IMG/VR virus record: IMGVR_UViG_3300048927_000809
Span: 1 to 39,036 of that record
DNA: 39,036 bases
From: a virus
Direction: 5' to 3' (one strand)
Shown here: positions 1 through 39,036 of the stretch, in pieces
Layout: each line of letters opens with the position of its first letter
Numbering within the stretch: the stretch's first letter is position 1
The notes under the pieces: model-generated
The model's database searches: none
The model's input: only the letters and a program-made list of their open reading frames with translations
Told to the model about the DNA's origin: nothing
Program-made: the position numbers and the translations under genes

Positions 1-1110
1 TCAAGGCTCCTTTTTTTGTACCTTCCGTTCGGGCAGATAGCCCGGGTCTAACACGCAACTAGCACGCAGCTTTTCCATGTAGCCGTCCACCACGGCGACG
101 GCCTGCCCGAGGAAGTCCGGCCGGTACTTCGCGTACACCTCGGTCTTGCCGCCGTAGGCTCGGTGACCGATGAAACCCGCGATCTCCGCCTCGGGCACCG
201 CATGCGCACGCATCTCCGTGGCCATCGTATGCCGAATATCCTTGGCGACGTACGTCTTCGGCAGGTGCGCCCGATCCCGCATTTTCCGCCACGCGGTTTT
301 GAAGCTCTCGATCGGCTTGCCCCTCCATGCCACCAGTGGGCCGTCAGGGGCCGCTGCCAGCCACGGCAGGAGGAAGTCTCCCACCGGGACCACCGGCCGG
401 TGCTTGCGCGTCTGGGGCCGCCCTGGGGGGTTGGTGTGGAGCAGCCGACGATCGAAGTCGACGAACCGCTTTTCCAGCTCGAGAATCGTCTCCGGGCGGC
501 CGGCGGTGCCGTAGGCCAGGGCCAGGTACATGCGCTCGTGCGGCAGCTCCGCGGCATTCCAGAGGGCCACCGATTGGGCGACCGTGAGTACCACGTCGCG
601 GGGAGGGCCGTCGCTTCCGGGGATGACATAGGGGACCGCGTCGATCTCGCCCTCCTTCCATGCCCGCGTCATCGCAGCCTTCCCGACAGTGAGAATGCGC
701 TTGATGTAGCCGTCCGACAGGGGCGGCGTGCGGCGATCCTTGAGCCAGGCCACGAACTCGCGCTGGCGCTGAGGCGTCAGTTCTGAAACCGTAGCGCCCG
801 CGAAAAAGTCGGACCAGTAGCCCAGGGCGACCCGCGCCATTTCCGCGGATTGCAGGCCGTCAGCGTGTTGCTGGTAATACCGCACGAAGACCATCTCGAC
901 GCTGGTCTCGTGCGCTTCCTGCTTGCCAAGCCGCCCGTGCTTGGCGAACCACTCCCACAGGATCAGCTTCGCCGCTTGAAGATCGCCTGTGCCAAGCGAT
1001 GTGCGTCGCGTTTGTCGAGTTTCGGGGTCGAACCACGTTCGGCACCATTGCTCCGATCCACGGCGCTTGCTGAGCCAGTAGTCGCCGATTTGGCCGGTGC
1101 GTTCCTGCAT
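1..1110 (-). CDS. int: Tyrosine-family site-specific integrase
   Basis: This 369-residue protein is the phage integrase, which recombines attP with the host attB in the cytoplasm. The N-terminal part (about 1-60) looks like an arm-binding domain, residues 70-160 like a SAM-like core-binding domain, and 170-345 is the catalytic domain. Visible catalytic residues are Arg205 (TAGRPE), a beta-hairpin Lys near 236, Arg293 in KDIRHT, His316 in GHRAYGG and the probable nucleophile Tyr326. The first His of the usual HxxR box is Lys290 here, which is a tolerated but less common substitution. The stop codon lies at the very edge of the window, so any attP/attL core is outside or just beyond. The start at 1110 puts the first 148 bases inside the excisionase frame. 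It is the last gene of the leftward operon. Confidence 0.95.
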   Translation of the reverse strand: MQERTGQIGDYWLSKRRGSEQWCRTWFDPETRQTRRTSLGTGDLQAAKLILWEWFAKHGRLGKQEAHETSVEMVFVRYYQQHADGLQSAEMARVALGYWSDFFAGATVSELTPQRQREFVAWLKDRRTPPLSDGYIKRILTVGKAAMTRAWKEGEIDAVPYVIPGSDGPPRDVVLTVAQSVALWNAAELPHERMYLALAYGTAGRPETILELEKRFVDFDRRLLHTNPPGRPQTRKHRPVVPVGDFLLPWLAAAPDGPLVAWRGKPIESFKTAWRKMRDRAHLPKTYVAKDIRHTMATEMRAHAVPEAEIAGFIGHRAYGGKTEVYAKYRPDFLGQAVAVVDGYMEKLRASCVLDPGYLPERKVQKKEP

Positions 1111-1286
1111 TTTTCGCGGTACTCGTCGAGAATGGATTCGGTGTAGCGGATCACGCGTTGCCCGATCCGCATCGGGTGGATCTTGCCGGCAACGCGCTCA
1201 CGCATCACCGTCGCTTTGCTGACGCCGAGCCGGCGGGCCGCCTCGGCCTCGTCGAATGGCGCGTGCAGTTCTTCAGCCGCTCCCAT
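963..1286 (-). CDS. xis: Excisionase / AlpA-type DNA-binding protein
   Basis: This 107-residue protein has a MerR/AlpA-like (HTH_17) winged helix at about residues 10-55: EAARRLGVSKATVMR, then a wing with GQRVIRYTESILDEY. Such proteins bend att DNA and direct the integrase towards excision. I chose the ATG at 1286 because rc(1287-1300) gives a strong GAGGAGG ribosome-binding site, while the longer frame start at 1340 has none. The basic C-terminal 50 residues overlap the integrase start by 148 bases, much more than the short overlap in lambda. The role as excisionase is inferred from fold and position, and it could also act as a transcription regulator. Confidence 0.82.
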   Translation of the reverse strand: MGAAEELHAPFDEAEAARRLGVSKATVMRERVAGKIHPMRIGQRVIRYTESILDEYREKCRNAPAKSATTGSASAVDRSNGAERGSTPKLDKRDAHRLAQAIFKRRS

Positions 1287-1363
1287 GGGGCGCCTCCTCG
1301 TTCTTGCGGCGAATCTGGACCAGGCGCACCATGGCGCCATTCATCAGGATGGGGAGTTCACGC

Positions 1364-1597
1364 ATGATGGTGTCTCACGAGAAGTTCCAGGCCAATTTCA
1401 ACGCAACCGCGAGGATCAGCCTCGGCAAAGAGCAGTGGCGTGGCCGGTGGCACATCTACGACCGAAGCGCAGACGGTGGCGAGGCAATCGAGAGAGGAGA
1501 CGCCGTTGCGTGGCACGACAATCAGAACGATGCCTGGGAAGATGCGCGCCGCGGCGCCCTGGAGCGCATGAAGGCGCTTTCCGAAGCTGGCGCTTGA
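1364..1597 (+). CDS. Small hypothetical protein on the opposite strand
   Basis: This 77-residue ORF is the only plus-strand gene candidate inside the leftward operon. Its ATG (1364, followed by a second ATG) is preceded by GGGGAG at a good distance. The protein is hydrophilic, rich in Trp, Asp and Glu, and reads like a compact soluble domain (KEQWRGRWHIYD ... NQNDAWEDARRGALERM). It fills the gap between the excisionase start and the Dam stop codon, with 8 bases to the latter. I do not recognise a family. Alternatives are a spurious ORF in an untranslated segment, or a separately expressed gene read against the operon. Confidence 0.5.
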   Translation: MMVSHEKFQANFNATARISLGKEQWRGRWHIYDRSADGGEAIERGDAVAWHDNQNDAWEDARRGALERMKALSEAGA

Positions 1598-1605
1598 CCA
1601 GAGGA

Positions 1606-2142
1606 TCATGACTGAATTTCCTTGCACGTTTGGGGCTTCACCACAGTGCCCAGGTCGCGCAGCGGAGACAGGTCGACTCCAAAGCCAAAGATCGCCGACC
1701 CGTGGCTCGCTGCCTCTTGGCGGCCGTTCTCTCGCAGAACGCCGAACCGAAGCCTCGCCTGGCACAGGAGGACCGCGGTACACGACTCCAGCGCACGCTG
1801 GAAGATGCGCGTCTCGGTGTGCGAGGGAATCAGCAACACCACCGGCTTGGTGCTGCCAACGGCTATGCATTTCTCGACCCACCGGTTGCGTGCCTCGCCA
1901 TAGGGCGGGTTGCAGAACACGTTCCGCCCGACCCACTCGTTGGCGCACCCATCCGTGGGCAGGCAGTAGAAGTGATCGGCGCCAGTCGGATTATCGGGCT
2001 CGGTGCAGGGATCGAGCCCGATCCCGCCGAGCAGCTGGCGGATGGGTTCGAGCACGTAGGCCGGGGTGAGCATGGCCTGGCGCGCGTGGCTATCGGGCCG
2101 ACGCCGCTTGGCGTTATCGAAGCGGTGGGCTGCTACGGTCAC
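1606..2142 (-). CDS. Phage DNA N6-adenine methyltransferase (Dam family)
   Basis: This 178-residue protein matches the small phage N-6-adenine methyltransferase family (PF05869 type). It contains the typical LTPAYVLEPI start of the domain, the acidic GLDPCTEPDN motif for S-adenosylmethionine binding, and the catalytic FCNPPYG motif. It transfers a methyl group from SAM to adenine in DNA. I chose the GTG at 2142, which forms a 4-base GTGA overlap with the preceding gene and has CAGGGG upstream. The much longer open frame upstream of it is arginine-rich shadow sequence. It probably protects phage DNA against restriction or times its replication and packaging. The recognition sequence cannot be read from here. 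Confidence 0.9.
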   Translation of the reverse strand: MTVAAHRFDNAKRRRPDSHARQAMLTPAYVLEPIRQLLGGIGLDPCTEPDNPTGADHFYCLPTDGCANEWVGRNVFCNPPYGEARNRWVEKCIAVGSTKPVVLLIPSHTETRIFQRALESCTAVLLCQARLRFGVLRENGRQEAASHGSAIFGFGVDLSPLRDLGTVVKPQTCKEIQS

Positions 2143-2420
2143 GCCTGCACCCCCTGCGCACTCTCGCCGGCCAAGCCGCCGTACCCGCACATGTCCTCGT
2201 AGTCGTCTGGCAGCCCCGTAGGCGTGGTGCATGCCCGAGCCATCTTCAGGGTGACCATGAACAGCCACCCGTCCCGCTCGCTGAGCAGGTGCCCAGTCAG
2301 GGCGTTGAAGGCGGCGACGGTGCGGGCCATGCTGCGCTCGCCTTGGGCCTGGTCGCGCTGGGCGGCACGGGCCTCGATGTGGCCGGCCGCCCGCTGGAGG
2401 ATGTCGACGGCGCCGCTCAT
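2139..2420 (-). CDS. DUF6378-type phage protein
   Basis: This 93-residue protein resembles the DUF6378 family of phage early proteins, with the order ILQRAAGHIEARAAQRD, then an E..M..T/F..LTG.LLSERDGW.FM..LKMAR segment, and a final DDYEDMCGYGGLAGE. The function of the family is unknown. It is mainly helical and soluble. It overlaps the zinc-ribbon gene upstream by ATGA and the methyltransferase downstream by GTGA, so the three are translationally coupled. Confidence 0.8.
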   Translation of the reverse strand: MSGAVDILQRAAGHIEARAAQRDQAQGERSMARTVAAFNALTGHLLSERDGWLFMVTLKMARACTTPTGLPDDYEDMCGYGGLAGESAQGVQA

Positions 2421-2686
2421 GCCTCACCACCCTTGCCCGGAGCGGGCGCGGCGTATTCCTCGGGATCGTCCTGCTCGTCGGTGCTGAACGAGTACGCGAT
2501 GCTGGTCGATACTGCGAACGTCATATCGCAATTCGGACATTCGACCTCGTGCTCTCCCTCTTCGTACAGGGCCCATAGCTCGTGATCTGACACGGAGACC
2601 ACCGTCCCGCAGTGCGGGCACTTCGGATCGTCGTTTCGCCAGAATTCCAGAGTATCTCCAGCTTTGAGTGCAGTCAGCCTGTCCAT
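2417..2686 (-). CDS. Small zinc-ribbon protein
   Basis: This 89-residue protein has two CxxC pairs, CPHC near residue 23 and CPNC near residue 51. They are separated by about 24 residues, as in a zinc ribbon. The C-terminal tail is acidic and Pro/Ala-rich. The ATG at 2686 is preferred over the GTG three bases earlier because GGAGG then lies 7 bases upstream. The ATG also forms a TGATG junction with the previous gene. Such small ribbons in phages often bind nucleic acid or RNA polymerase, but no specific role can be assigned. Confidence 0.8.
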   Translation of the reverse strand: MDRLTALKAGDTLEFWRNDDPKCPHCGTVVSVSDHELWALYEEGEHEVECPNCDMTFAVSTSIAYSFSTDEQDDPEEYAAPAPGKGGEA

Positions 2687-3552
2687 CACCGCACCTCCGG
2701 AGTGGGCGCGGCGGCGAGCATGGCCTTGTGCATGGCTTCGTAGCCGTCTTCTTCGGCTCGGGCCGCTGCGTCGATCATCGCGCGAGTGGCGTCAACCGGC
2801 ACGAGCTTCCACCCATCCGGCACGCCCACGGGGCGCGGCTGGGTGTCTCGGCATACGCCGAAACCGGCTTGCCCAAGTTGCTGCAGCAGGGCAAACCCGA
2901 TATCGCTGTGGTTCGGCGGCCCAAGGCGAAGAAGACCGGCCGCTTCAAATGCAGCCTTGCCGAACACCTGGGCAATGGCATCGACGGGAAAGTGGTGGCC
3001 GTTCCACGGGCCAGGCCACTTCGGTTCCACCACTTCCCCAGCCTGCTCACCCGTGGGGGCGTACGCATCGATCAAGGCGAGGACGTCGGCCTTGACCTCG
3101 CACCATGTGACGTCATCAGGGCCAAATCCCCGAGCAGCCCATTTTTTGAATCGACGGTAGAGCGCCGAGACGATGGCGTCGACTCCGGGATAGTCAGGAA
3201 TGACCGTCCATCCTCCCTGCGTGGGGCGGGGATCGGCGAAGGTGGCGCGCTCTTGCCACGCTTCCCAGGCTCCCGCAGTGAGCTTATCGGCGTAGTAGCC
3301 TGGATAGCGCGGGTCGATTTCGAGTTTCGGGTACTTGAAGTGGTTCCTTACCCACGCCTCAAACGCCCCGCGCTCGTCCACCGCCTCTACAGGCTGCGAA
3401 GGCTCGGTCTGGTCGAGAAAGCGGCGCGCATGCTTCACCGCCGCCGGGATCCGGTGCTCAAGGGCCGTCGACTCGACCCACAGGACGATCGATTCGAGCA
3501 GGTCGCGCGCCGTGTCGCTAGGCTGCGCGCTGGAGTCGATGGTGGGCTTCAT
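2686..3552 (-). CDS. Eaa-like modular phage protein, function unknown
   Basis: This 288-residue protein is built from short modules often seen in accessory phage proteins. One is FEAWVRNHF...  followed by AWEAWQER near residues 63-100. The other is a C-terminal PDGWKLVPVDATRAMIDAAARA...Y.AM..AML module (about 245-285), as in P22 Eaa and related proteins. No enzymatic motif, signal peptide or membrane segment is visible. It overlaps its downstream neighbour by one base and its upstream one by four (ATGA). Its role is unknown. The recurring modules suggest it has been shuffled among phages. Confidence 0.75.
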   Translation of the reverse strand: MKPTIDSSAQPSDTARDLLESIVLWVESTALEHRIPAAVKHARRFLDQTEPSQPVEAVDERGAFEAWVRNHFKYPKLEIDPRYPGYYADKLTAGAWEAWQERATFADPRPTQGGWTVIPDYPGVDAIVSALYRRFKKWAARGFGPDDVTWCEVKADVLALIDAYAPTGEQAGEVVEPKWPGPWNGHHFPVDAIAQVFGKAAFEAAGLLRLGPPNHSDIGFALLQQLGQAGFGVCRDTQPRPVGVPDGWKLVPVDATRAMIDAAARAEEDGYEAMHKAMLAAAPTPEVR

Positions 3553-3776
3553 ACGCCAAGCTCCTTCACGCGCCGGTTGATGGCATCGCGCTTGTCATAT
3601 TCCTGGCGCAGCTGGGCACCGATCTTCTCCGCCAGGTCGGCCATAACGGACTCGATCGCCTCACCCCTCGTGTCGAACTGCTCCCAGTAATCCGGGCCTT
3701 GCGCGTCGAGGTCGACGTTGAGAGACGCCGTGCACCCGATTTCGTCGACCCTGACGCTGACCTTGATGTTGTTCAT
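3549..3776 (-). CDS. Small hypothetical phage protein
   Basis: This 75-residue protein starts at the ATG (3776) that overlaps the upstream stop by ATGA; GAGGAA lies upstream. The longer open frame behind that ATG reads as arginine/proline-rich shadow sequence. The N-terminal half looks like beta strands (NNIKVSVRVDEIGCTASLNVDLD), and the C-terminal half is one charged helix. I do not recognise a family and see no catalytic motif or membrane segment. Confidence 0.65.
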   Translation of the reverse strand: MNNIKVSVRVDEIGCTASLNVDLDAQGPDYWEQFDTRGEAIESVMADLAEKIGAQLRQEYDKRDAINRRVKELGV

Positions 3777-3946
3777 GCCTTCTGTTCCTCGCTGGCGCAT
3801 GCCCTCGCCTTGGCGACAGCAGCGGTAATTTGGGTGGTGAGTCGTTCGGCGGCTTCCGGGGTCATGACCTGGTGGTAGCCGCCGACGAAGACGTGGACCT
3901 TGCCGTCGATGGCGCATGCCTCGGGGCGGTCGGTGGTGGGCTTCAC
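3773..3946 (-). CDS. Small hypothetical phage protein
   Basis: This 57-residue protein begins with the GTG at 3946, which forms a GTGA overlap with the preceding gene. It has a short beta-like part (ACAIDGKVHVFVGGYHQVM) followed by a helical region (TPEAAERLTTQITAAVAKA). No family is recognised. The frame is open further upstream, but that part overlaps the previous gene and has the composition of a shadow frame. Confidence 0.6.
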   Translation of the reverse strand: MKPTTDRPEACAIDGKVHVFVGGYHQVMTPEAAERLTTQITAAVAKARACASEEQKA

Positions 3947-4227
3947 GAGGCATCCAGGATTGGCTGGTAGCCGTTGGCCGCCATTTCCAGCGCGTACGTG
4001 GCACGTGTGGCGGCGCCGCGCGGTGCGCAGACGAGCGCGTCGGAGAGTTCCGCGCACGTCATGCTCTTCAGGAAACGGCCAGACGGCACGGCCTTGACCT
4101 GGCCGACGGTGTCGCGCACCACGTCGTAATCCGGCTGGCGGATCTCGTACACGGTCTCGCGTCGCTCGACGATGCGGACGCGCGGCTTGTGAAGGTTCGA
4201 CGGCCTGGGGCGGATCTCGGTATCCAT
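3943..4227 (-). CDS. Hypothetical phage protein
   Basis: This 94-residue protein starts at the ATG (4227), which has GGAGG six bases upstream, one base after the preceding stop. The N-terminal half is basic and beta-prone (RVRIVERRETVYEIRQPDYDVV). The C-terminal half is helical with one Cys in SMTCAELSDAL. No known domain is recognised. It is coupled to the next gene by GTGA. Its basic start could suit a nucleic-acid or regulatory partner, but that is speculation. Confidence 0.65.
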   Translation of the reverse strand: MDTEIRPRPSNLHKPRVRIVERRETVYEIRQPDYDVVRDTVGQVKAVPSGRFLKSMTCAELSDALVCAPRGAATRATYALEMAANGYQPILDAS

Positions 4228-4228
4228 G

Positions 4229-4627
4229 TCAGGCCTCCGGCACCACGTGCGTCTCGGTGTCCACCACGAAGTGAAACGCCGGGGGCGAAACGGCCTGGAC
4301 GGCGTCGGCAAAGCTCTGCAGCGCGGCTTCCAGCTGCTGGCGCGCCTCCAAGATGTCGTCCTTGCCGATGTCCGGCCACATGTCGCAGTCGCCGTACTCG
4401 TCGTCCGCCTTCTGGGTCATATGCTCGAGGATGTCGTCGACATCCGGCACGAACTCGCTGGCGTTCGCCGGCGCATCGTGGCGCCCCGTGGTGAACTCTG
4501 AACCAGGGCTCAGGTAGCGCTTTTCCGCGTTGTCCTGGATGCCGGCGGCGATCGCCTCGTCACGGGTGGCGTAACGGCCGTGGAAGGTCTCACCGTCCAG
4601 GCTGTAGCCGTAGAGGTTTGTGGTCAT
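4229..4627 (-). CDS. Hypothetical acidic phage protein
   Basis: This 132-residue protein begins with NLYGYSLDGETFHGRYATRDEAI, a small module I have seen at the start of several accessory phage proteins. A strongly acidic middle (VPDVDDILEHM, DDEYGDCDMWPDIGKDDI) and a helical C-terminus follow. The ATG at 4627 is used here. An in-frame GTG at 4633, which would overlap the previous stop as GTGA with GGAG five bases upstream, is an equally good start. The high acidity is typical of DNA-mimic proteins but is not proof of one. Confidence 0.65.
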   Translation of the reverse strand: MTTNLYGYSLDGETFHGRYATRDEAIAAGIQDNAEKRYLSPGSEFTTGRHDAPANASEFVPDVDDILEHMTQKADDEYGDCDMWPDIGKDDILEARQQLEAALQSFADAVQAVSPPAFHFVVDTETHVVPEA

Positions 4628-4629
4628 GG

Positions 4630-5175
4630 TCACTCGTACTCCGATATGCCGTCTTCGGTGAGACGGGCGTTGTAGGCATCGCGGATGCGCTGGCGCTGCT
4701 GCTCCGCGTCGAGGTCGTGTTTGGGGACGGCGCCGAGGGCGTCCGTGAAGGCTTGACGGGCGTCGCTGGTCGAGCAGTCGCGCGGCACGCCCAGGACGTC
4801 GCTCCAATGCTGGCGCGCGGGGATGGCGACGTGCGTCACGGCCTGACGGGCTGGCGCTGCAGCTGGTGCCGGCGGCGCGGCCGGTCGAAGCTCGGCGGAC
4901 ATGCCGGCCAGCCACCAGCGCGTGCGGCCACCGTCGACGTCGTCGCGCAGCACCCGGCCCTCGTTCTGCAGGATGCGCATGCGCCGACGGGCCATGGGAA
5001 TGCTCAGGCCCGCGCGCTTGGCGATATCGACCAGGAACGGCCCGTAGCGCACCGCGAAGTCGTCGCCGTGGGTGAACGGGTTGATGGTCGGATGTACGGC
5101 ACCGCGGGCAGCAGCGCGCTCGACGCACGCCAGACGGAACGCCTTCTCGAACTCGGTCGTGTCCATGGTGGTCAT
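4630..5175 (-). CDS. Winged-helix protein with J-domain-like C-terminus
   Basis: This 181-residue protein appears to have two parts. Residues 1-90 look like a winged-helix DNA-binding domain, with DIAKRAGLSIPMARRRMRILQNEGRVLRDD and then GGRTRWWLAG. After a Pro/Ala-rich linker, residues 122-178 read like a degenerate DnaJ J-domain: W.DVLGVPRDCSTSDARQAFTDAL at the start and RIRDAYNARLTE at the end. The HPD motif that activates DnaK is missing (KHDLD occupies that region). It overlaps both neighbours tightly (ATGA at its start). It may be a replication or transcription accessory factor, and the J-like assignment is by eye only. Confidence 0.6.
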   Translation of the reverse strand: MTTMDTTEFEKAFRLACVERAAARGAVHPTINPFTHGDDFAVRYGPFLVDIAKRAGLSIPMARRRMRILQNEGRVLRDDVDGGRTRWWLAGMSAELRPAAPPAPAAAPARQAVTHVAIPARQHWSDVLGVPRDCSTSDARQAFTDALGAVPKHDLDAEQQRQRIRDAYNARLTEDGISEYE

Positions 5176-5993
5176 GCGGCCAGCACCACTTTTGTCGGAA
5201 TCGCACGGCGCCCGATCTCGACAAGCTCCGCGAGTGATCGGCGCGACTGGTGCATCGTGTAGCCGGTGCGCTCCTCAATCTCGCGATACTTTGCATACAG
5301 CTCAGGGCGATGCCTTGCGCCGTTTGCAATGTCTACTGGGCTGCCGAAGATGCAGAACACGCAGCTCAACCGCTCGTTGCCCTGGGCGTAGGCCCAGTGG
5401 GGCTCTTGCCCAGCATCCGCAATCGTGGAGAACACCTCGTCGATGCCCATGCCATGGATCACAAGCCACTCGTACCAGTCACGCCCCGCGATGCTCGCCC
5501 GCTCATTTCGCGTCACCACGTCGCGCTTGGCTCGCGCCGGGCTTTCCTCTGCACGAAGGCCCATGCAGTTGACGATCTTCGCGAAGCCGTTGGCCTTCGC
5601 GTAACGGCGTATCTCTCGCTGGATGGGACCTCTTTTTAGATCGCTCGTGCACTGGCGGCTGGAGGAAGAGGGCCAACACGGAACGTCGGGGCGCGTCGCG
5701 AAGCGGTGTTCGACCATCTCGAAGAACGTCTTGACTGACTTAGCCACGACGAACGGGAGGCCCGCGGCCGCCGCCTGGGCCTGCCCGTGCTCCAGTGCGC
5801 CCTCCCACTCCACCTCACCCAGCGAGGCATGCATGACGACGACCTGCGCCGGTGGCACGACTTCGAGGAGGCGCACGAGCATCGCTTGCGAGTCCTTGCC
5901 ACCACTGTGGTTGGCAACGAAGAGCGCGCCTTGCGAAATGAGGCTGTCGATCGACGGCAGAAATCCTGCCTCGATTGCGATGCTGGCGGTCAT
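5172..5993 (-). CDS. PAPS-reductase-like ATP-pyrophosphatase domain protein
   Basis: This 273-residue protein belongs to the phage-encoded PAPS reductase/DndC-like family of PP-loop enzymes. The SGGKDSQAML loop near residue 31 binds the ATP or PAPS phosphates. QCTSDLKRGPI in the middle and CVFC near residue 212 supply cysteines that could bind metal or a cluster. Family members activate or reduce sulfur compounds, but the phage versions have no settled function. No DndD/DndE or other phosphorothioation genes are nearby. The ATG at 5993 overlaps the upstream stop as ATGA, and the open frame continues 11 codons earlier without support. Confidence 0.85.
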   Translation of the reverse strand: MTASIAIEAGFLPSIDSLISQGALFVANHSGGKDSQAMLVRLLEVVPPAQVVVMHASLGEVEWEGALEHGQAQAAAAGLPFVVAKSVKTFFEMVEHRFATRPDVPCWPSSSSRQCTSDLKRGPIQREIRRYAKANGFAKIVNCMGLRAEESPARAKRDVVTRNERASIAGRDWYEWLVIHGMGIDEVFSTIADAGQEPHWAYAQGNERLSCVFCIFGSPVDIANGARHRPELYAKYREIEERTGYTMHQSRRSLAELVEIGRRAIPTKVVLAA

Positions 5994-6403
5994 ACGTTCT
6001 CCGGAAGCTCGGCGAGGTCGTCCCACGACACTTCGTGCCGTGACGCCTTCTCGCGAATGGTTTCGAGGGTGTTGCAGCTGCCGGAGCCGTCGGTGATCCG
6101 CCAGCCGGGAAGCTCCAGGCCGCGGAAGAAATCGCCGTAGGTGCGGTAGGCGCCGACGCAGGCAGCCGTGAAGCCCTTATGGGTGACTACCGTCCCCACC
6201 CGCATACGCGTGCCGTCGTCCCGCTCGATGAAAAGCTCGTAGGTCTTCGCCTTGAGCGTGCGCCGGCACGCGGCACGCACGGCACCGGGGGAGATATGGA
6301 ACTGGTTGGCTACTTCGGCCGTGGTTGCGCTGGCGCGAGCGGCGACGATCGCCTGGTCGCGCGCCGGGTCACGGACATTCGCGTAGATCGCCGCCGCCAC
6401 CAT
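5990..6403 (-). CDS. HTH-containing phage protein, function unknown
   Basis: This 137-residue protein has a helix-turn-helix-like segment at about residues 22-52 (ATTAEVANQFHISPGAVRAACRR). A small beta-rich domain follows (YELFIERDDGTRMRVGTVVTHKGF) and then a helical tail. It starts at the ATG (6403) in a TGATG junction with rdgC, and a GTG at 6406 is the alternative. It may be a small regulator, but I recognise no family beyond the HTH. Confidence 0.65.
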   Translation of the reverse strand: MVAAAIYANVRDPARDQAIVAARASATTAEVANQFHISPGAVRAACRRTLKAKTYELFIERDDGTRMRVGTVVTHKGFTAACVGAYRTYGDFFRGLELPGWRITDGSGSCNTLETIREKASRHEVSWDDLAELPENV

Positions 6404-7311
6404 CACTCGGGCCTCGGCAGTTTGAAGACGACGGCTAGCTTCGCCAGCAGGCGCGCGTACTCGCCGGCCATGAGCGCGAGGTTCGCGTCCGCCTCGGCCG
6501 CGGCCGACACCGGGGAGTCCGCCTGCGCGTCCAGCACAACGTCGGTGAAGCGCACCTTGGTGAGCACCAGGTCTTCGCCCAGCACGAAGCTGATGCGGTC
6601 CTCGAACACCAGGCCGATCTTGAACACCTGCTTGCCGGTGCGCAGGTGCTCGCGGACCTCGTCGGTGTCGAGATCCTGCCGGCGGCAGCGGGCGATGGCG
6701 CCGGAGGCCGTGGCGGGGTCGCGCAGCTCGATCTCGTCGCCCAGCACGAAGCCGGCCGGCAGCTCGCCCGTGGACACCCAGTGCGTCATGAGCAGGCGGG
6801 GCGATTCCTCCGGGGCCAGCGGCACGGCCGGGAAGCTGCCCAGGGCCTCGCGGACCTGCGACAGGACGTTCTCCGCGTTCTTCCGGCTCGCGGTGTCGAT
6901 CACCATCCAGCCGTCCCGCCAGTCGAAGTACATGGCGGTGCGCGAGCTACGGACGAAGGCGCGGGGCAGCAGTTCGTTGAGCACGTCGTCCTTGATGCGC
7001 TTCCGCTCGCGGCCGGAGACCTTCCGGCCCTCGGCCTCGACGATCTTCTGGACCCGCGCCGCGACGGCGTCGTTGACGACGGAGGCCGGGAGCAGCTTGG
7101 CCTGGCCACCAGCGGTGACGCGCACGAAGTGGCCCACCGAATGGGTCAGGTCGTCGGTACCGGCGCCGAGGGGCGGCACGAACCCGCGGGTGGACAGCTC
7201 CATGGGGCCGACGGCACGCAGGGCGTGCTCGGGCAGGACGCCGGGAAGCCGGGCCAAGTCATCGGCCACCGGCGGCGAGAAGCGGAACAGGGTGAGCTTG
7301 CGGAAGAACAT
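6403..7311 (-). CDS. rdgC: Recombination-associated protein RdgC
   Basis: This 302-residue protein is a full-length RdgC, similar along its whole length to the bacterial protein. Conserved landmarks are the FFRKLTLFRF start, GFVPPLG near residue 43, the central KDDVLNELLPRAF, then VPLAPEESP and TAS..AIARCRRQDLDTDEVREHL in the second half. RdgC forms a ring-shaped dimer around duplex DNA and limits RecA filament formation and strand exchange. A phage copy next to SSB suggests control of recombination during phage replication. The ATG at 7311 begins nine bases after the preceding stop codon. Confidence 0.95.
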   Translation of the reverse strand: MFFRKLTLFRFSPPVADDLARLPGVLPEHALRAVGPMELSTRGFVPPLGAGTDDLTHSVGHFVRVTAGGQAKLLPASVVNDAVAARVQKIVEAEGRKVSGRERKRIKDDVLNELLPRAFVRSSRTAMYFDWRDGWMVIDTASRKNAENVLSQVREALGSFPAVPLAPEESPRLLMTHWVSTGELPAGFVLGDEIELRDPATASGAIARCRRQDLDTDEVREHLRTGKQVFKIGLVFEDRISFVLGEDLVLTKVRFTDVVLDAQADSPVSAAAEADANLALMAGEYARLLAKLAVVFKLPRPE

Positions 7312-7320
7312 GGGCGATCC

Positions 7321-7542
7321 TCAGTGGATGTCGGCGAGGGCGAAGGGCGGCAGGTAGGTGCCGGTCTTGCGGGCGATGTCGTTGATGGCCTCGGCCGCGC
7401 CGGAGAAGTCGCGCCGCCGGATGCGTGCAGCCACCTCGTCCCAGCCCATGTCGTCGACCCGGATCACGCCCTGCTGGCGAAGCGCAGAGGCGTCCATTTC
7501 GTTGATGACGTCGCTGGGGTCGATGTCTACGGTCACGTACAC
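7321..7542 (-). CDS. Small hypothetical phage protein
   Basis: This 73-residue protein lies between ssb and rdgC. It uses a GTG start (7542) with AAGGA upstream; a second in-frame GTG is two codons later. The sequence begins with a strand (YVTVDIDPSDVINEM) and continues with helices (GWDEVAARIRRRDFSGAAEAINDIARK). No family is recognised. Its place between two single-strand DNA or recombination genes suggests a part in DNA metabolism. Confidence 0.65.
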   Translation of the reverse strand: MYVTVDIDPSDVINEMDASALRQQGVIRVDDMGWDEVAARIRRRDFSGAAEAINDIARKTGTYLPPFALADIH

Positions 7543-7578
7543 GCGCGGGAATCCTTGCCGGCCTAGACCGGCTGCTGC

Positions 7579-8100
7579 TTAAAAGGGGATGTCGTCGTCA
7601 TCGAAGCCCTCGTTCACCGGGGCTCCGCTGGACTGCGGCGGGGTGTCGTGGCTGCGCTGCTCGTCGTGGTCGCGCTGTGCACGGCCCTTCCCGGACTTGC
7701 CGCTGGCACGCTCGCCGCCACCGAAACGGGATTCCCCGTAACGGTCTGCCGGACGGTCCGAGGGCTGGCCGCCGAGCATCTGCATCTCGTTGGCCATGAT
7801 GCTGGTGGTGTAGCGTTCGATACCGTCGCGGTCGGTGTACTTGTCCGTGCGCAGAGAGCCCTCGATGTACACCTGGCGACCTTTCTTCAGGTACTCGCCC
7901 GCGACCTCGGCCAGCTTCCCGAAGAGCTTCACGCGGTGCCACTCGGTGCGCTCCTGCTTCTCGCCAGACTGCTTGTCCGTCCAGGCTTCGGACGTGGCGA
8001 TGCTGAGCGTAGTGACGGCCGTGCCGGACCCGGTGTAGCGCGTCTCCGGGTCCTGGCCGAGGTTGCCCAGCACGATTACCTTGTTGACGCCGCGTGCCAT
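7579..8100 (-). CDS. ssb: Single-stranded DNA-binding protein
   Basis: This 173-residue protein is a typical SSB. The OB fold occupies about residues 3-112 ([45 protein letters not shown]). It is followed by a Gly/Arg/Ser-rich linker and the acidic tip DDDDIPF that binds partner proteins. It forms a tetramer that coats single-stranded DNA during phage replication and recombination. The start codon overlaps the preceding stop as TGATG. Confidence 0.97.
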
Positions 8101-8291
8101 CAGCTCGCGCTCTCGACCTTGATACCGGCCGCCACGAGCGCCGCCGCTTCCTTGGAGGTCGGCTTGTCGACGGTGAATTCGGCGCGTGCAACGTGGCCCA
8201 GGGCGACAGACGGGTGACTGGCATCGACGAGGCGAACCTCTTCGGTGGCCTTGTTCGTGACGGTGTAGAGACGGGTCGGGGTGGCGCTCAT
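8100..8291 (-). CDS. Small hypothetical protein upstream of ssb
   Basis: This 63-residue protein starts at the ATG (8291) with AAAGGA upstream and ends one base into the ssb start. It reads as a small beta-rich domain: [21 protein letters not shown], then [22 protein letters not shown]. Similar tiny proteins precede ssb in other mobile elements, but I cannot name a family. The 107 bases between it and the next upstream gene (8292-8398) hold only a GCCGGC/GCCGGC hairpin without a T-run. Confidence 0.7.
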
Positions 8292-8398
8292 GGTGCGGAT
8301 TCCTTTGCCGGCGAGGCCGGCGTGATGAAAAGGGGGCCGGTAGATCACCGCCGGCCGTCGGTACGCGCAGGCCCCGGGGGAGGGGAGGGCGCGGGCGT

Positions 8399-8509
8399 TC
8401 AGTGCTGGAGAGCGAGGGCCAGGAGGACCGGCGGCAGGACGACCAGCAGCACGGCGGTTCTCTCGTCGCAGGGCGCGGACATCCGCCAGGTGATGGCGCG
8501 GGCGATCAC
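8399..8509 (-). CDS. Possible 36-residue membrane peptide
   Basis: This very short ORF starts with a GTG that overlaps the preceding stop codon as GTGA. It could also start at an ATG at 8482. It encodes a hydrophobic C-terminal stretch ([19 protein letters not shown]) that would span the membrane once. The upstream gene also ends in a membrane segment, so the two might form a membrane pair. There is no convincing ribosome-binding site, so it may not be expressed. Confidence 0.35.
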
Positions 8510-8775
8510 GGCAGCGCCCCGGTGCTGCGCGCATTGAGGATCGCGGCGGCGAAGACGATGGCCAGGAGCAGCACCCAGCCGCTGGCGGCGAACCGTTCGC
8601 AGACCAGCGTCACCGTCTCGCCCAAGGTGCGCTTGCGCACGGCCTGCGGCTTGGCGAGCACGGGCACGGTGGAGCGGCGGAACTCGGCCTCGCCAGCGCG
8701 CATGTCGTGCCGAGCGGACTGGATGGACGCGTAGGTGTGCAGCGCTTGCCGGCGGCGCATGTCGAGGGTGCTCAT
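8506..8775 (-). CDS. Small membrane protein
   Basis: This 89-residue protein has a basic, helical, cytoplasmic-looking N-terminal part (about 1-65) and one hydrophobic helix near residues 67-82 (GWVLLLAIVFAAAILNA). It ends soon after, so it looks tail-anchored with the N-terminus in the cytoplasm. The ATG overlaps the upstream stop as ATGA. No family is recognised. Small early membrane proteins of temperate phages often act in superinfection exclusion or in physiology of the infected cell, but nothing here proves this. Confidence 0.65.
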   Translation of the reverse strand: MSTLDMRRRQALHTYASIQSARHDMRAGEAEFRRSTVPVLAKPQAVRKRTLGETVTLVCERFAASGWVLLLAIVFAAAILNARSTGALP

Positions 8776-9017
8776 GCGCCACCCAGGATGTCAGCGAGGG
8801 CCGCACGCAGATTCGCGACATTGGCGCTCGAAAGGTGAGTGACTTCGAAGGTCTCTTCGCTGCTGTTGTGGCGGACGAACGGCTCGCAGGCCTCGATCAG
8901 ACGCTTTACCGCCGCACGCGCACGGAACACCCGGGCGTTAAGCTTGAGGTTTGACGTGTTGCCGTCCAGGTCGGACAGAAGGAGCAGCAAGTCCACTTTC
9001 TTGCTTTCGGGGCTCAT
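8772..9017 (-). CDS. Small hypothetical phage protein
   Basis: This 81-residue soluble protein starts with KKVDLLLLLSDLDGN and has a helical middle (RVFRARAAVKRLIEACEPFV) and a C-terminal helix. No family is recognised. It overlaps its downstream neighbour by ATGA and its own ATG lies in the tail of the first gene of the operon (9014-9017). It is the second gene after the leftward promoter, so it should be among the earliest expressed. Confidence 0.65.
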   Translation of the reverse strand: MSPESKKVDLLLLLSDLDGNTSNLKLNARVFRARAAVKRLIEACEPFVRHNSSEETFEVTHLSSANVANLRAALADILGGA

Positions 9018-9325
9018 GCCACACCAGCCTTCGCATCACGCGCCATGGCTTCGTAGTGGGCGAGGGCGTCGGCCTTCTTCTCGCGGTAGAACAGCGCCGC
9101 TTCGGTGAGGGCGGTGGCGAGGTTGAGGGCCTCCTGGGAGGTAAGCCCCATCGACACCGGGCCGATGTCCAGGTGCACTCCGAGAAGGTCGGCGTCAGCG
9201 GCGCGGTACTCCGGATCGGTGTTGACCGTATAACCCGAGATCGCGGTGGCGGTGTGGTTGTGCGAGACCGTTACGGTCTTACGAGTCGACTTAATCGGCA
9301 GGTAGCCAAGCTTGCTGTTGTCCAT
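9014..9325 (-). CDS. First gene of the leftward early operon, hypothetical
   Basis: This 103-residue protein begins at the ATG (9325), which has GAGAGG just upstream. The open frame continues 15 codons earlier into the operator region without a ribosome-binding site. The first half is beta-rich and polar (KLGYLPIKSTRKTVTVSHNHT), and the second half is helical (SQEALNLATALTEAALFYREKK). It is the first gene after the operator pair at 9362-9401, the position of N in lambda. It shows no arginine-rich RNA-binding motif, so I do not call it an antiterminator. Confidence 0.7.
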   Translation of the reverse strand: MDNSKLGYLPIKSTRKTVTVSHNHTATAISGYTVNTDPEYRAADADLLGVHLDIGPVSMGLTSQEALNLATALTEAALFYREKKADALAHYEAMARDAKAGVA

Positions 9326-9361
9326 CGTCCTCTCCCATCGCCGTGTGGTGGCGTGGGAGAA

Positions 9362-9401
9362 GTAAACCATAGTTGTCTTTTAGTAGTCAACCACAGTTGT
9401 C
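9362..9401 (-). promoter_or_regulatory. Left operator pair (OL-like) with probable leftward promoter
   Basis: Two 16-bp sites lie at 9362-9377 (GTAAACCATAGTTGTC) and 9386-9401 (GTCAACCACAGTTGTC). Their starts are exactly 24 bp apart. They share the GTCAAC-4-GTTGAC-like pattern with the three sites at 11427-11490. On the minus strand TTGACT in the right site and TTTACT in the left one are 18 bp apart and could be the -35 and -10 boxes, so repressor binding would block the promoter of the leftward operon. Confidence 0.75.
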
Positions 9402-9416
9402 GACATTTTTCTGCCC

Positions 9417-9439
9417 AATAAAACCCCGCCAAGGCGGGG
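9417..9439 (-). terminator. Intrinsic terminator after the secreted moron gene
   Basis: The perfect 7-bp stem CCCCGCC / GGCGGGG (9424-9430 and 9433-9439, 2-base loop) is followed on the minus strand by TTTTATT. It stops transcription from the gene at 9469-9843 before the operator region. Confidence 0.85.
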
Positions 9440-9468
9440 AGTCGATCAGGCCTTGCTGTCTACCGTCG

Positions 9469-9843
9469 TTACATGCCTAGGTCGTCGCAGAACTTCTTGG
9501 CCAGTGAATCGGGCTTGCCGAGGATAATCCCCTGATCGCGACCGTCTTTACGGTAAAGAACCAGGTAGTAAGGCTGGAAACCGGTGTAAGCGCCGAAGCG
9601 ATTCTTCGCGTTCACCATTCCACAGGCGTCGGCAGCGTGGTCGGGCTCCCATGGCTGGTAGTGTCGAATTTGGAAGCCCTTGAGACGAGCGCTTTCCGCG
9701 TCATACAACTCGTTGTCCAGAGTCGACCTGATCGTCGAAAGCTCGGCGTCTGTGGCAGGAGCGGGTGGCGCCTTCGCCTGAGCGTGCGCGACCTTCGCCG
9801 CACCCGAAGCGGCAAATGCCAGAGCCATCAGCACACTGAACAT
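9469..9843 (-). CDS. Secreted protein, probable moron
   Basis: This 124-residue protein starts at the ATG (9843), which has GGGAG upstream. It has a signal peptide (MFSVLMALAFAASGAA, cleavage near AHA-QAK) and a Pro/Ala-rich stretch. A small exported domain follows, with two or more cysteines (DACGMVNAKNRFGAYTGF ... KKFCDDL) that could form a disulfide in the periplasm. Proteins with a CGxVNxKNxxGxYxGF pattern occur in many bacteria, but I know no function. It sits between two minus-strand terminators in the immunity region, so it can be expressed in the lysogen independently of phage genes. A TAATAT box at 9876-9881 may be its -10. Confidence 0.78.
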   Translation of the reverse strand: MFSVLMALAFAASGAAKVAHAQAKAPPAPATDAELSTIRSTLDNELYDAESARLKGFQIRHYQPWEPDHAADACGMVNAKNRFGAYTGFQPYYLVLYRKDGRDQGIILGKPDSLAKKFCDDLGM

Positions 9844-9883
9844 GGACCACGTCTCCCATTTGTAAATGTCCACTCATATTACG

Positions 9884-9905
9884 AAAAAGCCCGCCTAAGC
9901 GGGCT
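9884..9905 (-). terminator. Intrinsic terminator of the repressor operon
   Basis: The stem AGCCCGC / GCGGGCT (9888-9894 and 9899-9905, loop CTAA) is followed on the minus strand by a run of five T. It ends the transcript that carries the repressor, zinc-ribbon and coiled-coil membrane genes. Confidence 0.85.
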
Positions 9906-9930
9906 GGTTCGATCCACAACAGACGGTCGG

Positions 9931-10413
9931 CTAATGCCCGCTCGTCCTGAGAATTGATATTACGAGCGACACCAAAGCGCCAACCGCGGCAGTGGCAACA
10001 GCTCCCATTGCCCAGAGTTTCAACGACGAGATTTTCTCAGCGATCCTCCCCTCGAAGGCCGTGCGGGACAACTCGCTGGCTGCCCGATTCGCATCGATCT
10101 TCGTCTCCAATTCCTTGGCCCGCTGGGTCTGTCGGACGTCGAGGTCGTCGATTTGTCGAGGTAGGCTCAATGTCAATGTCAGGACTGACGACTCCATCGT
10201 CGCAGTGGCAGCCTGAACCGCATTGGTGAGCGTGGCCGAATGCGCGTTCATCTCGGCCCGGAGCGTGTTAACGGTCCCCTCGAGTTTTGCCATGCGCTCG
10301 TTCATGCCGCCATCATCTCCGCCGCCGCCAGGCGGGTCAACAGGACTTCGCTTCGCTTTCTCCGCGTGAAAGGAGATCAAGTTGTTGCCTTGCCGCCTGA
10401 TGTCACCACTCAC
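9931..10413 (-). CDS. Coiled-coil, tail-anchored membrane protein
   Basis: This 160-residue protein has a Gly/Pro-rich N-terminal part, a long heptad-like helical region (about 37-130: RMAKLEGTVNTLRAEMNAH ... RAKELETKIDANRA) and a C-terminal membrane helix (LWAMGAVATAAVGALVSLVISIL). The GTG at 10413 has an excellent AAGGAGG seven bases upstream and overlaps the zinc-ribbon stop as GTGA. It is expected to sit in the inner membrane with the coiled coil in the cytoplasm. It is the last gene of the repressor transcript, in the position of lambda rexB. This suggests a lysogen-expressed role such as superinfection exclusion, but that is an inference. Confidence 0.75.
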   Translation of the reverse strand: MSGDIRRQGNNLISFHAEKAKRSPVDPPGGGGDDGGMNERMAKLEGTVNTLRAEMNAHSATLTNAVQAATATMESSVLTLTLSLPRQIDDLDVRQTQRAKELETKIDANRAASELSRTAFEGRIAEKISSLKLWAMGAVATAAVGALVSLVISILRTSGH

Positions 10414-10748
10414 CGCCCATCCTCCTTTTCCTTGACCCAACTCCTAACAATCATCAGTGAGTGCGTACGCATATATCCGCAACTTGAGCATGCGGTAAGG
10501 AAAACCGGTACGTTCGGGCCGGAAGCACGCGTGGATAGATCACCCTGCTCGTCAAAGAACTCGAAGGCAGCGTATGCGCCGGTTCCGGCCGGGCTGAAAA
10601 TGATGTCCCACACCTTGTTCTGGCAGACCGGGCAGGAAATCTCTTTGCCTGCCCACTTTTCTTTCAGAAATTCAAGGGCTTGATCTTCAGAGATTACAGT
10701 CCCTTGGACGGTTACATAGACGCCGGCATCCTTATTTTCAATGGCCAT
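10410..10748 (-). CDS. Zinc-ribbon protein in the repressor operon
   Basis: This 112-residue protein has CPVC near residue 39 and CSSCGY near residue 87, the two knuckles of a zinc ribbon around an insert of about 45 residues that ends in SGPNVPVFLTA. The N-terminal part (1-33) is a helix and strand. It starts 21 bases after the repressor stop and overlaps the coiled-coil membrane gene by GTGA, so the two are co-translated. It occupies the place of lambda rexA. A sensor or adaptor for the membrane partner is a reasonable guess; no catalytic residues are seen. Confidence 0.75.
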   Translation of the reverse strand: MAIENKDAGVYVTVQGTVISEDQALEFLKEKWAGKEISCPVCQNKVWDIIFSPAGTGAYAAFEFFDEQGDLSTRASGPNVPVFLTACSSCGYMRTHSLMIVRSWVKEKEDGR

Positions 10749-10769
10749 CGGACTAGAAATCCTTGTTCT

Positions 10770-11426
10770 TCAGTCTTCCCAGCTTCCGATCCACCGAACC
10801 CGGCCGTGGATCTCGAAGTGCTTGGTTTCATCGACCGGAACCGGCTTCCGCCACTTCGGGTCGTCCGTGTTGTCGCTCTTGATGAACCAGCGCCCGCCTA
10901 GGTCCGTTAGCCGCTTGGCCATGAGAGCCCCGTCGTAGCTGATCACATAAATCTTATCGTCGCGGGGCTCGACGTCTGAAGTGTCGAACAGGATGGCGTC
11001 CCCATCCTTGATCGTCGGCACCATGGACTCACCCTTTCCATATAGAACGGCCAGCTTGTCCGCCTTCAGTCGCTTGCGACGCAGAGATTCGGCACGGAAC
11101 TTCAGCTTATGGGTCTCGGCGTACTCGTCTGCCACAGCTCCATCGCCCAAAGCCGCAGCCTGCCTCACGCCGATGATATCGGCCCAGCCCTCTTCGGCCG
11201 GCGCTTCGTCGACATGCTTTGGTGCCCGCCCCTCGGTCAGCCAGCGGACGCTAACGCCTAGCAGGCGCGCGATCGGCTCCATGGTGGACATCGCTGGCTC
11301 GAGAGTGCCGCCGTTCTCGATCTTCGAGATGGCCTGCTTCGAGACCCCAGCCACCCGGGCGAGATCTTCCTGTTTCGCCTTCTTGTCCCTGCGGGCTTCC
11401 CGCAGCCTTTCCGCCAGTGTGCCCAT
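10770..11426 (-). CDS. CI-like repressor (XRE HTH plus S24 peptidase domain)
   Basis: This 218-residue protein maintains lysogeny. Residues 1-62 form an XRE helix-turn-helix (QEDLARVAGVSKQAISKIENG), followed by a linker and an S24/LexA-like C-terminal domain. The nucleophile Ser lies in GESMVPTIKDGDAI and the general-base Lys in ALMAKRLTD. An obvious Ala-Gly or Cys-Gly cleavage site is not seen in the linker. The start could be the ATG at 11426 or 11435. The operator at 11427-11442 overlaps both, and neither has a ribosome-binding site, which suggests a leaderless mRNA as for lambda cI. It is divergent from cro and probably autoregulated. Confidence 0.93.
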   Translation of the reverse strand: MGTLAERLREARRDKKAKQEDLARVAGVSKQAISKIENGGTLEPAMSTMEPIARLLGVSVRWLTEGRAPKHVDEAPAEEGWADIIGVRQAAALGDGAVADEYAETHKLKFRAESLRRKRLKADKLAVLYGKGESMVPTIKDGDAILFDTSDVEPRDDKIYVISYDGALMAKRLTDLGGRWFIKSDNTDDPKWRKPVPVDETKHFEIHGRVRWIGSWED

Positions 11427-11490
11427 GTCAACCATTGTTGACGAACCTGAGTAACCTGTAGTTGACCTCATATGGACAACTATGGTTGAC
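11427..11490. promoter_or_regulatory. Right operator triplet (OR-like) between repressor and cro
   Basis: Three 16-bp partial palindromes start at 11427 (GTCAACCATTGTTGAC), 11451 (GTAACCTGTAGTTGAC) and 11475 (GACAACTATGGTTGAC), each exactly 24 bp after the last. The first overlaps the repressor start and the third ends 7 bp before the cro ATG. The sites supply TTGAC boxes at an 18-bp spacing from each other, so promoters in both directions would be covered by repressor or Cro. Confidence 0.82.
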
Positions 11491-11497
11491 TATCGCC

Positions 11498-11701
11498 ATG
11501 ACTGAGACGGCGCGAATCACCAAAGAGCAGGCGCTTGCCCTGTACGACGGAAACCAGGCAGCTCTGGGCCGCGGACTTGGCGTCTCTCGCCAGGCGATCA
11601 ACAAGCTTCCCGACGGCGCCCTGCCCGAATGGATGGACCTGAAGCTTCGTTTCGTCCTGAAGCCCGACGTCTTTCGGCTGCGTGCTGGGAGGGTCGCCTG
11701 A
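11498..11701 (+). CDS. cro: Cro-like DNA-binding protein
   Basis: This 67-residue protein is encoded divergently from the repressor and has a Cro/YdaS-like helix-turn-helix (EQALALYDGNQAALGRGLGVSRQAINKLPDG). It should bind the same 16-bp operators and favour lytic growth. The ATG at 11498 is preferred because the open frame upstream runs through the operators. There is no ribosome-binding site. If TTGACC (11462) and TTGACT (11486) are -35 and -10, transcription would start almost exactly at the ATG, giving a leaderless message. Confidence 0.85.
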   Translation: MTETARITKEQALALYDGNQAALGRGLGVSRQAINKLPDGALPEWMDLKLRFVLKPDVFRLRAGRVA

Positions 11702-11702
11702 C

Positions 11703-11804
11703 ATGGCTACCGACGCCCTGACCCTCGTTGCCTTCATCGCGCTGATGCGCACGGTTGCCTTCTTCCTTCCGAGGCCCGTCACGCGCGCGGCATCCCGCTG
11801 CTGA
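11703..11804 (+). CDS. Possible 33-residue hydrophobic peptide
   Basis: The ORF starts one base after the cro stop codon and encodes MATDALTLVAFIALMRTVAF followed by a short basic tail. It could be a small membrane peptide co-translated with cro. There is no clear ribosome-binding site and no family I recognise. The next 101 bases (11805-11905) up to the CII-like gene show no feature I can name. Confidence 0.3.
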   Translation: MATDALTLVAFIALMRTVAFFLPRPVTRAASRC

Positions 11805-11905
11805 CGCTGCGCCACCTGCACCCCTGATTCCCTGCTCGTCGTGATCTCCATGGCGAGGACTCTAACCATCGGGCCCACGCGGCTCACCATTTGAGATTCA
11901 TCTTC

Positions 11906-12361
11906 ATGAATGTTCTCGACGCAGCTCAGGCAACGGTGAAGGCATACCCTGGCGGCGCTGAATCGCTGGCGCCGCGGCTCGGTATGTCCGGCGCGCTCCT
12001 TCGCGGCAAGGTCAACCCCGGCTACGACAGGAACCACCTCACGCTGGCCGAAGCCGACCTGCTGATGACCGTCGCCGCCGACCACCGCATCCTTCACGCG
12101 CTGGCGCATGCGCACGGCTATGTGCTTCAGCGTTGCGATGAACTGGAAAGGGAGCGCGAGCAGGCCCAGCACCGCGTCGACGAACTCGTGCTGCAGCTGA
12201 TGCAGGCCACGGGCAGCTTCGCCGGCACGATCGCCGAGGCGCGCGAGGACGGGGTCATCACGCCGAACGAGGCGAAGGACACGTCGAACGCCGGCATGCA
12301 GGTACAGAAAACCGTCGTCGACTTGGTCGCCGCGATCCAGAACCAGGTACGGCTGGGCTGA
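11906..12361 (+). CDS. CII-like phage regulatory protein (CP76 family)
   Basis: This 151-residue protein resembles the phage regulatory CII family (PF06892 type). Its N-terminal HTH starts NVLDAAQATVKAYPGGAESLAPRLGMSGALLRGKVNP, and the typical segment HLTLAEADLLMTVAADHRIL follows. A helical, coiled-coil-like C-terminal half (ELEREREQAQHRVDELVLQLM) probably mediates oligomerisation. In this position it should influence the lysis-lysogeny choice by activating promoters of the repressor or integrase. The ATG at 11906 is used; an upstream TTG at 11891 is possible. Confidence 0.82.
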   Translation: MNVLDAAQATVKAYPGGAESLAPRLGMSGALLRGKVNPGYDRNHLTLAEADLLMTVAADHRILHALAHAHGYVLQRCDELEREREQAQHRVDELVLQLMQATGSFAGTIAEAREDGVITPNEAKDTSNAGMQVQKTVVDLVAAIQNQVRLG

Positions 12362-12537
12362 TGACGAGCCAGCCTCCCGCGCAAAAGGGTCGCGGTCGCA
12401 GTGGTTCGCAGCACTCGAATGACATACCTAGAGGGCTCCCAACACGGAGCCGCCAATGCGCAACGCTGCGATTCACCCCCGCCGAGTGGACCCTCTGGTT
12501 CAGCGCACTGTGCGCGCTGGAGGCCTTTGCTCCATGA
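12361..12537 (+). CDS. Small coupled ORF after the CII-like gene
   Basis: This 58-residue ORF begins in a TGATG junction with the CII-like stop and ends in an ATGA overlap with the next ORF. That pattern strongly suggests real coupled translation. The first 30 residues are basic and polar, and the rest reads LRFTPAEWTLWFSALCALEAF, an amphipathic or membrane-binding helix. No family is recognised. Confidence 0.5.
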   Translation: MTSQPPAQKGRGRSGSQHSNDIPRGLPTRSRQCATLRFTPAEWTLWFSALCALEAFAP

Positions 12538-12779
12538 ATAGCCTGCCGTCCCATGCCTATCAGCTCGCGTGCGCCGTGGTGCCCGTGGTGCTGGCGCATG
12601 GGCCGACGCCCGAGCAGCGCACCGCCGCTGAACTCGTCTACCACACGCAGTCGCGCTGGGATCGCCCGCCGCGCCAGCTTCCCTTGTTCCACCAGCAGCA
12701 CGCTAACCCGGGGGTAGCTACCCGGGGACAGCCGAATCCGGTCGGTTGCGTGTCTGCGCTTTCCCGGAATCCGGAGTAG
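12534..12779 (+). CDS. Small hypothetical protein before the replication initiator
   Basis: This 81-residue ORF starts at the ATG (12534) overlapping the preceding stop, with GGAGG ten bases upstream. A longer version from the ATG at 12456 also has a GGAG site. The first part is a helix (LPSHAYQLACAVVPVVLAH), followed by TPEQRTAAELVYHTQSRWDR and a Pro-rich tail of low complexity. It ends two bases before the start of the O-like gene. No function can be assigned. Confidence 0.55.
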   Translation: MNSLPSHAYQLACAVVPVVLAHGPTPEQRTAAELVYHTQSRWDRPPRQLPLFHQQHANPGVATRGQPNPVGCVSALSRNPE

Positions 12780-12781
12780 GC

Positions 12782-13534
12782 ATGGCCCGCATTCGTTCCA
12801 TCAAACCTGAGTTCCCACAGTCGCAAAGCATGGGCAACGTCTCGCGAGACGCCCGGTTGCTTTTCATACTCCTCTGGCCTATTTGCGACGACCACGGGAG
12901 GACTCGAGCGGACTCTCGAATGCTCGCGAGCCTTCTTTTCCCCTACGACAACGACGCCGACAGCGTGGCGAAGACCACCAGGGCCGACGTCGAGGCCTGG
13001 CTGGCGGAATTGGAGCGCGAGGGCTGCATCACGCGTTACGAATCGAACGGCTCGACCTACCTCGAAATCAGTAACTGGCTGATCCACCAGAAAATCGATA
13101 AGCCAAGCAAGCCGCAATTCCCCGAGCCCTCTCGACCACTCGCGAGTATTCGCGAAGTGTCGTCGGAGGAAGGGAAGGGAGAGGAAGGGAAGGGAGAGGA
13201 GGGGAGTAGTAGCGCTGGCGCGCCCCCACCCATCGATCCACCATCGGAGGACAGCTCCGGCAAGCCGTTGAAGACCCGCGGCACTCGCTTGGCGGTCGAC
13301 TGGCACCCGAGCACCGAGGACATGCGGTGGGCGATAGACGCACGCCCCGACATCGACGTGAAGGTCGAAGTCGAAACGTTCCGGGATTACTGGAAGGCCA
13401 AGGCCGGGCCTGACGCGGTGAAGGTCGACTGGCCGGCGACCTGGCGCAACTGGATTCGCCGTTCGCACAGCCAGCGCTCTGGCGGCCAGCGGCCTCCCGA
13501 GGCTCCCCGCAAGCGGCAGGAGCTGCGCCGATGA
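12782..13534 (+). CDS. O-like replication initiator protein
   Basis: This 250-residue protein starts with the ARIRSIKPEF motif typical of phage O/DnaT-like replication proteins. An N-terminal winged-helix domain occupies about 1-110 (LLFILLWPICDDHGRTRADSR ... ITRYESNGSTYLEISNW). A low-complexity Glu/Gly/Ser/Pro linker follows. The C-terminal DnaT-like domain (180-240) contains FRDYWKAKAG and VDWPATWRNWIRR. It should bind the phage origin and recruit the helicase encoded by the next gene, with which it overlaps by ATGA. The ATG at 12782 has GGAG upstream. The linker is encoded by a purine-rich tandem repeat next to palindromes that may be the origin. Confidence 0.85.
   Translation: MARIRSIKPEFPQSQSMGNVSRDARLLFILLWPICDDHGRTRADSRMLASLLFPYDNDADSVAKTTRADVEAWLAELEREGCITRYESNGSTYLEISNWLIHQKIDKPSKPQFPEPSRPLASIREVSSEEGKGEEGKGEEGSSSAGAPPPIDPPSEDSSGKPLKTRGTRLAVDWHPSTEDMRWAIDARPDIDVKVEVETFRDYWKAKAGPDAVKVDWPATWRNWIRRSHSQRSGGQRPPEAPRKRQELRR
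13138..13207. repeat. Palindrome and purine-repeat cluster, candidate replication origin
   Basis: Inside the initiator gene the palindromes ACTCGCGAGT (13138-13147) and TTCGCGAA (13149-13156) lie next to a 15-bp purine repeat GAGGAAGGGAAGGGA (13166-13180, 13181-13195) that continues partly to 13207. Two more CTCGCGAG palindromes occur at 12841-12848 and 12923-12930. Lambda-type origins lie inside the O gene with iterons beside a strand-biased segment, which this resembles. Confidence 0.45.
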
Positions 13535-14322
13535 ACATGCGCGAATCCATAGCGATGGGCCTGCGCGTGCCTCCGTCGTCCGTGGACGCCGAGCAGAGTG
13601 TCCTGGGCGGCCTGATGCTGGCTCCCGACCGCATCGACGCCGTGTCGGCGCGACTGGATGAGGGCGACTTCTACCGCCGCGACCACCGGATGATCTACCG
13701 GGCGATGCTCGAACTTTCCCGCCGCGGCACGCCGTGCGACGCGATCACCCTGGGCGAGTGGTTCGTCCGCAACGACTTCGACACGGTCGAGCCGACGTAC
13801 CTGATGACGCTGGCGAACGACACGCCGAGCGCGGCGAACATCGATGCCTATGCCCGGATCGTCCGCGAGAAGGCCATGCGCCGGCGAGTGATCGACGTGG
13901 CCACCCAGATGGTCGAGCACGCCTACGGCGTCGAGCAGGACGCCACCGAGCTGGTGGACGGCGGCATCGCCCAGCTGATGGGCATGCAGCACGTCGAGCA
14001 GAATACCGAGTACACACTCCGTCAGGCCTTGACGATCGCCTACGAGGCGGCGGAGGCAGCGAAGGCCCGCGGCGGCAAGATCCCCGGGATCCCCACCGGC
14101 CTCACCGAGCTGGACGACGTGCTGGGTGGCCTGCACAACTCCGACCTGATCGTGATCGGCGCTCGCCCGTCGATGGGCAAGACCGCGCTGCTGCTGAATA
14201 TGGCGCTTGGCGATGACGGGGCGGCCGGCCTTTTCTCGACCGAGCAGCCGGTGGTGCAGATCGGCTCGCGCCTCCTTGCGATCGAGGGTGGCGTCAATGC
14301 CTCACGCTTGCGCAACGGCTAA
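13531..14322 (+). CDS. dnaB: DnaB-like replicative helicase, N-terminal part (in-frame stop)
   Basis: This 263-residue piece is the front part of a DnaB helicase, the hexameric enzyme that unwinds DNA at phage forks. It contains the N-terminal DnaB domain (about 17-115: VDAEQSVLGGLMLAPDR), the linker, and the start of the RecA-like motor with the Walker A loop GARPSMGKTALLL and FSTEQP. The frame then stops at TAA (14320-14322) after RLRNG, where homologues continue. The same frame goes on without further stops to 14868 and carries the remaining motifs. So the gene is either broken by a nonsense change, affected by a sequence error, or made as two chains. Confidence 0.85.
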   Translation: MNMRESIAMGLRVPPSSVDAEQSVLGGLMLAPDRIDAVSARLDEGDFYRRDHRMIYRAMLELSRRGTPCDAITLGEWFVRNDFDTVEPTYLMTLANDTPSAANIDAYARIVREKAMRRRVIDVATQMVEHAYGVEQDATELVDGGIAQLMGMQHVEQNTEYTLRQALTIAYEAAEAAKARGGKIPGIPTGLTELDDVLGGLHNSDLIVIGARPSMGKTALLLNMALGDDGAAGLFSTEQPVVQIGSRLLAIEGGVNASRLRNG

Positions 14323-14370
14323 CACGACGAGGAAGACCTCGGGCGCCTGGCGAACGCGGTCGGGAACCTG

Positions 14371-14868
14371 ATGGGCCGCGAGCTGATGATCAGCGACCGC
14401 GCCGGCCTGACGATCGGCGAATTGCAGCGCACCGCCCGCCGGTGGAAGCAGAAGCATGGCATCAAGCGCCTGCTGGTGGATTACGTGCAGCGTGTGAAGG
14501 GCAACGACCCGCGCATGTCGCGCATCGACCAGGTGGGCGAGGTTGCCATCGGGCTGAAGGACATCGCCCGCGAGCTGGACATCCCGGTCGTGGCCCTGGC
14601 CCAGGTGAACCGCGAGGTCGAGAAGCGCCCGAACAAGCGCCCGAACATGGGTGACCTCGCCAACTCGAGCGAGATCGAGAAAGAGGCCGACCAGGTGCTC
14701 ATGCTTTACCGGGACGAGGTCTACAACGACGACAGCCAGGACAAGGGCATCGCCGAGATCAGCGTGGAGAAGAACCGGCACGGCCCCACCGGCTTCATTC
14801 GGGCCGCATGGCAGGCCGAGACCATGCGCTTCCGCGACTTCGCGCCTTACGGTGGTTTCGATGACTGA
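14371..14868 (+). CDS. dnaB: DnaB-like replicative helicase, C-terminal part
   Basis: This 165-residue piece lies in the same frame as the previous gene and completes the DnaB motor. It has the Walker B segment KRLLVDYVQRVKG, the DIPVVALAQVNREVEKRPNKR motif with Gln and the arginine-rich loop, the E-K-E-A-D-QVLMLYRD strand, and NRHGPTG near the end. The ATG at 14371 has GGGAACCTG in front and could allow re-initiation. Without the Walker A loop it cannot hydrolyse ATP alone. Only restoration of codon 264 of the full frame would give a normal helicase of about 445 residues. Confidence 0.75.
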   Translation: MGRELMISDRAGLTIGELQRTARRWKQKHGIKRLLVDYVQRVKGNDPRMSRIDQVGEVAIGLKDIARELDIPVVALAQVNREVEKRPNKRPNMGDLANSSEIEKEADQVLMLYRDEVYNDDSQDKGIAEISVEKNRHGPTGFIRAAWQAETMRFRDFAPYGGFDD

Positions 14869-15199
14869 TGCCCTGCTCGCGCGCATCGAGGCAGACCGCC
14901 AGCGCTATGACCGCGAGCGCGAGGCGAACCGCCTTCGATTCCCGGCAGCGATGGTGCTGGCCGATGGCCTGCGCGAGGCAGGGCTCAAGCCGAAGTTGAA
15001 GCATGCGATCAACGCGGCGGGCGAGGAAGTCGGCGCACCGCCCAAGCTGGTCGGGCTGGCCGTCGACGGTGACAAGCTGGCGCGCCTCCCCGAGTACGAA
15101 GCCTTCTGGCGCAAGAGCCTCGGCAAGCGCGCCGAGACCAACGCCACCTACCGCGAGCGCATGCAGCGCGCCATCAAGCCGATATCGGGAGCCGTATGA
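14861..15199 (+). CDS. Hypothetical phage protein downstream of dnaB
   Basis: This 112-residue protein overlaps the dnaB end by 8 bases and begins TDALLARIEADRQRYDRERE, a long charged helix. A soluble middle (KHAINAAGEEVGAPPKLVG) and a C-terminal basic helix (RKSLGKRAETNATYRERMQRAIK) follow. No family or motif is recognised. The location between helicase and recombination genes suggests a replication accessory protein, such as a helicase partner, but this is only by position. Confidence 0.7.
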   Translation: MTDALLARIEADRQRYDREREANRLRFPAAMVLADGLREAGLKPKLKHAINAAGEEVGAPPKLVGLAVDGDKLARLPEYEAFWRKSLGKRAETNATYRERMQRAIKPISGAV

Positions 15200-15372
15200 C
15201 CATCACCTTCGACTGGTGGGCGTTGCTGCCCATACGCCTAGTCATCCTGGCCGTGATCTTCGGCTTCCTGGGTGAGCGTCACAGCGGCATGCTCGTTGGC
15301 CTGGGCGAGGTCATGATCTCCTGCGTCCTGGTACTCATGGCCGCGATGGTCTGCGTGGGGCATTACCTGTGA
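15196..15372 (+). CDS. Small two-helix membrane protein
   Basis: This 58-residue ORF overlaps the previous gene by ATGA and the next by GTGA, so it is very probably translated. It encodes two hydrophobic helices (about 9-25, IRLVILAVIFGFL, and 38-55, EVMISCVLVLMAAMVCVG) joined by a short loop with GERHSG. It should lie in the inner membrane. I do not recognise a family; its position inside a replication and recombination operon is unexpected for a holin. Confidence 0.65.
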   Translation: MTITFDWWALLPIRLVILAVIFGFLGERHSGMLVGLGEVMISCVLVLMAAMVCVGHYL

Positions 15373-15911
15373 AGCGCACGCCGCTGCTCCGCAAGACGCC
15401 GATGAAGTCTGCCCGTGGCTTCGCCGCTACGGCGATCATCAAGGCTGCCGCCCAGCGCGTGACGGTGGAGTTCGGTGACAAGGGTGAGGTCGCCGCTGTT
15501 TACAACCACAAGGGCTTGTCGGCCGGCCGTCGGCCGGCAGCGACGAAGGCTCAGAGGGAGCGCTGGGCCGCCATGCGTGCTCGCGGCTGCGTGGCATGCC
15601 ACCTGAACATGGTCGATCACGGACTGGCGCGTGCGAGCTACGGCCGCGACCTGGAGATTCACCACCTGCTGTCGGGCGGCCGCCGCCGCGGGCACGACGC
15701 CACCGTGTGCCTATGCCACTACCACCACCAGGCGAAGCGCCTCGTCTTCGCCGACACGGGCTACATGGAGCACGCGCGCATCTACGGGCCGAGCCTGGAG
15801 CGCGAGTCGCGCCGCTTCACCGAGTTCTACGGTACCGATGACCAGCTGCTCGAATACCAGAACCGACTGGTCGAGCAGTTGCCGCCGCAGTTCGGGCCGG
15901 AGGCAGCCTGA
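15369..15911 (+). CDS. Ref/NinG-like HNH recombination nuclease
   Basis: This 180-residue protein resembles the phage Ref (RecA-dependent nuclease) family. A basic start (KRTPLLRKTPMKS) precedes a zinc/HNH-type core, CVACHLN near residue 77 followed by EIHHLLSGGRRRGHDATVCLCHYHHQ. The paired cysteines and histidines are the expected metal and catalytic ligands. In phage P1, Ref cuts displacement loops in the presence of RecA. Here it probably processes recombination intermediates, next to SSB and RdgC functions. The GTG start at 15369 overlaps the preceding stop as GTGA. Confidence 0.8.
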   Translation: MKRTPLLRKTPMKSARGFAATAIIKAAAQRVTVEFGDKGEVAAVYNHKGLSAGRRPAATKAQRERWAAMRARGCVACHLNMVDHGLARASYGRDLEIHHLLSGGRRRGHDATVCLCHYHHQAKRLVFADTGYMEHARIYGPSLERESRRFTEFYGTDDQLLEYQNRLVEQLPPQFGPEAA

Positions 15912-16297
15912 TGCGCTCCGCCGTACGCATCCCCACCGAGCACGAAGATCAGGCCGCGCTGTTCCGCTGGGTCAAGCTCGCCGCTGGCGCGCAGCCGGCA
16001 CTGAACCTCCTATACGCCATCCCGAACGGCGGACACCGACACAAGGCCGTCGCGGCGAAGCTGGCAGCGGAAGGCGTCAAGGCGGGCGTGCCAGACCTGT
16101 GCCTACCCGTCGCACGGGGTGAGTTCCACGGCCTCTACATTGAAATGAAGCGCACCAAGGGCGGGACGGTGTCCGCGGTGCAGAAATACTGGCTGGCCGT
16201 CCTCGCCGCCGAGGGCTATTGCGCGCTTCGCTGCAACGGGTGGGACGATGCCCGTCAAGCCTTAACGCTCTACCTCGACGGCAGAGACCCGCGGTAA
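15911..16297 (+). CDS. VRR-NUC domain nuclease
   Basis: This 128-residue protein is a stand-alone VRR-NUC nuclease of the PD-(D/E)XK superfamily. The family signature is clear: an early Glu in EHEDQAALFRWV, IPNGGHRHKAVAAKLAAEGVKAGVPDLCLP with the catalytic Asp (about residue 66), then HGLYIEMK with Glu and Lys, and a Gln in VSAVQKYW. Such phage proteins cut branched DNA such as Holliday junctions (RuvC/RusA role). It follows the Ref-like gene in a TGATG junction. Confidence 0.92.
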   Translation: MRSAVRIPTEHEDQAALFRWVKLAAGAQPALNLLYAIPNGGHRHKAVAAKLAAEGVKAGVPDLCLPVARGEFHGLYIEMKRTKGGTVSAVQKYWLAVLAAEGYCALRCNGWDDARQALTLYLDGRDPR

Positions 16298-16374
16298 GCC
16301 GCGACCACCACACACGAAGAAGATCGGCGCTGCTGGCGCCGTGCACGACACGCGGAAGTAACCTGGGGAACAAG

Positions 16375-16824
16375 ATGCGACGATCAACGACATTGGAAGC
16401 GCGGCTCAATGAGTGGGCGAAGGAATACCGCGAAGGCACCATGGAGCACCTGGGCGGAAGTAGCGGGTCGTGGCTGGCCTCGCTGATCCGCTGGGAGGGC
16501 AGGGCGCCGTCCGGGTTGGGACATCAGCCGGAGCACACCGCGGCTGACGAGGTGCACGAAGCCGTCGCAGCCCTTGAATGCCAGCCCACCGGGTACGCCC
16601 CCGCCATGGTGCTGCGCGCCGAGTACCTGAACCCTGACCAGCCGCGCATTGAGAAGATTCGCCGGCTACGCCGCGTCGGCGTCCCGGTGGACACCACGCG
16701 CTTCAGTCAGCTCCTGCGCCTGGCGAAGATTCACGTCGCGGGATGGCTACACATCCCTTTCAACGAGCCTCTTACCGATCACGAGCGGGTGCAGATGCTG
16801 CAGACGATCGTCGAGCTTGATTGA
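16375..16824 (+). CDS. Probable Q-type late antiterminator
   Basis: This 149-residue protein is basic, helical and located exactly where lambdoid phages carry Q, at the end of the early rightward operon and just before a terminator and the lysis genes. It starts RRSTTLEARLNEWAKEYREG and later has RIEKIRRLRRVGVPVDTTRFSQLLRLAKIHVAGWL, which looks like a DNA-binding helical domain shared by small phage antitermination-like proteins. GGGGA lies five bases before the ATG. The role is inferred mostly from position, and a simple late activator remains possible. Confidence 0.65.
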   Translation: MRRSTTLEARLNEWAKEYREGTMEHLGGSSGSWLASLIRWEGRAPSGLGHQPEHTAADEVHEAVAALECQPTGYAPAMVLRAEYLNPDQPRIEKIRRLRRVGVPVDTTRFSQLLRLAKIHVAGWLHIPFNEPLTDHERVQMLQTIVELD

Positions 16825-16850
16825 TCAATATATCTGTGGAAAATGGGCAG
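16817..16850 (+). promoter_or_regulatory. AT-rich segment, possible late promoter region
   Basis: The end of the Q-like gene and the next bases contain TTGATTGATCAATATATC, the most AT-rich stretch of this GC-rich neighbourhood, 35-55 bp before the terminator. In lambda the late promoter lies at this place. I cannot fit a good -35/-10 pair, so the exact promoter is not called. Confidence 0.3.
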
Positions 16851-16872
16851 CGTGACATCACGTCGACCTGAG

Positions 16873-16899
16873 AAGCCCTGGCAACCGCCGGGGCTTTTT
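16873..16899 (+). terminator. Intrinsic terminator before the lysis genes (tR'-like)
   Basis: A 10-bp stem AAGCCCTGGC / GCCGGGGCTT (16873-16882 and 16887-16896, loop AACC, one G-T pair) is followed by T-rich sequence. It lies between the Q-like gene and the late genes, the expected target of antitermination. Confidence 0.88.
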
Positions 16900-16927
16900 C
16901 GTTTTCGTCCCTGCCGCGGGGACGACC

Positions 16928-16960
16928 GGCAGCATCACCGCTCCCCACGGTGATGCTGCC
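16928..16960 (+). promoter_or_regulatory. Perfect 13-bp hairpin in the lysis-gene leader
   Basis: GGCAGCATCACCG (16928-16940) and its exact reverse complement (16948-16960) enclose a 7-base loop. No T-run follows, so it is not a classical terminator. It ends 19 bases before the endolysin ATG and just upstream of the GGAG ribosome-binding site, so it could control translation, protect the 5' end of the late mRNA, or be a protein-binding site. Confidence 0.7.
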
Positions 16961-16979
16961 AACCTATTCCGGAGCAACG

Positions 16980-17531
16980 ATGGACGCCCTGACCCTCAGC
17001 AAGGCGGCCGGCATCTCGCTGCCGCGCGCCCAGCAGTGGGCCAGGCCGATGACCGATGCCATGGCCGAGTTCGGCATCGACACGCCTAAGCGCCAGGCAG
17101 CTTTCATCGCGCAGTGCGCGCACGAGTCGATGGGCTTCGCGTTCACTCGTGAGTTGTGGGCTCCGACAGAGGCGCAGCGTGGCTACGAAGGGCGCGCTGA
17201 CCTGGGCAATACGCAGCCGGGCGACGGCAAGCGCTTCATGGGCCGCGGTGTGATCCAGCTCACCGGCCGCGGCAACTACGCGCGCGGCGGCAAGGCGCTG
17301 GGAATCGACCTGGTCAAGAACCCGCAGCTGTTGGAGGCGCCCGAGCTGGCCGCCCTTATCGCCGGGTGGTTCTGGTCGGACAAGGGCCTCAACGCTTACG
17401 CGGACTCGGGCGATTTCCTCGGTTTGTCGATCCGCATCAACGGTAAGAACCGGAAGACTGGCCTGCCGAATGGCTGGGATGACCGGCAAGCCCGCTGGGC
17501 GGTGGCGAAGAAAGCATTGGGTGCCTCGTGA
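16980..17531 (+). CDS. GH19 chitinase-like endolysin
   Basis: This 183-residue protein is a phage endolysin of glycoside hydrolase family 19, cutting the glycan chains of peptidoglycan at the end of the lytic cycle. It has the catalytic Glu49 in AQCAHESMGF, the conserved RFMGRGVIQLTGRGNYARGG, and a C-terminal INGKNRKTGLPNGWDDR motif. There is no signal peptide, so export depends on the holin encoded next. GGAG lies five bases before the ATG at 16980. Confidence 0.95.
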   Translation: MDALTLSKAAGISLPRAQQWARPMTDAMAEFGIDTPKRQAAFIAQCAHESMGFAFTRELWAPTEAQRGYEGRADLGNTQPGDGKRFMGRGVIQLTGRGNYARGGKALGIDLVKNPQLLEAPELAALIAGWFWSDKGLNAYADSGDFLGLSIRINGKNRKTGLPNGWDDRQARWAVAKKALGAS

Positions 17532-17875
17532 ACGAGCTACCGCCGGCTCAGTCGGCTATCGAATGGATCCGCCTACTGGCCGTGTCGGCCTTCGCGGCCG
17601 TCGGTGGTGTCACTGGCGCGGTGCTGCGCGCCATGGACGCGAAACAGCCGATATCCCTGACAGCAGCACTTATCGAATTCATGTCCGCAGGGTTCGTCGG
17701 AGCCCTAAGCGGCCTTCTTTGCTCGGCGTGGGGACTGAGCCTCGTGTGGACAGCCTTCATCGCCGGCACGTTCGGGATGCTAGGCGCCCGGGCAACCATC
17801 CAGGTGATGCAGCGATTCGTCTGGCAGAAGCTCGGCCTCAACCGGAGTTCGCAAGATGACAAACCTGCTGAGTAG
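17528..17875 (+). CDS. Holin
   Basis: This 115-residue protein has three hydrophobic helices (about 13-35, 45-66, 68-88) with a charged C-terminus, and lies between endolysin and spanin genes. The segments FAAVGGVTGAVLRAM and SAGFVGALSGLLCSAWG are typical of small phage holins (LydA/phage_holin_3 type). It would form the membrane holes that release the endolysin and set the time of lysis. The GTG start at 17528 overlaps the endolysin stop as GTGA. Confidence 0.85.
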   Translation: MNELPPAQSAIEWIRLLAVSAFAAVGGVTGAVLRAMDAKQPISLTAALIEFMSAGFVGALSGLLCSAWGLSLVWTAFIAGTFGMLGARATIQVMQRFVWQKLGLNRSSQDDKPAE

Positions 17876-18338
17876 CGGATGGTCGCTGGTCAAGGACAAG
17901 GCCCGCCTGATCATCGAGTACGTGCTGATCCTTATCGTCATCGTGCTGGGCGTCTACGGCACCGTGGCGTACTTCCGCACCAAGTCCCTCACAACCACCA
18001 CGCTGTCCCTCAGCGAGAAGCTAGGCGGCCTGTCCGGCACGCTGGACCAACAGGTGCGCGCCAACGCCGACCAGGACCGCGCCATTGCTGACCTCGCGCG
18101 ATTGCGCCGGATCGACAGCCAGGCGCTCGAAGGTCTGCACAACGAACTGGACAAGGCCGACACCAAGGGCGATGCGCTACGCCAGAAGGTCCGCCAGCTG
18201 GAGAAGACGAATGCGGCAGCGAAAACCCTACTGGACACTGCTGTGCCTCCTGCCCTTGGCTGCGTGCTCGATGGCACCCCGTGCCCCGACGCCGGTGGTG
18301 ACAAGCCGGACGGTGGTGCAGCAGGCCCAGCCCGCTGA
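17856..18338 (+). CDS. Inner-membrane spanin (Rz-like)
   Basis: This 160-residue protein has one N-terminal membrane helix (about 18-40, LIIEYVLILIVIVLGVYGTVAYF) and a long periplasmic coiled coil (50-120) ending in a Gly/Pro/Asp-rich tail. This is the design of the i-spanin Rz, which joins the outer-membrane spanin and fuses the two membranes in the last step of lysis. It overlaps the holin by 20 bases, and the o-spanin gene starts inside it in another frame. Confidence 0.87.
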   Translation: MTNLLSSGWSLVKDKARLIIEYVLILIVIVLGVYGTVAYFRTKSLTTTTLSLSEKLGGLSGTLDQQVRANADQDRAIADLARLRRIDSQALEGLHNELDKADTKGDALRQKVRQLEKTNAAAKTLLDTAVPPALGCVLDGTPCPDAGGDKPDGGAAGPAR

Positions 18339-18528
18339 CGAGTTGCTGAAGCTCTGCGATGCGCCCGCGCTGGTGCCAACGCGCAACGTCCGCGACATCA
18401 CCGACAACAGCACGGCCAAGGGCGTGGCGTTCGAGAAGTGCGCCGCGCGCTTGCGCTGCCTGGTCTGGTGGATCACCACGGCCAACCATGAAACCCCGCC
18501 GGCCGAGTGCCGGAAGGACGCCCCATGA
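18211..18528 (+). CDS. Outer-membrane spanin lipoprotein (Rz1-like)
   Basis: This 105-residue protein begins RQRKPYWTLLCLLPLAACSM with a lipobox LAAC, so it is lipid-modified at Cys20 and sorted to the outer membrane. The mature part is Pro-rich at first (APRAPTPVV) and has several more cysteines. It starts 128 bases inside the Rz gene in the +1 frame and continues past it, the nested arrangement usual for Rz/Rz1. It should bind the C-terminus of Rz in the periplasm. At 105 residues it is longer than lambda Rz1. Confidence 0.87.
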   Translation: MRQRKPYWTLLCLLPLAACSMAPRAPTPVVTSRTVVQQAQPADELLKLCDAPALVPTRNVRDITDNSTAKGVAFEKCAARLRCLVWWITTANHETPPAECRKDAP

Positions 18529-18725
18529 CCGTGCGGTGCACCTACTGCGGCAAGCCTCACCCGTACGCCCTGTGCCCGCACACGTGGGGCGGCAGCACGG
18601 CCCGGGCGCAACTGCACTGCACCTATTGCGGGAGCAAGCAGCACACGGCCACGTACTGCCCCAAGACGTACGGCGGCGAGGGCAACCGGCGCCGTGACCC
18701 GGACGGCGAGTTCCTCGACCGATGA
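18525..18725 (+). CDS. Small double zinc-knuckle protein
   Basis: This 66-residue protein carries two zinc knuckles: CTYCGKPHPYALC (CX2CX3HX4C) and CTYCGSKQHTATYC (CX2CX4HX4C). The second fits the retroviral nucleocapsid pattern exactly. Zinc knuckles bind single-stranded nucleic acid. It overlaps the o-spanin stop and the HNH gene by ATGA on both sides, so it is expressed late with the lysis and packaging genes. A role in DNA packaging together with the HNH protein is possible but unproven. Confidence 0.82.
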   Translation: MTVRCTYCGKPHPYALCPHTWGGSTARAQLHCTYCGSKQHTATYCPKTYGGEGNRRRDPDGEFLDR

Positions 18726-19120
18726 CGAAGCTCAAGACGCTCGGCCCACGCGTCGCCACGCCTCCCTCGCGGCTGAAGACGGTCGAGCCGGGCTCGTGGC
18801 GCGCGGTAGACGCGACCAGCACCGAGCGTGGGTATGGCTATGCCTGGCAGCAGGCCCGCGCGGGCTTCCTCGCCAAGCACCCGTTCTGCGTGCGCTGCCT
18901 GGCCGAGGCGGGGATCACGTCCAAGGGCAAGGCCGAGGTCATCCTCGAATGCGCCGAGCGTGACATCGCCGTGCCCTGGGCGTCGGTGGTTGACCATCGC
19001 ATCCCACACCGAGGGGACAAGCAGCTGTTCTGGGACAGGGACAACTGGGACCCGCTGTGCACACCCCACCACGCCCGCGACAAGCAGCGTGAGGAGCACG
19101 AGGCACGGCAGGTTCGGTGA
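18722..19120 (+). CDS. HNH endonuclease next to terminase
   Basis: This 132-residue protein has an HNH nuclease fold, with CVRCLAE near residue 58, VDHRIPHRGDKQLFWDRDNW near 90-110, and LCTPHHARDK near 112-121. HNH proteins encoded just before terminase in HK97-like phages are known to assist terminase in cutting cos DNA. The place here, directly before the small terminase gene, fits that role. It overlaps the zinc-knuckle gene by ATGA. Confidence 0.92.
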   Translation: MTKLKTLGPRVATPPSRLKTVEPGSWRAVDATSTERGYGYAWQQARAGFLAKHPFCVRCLAEAGITSKGKAEVILECAERDIAVPWASVVDHRIPHRGDKQLFWDRDNWDPLCTPHHARDKQREEHEARQVR

Positions 19121-19160
19121 CCGCACCGCAAACGCGAACCGTTCGCATCGGTCACCCGAA
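19113..19160. repeat. Nested inverted repeat, candidate cos region
   Basis: The end of the HNH gene and the following intergenic region hold TTCGGTGACCG (19113-19123) facing CGGTCACCCGAA (19149-19160), one bulge apart from perfect. Inside it is a second palindrome GCGAA-CCG-TTCGC (19134-19146). The 192-bp gap before the terminase gene (19121-19312) has no ORF. In HNH-containing HK97-like phages this is where cos usually lies, so terminase or HNH recognition is a fair guess. Confidence 0.4.
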
Positions 19161-19312
19161 ACTGAACGATATGTTAAGTTAATGTGAAGGCCTGTTCAGG
19201 TTGGCCGACCAGCAGGGGAGGGGTGGGTCGAAAGGTCGGGACTCACCGGCTTCTAGACAGCCGTCCCCCGCACGTAGAGATTTTTTCCCCTTTTTGAAGT
19301 GGATTTCAGCAA

Positions 19313-19696
19313 ATGGCAGGCGTGAAAGGACGAAGCGGAGGCCCGCGGAAAAACGCGGGTGGCGCGCGTTCCGGCGCTGGCCGGCCAGCGAAGGCTGCTG
19401 CCGAAAAATCAGCAAATGCCAAGGCCCCGCGTAAGACGCGCGGCACGGCTTGCGACAAGCCGGCAACCACGCCGCTTCCCGACATGGACATGCTAAAGCT
19501 GCTGCAGGACATCGCGCTGGGCAGGGTGCCGGCCTCGGCGACTCAGGTGCGCGCGGCCGTGGCTGCCGTGCAGTACACGCACCACAAGCTGGGCGAGGGC
19601 GGCAAGAAAGACGCTAAGCAGAAACAGGCCGAGGGCATCACGGGCGGACGCTTCGCACCGCGGCCGCCGCCGGCATCCGCGCGGCGGCCTAACTGA
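19313..19696 (+). CDS. Terminase small subunit
   Basis: This 127-residue protein begins with the basic, Gly-rich AGVKGRSGGPRKNAGGARSG typical of many phage small terminases. A helical region follows (MLKLLQDIALGRVPASATQVRAAVAAVQYTHHKLG), and the protein ends in a Pro/Arg-rich tail. It should bind the packaging site and stimulate the large subunit encoded next (one-base overlap). A clear ribosome-binding site is not seen before the ATG; T-rich sequence lies just upstream. Confidence 0.8.
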   Translation: MAGVKGRSGGPRKNAGGARSGAGRPAKAAAEKSANAKAPRKTRGTACDKPATTPLPDMDMLKLLQDIALGRVPASATQVRAAVAAVQYTHHKLGEGGKKDAKQKQAEGITGGRFAPRPPPASARRPN

Positions 19697-21387
19697 TGGC
19701 TGACGGCACGCCACGCTGGTCGACGGCCTGCCCCGACTGGGCCGAGCGCCTCAAGGACGGGCGGTCGATCATCCCGGCGCCGATCTACCCCGACGAGGCC
19801 GAGTACGCGCTCAGCATCTTCAAGGGCCTGCGTGTCGCCGACCTTGCGGGGAAGCCGACGTTCGGTGAGTGCAGCGACCAGTGGGTGTTCGACTTCGTGG
19901 CGGCCATCTTCGGCGCCTATGACGCCGCCACCGGCGCCCAGCTGATCCGAGAATTCTTCCTGCTGATCAGCAAGAAGAACACCAAGTCGACGATCGCCGC
20001 CGGCATCATGCTCACGGCCTTGATCATCGGCTGGCGCGAGGAAGAGGAGCACCTCATTCTCGCGCCGACGAAGGAGGTTGCGGACAACAGCTACAAGCCG
20101 GCAGCGGCGATGGTGCGGCTCGACGACGAGCTGAGCGCTCTGTTCCAGGTGCAGGACCACCTGCGCACGATCACCCATCGCACCATGCGGTCGTCGCTCA
20201 AGGTGGTGGCCGCGGACACGGAGACCGTCTCGGGCAAGAAGTCGGGGCGCATCCTGATCGACGAGCTTTGGCTCTTCGGCACCCGGGCCAACGCCGAGGC
20301 CATGCTCATGGAGGCCACTGGCGGCCTCGTGTCGCGCGACGAGGGCTGGGTCATCCTGCTGTCGACGCAGAGCGATAAAGCTCCGGCCGGCGTCTTCAAG
20401 GACAAGCTGCAGTATTACCGCGCCGTGCGCGACGGGACGATCGTCGATCCGAAGTCGCTGGGCGTCATCTACGAATTCCCGGCTGACATGGTTAAGGCCA
20501 AGGCCTACCTGAAGCCGGGAAACTTCTACATCACCAACCCCAACCTGGGCCGCTCCGTCAACAAGGAGTGGATCGAGGACAAGCTCAAGCAGTTCGCCGA
20601 CAAGACGGACGGGTCGTTCCAGAAGTTCATCGCCAAGCACCTGAACGTCGAAATTGGCCTCGGCCTCGGCGCTGATCGGTGGGCGGGCGCGGAATTCTGG
20701 GAAGTCCAGGCACAGGCGGACGTCTCGCTCGAATACGTGATCACCAACTCCGAAGTGATCGACGTTGGGATCGACGGCGGCGGCCTGGACGACCTCCTCG
20801 GCTTCGCCGTCCTCGGCCGGCACAAGGTCACCCGGGCATGGCTTCTGTGGACCCACGCCTGGGCTCACCCGTCGGTGCTGAAGCGGCGCACGGACATCGC
20901 CGCGCAGCTCAACGATTACTCACAGGACGGCGATCTCACCCTCGTGGACAGGGTCGGCGACGACGTCGTGGAGCTGGCCGGCTACGTCGCCCAGGTCGAG
21001 CAGTCCGGCCTTCTGGACAGGATCGGTGTCGACCCCAGCGGGCTCGGCACGATTCTCGACGGGCTGGCAGTGGCAGGCGTCCCCGAAGACAAGATCGTCG
21101 GCGTCCAGCAGAACTACAAGTTGCAGGGCGCGATCAAGACCGCGGAGCTACGCCTTGCCGCCGGCACGATGTGGCACGGCGGTCAGCCGCTGATGACTTG
21201 GTGCGTGGGCAATGCCAAGTCCGAACAGCGCGGCAACGCCCTGTACATCACGAAGCAAGCCGCTGGCTCGGCCAAGATCGACCCGCTCATGGCGACCTTC
21301 AATGCCGTCTCGCTGATGGCGCTCAACCCGGAAGCCCGCGGCGGCCTCGAGGAATTTCTGATGAACCCGATCATGGCCGGCCGATGA
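19696..21387 (+). CDS. Terminase large subunit
   Basis: This 563-residue protein is the ATP-driven packaging motor and nuclease (Terminase_1 type). The ATPase has an atypical Walker A loop SKKNTKST (residues 92-99) and Walker B RILIDELW with the catalytic Glu190. The C-terminal RNase H-like nuclease shows acidic residues in DVGIDGGGLDDLLGF and in RIGVDPSG. It follows the small subunit directly and ends in an ATGA overlap with the portal gene. Confidence 0.96.
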   Translation: MADGTPRWSTACPDWAERLKDGRSIIPAPIYPDEAEYALSIFKGLRVADLAGKPTFGECSDQWVFDFVAAIFGAYDAATGAQLIREFFLLISKKNTKSTIAAGIMLTALIIGWREEEEHLILAPTKEVADNSYKPAAAMVRLDDELSALFQVQDHLRTITHRTMRSSLKVVAADTETVSGKKSGRILIDELWLFGTRANAEAMLMEATGGLVSRDEGWVILLSTQSDKAPAGVFKDKLQYYRAVRDGTIVDPKSLGVIYEFPADMVKAKAYLKPGNFYITNPNLGRSVNKEWIEDKLKQFADKTDGSFQKFIAKHLNVEIGLGLGADRWAGAEFWEVQAQADVSLEYVITNSEVIDVGIDGGGLDDLLGFAVLGRHKVTRAWLLWTHAWAHPSVLKRRTDIAAQLNDYSQDGDLTLVDRVGDDVVELAGYVAQVEQSGLLDRIGVDPSGLGTILDGLAVAGVPEDKIVGVQQNYKLQGAIKTAELRLAAGTMWHGGQPLMTWCVGNAKSEQRGNALYITKQAAGSAKIDPLMATFNAVSLMALNPEARGGLEEFLMNPIMAGR

Positions 21388-22679
21388 TCAAGCCGAAGAA
21401 GCCCAATGCGGTGCGGCGCCTCGTGCTCAAGGCGCTCGGCATCCCGCTCTCACTGACGGATCCCACCGGCTGGACAGACCTCGTCGGCGGCCGGTCGCAG
21501 GCCGGCGTGGTGGTCACGCCCGACAAGATGCTGCAGCTCTCCGCCTTCTGGGCGTGCGTGCGCCTGGTGTCCGAGACGATCGCCACCCTGCCGCTGAACA
21601 TGTACGAGAAGACCAGCGCAGGAAAGCGCGTGGCGACCGATCACCCGCTCCAGATGGTGCTGCACGACCAGCCGAACGCCGACACCACGGCCGCCGTTCA
21701 CTGGGAAGCGACGATTGCCGCCATGCTGATGCGCGGCAAGGCGCACACCGAGAAGCTCGTCAACGGGCAGGGCCGGCTGATTGGGCTGGACTTCCTGCAC
21801 CCCGACCGCCTTTCGACCATGCGTAACGCAGACGGCACGAAGCGTTACCTGTACACCATGGACGACGGCCGGCAGCGCGAGATCCCCGCGTCCCGCATCT
21901 GGATGGTTCCGGGGTTTTCGATCGACGGAAAAACCGGCGTATCGGTCGTCTCGTACGCCACCAACGTGGTCGGCACGGCCATCGCCGCGGAGAACACGGC
22001 CGCTGGCGTGTTCCGGTCGGGTCTCAAGCCGACGCGGTTCCTGAAACTCAGCACGTGGCTGACAAAAGGACAGCGCCAGGACTACCGCGACTCGATCGAC
22101 GCGGTGAAAAACTCCCTCGACACGGGTGATGTTCCCGTGCTCGAAGGCGGCATGGACTTCGGCACCATCGGGTTCAACCCTGGCGATGCCGAGCTGCTCC
22201 AGTCGCGCAGCTTTAGCGTCGAGGAGATTTGCCGGTTCCTGCGCGTCGATCCGGCCATGGTCGGGCACGGCGGCAAGGACAGTAACTGGGGCACGGGCCT
22301 CGAACAAAAGATGATCTGGTTCCTGACCTTCACACTCGGCCCCTGGCTGAAGCGGATGGAGCAGGCGATCAGCAAAGACTTGCTGACCCCAGCCGAGCGC
22401 CTGCGCTACTACCCGAAATTCTCCGTCGAAGGCCTGCTGCGTTCCGACAGCGCCGCGCGCGCCGCCTTCTACTCGGTGATGGTGAACAACGGCATCCTGA
22501 CCCGCGACGAAGTGCGCGAGCTGGAAGACCGCGAGCCGATGGGCGGCAACGCCGCAGTGCTCACCGTGCAGACCGCCCTGGCCCCGCTCGATTCCCTGGG
22601 CACTTCCGACGACGCGAACAAGCTCCGCGCCGCGCTCGTCGGCTTCATGCGCGAACCGGACATGCCCACGCCGGGCTGA
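21384..22679 (+). CDS. Portal protein (HK97 family)
   Basis: This 431-residue protein is a typical HK97-like portal, the dodecameric ring through which DNA enters and leaves the head. Characteristic parts are VTPDKMLQLSAFWACVRLVSE, ASRIWMVPGFSIDGKTGVS, and FSVEEICRFLRVDPAMVGHG...NWGTGLEQKMIWF. The ATG at 21384 overlaps the terminase stop; a much longer open frame upstream is shadow sequence. The C-terminal part contains NGILTRDEVRELEDREPM. Confidence 0.95.
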   Translation: MIKPKKPNAVRRLVLKALGIPLSLTDPTGWTDLVGGRSQAGVVVTPDKMLQLSAFWACVRLVSETIATLPLNMYEKTSAGKRVATDHPLQMVLHDQPNADTTAAVHWEATIAAMLMRGKAHTEKLVNGQGRLIGLDFLHPDRLSTMRNADGTKRYLYTMDDGRQREIPASRIWMVPGFSIDGKTGVSVVSYATNVVGTAIAAENTAAGVFRSGLKPTRFLKLSTWLTKGQRQDYRDSIDAVKNSLDTGDVPVLEGGMDFGTIGFNPGDAELLQSRSFSVEEICRFLRVDPAMVGHGGKDSNWGTGLEQKMIWFLTFTLGPWLKRMEQAISKDLLTPAERLRYYPKFSVEGLLRSDSAARAAFYSVMVNNGILTRDEVRELEDREPMGGNAAVLTVQTALAPLDSLGTSDDANKLRAALVGFMREPDMPTPG

Positions 22680-22689
22680 GGAACCTCGA

Positions 22690-23571
22690 ATGACCATGAA
22701 AACCATGCCGGTGGCCCTCTCGGGCCGGCCGCAGTTCGACGTGCGCAGCTACATCTCGCCGCGGGCGCTGGCCAGCTGGGACGCGACCATCCGCGCCTCC
22801 GATGAACAGGATGCCGACGAGCGCACGATCGGCATTTACGACGTCATCGGCTACGACTACTGGACCGGCGACGGTGTGACGGCGAAGCGTATCTCGGGCG
22901 CCCTGCGGTCACTGGGCAAAGGCCCCGTCACCGTGGCGATCAATTCTCCCGGCGGCGACGTCTTCGAAGGCCTTGCCATCTACAACCTGCTGCTGGACCA
23001 CCCGGGCGACATCGATATCAAGGTGATGGGCCTCGCGGCCTCGTCGGCCTCGGTCATCGGCATGGCCGGCGACAACGTGCGTATCGCCCGCGCGGCCTTC
23101 TTCATGGTGCACAACTGCTGGACGGTGGGCATCGGTAACCGGCACGACTTCGCCGCGCTTGCCGAATCGCTCAAGCCCTTCGACGACACCATGGCCGACA
23201 TCTACGCGGCGCGCACGGGCGACAGCTCGGACGCCATGCAGTCGCTGATGGACGCGGAGACGTGGCTGGGCGGCACGGCCAGCGTCGAGAAGGGATTCGC
23301 CGACGAGATCCTGGGCAGCGACCAGGTCAGCCATGCGGACGACCGCAAGAGTGCATCCGCCGTGCGCCGCATGGAGGCCGCGCTGCGCTCCTCGGGCATG
23401 CCCAAGGCCGAGGCGATGCGCCTTATCAGCCAGATCAAGTCCGGCGCGGGTGATCCCGCCGGCAGCGGTAGGGGTGAACCCACCGATCACGGCACGCGCG
23501 ACGCGGCCGGTTTCACGCAGACCGCGGCGCTTGCCGCATCCCTACCCATCCTTTCGAGGAACAACGCATGA
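22690..23571 (+). CDS. ClpP-like prohead maturation protease
   Basis: This 293-residue protein is an S14/ClpP-type head protease that removes the N-terminal part of the capsid protein during maturation. It has INSPGGDVFEGLAIYN near residue 85, the nucleophile Ser118 in MGLAASSASVIGMAG and His141 in FFMVHNCW. The third residue is likely an Asp near 190-210. The C-terminal 80 residues are basic and of low complexity and may act as a scaffold or be self-cleaved. It overlaps the capsid gene by ATGA. Confidence 0.93.
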   Translation: MTMKTMPVALSGRPQFDVRSYISPRALASWDATIRASDEQDADERTIGIYDVIGYDYWTGDGVTAKRISGALRSLGKGPVTVAINSPGGDVFEGLAIYNLLLDHPGDIDIKVMGLAASSASVIGMAGDNVRIARAAFFMVHNCWTVGIGNRHDFAALAESLKPFDDTMADIYAARTGDSSDAMQSLMDAETWLGGTASVEKGFADEILGSDQVSHADDRKSASAVRRMEAALRSSGMPKAEAMRLISQIKSGAGDPAGSGRGEPTDHGTRDAAGFTQTAALAASLPILSRNNA

Positions 23572-24803
23572 GCGTCGAAAAAGACATCGAATCCATCAAC
23601 GCCAGCCTGAAGCTGGTAAATGATGGCCTGAAGGCCCACGCCGACCAGGCACAGAAGGATATCAAGGCGCATTCCAAGCTCTCGGAAGAGACGCGCGCCA
23701 ACGTGGATAAGCTGCTCACCACGCAGGGCGAGTTGCAGGCCCGCCTGCAGGCCTCCGAGCAGCTGATCGCGAAGATGGAAAACGGCGGGATCAGCAACGC
23801 CCGCGAGAAGACCCTGGGCGAGCTGGTCGCGGAATCGGACGACGTGAAGGGCTTCAATCCGTCCGTTCGCTCGAGCATCAGCATGTCGGTCAAGATGAAC
23901 CGTCCGCTGCACGCGGCGGTGACTCGCGATCCCGGCTCGGCCGGCAGCCTGATCGTGCCGCAGCGCCTTCCCGGCGTCGTCGGCCTGCAACAGCAGCGCC
24001 TGTTCCTGCGCGACCTGCTCCCCTGGGGTCGTGCTGAGGGCAATTCCATCGAGTACGTGCGCGAGACGGGCTTTACGAACAACGCCAACGTCGTCGCGGA
24101 GAACCCGACCGACCCGAAGCCCGAGTCGGACATCCACTTCGAGCCGGATTCCGAGAAAGTCGTTACGATCGCTCACTGGATCCGCGCCTCCAAGCAGGTG
24201 CTGCGTGACGCGAACCAGCTGGCCGCATACATCAACGGCCGCATGATGTTCGGCCTCAAGGTCAAGGAAGAGCTGCAGCTGCTGAAGGGATCGGGCACCG
24301 GCCTGAACGTCAACGGCCTCTATACCCAGGCGTCCACCTACGTGAACCCGGGCGTGACGGTGCAGGCAGAGACCCGGCTCGACCGCCTGCGTCTGGCGAT
24401 GCTGCAGACCACGCTGGCCGAGTACGACGCCGACGGCATCGTGCTGAACCCGATCGACTGGACGGCGATTGAGCTGACCAAGACCACGCAGAACGCGTAC
24501 CTGTTCGCGAATGCGCAGGGCCTGGCCGTGCCGACGCTCTGGAGCCGCCCGGTGGTGGCCACCAAGGCCATGGACGTCACCGACTTCCTGGTCGGCGCCT
24601 TCCAGATGGGTGCGATGGGCTGGGACCGCGAGGACGCGAACATCACCGTGTCCAACCAGGACCGCGACAACTTCGTCAAGAACATGGTCACGATCCTCTG
24701 CGAGGAGGACGTGGCGCTGACGGTGTTCCGTCCGGAGGCGTTCGTGAAGGGTGACTTCGCCGGCCTCGCGCAGGGCGCGGGCGCTGGCGCTGGCGGCGCC
24801 TGA
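23568..24803 (+). CDS. Major capsid protein (HK97 fold)
   Basis: This 411-residue protein has the layout of an HK97-type capsid precursor. The first 100 or so residues form a coiled-coil delta domain (SVEKDIESINASLKLVNDGL) that should serve as internal scaffold and be cut off by the upstream protease. The shell domain then begins around SAGSLIVPQRLPGVVG and continues through VAENPTDPKPESDIHFE and HWIRASKQVLRD. The C-terminal GAGAGAGGA is low-complexity. It is expected to be the most abundant protein of the virion. Confidence 0.95.
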   Translation: MSVEKDIESINASLKLVNDGLKAHADQAQKDIKAHSKLSEETRANVDKLLTTQGELQARLQASEQLIAKMENGGISNAREKTLGELVAESDDVKGFNPSVRSSISMSVKMNRPLHAAVTRDPGSAGSLIVPQRLPGVVGLQQQRLFLRDLLPWGRAEGNSIEYVRETGFTNNANVVAENPTDPKPESDIHFEPDSEKVVTIAHWIRASKQVLRDANQLAAYINGRMMFGLKVKEELQLLKGSGTGLNVNGLYTQASTYVNPGVTVQAETRLDRLRLAMLQTTLAEYDADGIVLNPIDWTAIELTKTTQNAYLFANAQGLAVPTLWSRPVVATKAMDVTDFLVGAFQMGAMGWDREDANITVSNQDRDNFVKNMVTILCEEDVALTVFRPEAFVKGDFAGLAQGAGAGAGGA

Positions 24804-24818
24804 CCCTCTCACCACAGT

Positions 24819-24842
24819 GCGGGGGCGCGACAACGCCCCCGC
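24819..24842 (+). promoter_or_regulatory. GC-rich hairpin after the capsid gene
   Basis: GCGGGGGCG (24819-24827) pairs perfectly with CGCCCCCGC (24834-24842) around a 6-base loop. There is no T-run, and the GGGAG of the next gene begins just after it. It may protect the capsid mRNA from 3' exonucleases or reduce expression of the following genes. Confidence 0.6.
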
Positions 24843-24853
24843 GGGAGACACCC

Positions 24854-25222
24854 ATGAAAGAAGTGAAAGCAAAAACCGGCTTCGACCACGACGGTAACCG
24901 CGTGCGCGGGTCGCGGTTCACCGTTTCCGACAAGCACGCCCTGGAGCTGGAGAAGAAGGGCCTTGTCGAGATTCTGGGCGACGAGAGCGTCACGCCACCC
25001 GCTCCCGGCGCCGTCGCGGAGGACTCGACGCCGCCCGCGCCGCCCGCGCCGCCGCTGACCGACGCGCAGAAGTTCGTCGCGGGCACGGGTGCGGAGATTG
25101 CCGCGGCCATCCCCGGCGCGGACAAGGCGCTGCTGATCGCCGCGCTGGCCGCCGAGAAGGAGAAGGGCGACGACGCGCGCAAGGGCGTGATGGAAGCGCT
25201 CACCAAAGCCACGGCGGACTGA
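24854..25222 (+). CDS. Hypothetical head-region protein
   Basis: This 122-residue protein lies between capsid and connector genes. The N-terminal 50 residues (VKAKTGFDHDGNRVRGSRFTV...ALELEKKGLVEIL) look like a small beta-rich domain. A Pro/Ala-rich linker (TPPAPPAPPLT) leads to a C-terminal helical domain. Proteins of this type at this place are often listed as minor head or decoration proteins, but no function is certain. GGGAG precedes the ATG. Confidence 0.75.
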   Translation: MKEVKAKTGFDHDGNRVRGSRFTVSDKHALELEKKGLVEILGDESVTPPAPGAVAEDSTPPAPPAPPLTDAQKFVAGTGAEIAAAIPGADKALLIAALAAEKEKGDDARKGVMEALTKATAD

Positions 25223-25223
25223 C

Positions 25224-25565
25224 ATGGCCCTGGTGGATACCGCTATCGCGATCAGCCACCTCCGCGAGTCGTCGGACGCCGACGTGGGCGTGTATCTCGA
25301 AGCGGCCGAGGGCAGGGCGATTTCCTTCCTCGGTCGCAACGTCTACGCGGACCAGCCGACGCTTGATGCTGCCGTGGCGGCCGGCACTGCGGGCACCGAT
25401 CCGATGGTCGTCAACGCGGAAGTGAAGGTGGGCATCCTCATGATCCTGGGAAGCCTCTGGAACAACCGCGAAGCCGTCATCACTGGCGCGTCCGTGGCAG
25501 CGATCACCGTTCCCATGGGCGCGGAGGCGTTTCTCTGGCCTCACCGCCGAGGGCTGGGCGTATGA
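25224..25565 (+). CDS. Head-tail connector (gp6-like)
   Basis: This 113-residue protein matches the head-tail connector family of HK97-like phages (gp6, PF05135 type), a small helical protein that forms a ring under the portal. Typical are DTAIAISHLRESSDADVGVYLEAAEGRAISFLGR and VKVGILMILGSLWNNREA. It starts one base after the previous stop codon and overlaps the next gene by ATGA. Confidence 0.88.
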   Translation: MALVDTAIAISHLRESSDADVGVYLEAAEGRAISFLGRNVYADQPTLDAAVAAGTAGTDPMVVNAEVKVGILMILGSLWNNREAVITGASVAAITVPMGAEAFLWPHRRGLGV

Positions 25566-25918
25566 CCATCCCCGCAGGCCAGATGAAGCACCGCCTGCGC
25601 GTCGATGAACTGGTGCAGGCCAGCGACCCGGACTACGGCGGCCCCGTGGGTGACCCGGAATGGAAGCCGCGCGCGGAGGTGTGGGCGCGCCGCACGAATA
25701 TGCTGCGGGCTACAGCGGAAGCCATGGCCAGCGGCACGACGATCGCGCCGGTGCAGGTGCGGTTCGACATGCGTCCGCGCACGCTGACGGCCGCGATGCG
25801 CCTGGTGGGCGTCAAGGGCGACCACGACGGCGTGATCTACGACATCCAGAACATCGGTATCAGCAACGACCGCAGCGAAATGGCCGTGCTGTGCACTTCG
25901 GGAGCAACCCATGGATGA
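25562..25918 (+). CDS. Head closure / head-tail adaptor protein
   Basis: This 118-residue protein belongs to the SPP1 gp16-like head-tail adaptor family. It begins IPAGQMKHRLRVDELVQ, has WARRTNMLRATAEAMASGTT and RFDMRPRTLTAAMR in the middle, and ends with a beta strand YDIQNIGIS. It closes the head after packaging and forms the docking site for the tail. It overlaps the next gene by 8 bases. Confidence 0.88.
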   Translation: MTIPAGQMKHRLRVDELVQASDPDYGGPVGDPEWKPRAEVWARRTNMLRATAEAMASGTTIAPVQVRFDMRPRTLTAAMRLVGVKGDHDGVIYDIQNIGISNDRSEMAVLCTSGATHG

Positions 25919-26297
25919 CTTCGACCTCAACGTCCAGGGCTTGGCCGAACTGGAAACCGCGCTGCAGAACATCCAGGGGCCGGGCGCCAAGCGCGCGCTG
26001 ACCAAGGGACTGCGGCAGGGCAACAACGTCGTTCTGCGCGAGGCACGCAGCCGCGTGCGCAAGAAGACCGGCGCCACGGCCAAGGCAACGAAGGCGAAGA
26101 GCCAGGGGCAGCAGGGCCAGGACATCATCTTTTCGGTCGTCTCGAACAAGGTCGGCCGCCTCTTGGAGACGGGCACGTCGAAGATGCCGCCCTATCCCTT
26201 CCTCCGGCCGGCGTCCGAGGCGAAGGCGCAGGAGGCCGTCGAGGTCGCTCGCGACGTGACGCTGGCAGCCATCGAAGCGGAGGCAAGTCGCCGGTGA
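25911..26297 (+). CDS. HK97 gp10-like tail completion protein
   Basis: This 128-residue protein matches the HK97 gp10 family. It has LNVQGLAELETALQNI at the start, LREARSRVRKKTG in the middle and LETGTSKMPPYPFLRPASEAK near the end, the typical PxxPFLRPA motif. It belongs to the head-tail joining set and contacts the tail terminator. It overlaps the following gene by GTGA. Confidence 0.92.
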   Translation: MDDFDLNVQGLAELETALQNIQGPGAKRALTKGLRQGNNVVLREARSRVRKKTGATAKATKAKSQGQQGQDIIFSVVSNKVGRLLETGTSKMPPYPFLRPASEAKAQEAVEVARDVTLAAIEAEASRR

Positions 26298-26638
26298 GCA
26301 TCAAGACCGCCATCTACGCCGCGCTGAAAGACGCCGGTCCTGCCTTCCCCGTGGTCGCCCCGCAGGGCACGGCCGCGCCGTACCTCCGCTATGTCGGCAT
26401 CGGCGGCAGCGACGACGTGACGTTCGATGCCGACGGTCTGGGCGCGACCTCGGGCTTGGTGCAGGTCGATGCCTTCGCGCTCGACTATGCCACCGCGCAG
26501 AGGTTGCTGGAGTCGGCGCGCGCCGCCCTTTACGCGTCGCCGGCCGTGACGATCGGCGACCTGACCTACCTCCCCGACGACTACGAAGGGGACACCAAGC
26601 TTTTCAAGGCTTCGTTCCAAGTCGAAGCCTGGGAATAG
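26294..26638 (+). CDS. Tail completion protein (DUF3168)
   Basis: This 114-residue protein fits the DUF3168 tail terminator family: SIKTAIYAALKDAGPAF at the start, then APYLRYVGIGGS, VQVDAFALDYATAQRLLESARAAL, and the ending LFKASFQVEAW. It should cap the top of the tail tube and join it to the head. The GTG start overlaps the preceding stop. It is the last gene before an intrinsic terminator. Confidence 0.9.
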   Translation: MSIKTAIYAALKDAGPAFPVVAPQGTAAPYLRYVGIGGSDDVTFDADGLGATSGLVQVDAFALDYATAQRLLESARAALYASPAVTIGDLTYLPDDYEGDTKLFKASFQVEAWE

Positions 26639-26678
26639 AACCGCAACCGCGGGACCACGCCGGCCATGCCGGTACTTC

Positions 26679-26710
26679 GAGGCCGCCTTACCCGGGCGGC
26701 CTCTTTTTTT
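26679..26710 (+). terminator. Intrinsic terminator inside the late operon
   Basis: GAGGCCGCC (26679-26687) pairs perfectly with GGCGGCCTC (26695-26703) around a 7-base loop, followed by seven T (26704-26710). It lies only 10 bases before the ATG of the tail tube gene, and the GGAG ribosome-binding site follows directly. Late transcription must pass it, by antitermination or incomplete termination. Confidence 0.9.
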
Positions 26711-26720
26711 GGAGACCACC

Positions 26721-27188
26721 ATGGTAAGCAAGGCAAAAAGCACGCAGAAGACGAAGCTGGAGGTGTCGATCGCCCCCGGCGGGGCGTGGACGAAGATCGC
26801 GGGCGCGACGGCGATCCCGCGCGGCACCGGCACCGCGCAGTGGCTGGAAGTCACCGATTACGACAGCGATCAGAAGGAATACATCCCCGGCCTGGCCGAC
26901 GTCACCGACGTGACCATCGTCGGCCGACGCGTCGTCGATGACGCGGGCCAGAACATCGTGCGCGATGCGTACTACACGGCGCCGCGCTCGTCGCAGACCC
27001 TGTACTTCCGCTCGACCACCGCCCAGGGCGAAGTGTTCACCTTCGAGAGCGAGGTCGGCAGCTGGTCGATCGGCGGGGATCCGAACCAGCCCGAGTCGTT
27101 CAACGCGGGCGTGCGTCCGAAGAACGAAGCCTATGCCCCTCCGGCTGCCGGCGCGAACGTGGCCGCAGCATCCACGGGGAACAAGTAA
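26721..27188 (+). CDS. Major tail tube protein
   Basis: This 155-residue protein is the probable tail tube subunit. The sequence is beta-rich with GGAWTKIAGATAIPRGTGTAQWLEVTDYDSD at the start and then VTDVTIVGRRVVDDAGQ. The segment FTFESEVGSWSIGGDPNQPESFN is near the C-terminus, as in siphovirus tube proteins. Position between the tail terminator and the chaperones supports this. It uses the ATG at 26721 with GGAG upstream. Confidence 0.85.
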   Translation: MVSKAKSTQKTKLEVSIAPGGAWTKIAGATAIPRGTGTAQWLEVTDYDSDQKEYIPGLADVTDVTIVGRRVVDDAGQNIVRDAYYTAPRSSQTLYFRSTTAQGEVFTFESEVGSWSIGGDPNQPESFNAGVRPKNEAYAPPAAGANVAAASTGNK

Positions 27189-27191
27189 GCC

Positions 27192-27620
27192 ATGGGCCTT
27201 CTCTCGAAAGACCAGATCCTCGCCGCGGACAAGAAGAAGTCCAAGGACGTGCCCGTCAAGGAATGGGGCGGCACGGTGCGCCTGCAGGAGCTGTCGGCCG
27301 CCGAACGCGACCTGTGGGAATCGGAGTCGTTCCGCACCGAAAAGGACGACGAGGGCGAGGAGGTGGCCCGCTTCAATCCGAAGCAGGCCCGGGCACGCCT
27401 GGTGGTCCGCTGCATCGTCGACGAGACGGGCACGCGCCTGTTCACCGACGACGAGGTCGCCGCCGTGGGTAGCCTTTCCGCCTCGACGGTGCAGAAGCTG
27501 TTCATCGAGGCTCGCAAGCTCAACGCGATCAGCGCGAACGACATCGAGGAGCTGGAAAAAAACTCCGACGCCGCCCCGAGCGGCGACTCCTCTTCCAACT
27601 CTGTGAACGCGTCGGCGTAA
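27192..27620 (+). CDS. Tail assembly chaperone G
   Basis: This 142-residue protein occupies the place of lambda gpG before the tape measure. It is charged and helical (VRLQELSAAERDLWESESFR, then EVAAVGSLSASTVQKLFIEARKLNAIS). Near the end, at codons for Glu-Lys-Asn, lies the heptamer A AAA AAC (27557-27563). A -1 shift there fuses it to the next frame. The unshifted product ends with a Ser/Asn/Ala-rich tail. Confidence 0.88.
   Translation: MGLLSKDQILAADKKKSKDVPVKEWGGTVRLQELSAAERDLWESESFRTEKDDEGEEVARFNPKQARARLVVRCIVDETGTRLFTDDEVAAVGSLSASTVQKLFIEARKLNAISANDIEELEKNSDAAPSGDSSSNSVNASA
27557..27563 (+). promoter_or_regulatory. -1 ribosomal frameshift heptamer A AAA AAC
   Basis: The bases A-AAA-AAC lie with AAA and AAC as zero-frame codons of the G-like gene, the standard form of a -1 slippery site. 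After the shift the reading frame stays open across the G stop codon to 27877, which produces a G-T fusion as in lambda and many other tailed phages. Confidence 0.88.
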
Positions 27621-27877
27621 GCCACCCCGACCACTTGCTCGGACAGCTGACCTCGCGGCAGCTGTCCGAGTGGATGGCCTACCTCCGCATCCACCCACTC
27701 GATCCCGGCATGGAACTGATGCTGGCCCAGATCGCGCACGTGTGTGCGGCGGCGGCCGGCGGCAAGGCCCAGCTGTCCGACTTCCTCGTCAACACCGTTG
27801 CCCCACCCAAGGCTGACAAGCCCGAGGGCGGCGACTTCGACGACTACCTGCGCGCACGCGTGAAAGCAAAGGGCTGA
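27563..27877 (+). CDS. Frameshift extension of the tail chaperone (T part of G-T)
   Basis: This segment has no good start of its own (only TTG at 27635) and is read by -1 frameshifting from the G-like gene. It contributes about 104 residues: a basic stretch, then HLLGQLTSRQLSEWMAYLRI, a helical domain like those of many G-T proteins, and an end with GGDFDDYLRARVKAKG. The full G-T product would be about 228 residues. It acts as a chaperone that winds the tape measure protein before tube assembly. Confidence 0.85.
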   Translation, partial: LRRRPERRLLFQLCERVGVSHPDHLLGQLTSRQLSEWMAYLRIHPLDPGMELMLAQIAHVCAAAAGGKAQLSDFLVNTVAPPKADKPEGGDFDDYLRARVKAKG

Positions 27878-27878
27878 G

Positions 27879-30800
27879 ATGGCGACGATTGCGCAAATTC
27901 GGGCTGACCTGGTCGGCTCCAGTGCCAGCTTCCGCGCGGCGATGGTCGACGGCCAGCGGCAGGCGAACACGTCGCTGGCGGAGATCCGTCGCGACGTGGC
28001 GTCGACGTCGTCCAGCATCTCGGCGCTGAACAAAACGGCCGTCGGCTTCCTCGGGTTCGAAGCCGTCAAGGCTGGTGTCAACAACCTGCTGGATGCGCAG
28101 AAGGCCATCCAGCAGATCCATTACTCGCTGCTGAGCGCGACCGGCTCGGGCACGGCAGCCAACGAAGCCTACGACGCTGTCAGCAAGACGGCACAGCGGC
28201 TGGGGCTGGATCTCCAGACCTCGGCGCTGGGCTTCTCCTCGATGTCCGCCGCGGCGAACGCGAACGGCGTCTCGATGAAGGACCAGATGGCCCTGTTCGA
28301 GGGTCTTGCGCGCTCGTCCACGGTGCTGCACCTCTCGTCGGAGCAGAGCGGCCGGGCCATCACCGCGCTGAGCCAGATTTTCGGCAAGGGCAAGATCCAG
28401 GCCGAGGAGCTGCGGCAGCAGCTGGGCGACGCCATTCCCGGCGTCGTGCCTCGCTTCCAGGCCGCCGTCATGGCGATGACGAAGGGCACGGACCTCGCCG
28501 GCAAGTCGTTCGACCAGCTGCTGCAGGGCGGTGACATCACCGTGCAGCGGTTCCTGCCCGCGCTCATTCAGGCCCTGAACGACACCGGGCGCGGCGCGGA
28601 GCAGGCGGTCAACGGTCCGGTCGCAGCCCTGAACCGGCTTTCGTCCGAGTGGTTCAAGCTCAAGGCCGACCTTTCCGGCGGGCTCTTCGCCGACGCCGCC
28701 GTGGGCAGCATCAACTTGGTCACGAACAACCTGGAGCACCTGGCCGACGTCGCCGGCATTACCGGGGGCCTGGTGGTGGCCCGGCTCGCCGGCAACGGCT
28801 TGGACAAGGCCGCGACAGGCGTCTCCGGGGTCGTTCAGCAGCAGCGCGAGGCACGTGCGGCCGCGGTGGCCACGACCGAACTGGCGGCTGCGGAATCGGC
28901 GGCAGCAGCGGCGGAGATCAAGCAAAACGAGGCCGCGCTGCGCGGCGTAACCATTGCCCGGGAGCAGGCCATCGCCTCGCGTGATGCCGCAGCGGCCTCC
29001 CTGCAAAAGGCGATCGCCGAGAATGAGGCGGCGCAGGCCACGCTGAACCACCAGCGCACCGCGGCGACGCTGTCGGCCAACACCCGGGCGCAGCGCATCG
29101 CCACGGCGGACGCGGCGGCGGCGCAGGCGAGCCTGACCCGGGCCCAGGTGCAGTACAACGCTTCGGCCCAGGCGACGGTATCGCTCAAGGAGCAGCAGAT
29201 CGCCCTTGAAGGGGCGCTGTTCCGCGCACGGGGCGCCGCCACCATCGCAACCGAGGCCGAGGTAGCCGCCGAGCGTCAGCTCGCCGCTACGGGCGCGGCA
29301 GCGCTGGTGGCGCGCGGCGCTGCCGGCGTCGGCAACCTTGCTTTGAGCCTGGTCGGCGGGCCGTGGGGCGCTGCGGTCGCGGCCATCGGCGCGGTGGGCT
29401 ATGCCATCTACGACACCCAGAAGCGGTCGGAGAATTATCGGCACGAGACCGACGAGCTGGTGAAGTCGATCCAGCAGGTGCGCACCGAGGCCGAGGCGAC
29501 CGCCAAGACCTTCGGCACGCTCGACAGCTCGATGTCGATCAAGCAGGGCCTGGAGCAGTACCAGCAGGAAAGCCAGGCGATCGCCGGCCAGCGGAAGGAA
29601 CTGCAGGCGTTGCAGGACCAGGCCGAGGCCGTGCGCGCGCGCATCGCCAGCCGGAGCGGCGGCACCGCGGGCGGCGCGTTCGCGAACCTGTTCGATTACC
29701 GCGAGCTGGAGCAGGTCAACGACCGAATCGAGAAGCTGCAGGGCCAGATCGGCCCGGCCTCGACGGCGGTGGACGCGCTGGGCAACAAGATGGCCGGCGT
29801 CCTCGCGCCGTCCATCGACTCGGTGAAGCACGCTATCGACCAGTTGGCCAGCGGCAAGCCGCTGCTGGACGTGATTTTCGACCTGTCGGCCGGCGCCGAT
29901 AAGGGCATCGCCGCGGCGGACACCGCGCTGGCGAACGTGCGTTCGGCCATCAACGGGATTGCGGCCAGCACCAAGCAGATGACGGATAAGGCGGCTACGG
30001 ACGGCCTGAACAACGCCCAGAAGGCGGCCTACGAGCATGCCCAACGGCTGACCGAGATCGCGAAGCTGGCGCCTGGCCTGCAGGGCAACCTGCTGACGAG
30101 CGAGAACGACGGCTATGCCACCAACCTGAAGGCGGCCCAGCAGCTGGACGCTGCGGATGCCGCGAAGAAAGCGGCATCCGAGGCGGCTTCTCAGGCACGC
30201 CAGTGGAAGCAGCAGGCCGACAACCTCAACCAGTCGCTGCAGCAGACCCACAACGAACTGGCGGCCCAGCTGGACACCACCCAGCGTCTGACGCCGGAGG
30301 AGAAGAAACTCCAGGACATCCTGGGCGGCACGAACGACGCCTACAATCACGCGTCCGAGAGCCTGCAGCGGCGGATGCTGACCCAGGCTCAGGCAAACGC
30401 CGAACTGTCCAAGTCGATCGTGCTGCACCAGCAGGAAGCTGCGGCGGCGGCGCGCAGTGCCGCGTTGCAGGACCAACTGGCCTCGAGGATCCAGAGGCAG
30501 ACTGAAGCCAACGACATCGCCACCACGAGCGTGGGGCACGGCCAGCAACTCACCCAGCAGTTGCAGGACGAGTTGCGCATTCGCCAGGAATACGACCGCC
30601 AGCGTCTGCAGTACGACAAGGAGGCGGGGCGACTCCAGCCAGGTGCCGCCGGCTCGGTCGGTTCCAGCCAGTACAACGACGATGTCGCACGCATGGTTGC
30701 CAGCCAGCAGCAGGAGCTGGCCATCTACCGCGCTGGTGTTCAGGCCCGCCTGGATGCCGAAGGGGATTGGAGAAACGGTGCACAGGCTGCCTTTGAGGAC

Positions 30801-31457
30801 TATGCAGCCTCCGCTGCTGACGTCGCTGGGCAGACAAAGGCGAGTTTCACCAGTGCGTTCAGCCAGCTTGAGGACGATCTCGTCAAGGGCAAACTGAACT
30901 TCACGAGCTTCGCCAACTCGGTGATCCAGGACATGCTGCGCATGCAGGTGCGCGGTGGGTTGAGCACCTTGGCTCAGTACGGAACCCAGGTCCTCGGTTC
31001 GCTTTTTGGCTACGACGCGAGTGGCGGTGCCGGTGCTGCCAGCTACGGAAATAACGGACAGGTCACCCACGTCAATTTCGGCGGCGGCCGCGCGACCGGT
31101 GGCCCGACGGCGGGCGGCATGCTTTACGAAGTGGCGGAGGGCGGGCGCCCTGAGATTTATCAGTCGGGCGGTCGCACGTACCTACTGTCGGGCCAAGACG
31201 GGCACGTCACGCCGGCAGGAAGCGGCAGTTCGTCGATCGGTTCGGGGCTTCCCGGAGGCCTTACGGTCAACATCATCAACAACGCTGGCGTGCAGGTCAC
31301 GCAGAAGCAGGGTAGGGGACAGAACGGTATGCCCAGCCTGGATTTCATCATCGACGCGGTGGATGCGGGCATGGCCGATAAGATTGCTTCCGGGCGTAGC
31401 CGCACCGGCAATGCTATGGCGCAGCGGATGGGCACCAGTATGGCGGCGAACCTGTGA
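27879..31457 (+). CDS. Tape measure protein
   Basis: This 1192-residue protein is the tape measure, which sets tail length. The N-terminal part (1-290) has the conserved tape-measure domain (AQKAIQQIHYSLLSATGSGTA, EELRQQLGDAIPGVVPRFQAAV). A very long Ala/Glu/Gln-rich coiled-coil region follows (290-1000) with a hydrophobic stretch near 495 (AAVAAIGAVGYAIYD). The C-terminal part is the lambda H-like domain (QLEDDLVKGKLNFTSFANS, then Gly-rich and LTVNIINNAG). At about 1.5 Angstrom per residue the tail would be roughly 180 nm. It starts one base after the chaperone stop codon. Confidence 0.95.
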   Translation: MATIAQIRADLVGSSASFRAAMVDGQRQANTSLAEIRRDVASTSSSISALNKTAVGFLGFEAVKAGVNNLLDAQKAIQQIHYSLLSATGSGTAANEAYDAVSKTAQRLGLDLQTSALGFSSMSAAANANGVSMKDQMALFEGLARSSTVLHLSSEQSGRAITALSQIFGKGKIQAEELRQQLGDAIPGVVPRFQAAVMAMTKGTDLAGKSFDQLLQGGDITVQRFLPALIQALNDTGRGAEQAVNGPVAALNRLSSEWFKLKADLSGGLFADAAVGSINLVTNNLEHLADVAGITGGLVVARLAGNGLDKAATGVSGVVQQQREARAAAVATTELAAAESAAAAAEIKQNEAALRGVTIAREQAIASRDAAAASLQKAIAENEAAQATLNHQRTAATLSANTRAQRIATADAAAAQASLTRAQVQYNASAQATVSLKEQQIALEGALFRARGAATIATEAEVAAERQLAATGAAALVARGAAGVGNLALSLVGGPWGAAVAAIGAVGYAIYDTQKRSENYRHETDELVKSIQQVRTEAEATAKTFGTLDSSMSIKQGLEQYQQESQAIAGQRKELQALQDQAEAVRARIASRSGGTAGGAFANLFDYRELEQVNDRIEKLQGQIGPASTAVDALGNKMAGVLAPSIDSVKHAIDQLASGKPLLDVIFDLSAGADKGIAAADTALANVRSAINGIAASTKQMTDKAATDGLNNAQKAAYEHAQRLTEIAKLAPGLQGNLLTSENDGYATNLKAAQQLDAADAAKKAASEAASQARQWKQQADNLNQSLQQTHNELAAQLDTTQRLTPEEKKLQDILGGTNDAYNHASESLQRRMLTQAQANAELSKSIVLHQQEAAAAARSAALQDQLASRIQRQTEANDIATTSVGHGQQLTQQLQDELRIRQEYDRQRLQYDKEAGRLQPGAAGSVGSSQYNDDVARMVASQQQELAIYRAGVQARLDAEGDWRNGAQAAFEDYAASAADVAGQTKASFTSAFSQLEDDLVKGKLNFTSFANSVIQDMLRMQVRGGLSTLAQYGTQVLGSLFGYDASGGAGAASYGNNGQVTHVNFGGGRATGGPTAGGMLYEVAEGGRPEIYQSGGRTYLLSGQDGHVTPAGSGSSSIGSGLPGGLTVNIINNAGVQVTQKQGRGQNGMPSLDFIIDAVDAGMADKIASGRSRTGNAMAQRMGTSMAANL

Positions 31458-31840
31458 TGGCTACGGTTCCCTCCTGGCCCGCATCCCTGCCGGCACCTCT
31501 GATCGATGGGTATAACGCCAAGCCGAAGCCGACCTTCGTGCGCACCGAGATGGATAGCGGCCGCGCACGTAACCGCCGTCGCACTATCACCGGGGCTACG
31601 GAATTTCAGCAACGGTATCGGATGACGATGTCGCAGGTCGCAACGTTCGAGGCGTGGTTCGAAAATGAAGCATTGGGCGGTGCCGCAGCCGCCCTGATGC
31701 CCGTCATCACCGCCGCTGGCAAGGTGCTCGTTCAATGCGATTTCACGGACACCTATTCCAAAGCCTCGGTGCCTGGATCGAAGCTGTTCGACATCAGCCT
31801 CTCCCTTTCAACTTACGCAAGGCTGGTGCCGAATGGCTGA
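31457..31840 (+). CDS. Distal tail protein
   Basis: This 127-residue protein follows the tape measure. It begins with VPSWPASLPAPLIDGYNA, contains EFQQRYRMTMSQVATFEAWFENE, and ends with a beta-rich part (SKLFDISLSLSTYARLV). It occupies the lambda gpM place and is probably a structural part of the tail tip ring. The ATG at 31457 is used; a GTG at 31454 that overlaps the preceding stop is equally possible. Confidence 0.78.
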   Translation: MATVPSWPASLPAPLIDGYNAKPKPTFVRTEMDSGRARNRRRTITGATEFQQRYRMTMSQVATFEAWFENEALGGAAAALMPVITAAGKVLVQCDFTDTYSKASVPGSKLFDISLSLSTYARLVPNG

Positions 31841-32369
31841 CTTTTCTGAGGCGATGAAGGAGGCCTACGCCTCCAACCCACGGGGAGAGATCATCGTGGA
31901 GACGCTGGAGTTCATCCATCCGTCGTTCGTCGACGACGACAACAGCCCGACGGCTCTCCGCTTCGTTAACGACGGCCAGGACATTTTCGCAGGCCTGGAG
32001 GCGTCCGCGCCGGTGCAGCCAGGCCAGACTGTCCAGTTCACCGCGCTGCCTTTCGAGGCTGTACCGCCCGGCTTTGAGGAAGGGCAGACGCCCAATCTGA
32101 CTATCACCGTGGACAACGTGGGCCGGGTGATGACGGAGCAGCTGGAGGCCGCAACGCAGTCGTCGGAACCCATCATCGTGATCTACCGGCCGTACCTTCT
32201 GAGCGACCTTGCTGGGCCGCAGATGGATCCGCCGATCCAGATGGGTGTGCTCAAGGCCACGGCCGACCTCATGAAGGTGACCTTCACGGCCACCCTCGAC
32301 GACGTGACGAATGTCCCATTCCCGCGCCGCCAGTACACGCCCGACGACTTCCCCGGGCTGGTGCGATGA
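31833..32369 (+). CDS. Tail tip protein with DUF1833 domain
   Basis: This 178-residue protein matches the DUF1833 family found in siphovirus tail tips. Residues 1-15 form a helix (ADFSEAMKEAYASN), followed by VETLEFIHPSF and many beta strands with NLTITVDNVGRVMTEQLEAA in the middle and VTNVPFPRRQYTPDDFPGL at the end. The family takes the place of lambda gpL. It overlaps both neighbours (8 bases and ATGA). Confidence 0.88.
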   Translation: MADFSEAMKEAYASNPRGEIIVETLEFIHPSFVDDDNSPTALRFVNDGQDIFAGLEASAPVQPGQTVQFTALPFEAVPPGFEEGQTPNLTITVDNVGRVMTEQLEAATQSSEPIIVIYRPYLLSDLAGPQMDPPIQMGVLKATADLMKVTFTATLDDVTNVPFPRRQYTPDDFPGLVR

Positions 32370-32764
32370 CGCCGTCCGACGTGCGGCCGTACCTCGGCCT
32401 TCCGTACCGGCTAGGCGCTGACGGCCCAGAAGCCTTTGATTGCCGGGGGCTGGTCCGCGTGGTGCTTCGGAAGCACTTCGGCCGGGCCGTCCCAGTCCTA
32501 CCCCTGGGGATCGATCTCGGCGCCCTCTGGGCCGCGTCTGTAGCCTCGGGAATGTGGGAAACCGTAGATCAGCCATCGCCCGGTGATGCTGTGGTCATGC
32601 GTGGTGGTGACGACCCACACGTCGGCGTCTACCTGGAAGCTGGCGAGGCCGGCGTGCTGCACGCCTACGAGGCGGCCGGGCAGGTCGTTTGGACGCCTAT
32701 GGACCGTCTGCGCCTTACCGGATTCTCGCGGCTCTCGTTCGTGCGGTGCCACGCGGCTGAGTAG
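32366..32764 (+). CDS. NlpC/P60 peptidase of the tail tip
   Basis: This 132-residue protein is an NlpC/P60-type cysteine peptidase. The nucleophile is Cys26 in EAFDCRGLV, with His85 in DPHVGVYL and His99 in VLHAYEAAG as partners. In tail tips (lambda gpK C-terminal domain) it cuts peptidoglycan cross-links so that DNA can enter the cell. The family JAB domain of gpK is missing. An intrinsic terminator follows 34 bases after the stop codon. Confidence 0.92.
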   Translation: MTPSDVRPYLGLPYRLGADGPEAFDCRGLVRVVLRKHFGRAVPVLPLGIDLGALWAASVASGMWETVDQPSPGDAVVMRGGDDPHVGVYLEAGEAGVLHAYEAAGQVVWTPMDRLRLTGFSRLSFVRCHAAE

Positions 32765-32797
32765 CCAGTTCAACAACGACACCGAGATATGCCAAAG

Positions 32798-32819
32798 GCC
32801 CGCCATGAGCGGGCTTTTT
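32798..32819 (+). terminator. Intrinsic terminator before the tip attachment gene
   Basis: GCCCGC (32798-32803) pairs with GCGGGC (32809-32814) around CATGA, followed by five T (32815-32819). It lies between the NlpC/P60 gene and the tip attachment gene; GGAG of the latter comes right after it. Confidence 0.8.
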
Positions 32820-32833
32820 CATTTGGAGTACCG

Positions 32834-35800
32834 ATGCACGCCACGCTCGTCCATGTCCGCGACCCCTTCCGTCACGAGGTAAATCGCACTGCCCACCAGG
32901 TGACGCGCCGGGTGCGCATCGACACCATGCTGCGCCTACACGGGCTGATCGCGGGTCGCGGGCGGAAGATGCGCCGCCTGTCGCACTTCGTGGTGGCGAG
33001 CGGGTCGAACGATTTCCTGCTGCAACACCAGTGGTCGCGCTGCATCGAGGACGGCGAGCTGATTACGGTCGTTGCGTTGCCGAAGGGCGGCGGCGGACTC
33101 CGAACCGTCGCGCTTATCGTCGTGGCTGTGGTGGCGGCCTGGGTGACCGGCGGCGCCGGTGGCGCCTTGGTAGCCGGATCGTTCGGGGCCACGGCCGCCG
33201 GTGCCGCGGTGGCGATCGCAGGTTCGCTACTCGTGAACGCGGTGCTGCCGCTTCCCAGGCCTCCGTCGGGCAGCACGGACAACAAGAGCGGCGCGTACGG
33301 GATCGGGGCCAAGAGCAACACGGCGCGCTTGCTGCAGAGCATTCCGGTCATGTACGGCCGGTTCAACGTGACTCCGGACTATGCCGCCCAGCCCTATACC
33401 GAGTTCCGCAACAACGAGCAGACCCTTTACTCGCTGCTGGCGGTGACCCAGGGCGATATCGCGGTGGAGCAGATTCGGATCGGAGACACCGACATCGGCG
33501 ACTTTGCCGAGGCCGATTACGAGGTGATCCCTCCCGGCGGCACCGTCAGCCTATTCCCCGACAACGTCGTCACCAGCGACGCCGTGCAGGGGCTGGAACT
33601 GAAGCGTCCCTCCGAGGGGGGCGACTGGCTCGGGCCGTTCGTCTCAAACCCCGCCGGCAGCACCACGACCCAAATTTCCGTCGATATCGGCTTCGCCAGC
33701 GGCATCTACCGCCTCAATTCGGACGGCAAGGAGCGTCCGGCCATTGCACGGTGGGAGGTGCAGGTCCGGCGCATTGACGATCAGGGCAACGCAATCGGCG
33801 ACTGGTCGACCGGTGTCACTCGTCAGGTACAGCGCGACGACCGCACCCCCGGCCTCTTCGAAACATTCCCTATCACGGTTGCGGAGGGCCGCTACCAGGT
33901 TCGCGCGCGCGCCTACGACACGGAGCAGGGCGCGGGCACGGTGGTCAACGCCGTGAGCTGGGTGGGCATGCGCGCTTACCTGCCGAGCAAGCGCACGTAT
34001 GGTGACATCACCCTGCTGGCGGTGCGTATAAAGGCCACCAACAACCTGAATTCGTCGACGGCCAAGGCCATCAACGTCACCGGCACCCGCAAGCTGCCCG
34101 TGTGGAATGGCGCCTCGTGGAGCGCCCCGCAGGCGACGCGTAGCCCGGCATGGGTGATCGCCGATATCCTGCGGAACACGACCTACGGGCGTGGCTGGGC
34201 GGACAACCGCATGAACCTCGCCGGGCTCCTCCGCCTGGCCGGGGTTTGGGCGGCGCGGGGCGACACCTTCGACGGGGTCTTCGACACGAAGGTCAGCCTA
34301 TGGGACGCGCTGTCCACGGCGGCTCGGGTAGGCCGAGCCGTGCCCATGTATTACGCCGGGGTGATCGACATCATCCGCGACGAGCCGCGCGACGTGGTGC
34401 CGCTGGTTATCACTCCCGACAAGATCGTGGCGGGAAGCTTCTCGATCGATTACGCATTCCCGTCCCAGGACTCGCCCGATCACGTTGTGGTGTCTTACAT
34501 AGACCCCGCCACATGGTCTCAGCAGACCGTCGTATGCGCCCTTGGCGACAGCAAGAAGCTGAAGCCCAAGAACGTGACCATGCAGGGCATTACCTCGCGC
34601 GATCAGGCGTGGCGCGAGGGTATCTACATGGCGGCGTGCAACCGCGACCAGCGAAAATTCCCGTCGCTGACGACGGAGATGGAAGGGCTGATCGCGAAGT
34701 ACGGCGACTTGGTCAGCCTTTCGCATGACGTGCCGGCCTGGGGCGAGTCGGGCGTCATCGAGGACTACGATCCGGACACGCTCACGCTCACCACGAGCGA
34801 GCCCACGCAGTGGTTCGTCGGGCAGTCGCATTATGTGCGGCTGGCAAGGCGCAACGGGTCGCAGGACGGCCCGTACCTGGTCACCAAGGGGGAGGGCGAT
34901 TACTCGCTGGTGCTCCAGAACCTGACCGACGCGCAGAAGGCATCCCTGTGGGTGGGCGACGGCTACAGCGAAGAGCGGACGGTTTATCAGTTCGGCCCGG
35001 CCAACAAGGAAAGCCAGGAATGCCTGGTCGTCAAGTCGAGGCCGGATGGCAAGGGGCAGGTCGGCCTCTCGCTGGTGAATTACGCCTACAGCGTGCACGT
35101 GGCCGAGAACGACGTGAACGTGCCGCCGCCTGGGTCGGGGTCGCTGCTGCTGGACCAGCCGGCGGCCCCGGCCGTGGGCGGCGTGGGCGTCAAGCAGGAT
35201 CCGGATACCCAACTGGTATGGCTGTATGTGGATCCGGTGCCCGGCGCCACGAGCTACGAGTTCCAGATCAGCTACGACAACGGGCTGACCTGGATCGCCG
35301 TCGGCATCGGTCGCTCCAACAGCGTCCAGGTCAGCATCCCCGCGGGAAACTGGATCGTGCGCGCCCGGGCTTATGGTGCCGGCGGCCTCGGCGGCCCCTG
35401 GAATCAAACGCCGATTGGCGTCACGGGCGCACCGCCGGTCCTGGGAGCCCTCAGCAACTTCGTGGCCACGCCGATCGTGATGGGCATCCTGCTGACGTGG
35501 CAGCTTCCGACCCGGCTGAACCTGATCGGCGCGGATGCCGTGGAGATCTACTTCGGCACGACCCCCGCGCGCAACCAGGCATCGCCTTTGGCGACGGTCT
35601 CGATCCCCACGAACAGCTACCCGCTCACGAACCTGAAGGCCGGCCAAGAGCTGTACTTCTGGGCGCGTGTGCGCGGCACTGATACCGGCAACTACGGCCC
35701 GGAAATTGGTCCGATCCACGGAGAGAGCAGCAGCGATGCCGCGACGATCCTCGATTACCTGACGGGCAAGATCACGGCCTCGCAGCTGGGGCAGGACCTG

Positions 35801-36757
35801 TTGTCGAAGTTCGAGTCCATCGCGCAGCTGCAGGCTTTCATCCAGGCGCCGGCCTGGGCCGCTGGAACCGCCTACGCGGTCGGGACGATCGTCGGCAAGG
35901 ACGATCGGCTGTACCGGGCTGTGCAGGCCGTGCCGGCGAATGGCCCGGCGCCGGGGACCGACGCCACCTACTGGCGCGACATCGGCGCCCGCGTGCAGAC
36001 CGCGGCGGGGATGGTGGGGTCGATCTACGACACGAACCTGAAGGTCACGGACCTGGGGTCCACGGTGCAAGCTACGGCGACGCGCACGGATGCGGTGTTC
36101 GCCCAGCTGAACCCGAAGTCGATCGGCCAGCTGACGGATGCTTCGGACGGCTCGGCAGGCAACATGACCACGATGCCCAGCGCGGGCTACTACAGCTACG
36201 TGATCGCGCAGGTGCAGAACGACCGTGCGCTGGGTGAGCGGATCGACACGGTGTACGCGACGGTGGGCGGCTACGACGCGCGGATCCAAACGGTGCAGAC
36301 CGCGACGGCAAACCTGAACGGCAAGGTTTCAGCGAGCCAGGTTACGAAGGTGGCCGTGGCCGCAAACGGGCAGACCTACTATGCCGGCGTCGCCATCGGC
36401 GTCGACTATGCCGGCGGCACGGTCACGTCGCAGGTGCTGGTGAACGCAGCGACGTTCGCCGTCTTCGATGCCTCCAGCGGCACGGCCGTGGCACGCGCAC
36501 CTTTCATCATCCAGGGTGGGCAGACGTTCATCGACGACGCGTTCATCCGTAATGCCTCGATCACCACAGCGAAGATCGCCTACCTGCGCTCGGGGGCCAG
36601 CGATTCGAACGGCAACGCCCTGTGGGAGATCGACCCGAATGGGCAGCTGATTATCCGAGGTTCGGGCAATGGCTGGCGCACGGAGCGCGATGGGCGCGGC
36701 GCGCGTCTCTACGATGGGAACAACCGTCTTCGCTATCGATGGGGGAGCTGGGACTGA
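32834..36757 (+). CDS. Tail tip attachment protein (J-like host-specificity protein)
   Basis: This 1307-residue protein is a J-like tip protein that recognises the host. The N-terminal part combines a lambda gpI-like segment (MHATLVHVRDPF) with hydrophobic stretches typical of J (TVALIVVAVVAAWVTGGAGG, 90-140). The core tip domain begins near IPVMYGRFNVTPDYAAQPY. Around residues 775-860 is a fibronectin-III-like domain, near 1010-1055 a carbohydrate-binding-like module (AWAAGTAYAVGTIVGKDDRLY...YWRDIG), and at the end a DUF1983-like domain (VSASQVTKVAVAANGQTYYA). The ATG at 32834 has GGAG upstream. Host range probably depends on the C-terminal half. Confidence 0.95.
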   Translation: MHATLVHVRDPFRHEVNRTAHQVTRRVRIDTMLRLHGLIAGRGRKMRRLSHFVVASGSNDFLLQHQWSRCIEDGELITVVALPKGGGGLRTVALIVVAVVAAWVTGGAGGALVAGSFGATAAGAAVAIAGSLLVNAVLPLPRPPSGSTDNKSGAYGIGAKSNTARLLQSIPVMYGRFNVTPDYAAQPYTEFRNNEQTLYSLLAVTQGDIAVEQIRIGDTDIGDFAEADYEVIPPGGTVSLFPDNVVTSDAVQGLELKRPSEGGDWLGPFVSNPAGSTTTQISVDIGFASGIYRLNSDGKERPAIARWEVQVRRIDDQGNAIGDWSTGVTRQVQRDDRTPGLFETFPITVAEGRYQVRARAYDTEQGAGTVVNAVSWVGMRAYLPSKRTYGDITLLAVRIKATNNLNSSTAKAINVTGTRKLPVWNGASWSAPQATRSPAWVIADILRNTTYGRGWADNRMNLAGLLRLAGVWAARGDTFDGVFDTKVSLWDALSTAARVGRAVPMYYAGVIDIIRDEPRDVVPLVITPDKIVAGSFSIDYAFPSQDSPDHVVVSYIDPATWSQQTVVCALGDSKKLKPKNVTMQGITSRDQAWREGIYMAACNRDQRKFPSLTTEMEGLIAKYGDLVSLSHDVPAWGESGVIEDYDPDTLTLTTSEPTQWFVGQSHYVRLARRNGSQDGPYLVTKGEGDYSLVLQNLTDAQKASLWVGDGYSEERTVYQFGPANKESQECLVVKSRPDGKGQVGLSLVNYAYSVHVAENDVNVPPPGSGSLLLDQPAAPAVGGVGVKQDPDTQLVWLYVDPVPGATSYEFQISYDNGLTWIAVGIGRSNSVQVSIPAGNWIVRARAYGAGGLGGPWNQTPIGVTGAPPVLGALSNFVATPIVMGILLTWQLPTRLNLIGADAVEIYFGTTPARNQASPLATVSIPTNSYPLTNLKAGQELYFWARVRGTDTGNYGPEIGPIHGESSSDAATILDYLTGKITASQLGQDLLSKFESIAQLQAFIQAPAWAAGTAYAVGTIVGKDDRLYRAVQAVPANGPAPGTDATYWRDIGARVQTAAGMVGSIYDTNLKVTDLGSTVQATATRTDAVFAQLNPKSIGQLTDASDGSAGNMTTMPSAGYYSYVIAQVQNDRALGERIDTVYATVGGYDARIQTVQTATANLNGKVSASQVTKVAVAANGQTYYAGVAIGVDYAGGTVTSQVLVNAATFAVFDASSGTAVARAPFIIQGGQTFIDDAFIRNASITTAKIAYLRSGASDSNGNALWEIDPNGQLIIRGSGNGWRTERDGRGARLYDGNNRLRYRWGSWD

Positions 36758-37029
36758 TGCCTATCGGAATGGAAGCCTACGACGGGGCCGGTGCTGTGCT
36801 GGTCTCGGTTACGGATCGAATCGGCCGCGTCGTCGGCATTGTCGCTGGCGCCTCCGGTGGAGGGACCGTCAGCCACCCATCTCTGTCACAGGGCACGCCG
36901 TTTGCATTCGCTCAGGTAGCGCAAGGCATCACCCTTGCCTCAACCACGCCGCAGTGCACGATCAACGGCACGACCATCACCTACACCGGATCTGCGCTGC
37001 CTTTCCGTATCATCTTTGGGACTTACTGA
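36757..37029 (+). CDS. Small tail tip / fibre-associated protein
   Basis: This 90-residue protein begins in a TGATG junction with the tip gene, preceded by GGGGGAG. It is beta-rich and Gly/Ser/Thr-rich, with PIGMEAYDGAGAVLVSVTDR at the start and ALPFRIIFGTY at the end, and no charged helix. The C-terminal end resembles the YDSAG/fibre start modules of other phages. It may be a small fibre or tip accessory subunit; the function is unknown. Confidence 0.7.
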   Translation: MPIGMEAYDGAGAVLVSVTDRIGRVVGIVAGASGGGTVSHPSLSQGTPFAFAQVAQGITLASTTPQCTINGTTITYTGSALPFRIIFGTY

Positions 37030-37730
37030 TGCCGGTCGGATTCGAGGTGTCCAACGATGGCGGCCAGGTCATTGTGGACGCCAACTTTGCCAGCATGGCG
37101 CTGGTGCAGAAGGGCACCGCAACGCTTGGACAGGATTCCACCACACCGCCGAACGCCTCCTGTTCTGCGTCGGTGACGGTCAGCGGTGAGTTCCCGATCA
37201 TCGCCTATCGCTCGCCCGTCCCGGTGGCCCTGTGGTTCGTGGAGAACAGCGGCAACACCTGGACATACCATTTCCTCTCTCTGTCGGGAAACGCTGGCAC
37301 ACCCTTCAACTGGTACGTGTTCGACCGCCCGCGCGACACCGGGTCCAAGTTCGGGGCCCAGGCTTTTGACGAGAACGGCAAGCTCACCTACGACCTTATG
37401 TGGCCGTACATGCGCGTGCGCGGCGTGGTGGACTTCGATGCCAACACTACCAAGACCGTGACGGGCTATCCCGCTGCCACCTATGCGGTTTCCATGGTGC
37501 AGACCGGCGTCGCCTCGCCGTACTTCGTCACACCTCCGAACCCGCCCAACCCAGGGCAGAACTGGCACTGGGACGCCGTCATGGTGTTGGGCGGACTGGT
37601 CGCCAACAACGACGGATTCACCTGCACTTCGATGACTTGCGCTCGAACCTCTTTTCAGGGCTCGCAGCTTCCGCAATACCCGCAGTCGCCAGCTGGCAAG
37701 GCGATGCTGATCGATATCACGAACCTCTAG
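37029..37730 (+). CDS. Tail fibre-associated structural protein
   Basis: This 233-residue protein follows in a TGATG junction. It begins PVGFEVSNDGGQVIVDANFASM, an opening shared with surface-exposed phage tip proteins that resemble each other in the first 40 residues. It is beta-rich throughout, with several aromatic residues (NWYVFDRPRDTG, QNWHWDAVMVLGG). No enzymatic motif is seen. It is probably a receptor-binding or fibre-attachment protein of the tail tip. Confidence 0.7.
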   Translation: MPVGFEVSNDGGQVIVDANFASMALVQKGTATLGQDSTTPPNASCSASVTVSGEFPIIAYRSPVPVALWFVENSGNTWTYHFLSLSGNAGTPFNWYVFDRPRDTGSKFGAQAFDENGKLTYDLMWPYMRVRGVVDFDANTTKTVTGYPAATYAVSMVQTGVASPYFVTPPNPPNPGQNWHWDAVMVLGGLVANNDGFTCTSMTCARTSFQGSQLPQYPQSPAGKAMLIDITNL

Positions 37731-37738
37731 GAATTCAC

Positions 37739-38596
37739 ATGGCTCAGCAGCATTTGGATTTCCGCCCTCTAGCACAGGGTGGAGATAACCCGACCGCGGC
37801 GTTTACGAAGATCGAGGGCAACTTCAACGAGCTGTATCCCCTCGCGACAAACGCCCTTCCAAAGAGCGGAGGCACCGTCACTGGCAACCTTGCCGTGGGC
37901 GGAGCGCAGGCGGCAGCCGGCAGCCTCGATGTGATGACGGCGAATGGACGTATGCTGATTCGCCCCTCGAATGGCGTGCCCGTCATTGATGCCGTCAACG
38001 TCGACAACAGCGGCTTCGGCGAGGGCGGCATGGCCGCGACCGTCTTTCACTTCATCAGCCGCTCCGGCGATCACCGCCTGCTGTTCCGGCAGACCAGCGG
38101 CTACCCCAGCATTGATGCCGTCAACGGCGCAAACAGTGCTTTTCGCGACCTGTATTTCAACGCCACGGGTTACACCTTCGGCGGCAACATGAAGGTTAAC
38201 GGGAATATCACCGCAAGCGGCACCGTAACGCCGTCGGATAAGCGGCTGAAAAAGAACATCCAACCCTGCCAGGTCACCCGCGGTATGGCGCTTTCCCTGG
38301 CCCAGGCATTTGCCGAATGGGATCTTATTTACGGTGGCGCTCACCAGTCCGGTGTGGTGGCGCAGGTCGCCCAAGACATTTGTCCGCGGCACGTCTTCGA
38401 GATCGATTACACACCGCCGGCGACGGTTGTCGAGGGCACCACCGACCTCGTCACTTATCCGAGCGTGAAGCGCCTGGGTGTGGACAACGTCGGCATGGCC
38501 ATGGAGGCCAGCATGGATAACGCGCTCGACATTGCCGACCTCAAGGCCGCGCTGGGAGCTGCAGTGGATCGAATCGCAGCGCTTGAGGCCCGCTGA
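37739..38596 (+). CDS. Tail fibre with S74 intramolecular chaperone
   Basis: This 285-residue protein starts AQQHLDFRPLAQGGDNPTAAF and has a short repetitive fibre part with two similar segments (RPSNGVPVIDAVNVDNSGFGEG and TSGYPSIDAVNGANSAF). Near residue 166 begins the S74 chaperone domain, SDKRLKKNIQ, with the catalytic Ser166 followed by Lys. This domain folds the trimer and is then cut off by itself. TAGGA precedes the ATG at 37739. The fibre shaft is quite short, about 165 residues. Confidence 0.9.
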   Translation: MAQQHLDFRPLAQGGDNPTAAFTKIEGNFNELYPLATNALPKSGGTVTGNLAVGGAQAAAGSLDVMTANGRMLIRPSNGVPVIDAVNVDNSGFGEGGMAATVFHFISRSGDHRLLFRQTSGYPSIDAVNGANSAFRDLYFNATGYTFGGNMKVNGNITASGTVTPSDKRLKKNIQPCQVTRGMALSLAQAFAEWDLIYGGAHQSGVVAQVAQDICPRHVFEIDYTPPATVVEGTTDLVTYPSVKRLGVDNVGMAMEASMDNALDIADLKAALGAAVDRIAALEAR

Positions 38597-38655
38597 GTGG
38601 GCGAGGACGACATTCGAATTGCCGAAAAACGCATGCATTCGGTCTCGCCGCGCAT

Positions 38656-38664
38656 CTGTATAAA
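38656..38664 (+). promoter_or_regulatory. Possible -10 box of the lipoprotein gene
   Basis: CTGTATAAA in the 104-bp gap between the fibre and lipoprotein genes contains TATAAA (38659-38664), close to the consensus -10 and unusual in this GC-rich sequence. A matching -35 box at normal distance is not clear. No ORF or terminator is seen in the gap. Confidence 0.35.
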
Positions 38665-38700
38665 TGGGACCATGCGAACCATCGTGAAAAGGGACTCACT

Positions 38701-39036
38701 GTGAAGAAGTTACTCGCCGCGTGTCTGGTTATGGCGTGCGCCGGCTGCACCACCCCTGGCGACGTAGCCACCTCGCCACCCATCGCCATATTCCTCTCTG
38801 CTCGCCCCGTTGATGCCATCGTGACCTGTGCGTCGCCTGCGCTGCGGGCGGTGTGGCCGCGCGTGCGCAGCGAGCCCGTGAGTGAAGGGCAGCGCCTCGT
38901 AGCCGAGTCGGACGCATGGGGAGCCGTACCCGCTACCGTCGACATCTACCGCTCCGTGAAAGGGTCGATGGTCGAAGTGCGCTTAGGCCCCGGCAAGTCG
39001 AACGGTATCGTGCGGTTGTTGGAACCCTGCCTCTGA
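38701..39036 (+). CDS. Small lipoprotein, probable moron
   Basis: This 111-residue protein has a lipoprotein signal peptide (MKKLLAACLVMACAGC) with the lipid-modified Cys at residue 16. The mature domain holds two more cysteines (IVTCASPAL and the last LLEPCL) that could form a disulfide. GTG is the start, with AAAGGGA upstream. It stands apart from the late operon by 104 bp with its own possible promoter and ends exactly at the window edge. It may be expressed by the lysogen and change the cell surface, but I recognise no family. Confidence 0.82.
   Translation: MKKLLAACLVMACAGCTTPGDVATSPPIAIFLSARPVDAIVTCASPALRAVWPRVRSEPVSEGQRLVAESDAWGAVPATVDIYRSVKGSMVEVRLGPGKSNGIVRLLEPCL

Follow-up and report, generated by a model that had tools for sequence, protein, structure and literature searches.

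Gene organization around the repressor

The window, that is, the whole 39,036-nt stretch of viral DNA analysed here (65% GC), contains a divergent repressor and cro-like gene pair with clustered palindromic operators between them. The repressor gene (10770–11426, minus strand) encodes a 218-aa protein with HTH_3 and Peptidase_S24 domains, both above curated cut-offs, and its PHROG match is a transcriptional repressor; its ATG abuts the operator OR3. The gene at 11498–11701 (plus strand) encodes a 67-aa Cro-like HTH protein with weak family matches (YdaS_toxin, E = 0.016; P22_Cro, E = 0.085). It has no Shine–Dalgarno (SD) sequence and is predicted to be leaderless; the original prediction had placed its start near 11498, and an ATG is present there. 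Rightward of cro lie a CII-like regulator (11909–12361, plus strand; Phage_CP76 domain match) and then a gene for a replication-initiation protein. By eye, a replicative-helicase-like frame at 13531–14868 also seems to be split into 13531–14322 and 14371–14868, perhaps by a frameshift or an intervening change.

Downstream of the repressor gene, the lysogeny operon continues with three accessory genes (approximately 9469–9843, 9931–10407 and 10410–10748, minus strand; not all start codons are certain) that span 9469–10748 and occupy the position of lambda rexAB. A rho-independent terminator closes this operon (9424–9439, minus strand), just before the left operators (OL), and a second terminator-like hairpin lies at 9888–9905. 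The second operator cluster, on the far side of the repressor operon, coincides with the leftward early promoter; the first leftward early gene (9014–9325, minus strand; 103 aa) has an SD, and the leftward genes beyond OL include an integrase at 1–1110. The operators flank the lysogeny operon, the cro-like and leftward early genes are placed outside, and the order of repressor, cro, CII-like, replication-initiation and integrase genes is that of lambda.

Sequence and spacing of the operators

The 16-bp palindrome GWCAAC-N4-GTTGWC occurs in the window in five copies. These start at 9362 and 9386 on the left and at 11427, 11451 and 11475 on the right, exactly where they had been predicted, and all steps within the groups are exactly 24 bp. 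The OL site at 9362–9377 (GTAAACCATAGTTGTC) overlaps the −10 element of the predicted leftward promoter and the one at 9386–9401 (GTCAACCACAGTTGTC) carries its TTGACT −35 element; relatives, including those with other operator sequences, have a counterpart pair. On the right, OR3 (11427–11442; GTCAACCATTGTTGAC), OR2 (11451–11466; GTAACCTGTAGTTGAC) and OR1 (11475–11490; GACAACTATGGTTGAC) are centred at −8.5, −32.5 and −56.5 from the repressor ATG. OR2 and OR1, which carry the −35 and −10 elements of the predicted cro promoter, are centred at −39.5 and −15.5 from the cro ATG. The two groups are approximately 2.08 kb apart, and the window has two OL sites compared with three in lambda.

A motif scan had been suggested with the original prediction as a check. 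With three mismatches allowed, single matches are not rare in the window (15 found versus 13.3 expected by chance), and sites scoring at least 10/12 number 7 in the whole window versus a mean of 3.6 per shuffle (500 shuffles). A pair of sites 24 bp apart was found in 0 of 500 shuffles, whereas the window has three such steps. The 24-bp spacing, and not the abundance of single sites, is the signal. Sites that arose by chance or serve another regulator would fit the ordinary number of single matches at three mismatches, but the spacing, the position and the comparative evidence below make this extremely improbable.

Operator classes and repressor DNA-binding ends among relatives

We compared the locus with those of repressor relatives (16 viral and 9 genomic loci), among them Luteibacter, Dyella, Lysobacter, Xanthomonas and Stenotrophomonas, together with one short contig binned as Hyphomicrobiales; the hosts of the phage carrying the window's locus are probably Rhodanobacteraceae/Xanthomonadaceae. 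The C-terminal part of the repressor is common to the relatives (48–94% identity among representatives), whereas the N-termini of different classes are mostly 16–37% identical, and up to 52% for the closest classes. The window and L008 repressors, for example, share 29% of the N-terminal 62 residues and 85% of the C-terminal 130. Two loci, L025 and L026, have S24 domains with other N-termini or lie on short contigs. RecA-dependent self-cleavage of lambda-like repressors takes place at an Ala-Gly or Cys-Gly pair. Aligned with the Cys-Gly of the phage D3 repressor (ECGDG), this family reads Leu-Gly (ALGDG), and the lambda alignment is gapped there; this makes SOS self-cleavage of the repressor uncertain.

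Upstream of each intact repressor gene we found two to three copies of a class-specific palindrome: GTAAAT-N4-ATTTAC, TATGG-N4-CCATA, TACGG-N4-CCGTA, GTTCAT-N4-CTAGAC, GTCTAG-N4-CTAGAC, ATTAG-N5-CTAAT or ACTAG-N5-CTAGT. The OR sites are spaced 22–24 bp apart, or 24 and then 35 bp in two classes, and classes D and E and part of class F lack OR3 or have a degenerate copy. Nearly all relatives with enough downstream DNA also have an OL pair, 22–25 bp apart and 0.9–3.1 kb away; none was found at L020, where the locus ends soon after the repressor match. The class motifs had been partly refined with OL sites, and a shuffle test restricted to words derived from OR served as an independent test: a pair 21–26 bp apart was found 0.9–3.1 kb downstream at 14 of 14 loci, beating all 60 shuffles per locus. 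Locus L031, found by its HTH sequence alone, has class-A sites at −64, −40 and −16 with the ATG abutting, and a pair at +2.1 kb. The class-A operators are also kept in L012 and L013, in which no cro-like gene was found at the expected place. When the viral contigs were queried with the Cro protein or with the exact OL pattern, nothing was found beyond the contig of L005 itself.

The strongest evidence is that relatives appear to swap the operator sequence together with the HTH end of the repressor, while the S24 end and the layout stay. The proposal of lambda-like OL/OR operators is strongly supported by the gene order, by the same layout in relatives with other operators and by L031.

Early promoters and predicted transcript starts

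The operators overlap the −35 and −10 elements of both early promoters as judged from sequence geometry: TTGACC-18-TTGACT toward cro and TTGACT-18-TTTACT leftward. The TTGAC-type −35 elements and the 18-bp spacer of the original prediction are present; the −10 hexamers are poor (3/6 for cro and 4/6 leftward), and a generic promoter scan of the window reported neither early promoter. Support for the two promoters comes from the relatives. Every class has a TTGAC (class I: TTGTAA) in or at the outer half of OR2, the leftward TTGAC falls within the first OL site, and a hexamer such as TTGACT, TTTACT, TAGACT, TAGTAT or TAATAT follows the −35 element by 16–18 bp.

The distance between the −35 element, counted from its first T, and the cro start codon is 34–38 nt in all classes in which a cro was found. 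From this geometry, transcription would begin at the start codon or no more than 2 nt from it, and the cro mRNA should be leaderless; the repressor mRNA is probably leaderless too. Leaderless mRNAs for both genes had been predicted, and the conserved geometry points the same way. The weak −10 elements could let starts slip by a few nucleotides, giving short leaders without an SD on both mRNAs, but the constancy of the 34–38-nt distance in all cro-bearing classes and the position of OR3, which in most of the classes with this site directly adjoins the repressor ATG, make such leaders unlikely. A promoter that would give the repressor mRNA a leader, with TTGTCC in OR1 as −35 and GTTACT as −10, was also considered, and rejected on finding classes such as F and G without a matching −35 element.

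The leftward early gene is not leaderless: its ATG, at 9325, is preceded by a leader (9326–9361, minus strand) with a strong SD, and its transcript is predicted to start at approximately 9354. Among the relatives, the leftward gene starts 60–88 nt after its −35 element and, wherever a start was called, always has an SD (−6.4 to −12.4 kcal/mol). The contrast between a leaderless cro and a leadered leftward gene is, as predicted from these sequences, conserved.

An inverted repeat in this leader pairs CTCCC with the SD (−19.5 kcal/mol, z = −5.6), and similar repeats, with CTCC pairing the SD, are seen in the leaders of L005, L006, L008, L010, L011, L012, L015, L016, L018 and L027. A conserved RNA hairpin was not supported: in a covariation test, cognate arms had no pairing advantage over swapped ones (p ~0.52), and a leader alignment gave no consensus structure; the leader had no match in Rfam. 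By promoter geometry, the predicted +1 is the end of the 5′ arm of the repeat. Because the transcript would start there, only RNA reading through from upstream would hide the SD, and RNA from the promoter itself would not. The SD of T4 gene e is hidden similarly in read-through RNA.

Geometry of OR and control of the repressor gene

In classes A–G, the centres of the OR sites relative to the repressor ATG lie within approximately 2 bp of those in the window. In classes H and I the centres lie at −67, −43 and −8 from the repressor start, and the repressors have a lambda-like N-terminal arm and keep E and D as counterparts of E34 and D38, the lambda residues for activation. The window's OR2 is not at the activating position of approximately −42 but at −32.5, counted from the ATG. 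As read from the sequence, OR2 is thus nearer to the repressor start than lambda OR2 by one helical turn, a shift on the repressor side that the original prediction did not foresee.

For any start that permits translation from the ATG, OR2 would overlap the −35 region of the repressor promoter, which makes lambda-type activation unlikely; repressor bound at OR2 should block this promoter, not activate it. Maintenance of the repressor by positive autoregulation from OR2 has a model in lambda, D3 and classes H and I, where OR2 is centred at −42 to −43.5. In the window, OR2 would lie at −32.5 even with a start at the ATG and closer still with a longer leader, and in the alignment the acidic equivalent of lambda D38 is not conserved, so we regard positive autoregulation here as quite improbable.

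A proposed switch and the role of OL

The locus is very likely the immunity region of a temperate lambda-like phage, with operators and mechanism as proposed here. In the mechanism, for which we infer binding, promoter use, transcript starts and autoregulation from the arrangement of sites, repressor dimers would bind the three OR sites between their own gene and cro and the two OL sites before the leftward early genes. Occupied operators would silence both early operons because the sites cover −35 and −10 elements. OR3 as well as OR2 overlaps the predicted promoter of the repressor gene, so the protein should restrain its own production, with no lambda-type activation from OR2. The Cro-like protein would probably use the same sites, turning the repressor gene down in lytic growth. 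Leaderless mRNAs would probably serve cro and the repressor, and a leadered mRNA the leftward gene.

Cooperative repressor binding and a putative 2-kb OL–OR loop, both part of the original prediction, are plausible. The alternative is that OR alone forms the switch and the OL pair only shuts the leftward promoter, with no loop. The OL–OR distance is not conserved among relatives (approximately 0.9–3.1 kb), long-range cooperativity is undecided in phiKO2 too (PMC4997575), and the repressor of 933W, a phage without OL3, reportedly shows no cooperativity between adjacent sites (PMC3317979). Against this, a spacing of about 24 bp is kept across classes whose operators differ in sequence and length, which contact between adjacent dimers would predict, and lambda pairs of this kind loop over approximately 2.3 kb (PMC5880393). 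We give an OR-only switch a real chance, though somewhat short of even.

Comparison with known systems

We propose, as very nearly an even call, that the relatives form a modular family: the HTH half of the repressor would change in step with OR and the distant OL pair, and the S24 half and the layout would be retained. In most classes OR2 and OR1 would sit at −32.5 and −56.5, one turn closer than in lambda, with leaderless repressor and cro mRNAs and purely negative autoregulation; the classes with a lambda-like N-terminus, at −43 and −67, could self-activate. The finding extends the plan of lambda, N15 and D3 to phages of Luteibacter, Dyella, Xanthomonas and related bacteria, and it provides about eight operator classes as a natural series built on a single repressor scaffold. 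Comparing these classes makes it possible to test two old questions, namely which constraints on spacing are due to repressor contacts and whether a stable lambda-type switch needs positive autoregulation. Neither the class-swapping family nor the one-turn shift was found described in the literature searched, which covered few subscription journals, and nothing specific was found on operators or leaderless transcripts of Xanthomonas prophages.

This is a lambda-type switch with close precedents in N15/phiKO2, PY54 and D3, and the family and the shift are, provisionally, its new parts. The window shares with lambda the order of N side, OL, accessory genes, cI, OR, cro and cII and the 24-bp OR1–OR2 and OL1–OL2 spacings; lambda differs in its three OL sites, its unrelated operator sequence, the leader of cro and the positions of OR2 (−42) and OR3 (−19) from cI. 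Phage 933W resembles the window in having fewer OL sites than lambda. The immB region of N15/phiKO2 has, like the window, a divergent repressor (CB) and cro with five 16-bp operators, three in OR and two in OL (PMC4997575), but these are plasmid prophages in which OL controls repA, and OR of N15 begins 12 bp from the repressor start, compared with 1 bp in the window. In PY54 immB, the cI and cro mRNAs are both leaderless by RACE (PMC4488713), as predicted for the window, but there is a single recognisable operator. Pseudomonas phage D3, whose repressor is 35% identical to that of the window, carries three 14-bp sites annotated as putative operators, each exactly 24 bp from the next, and, downstream of cI, a similar pair of sites with TTGACA and a 25-bp spacing; unlike the window, its cro has an SD and its OR2 lies at −43.5 from cI.
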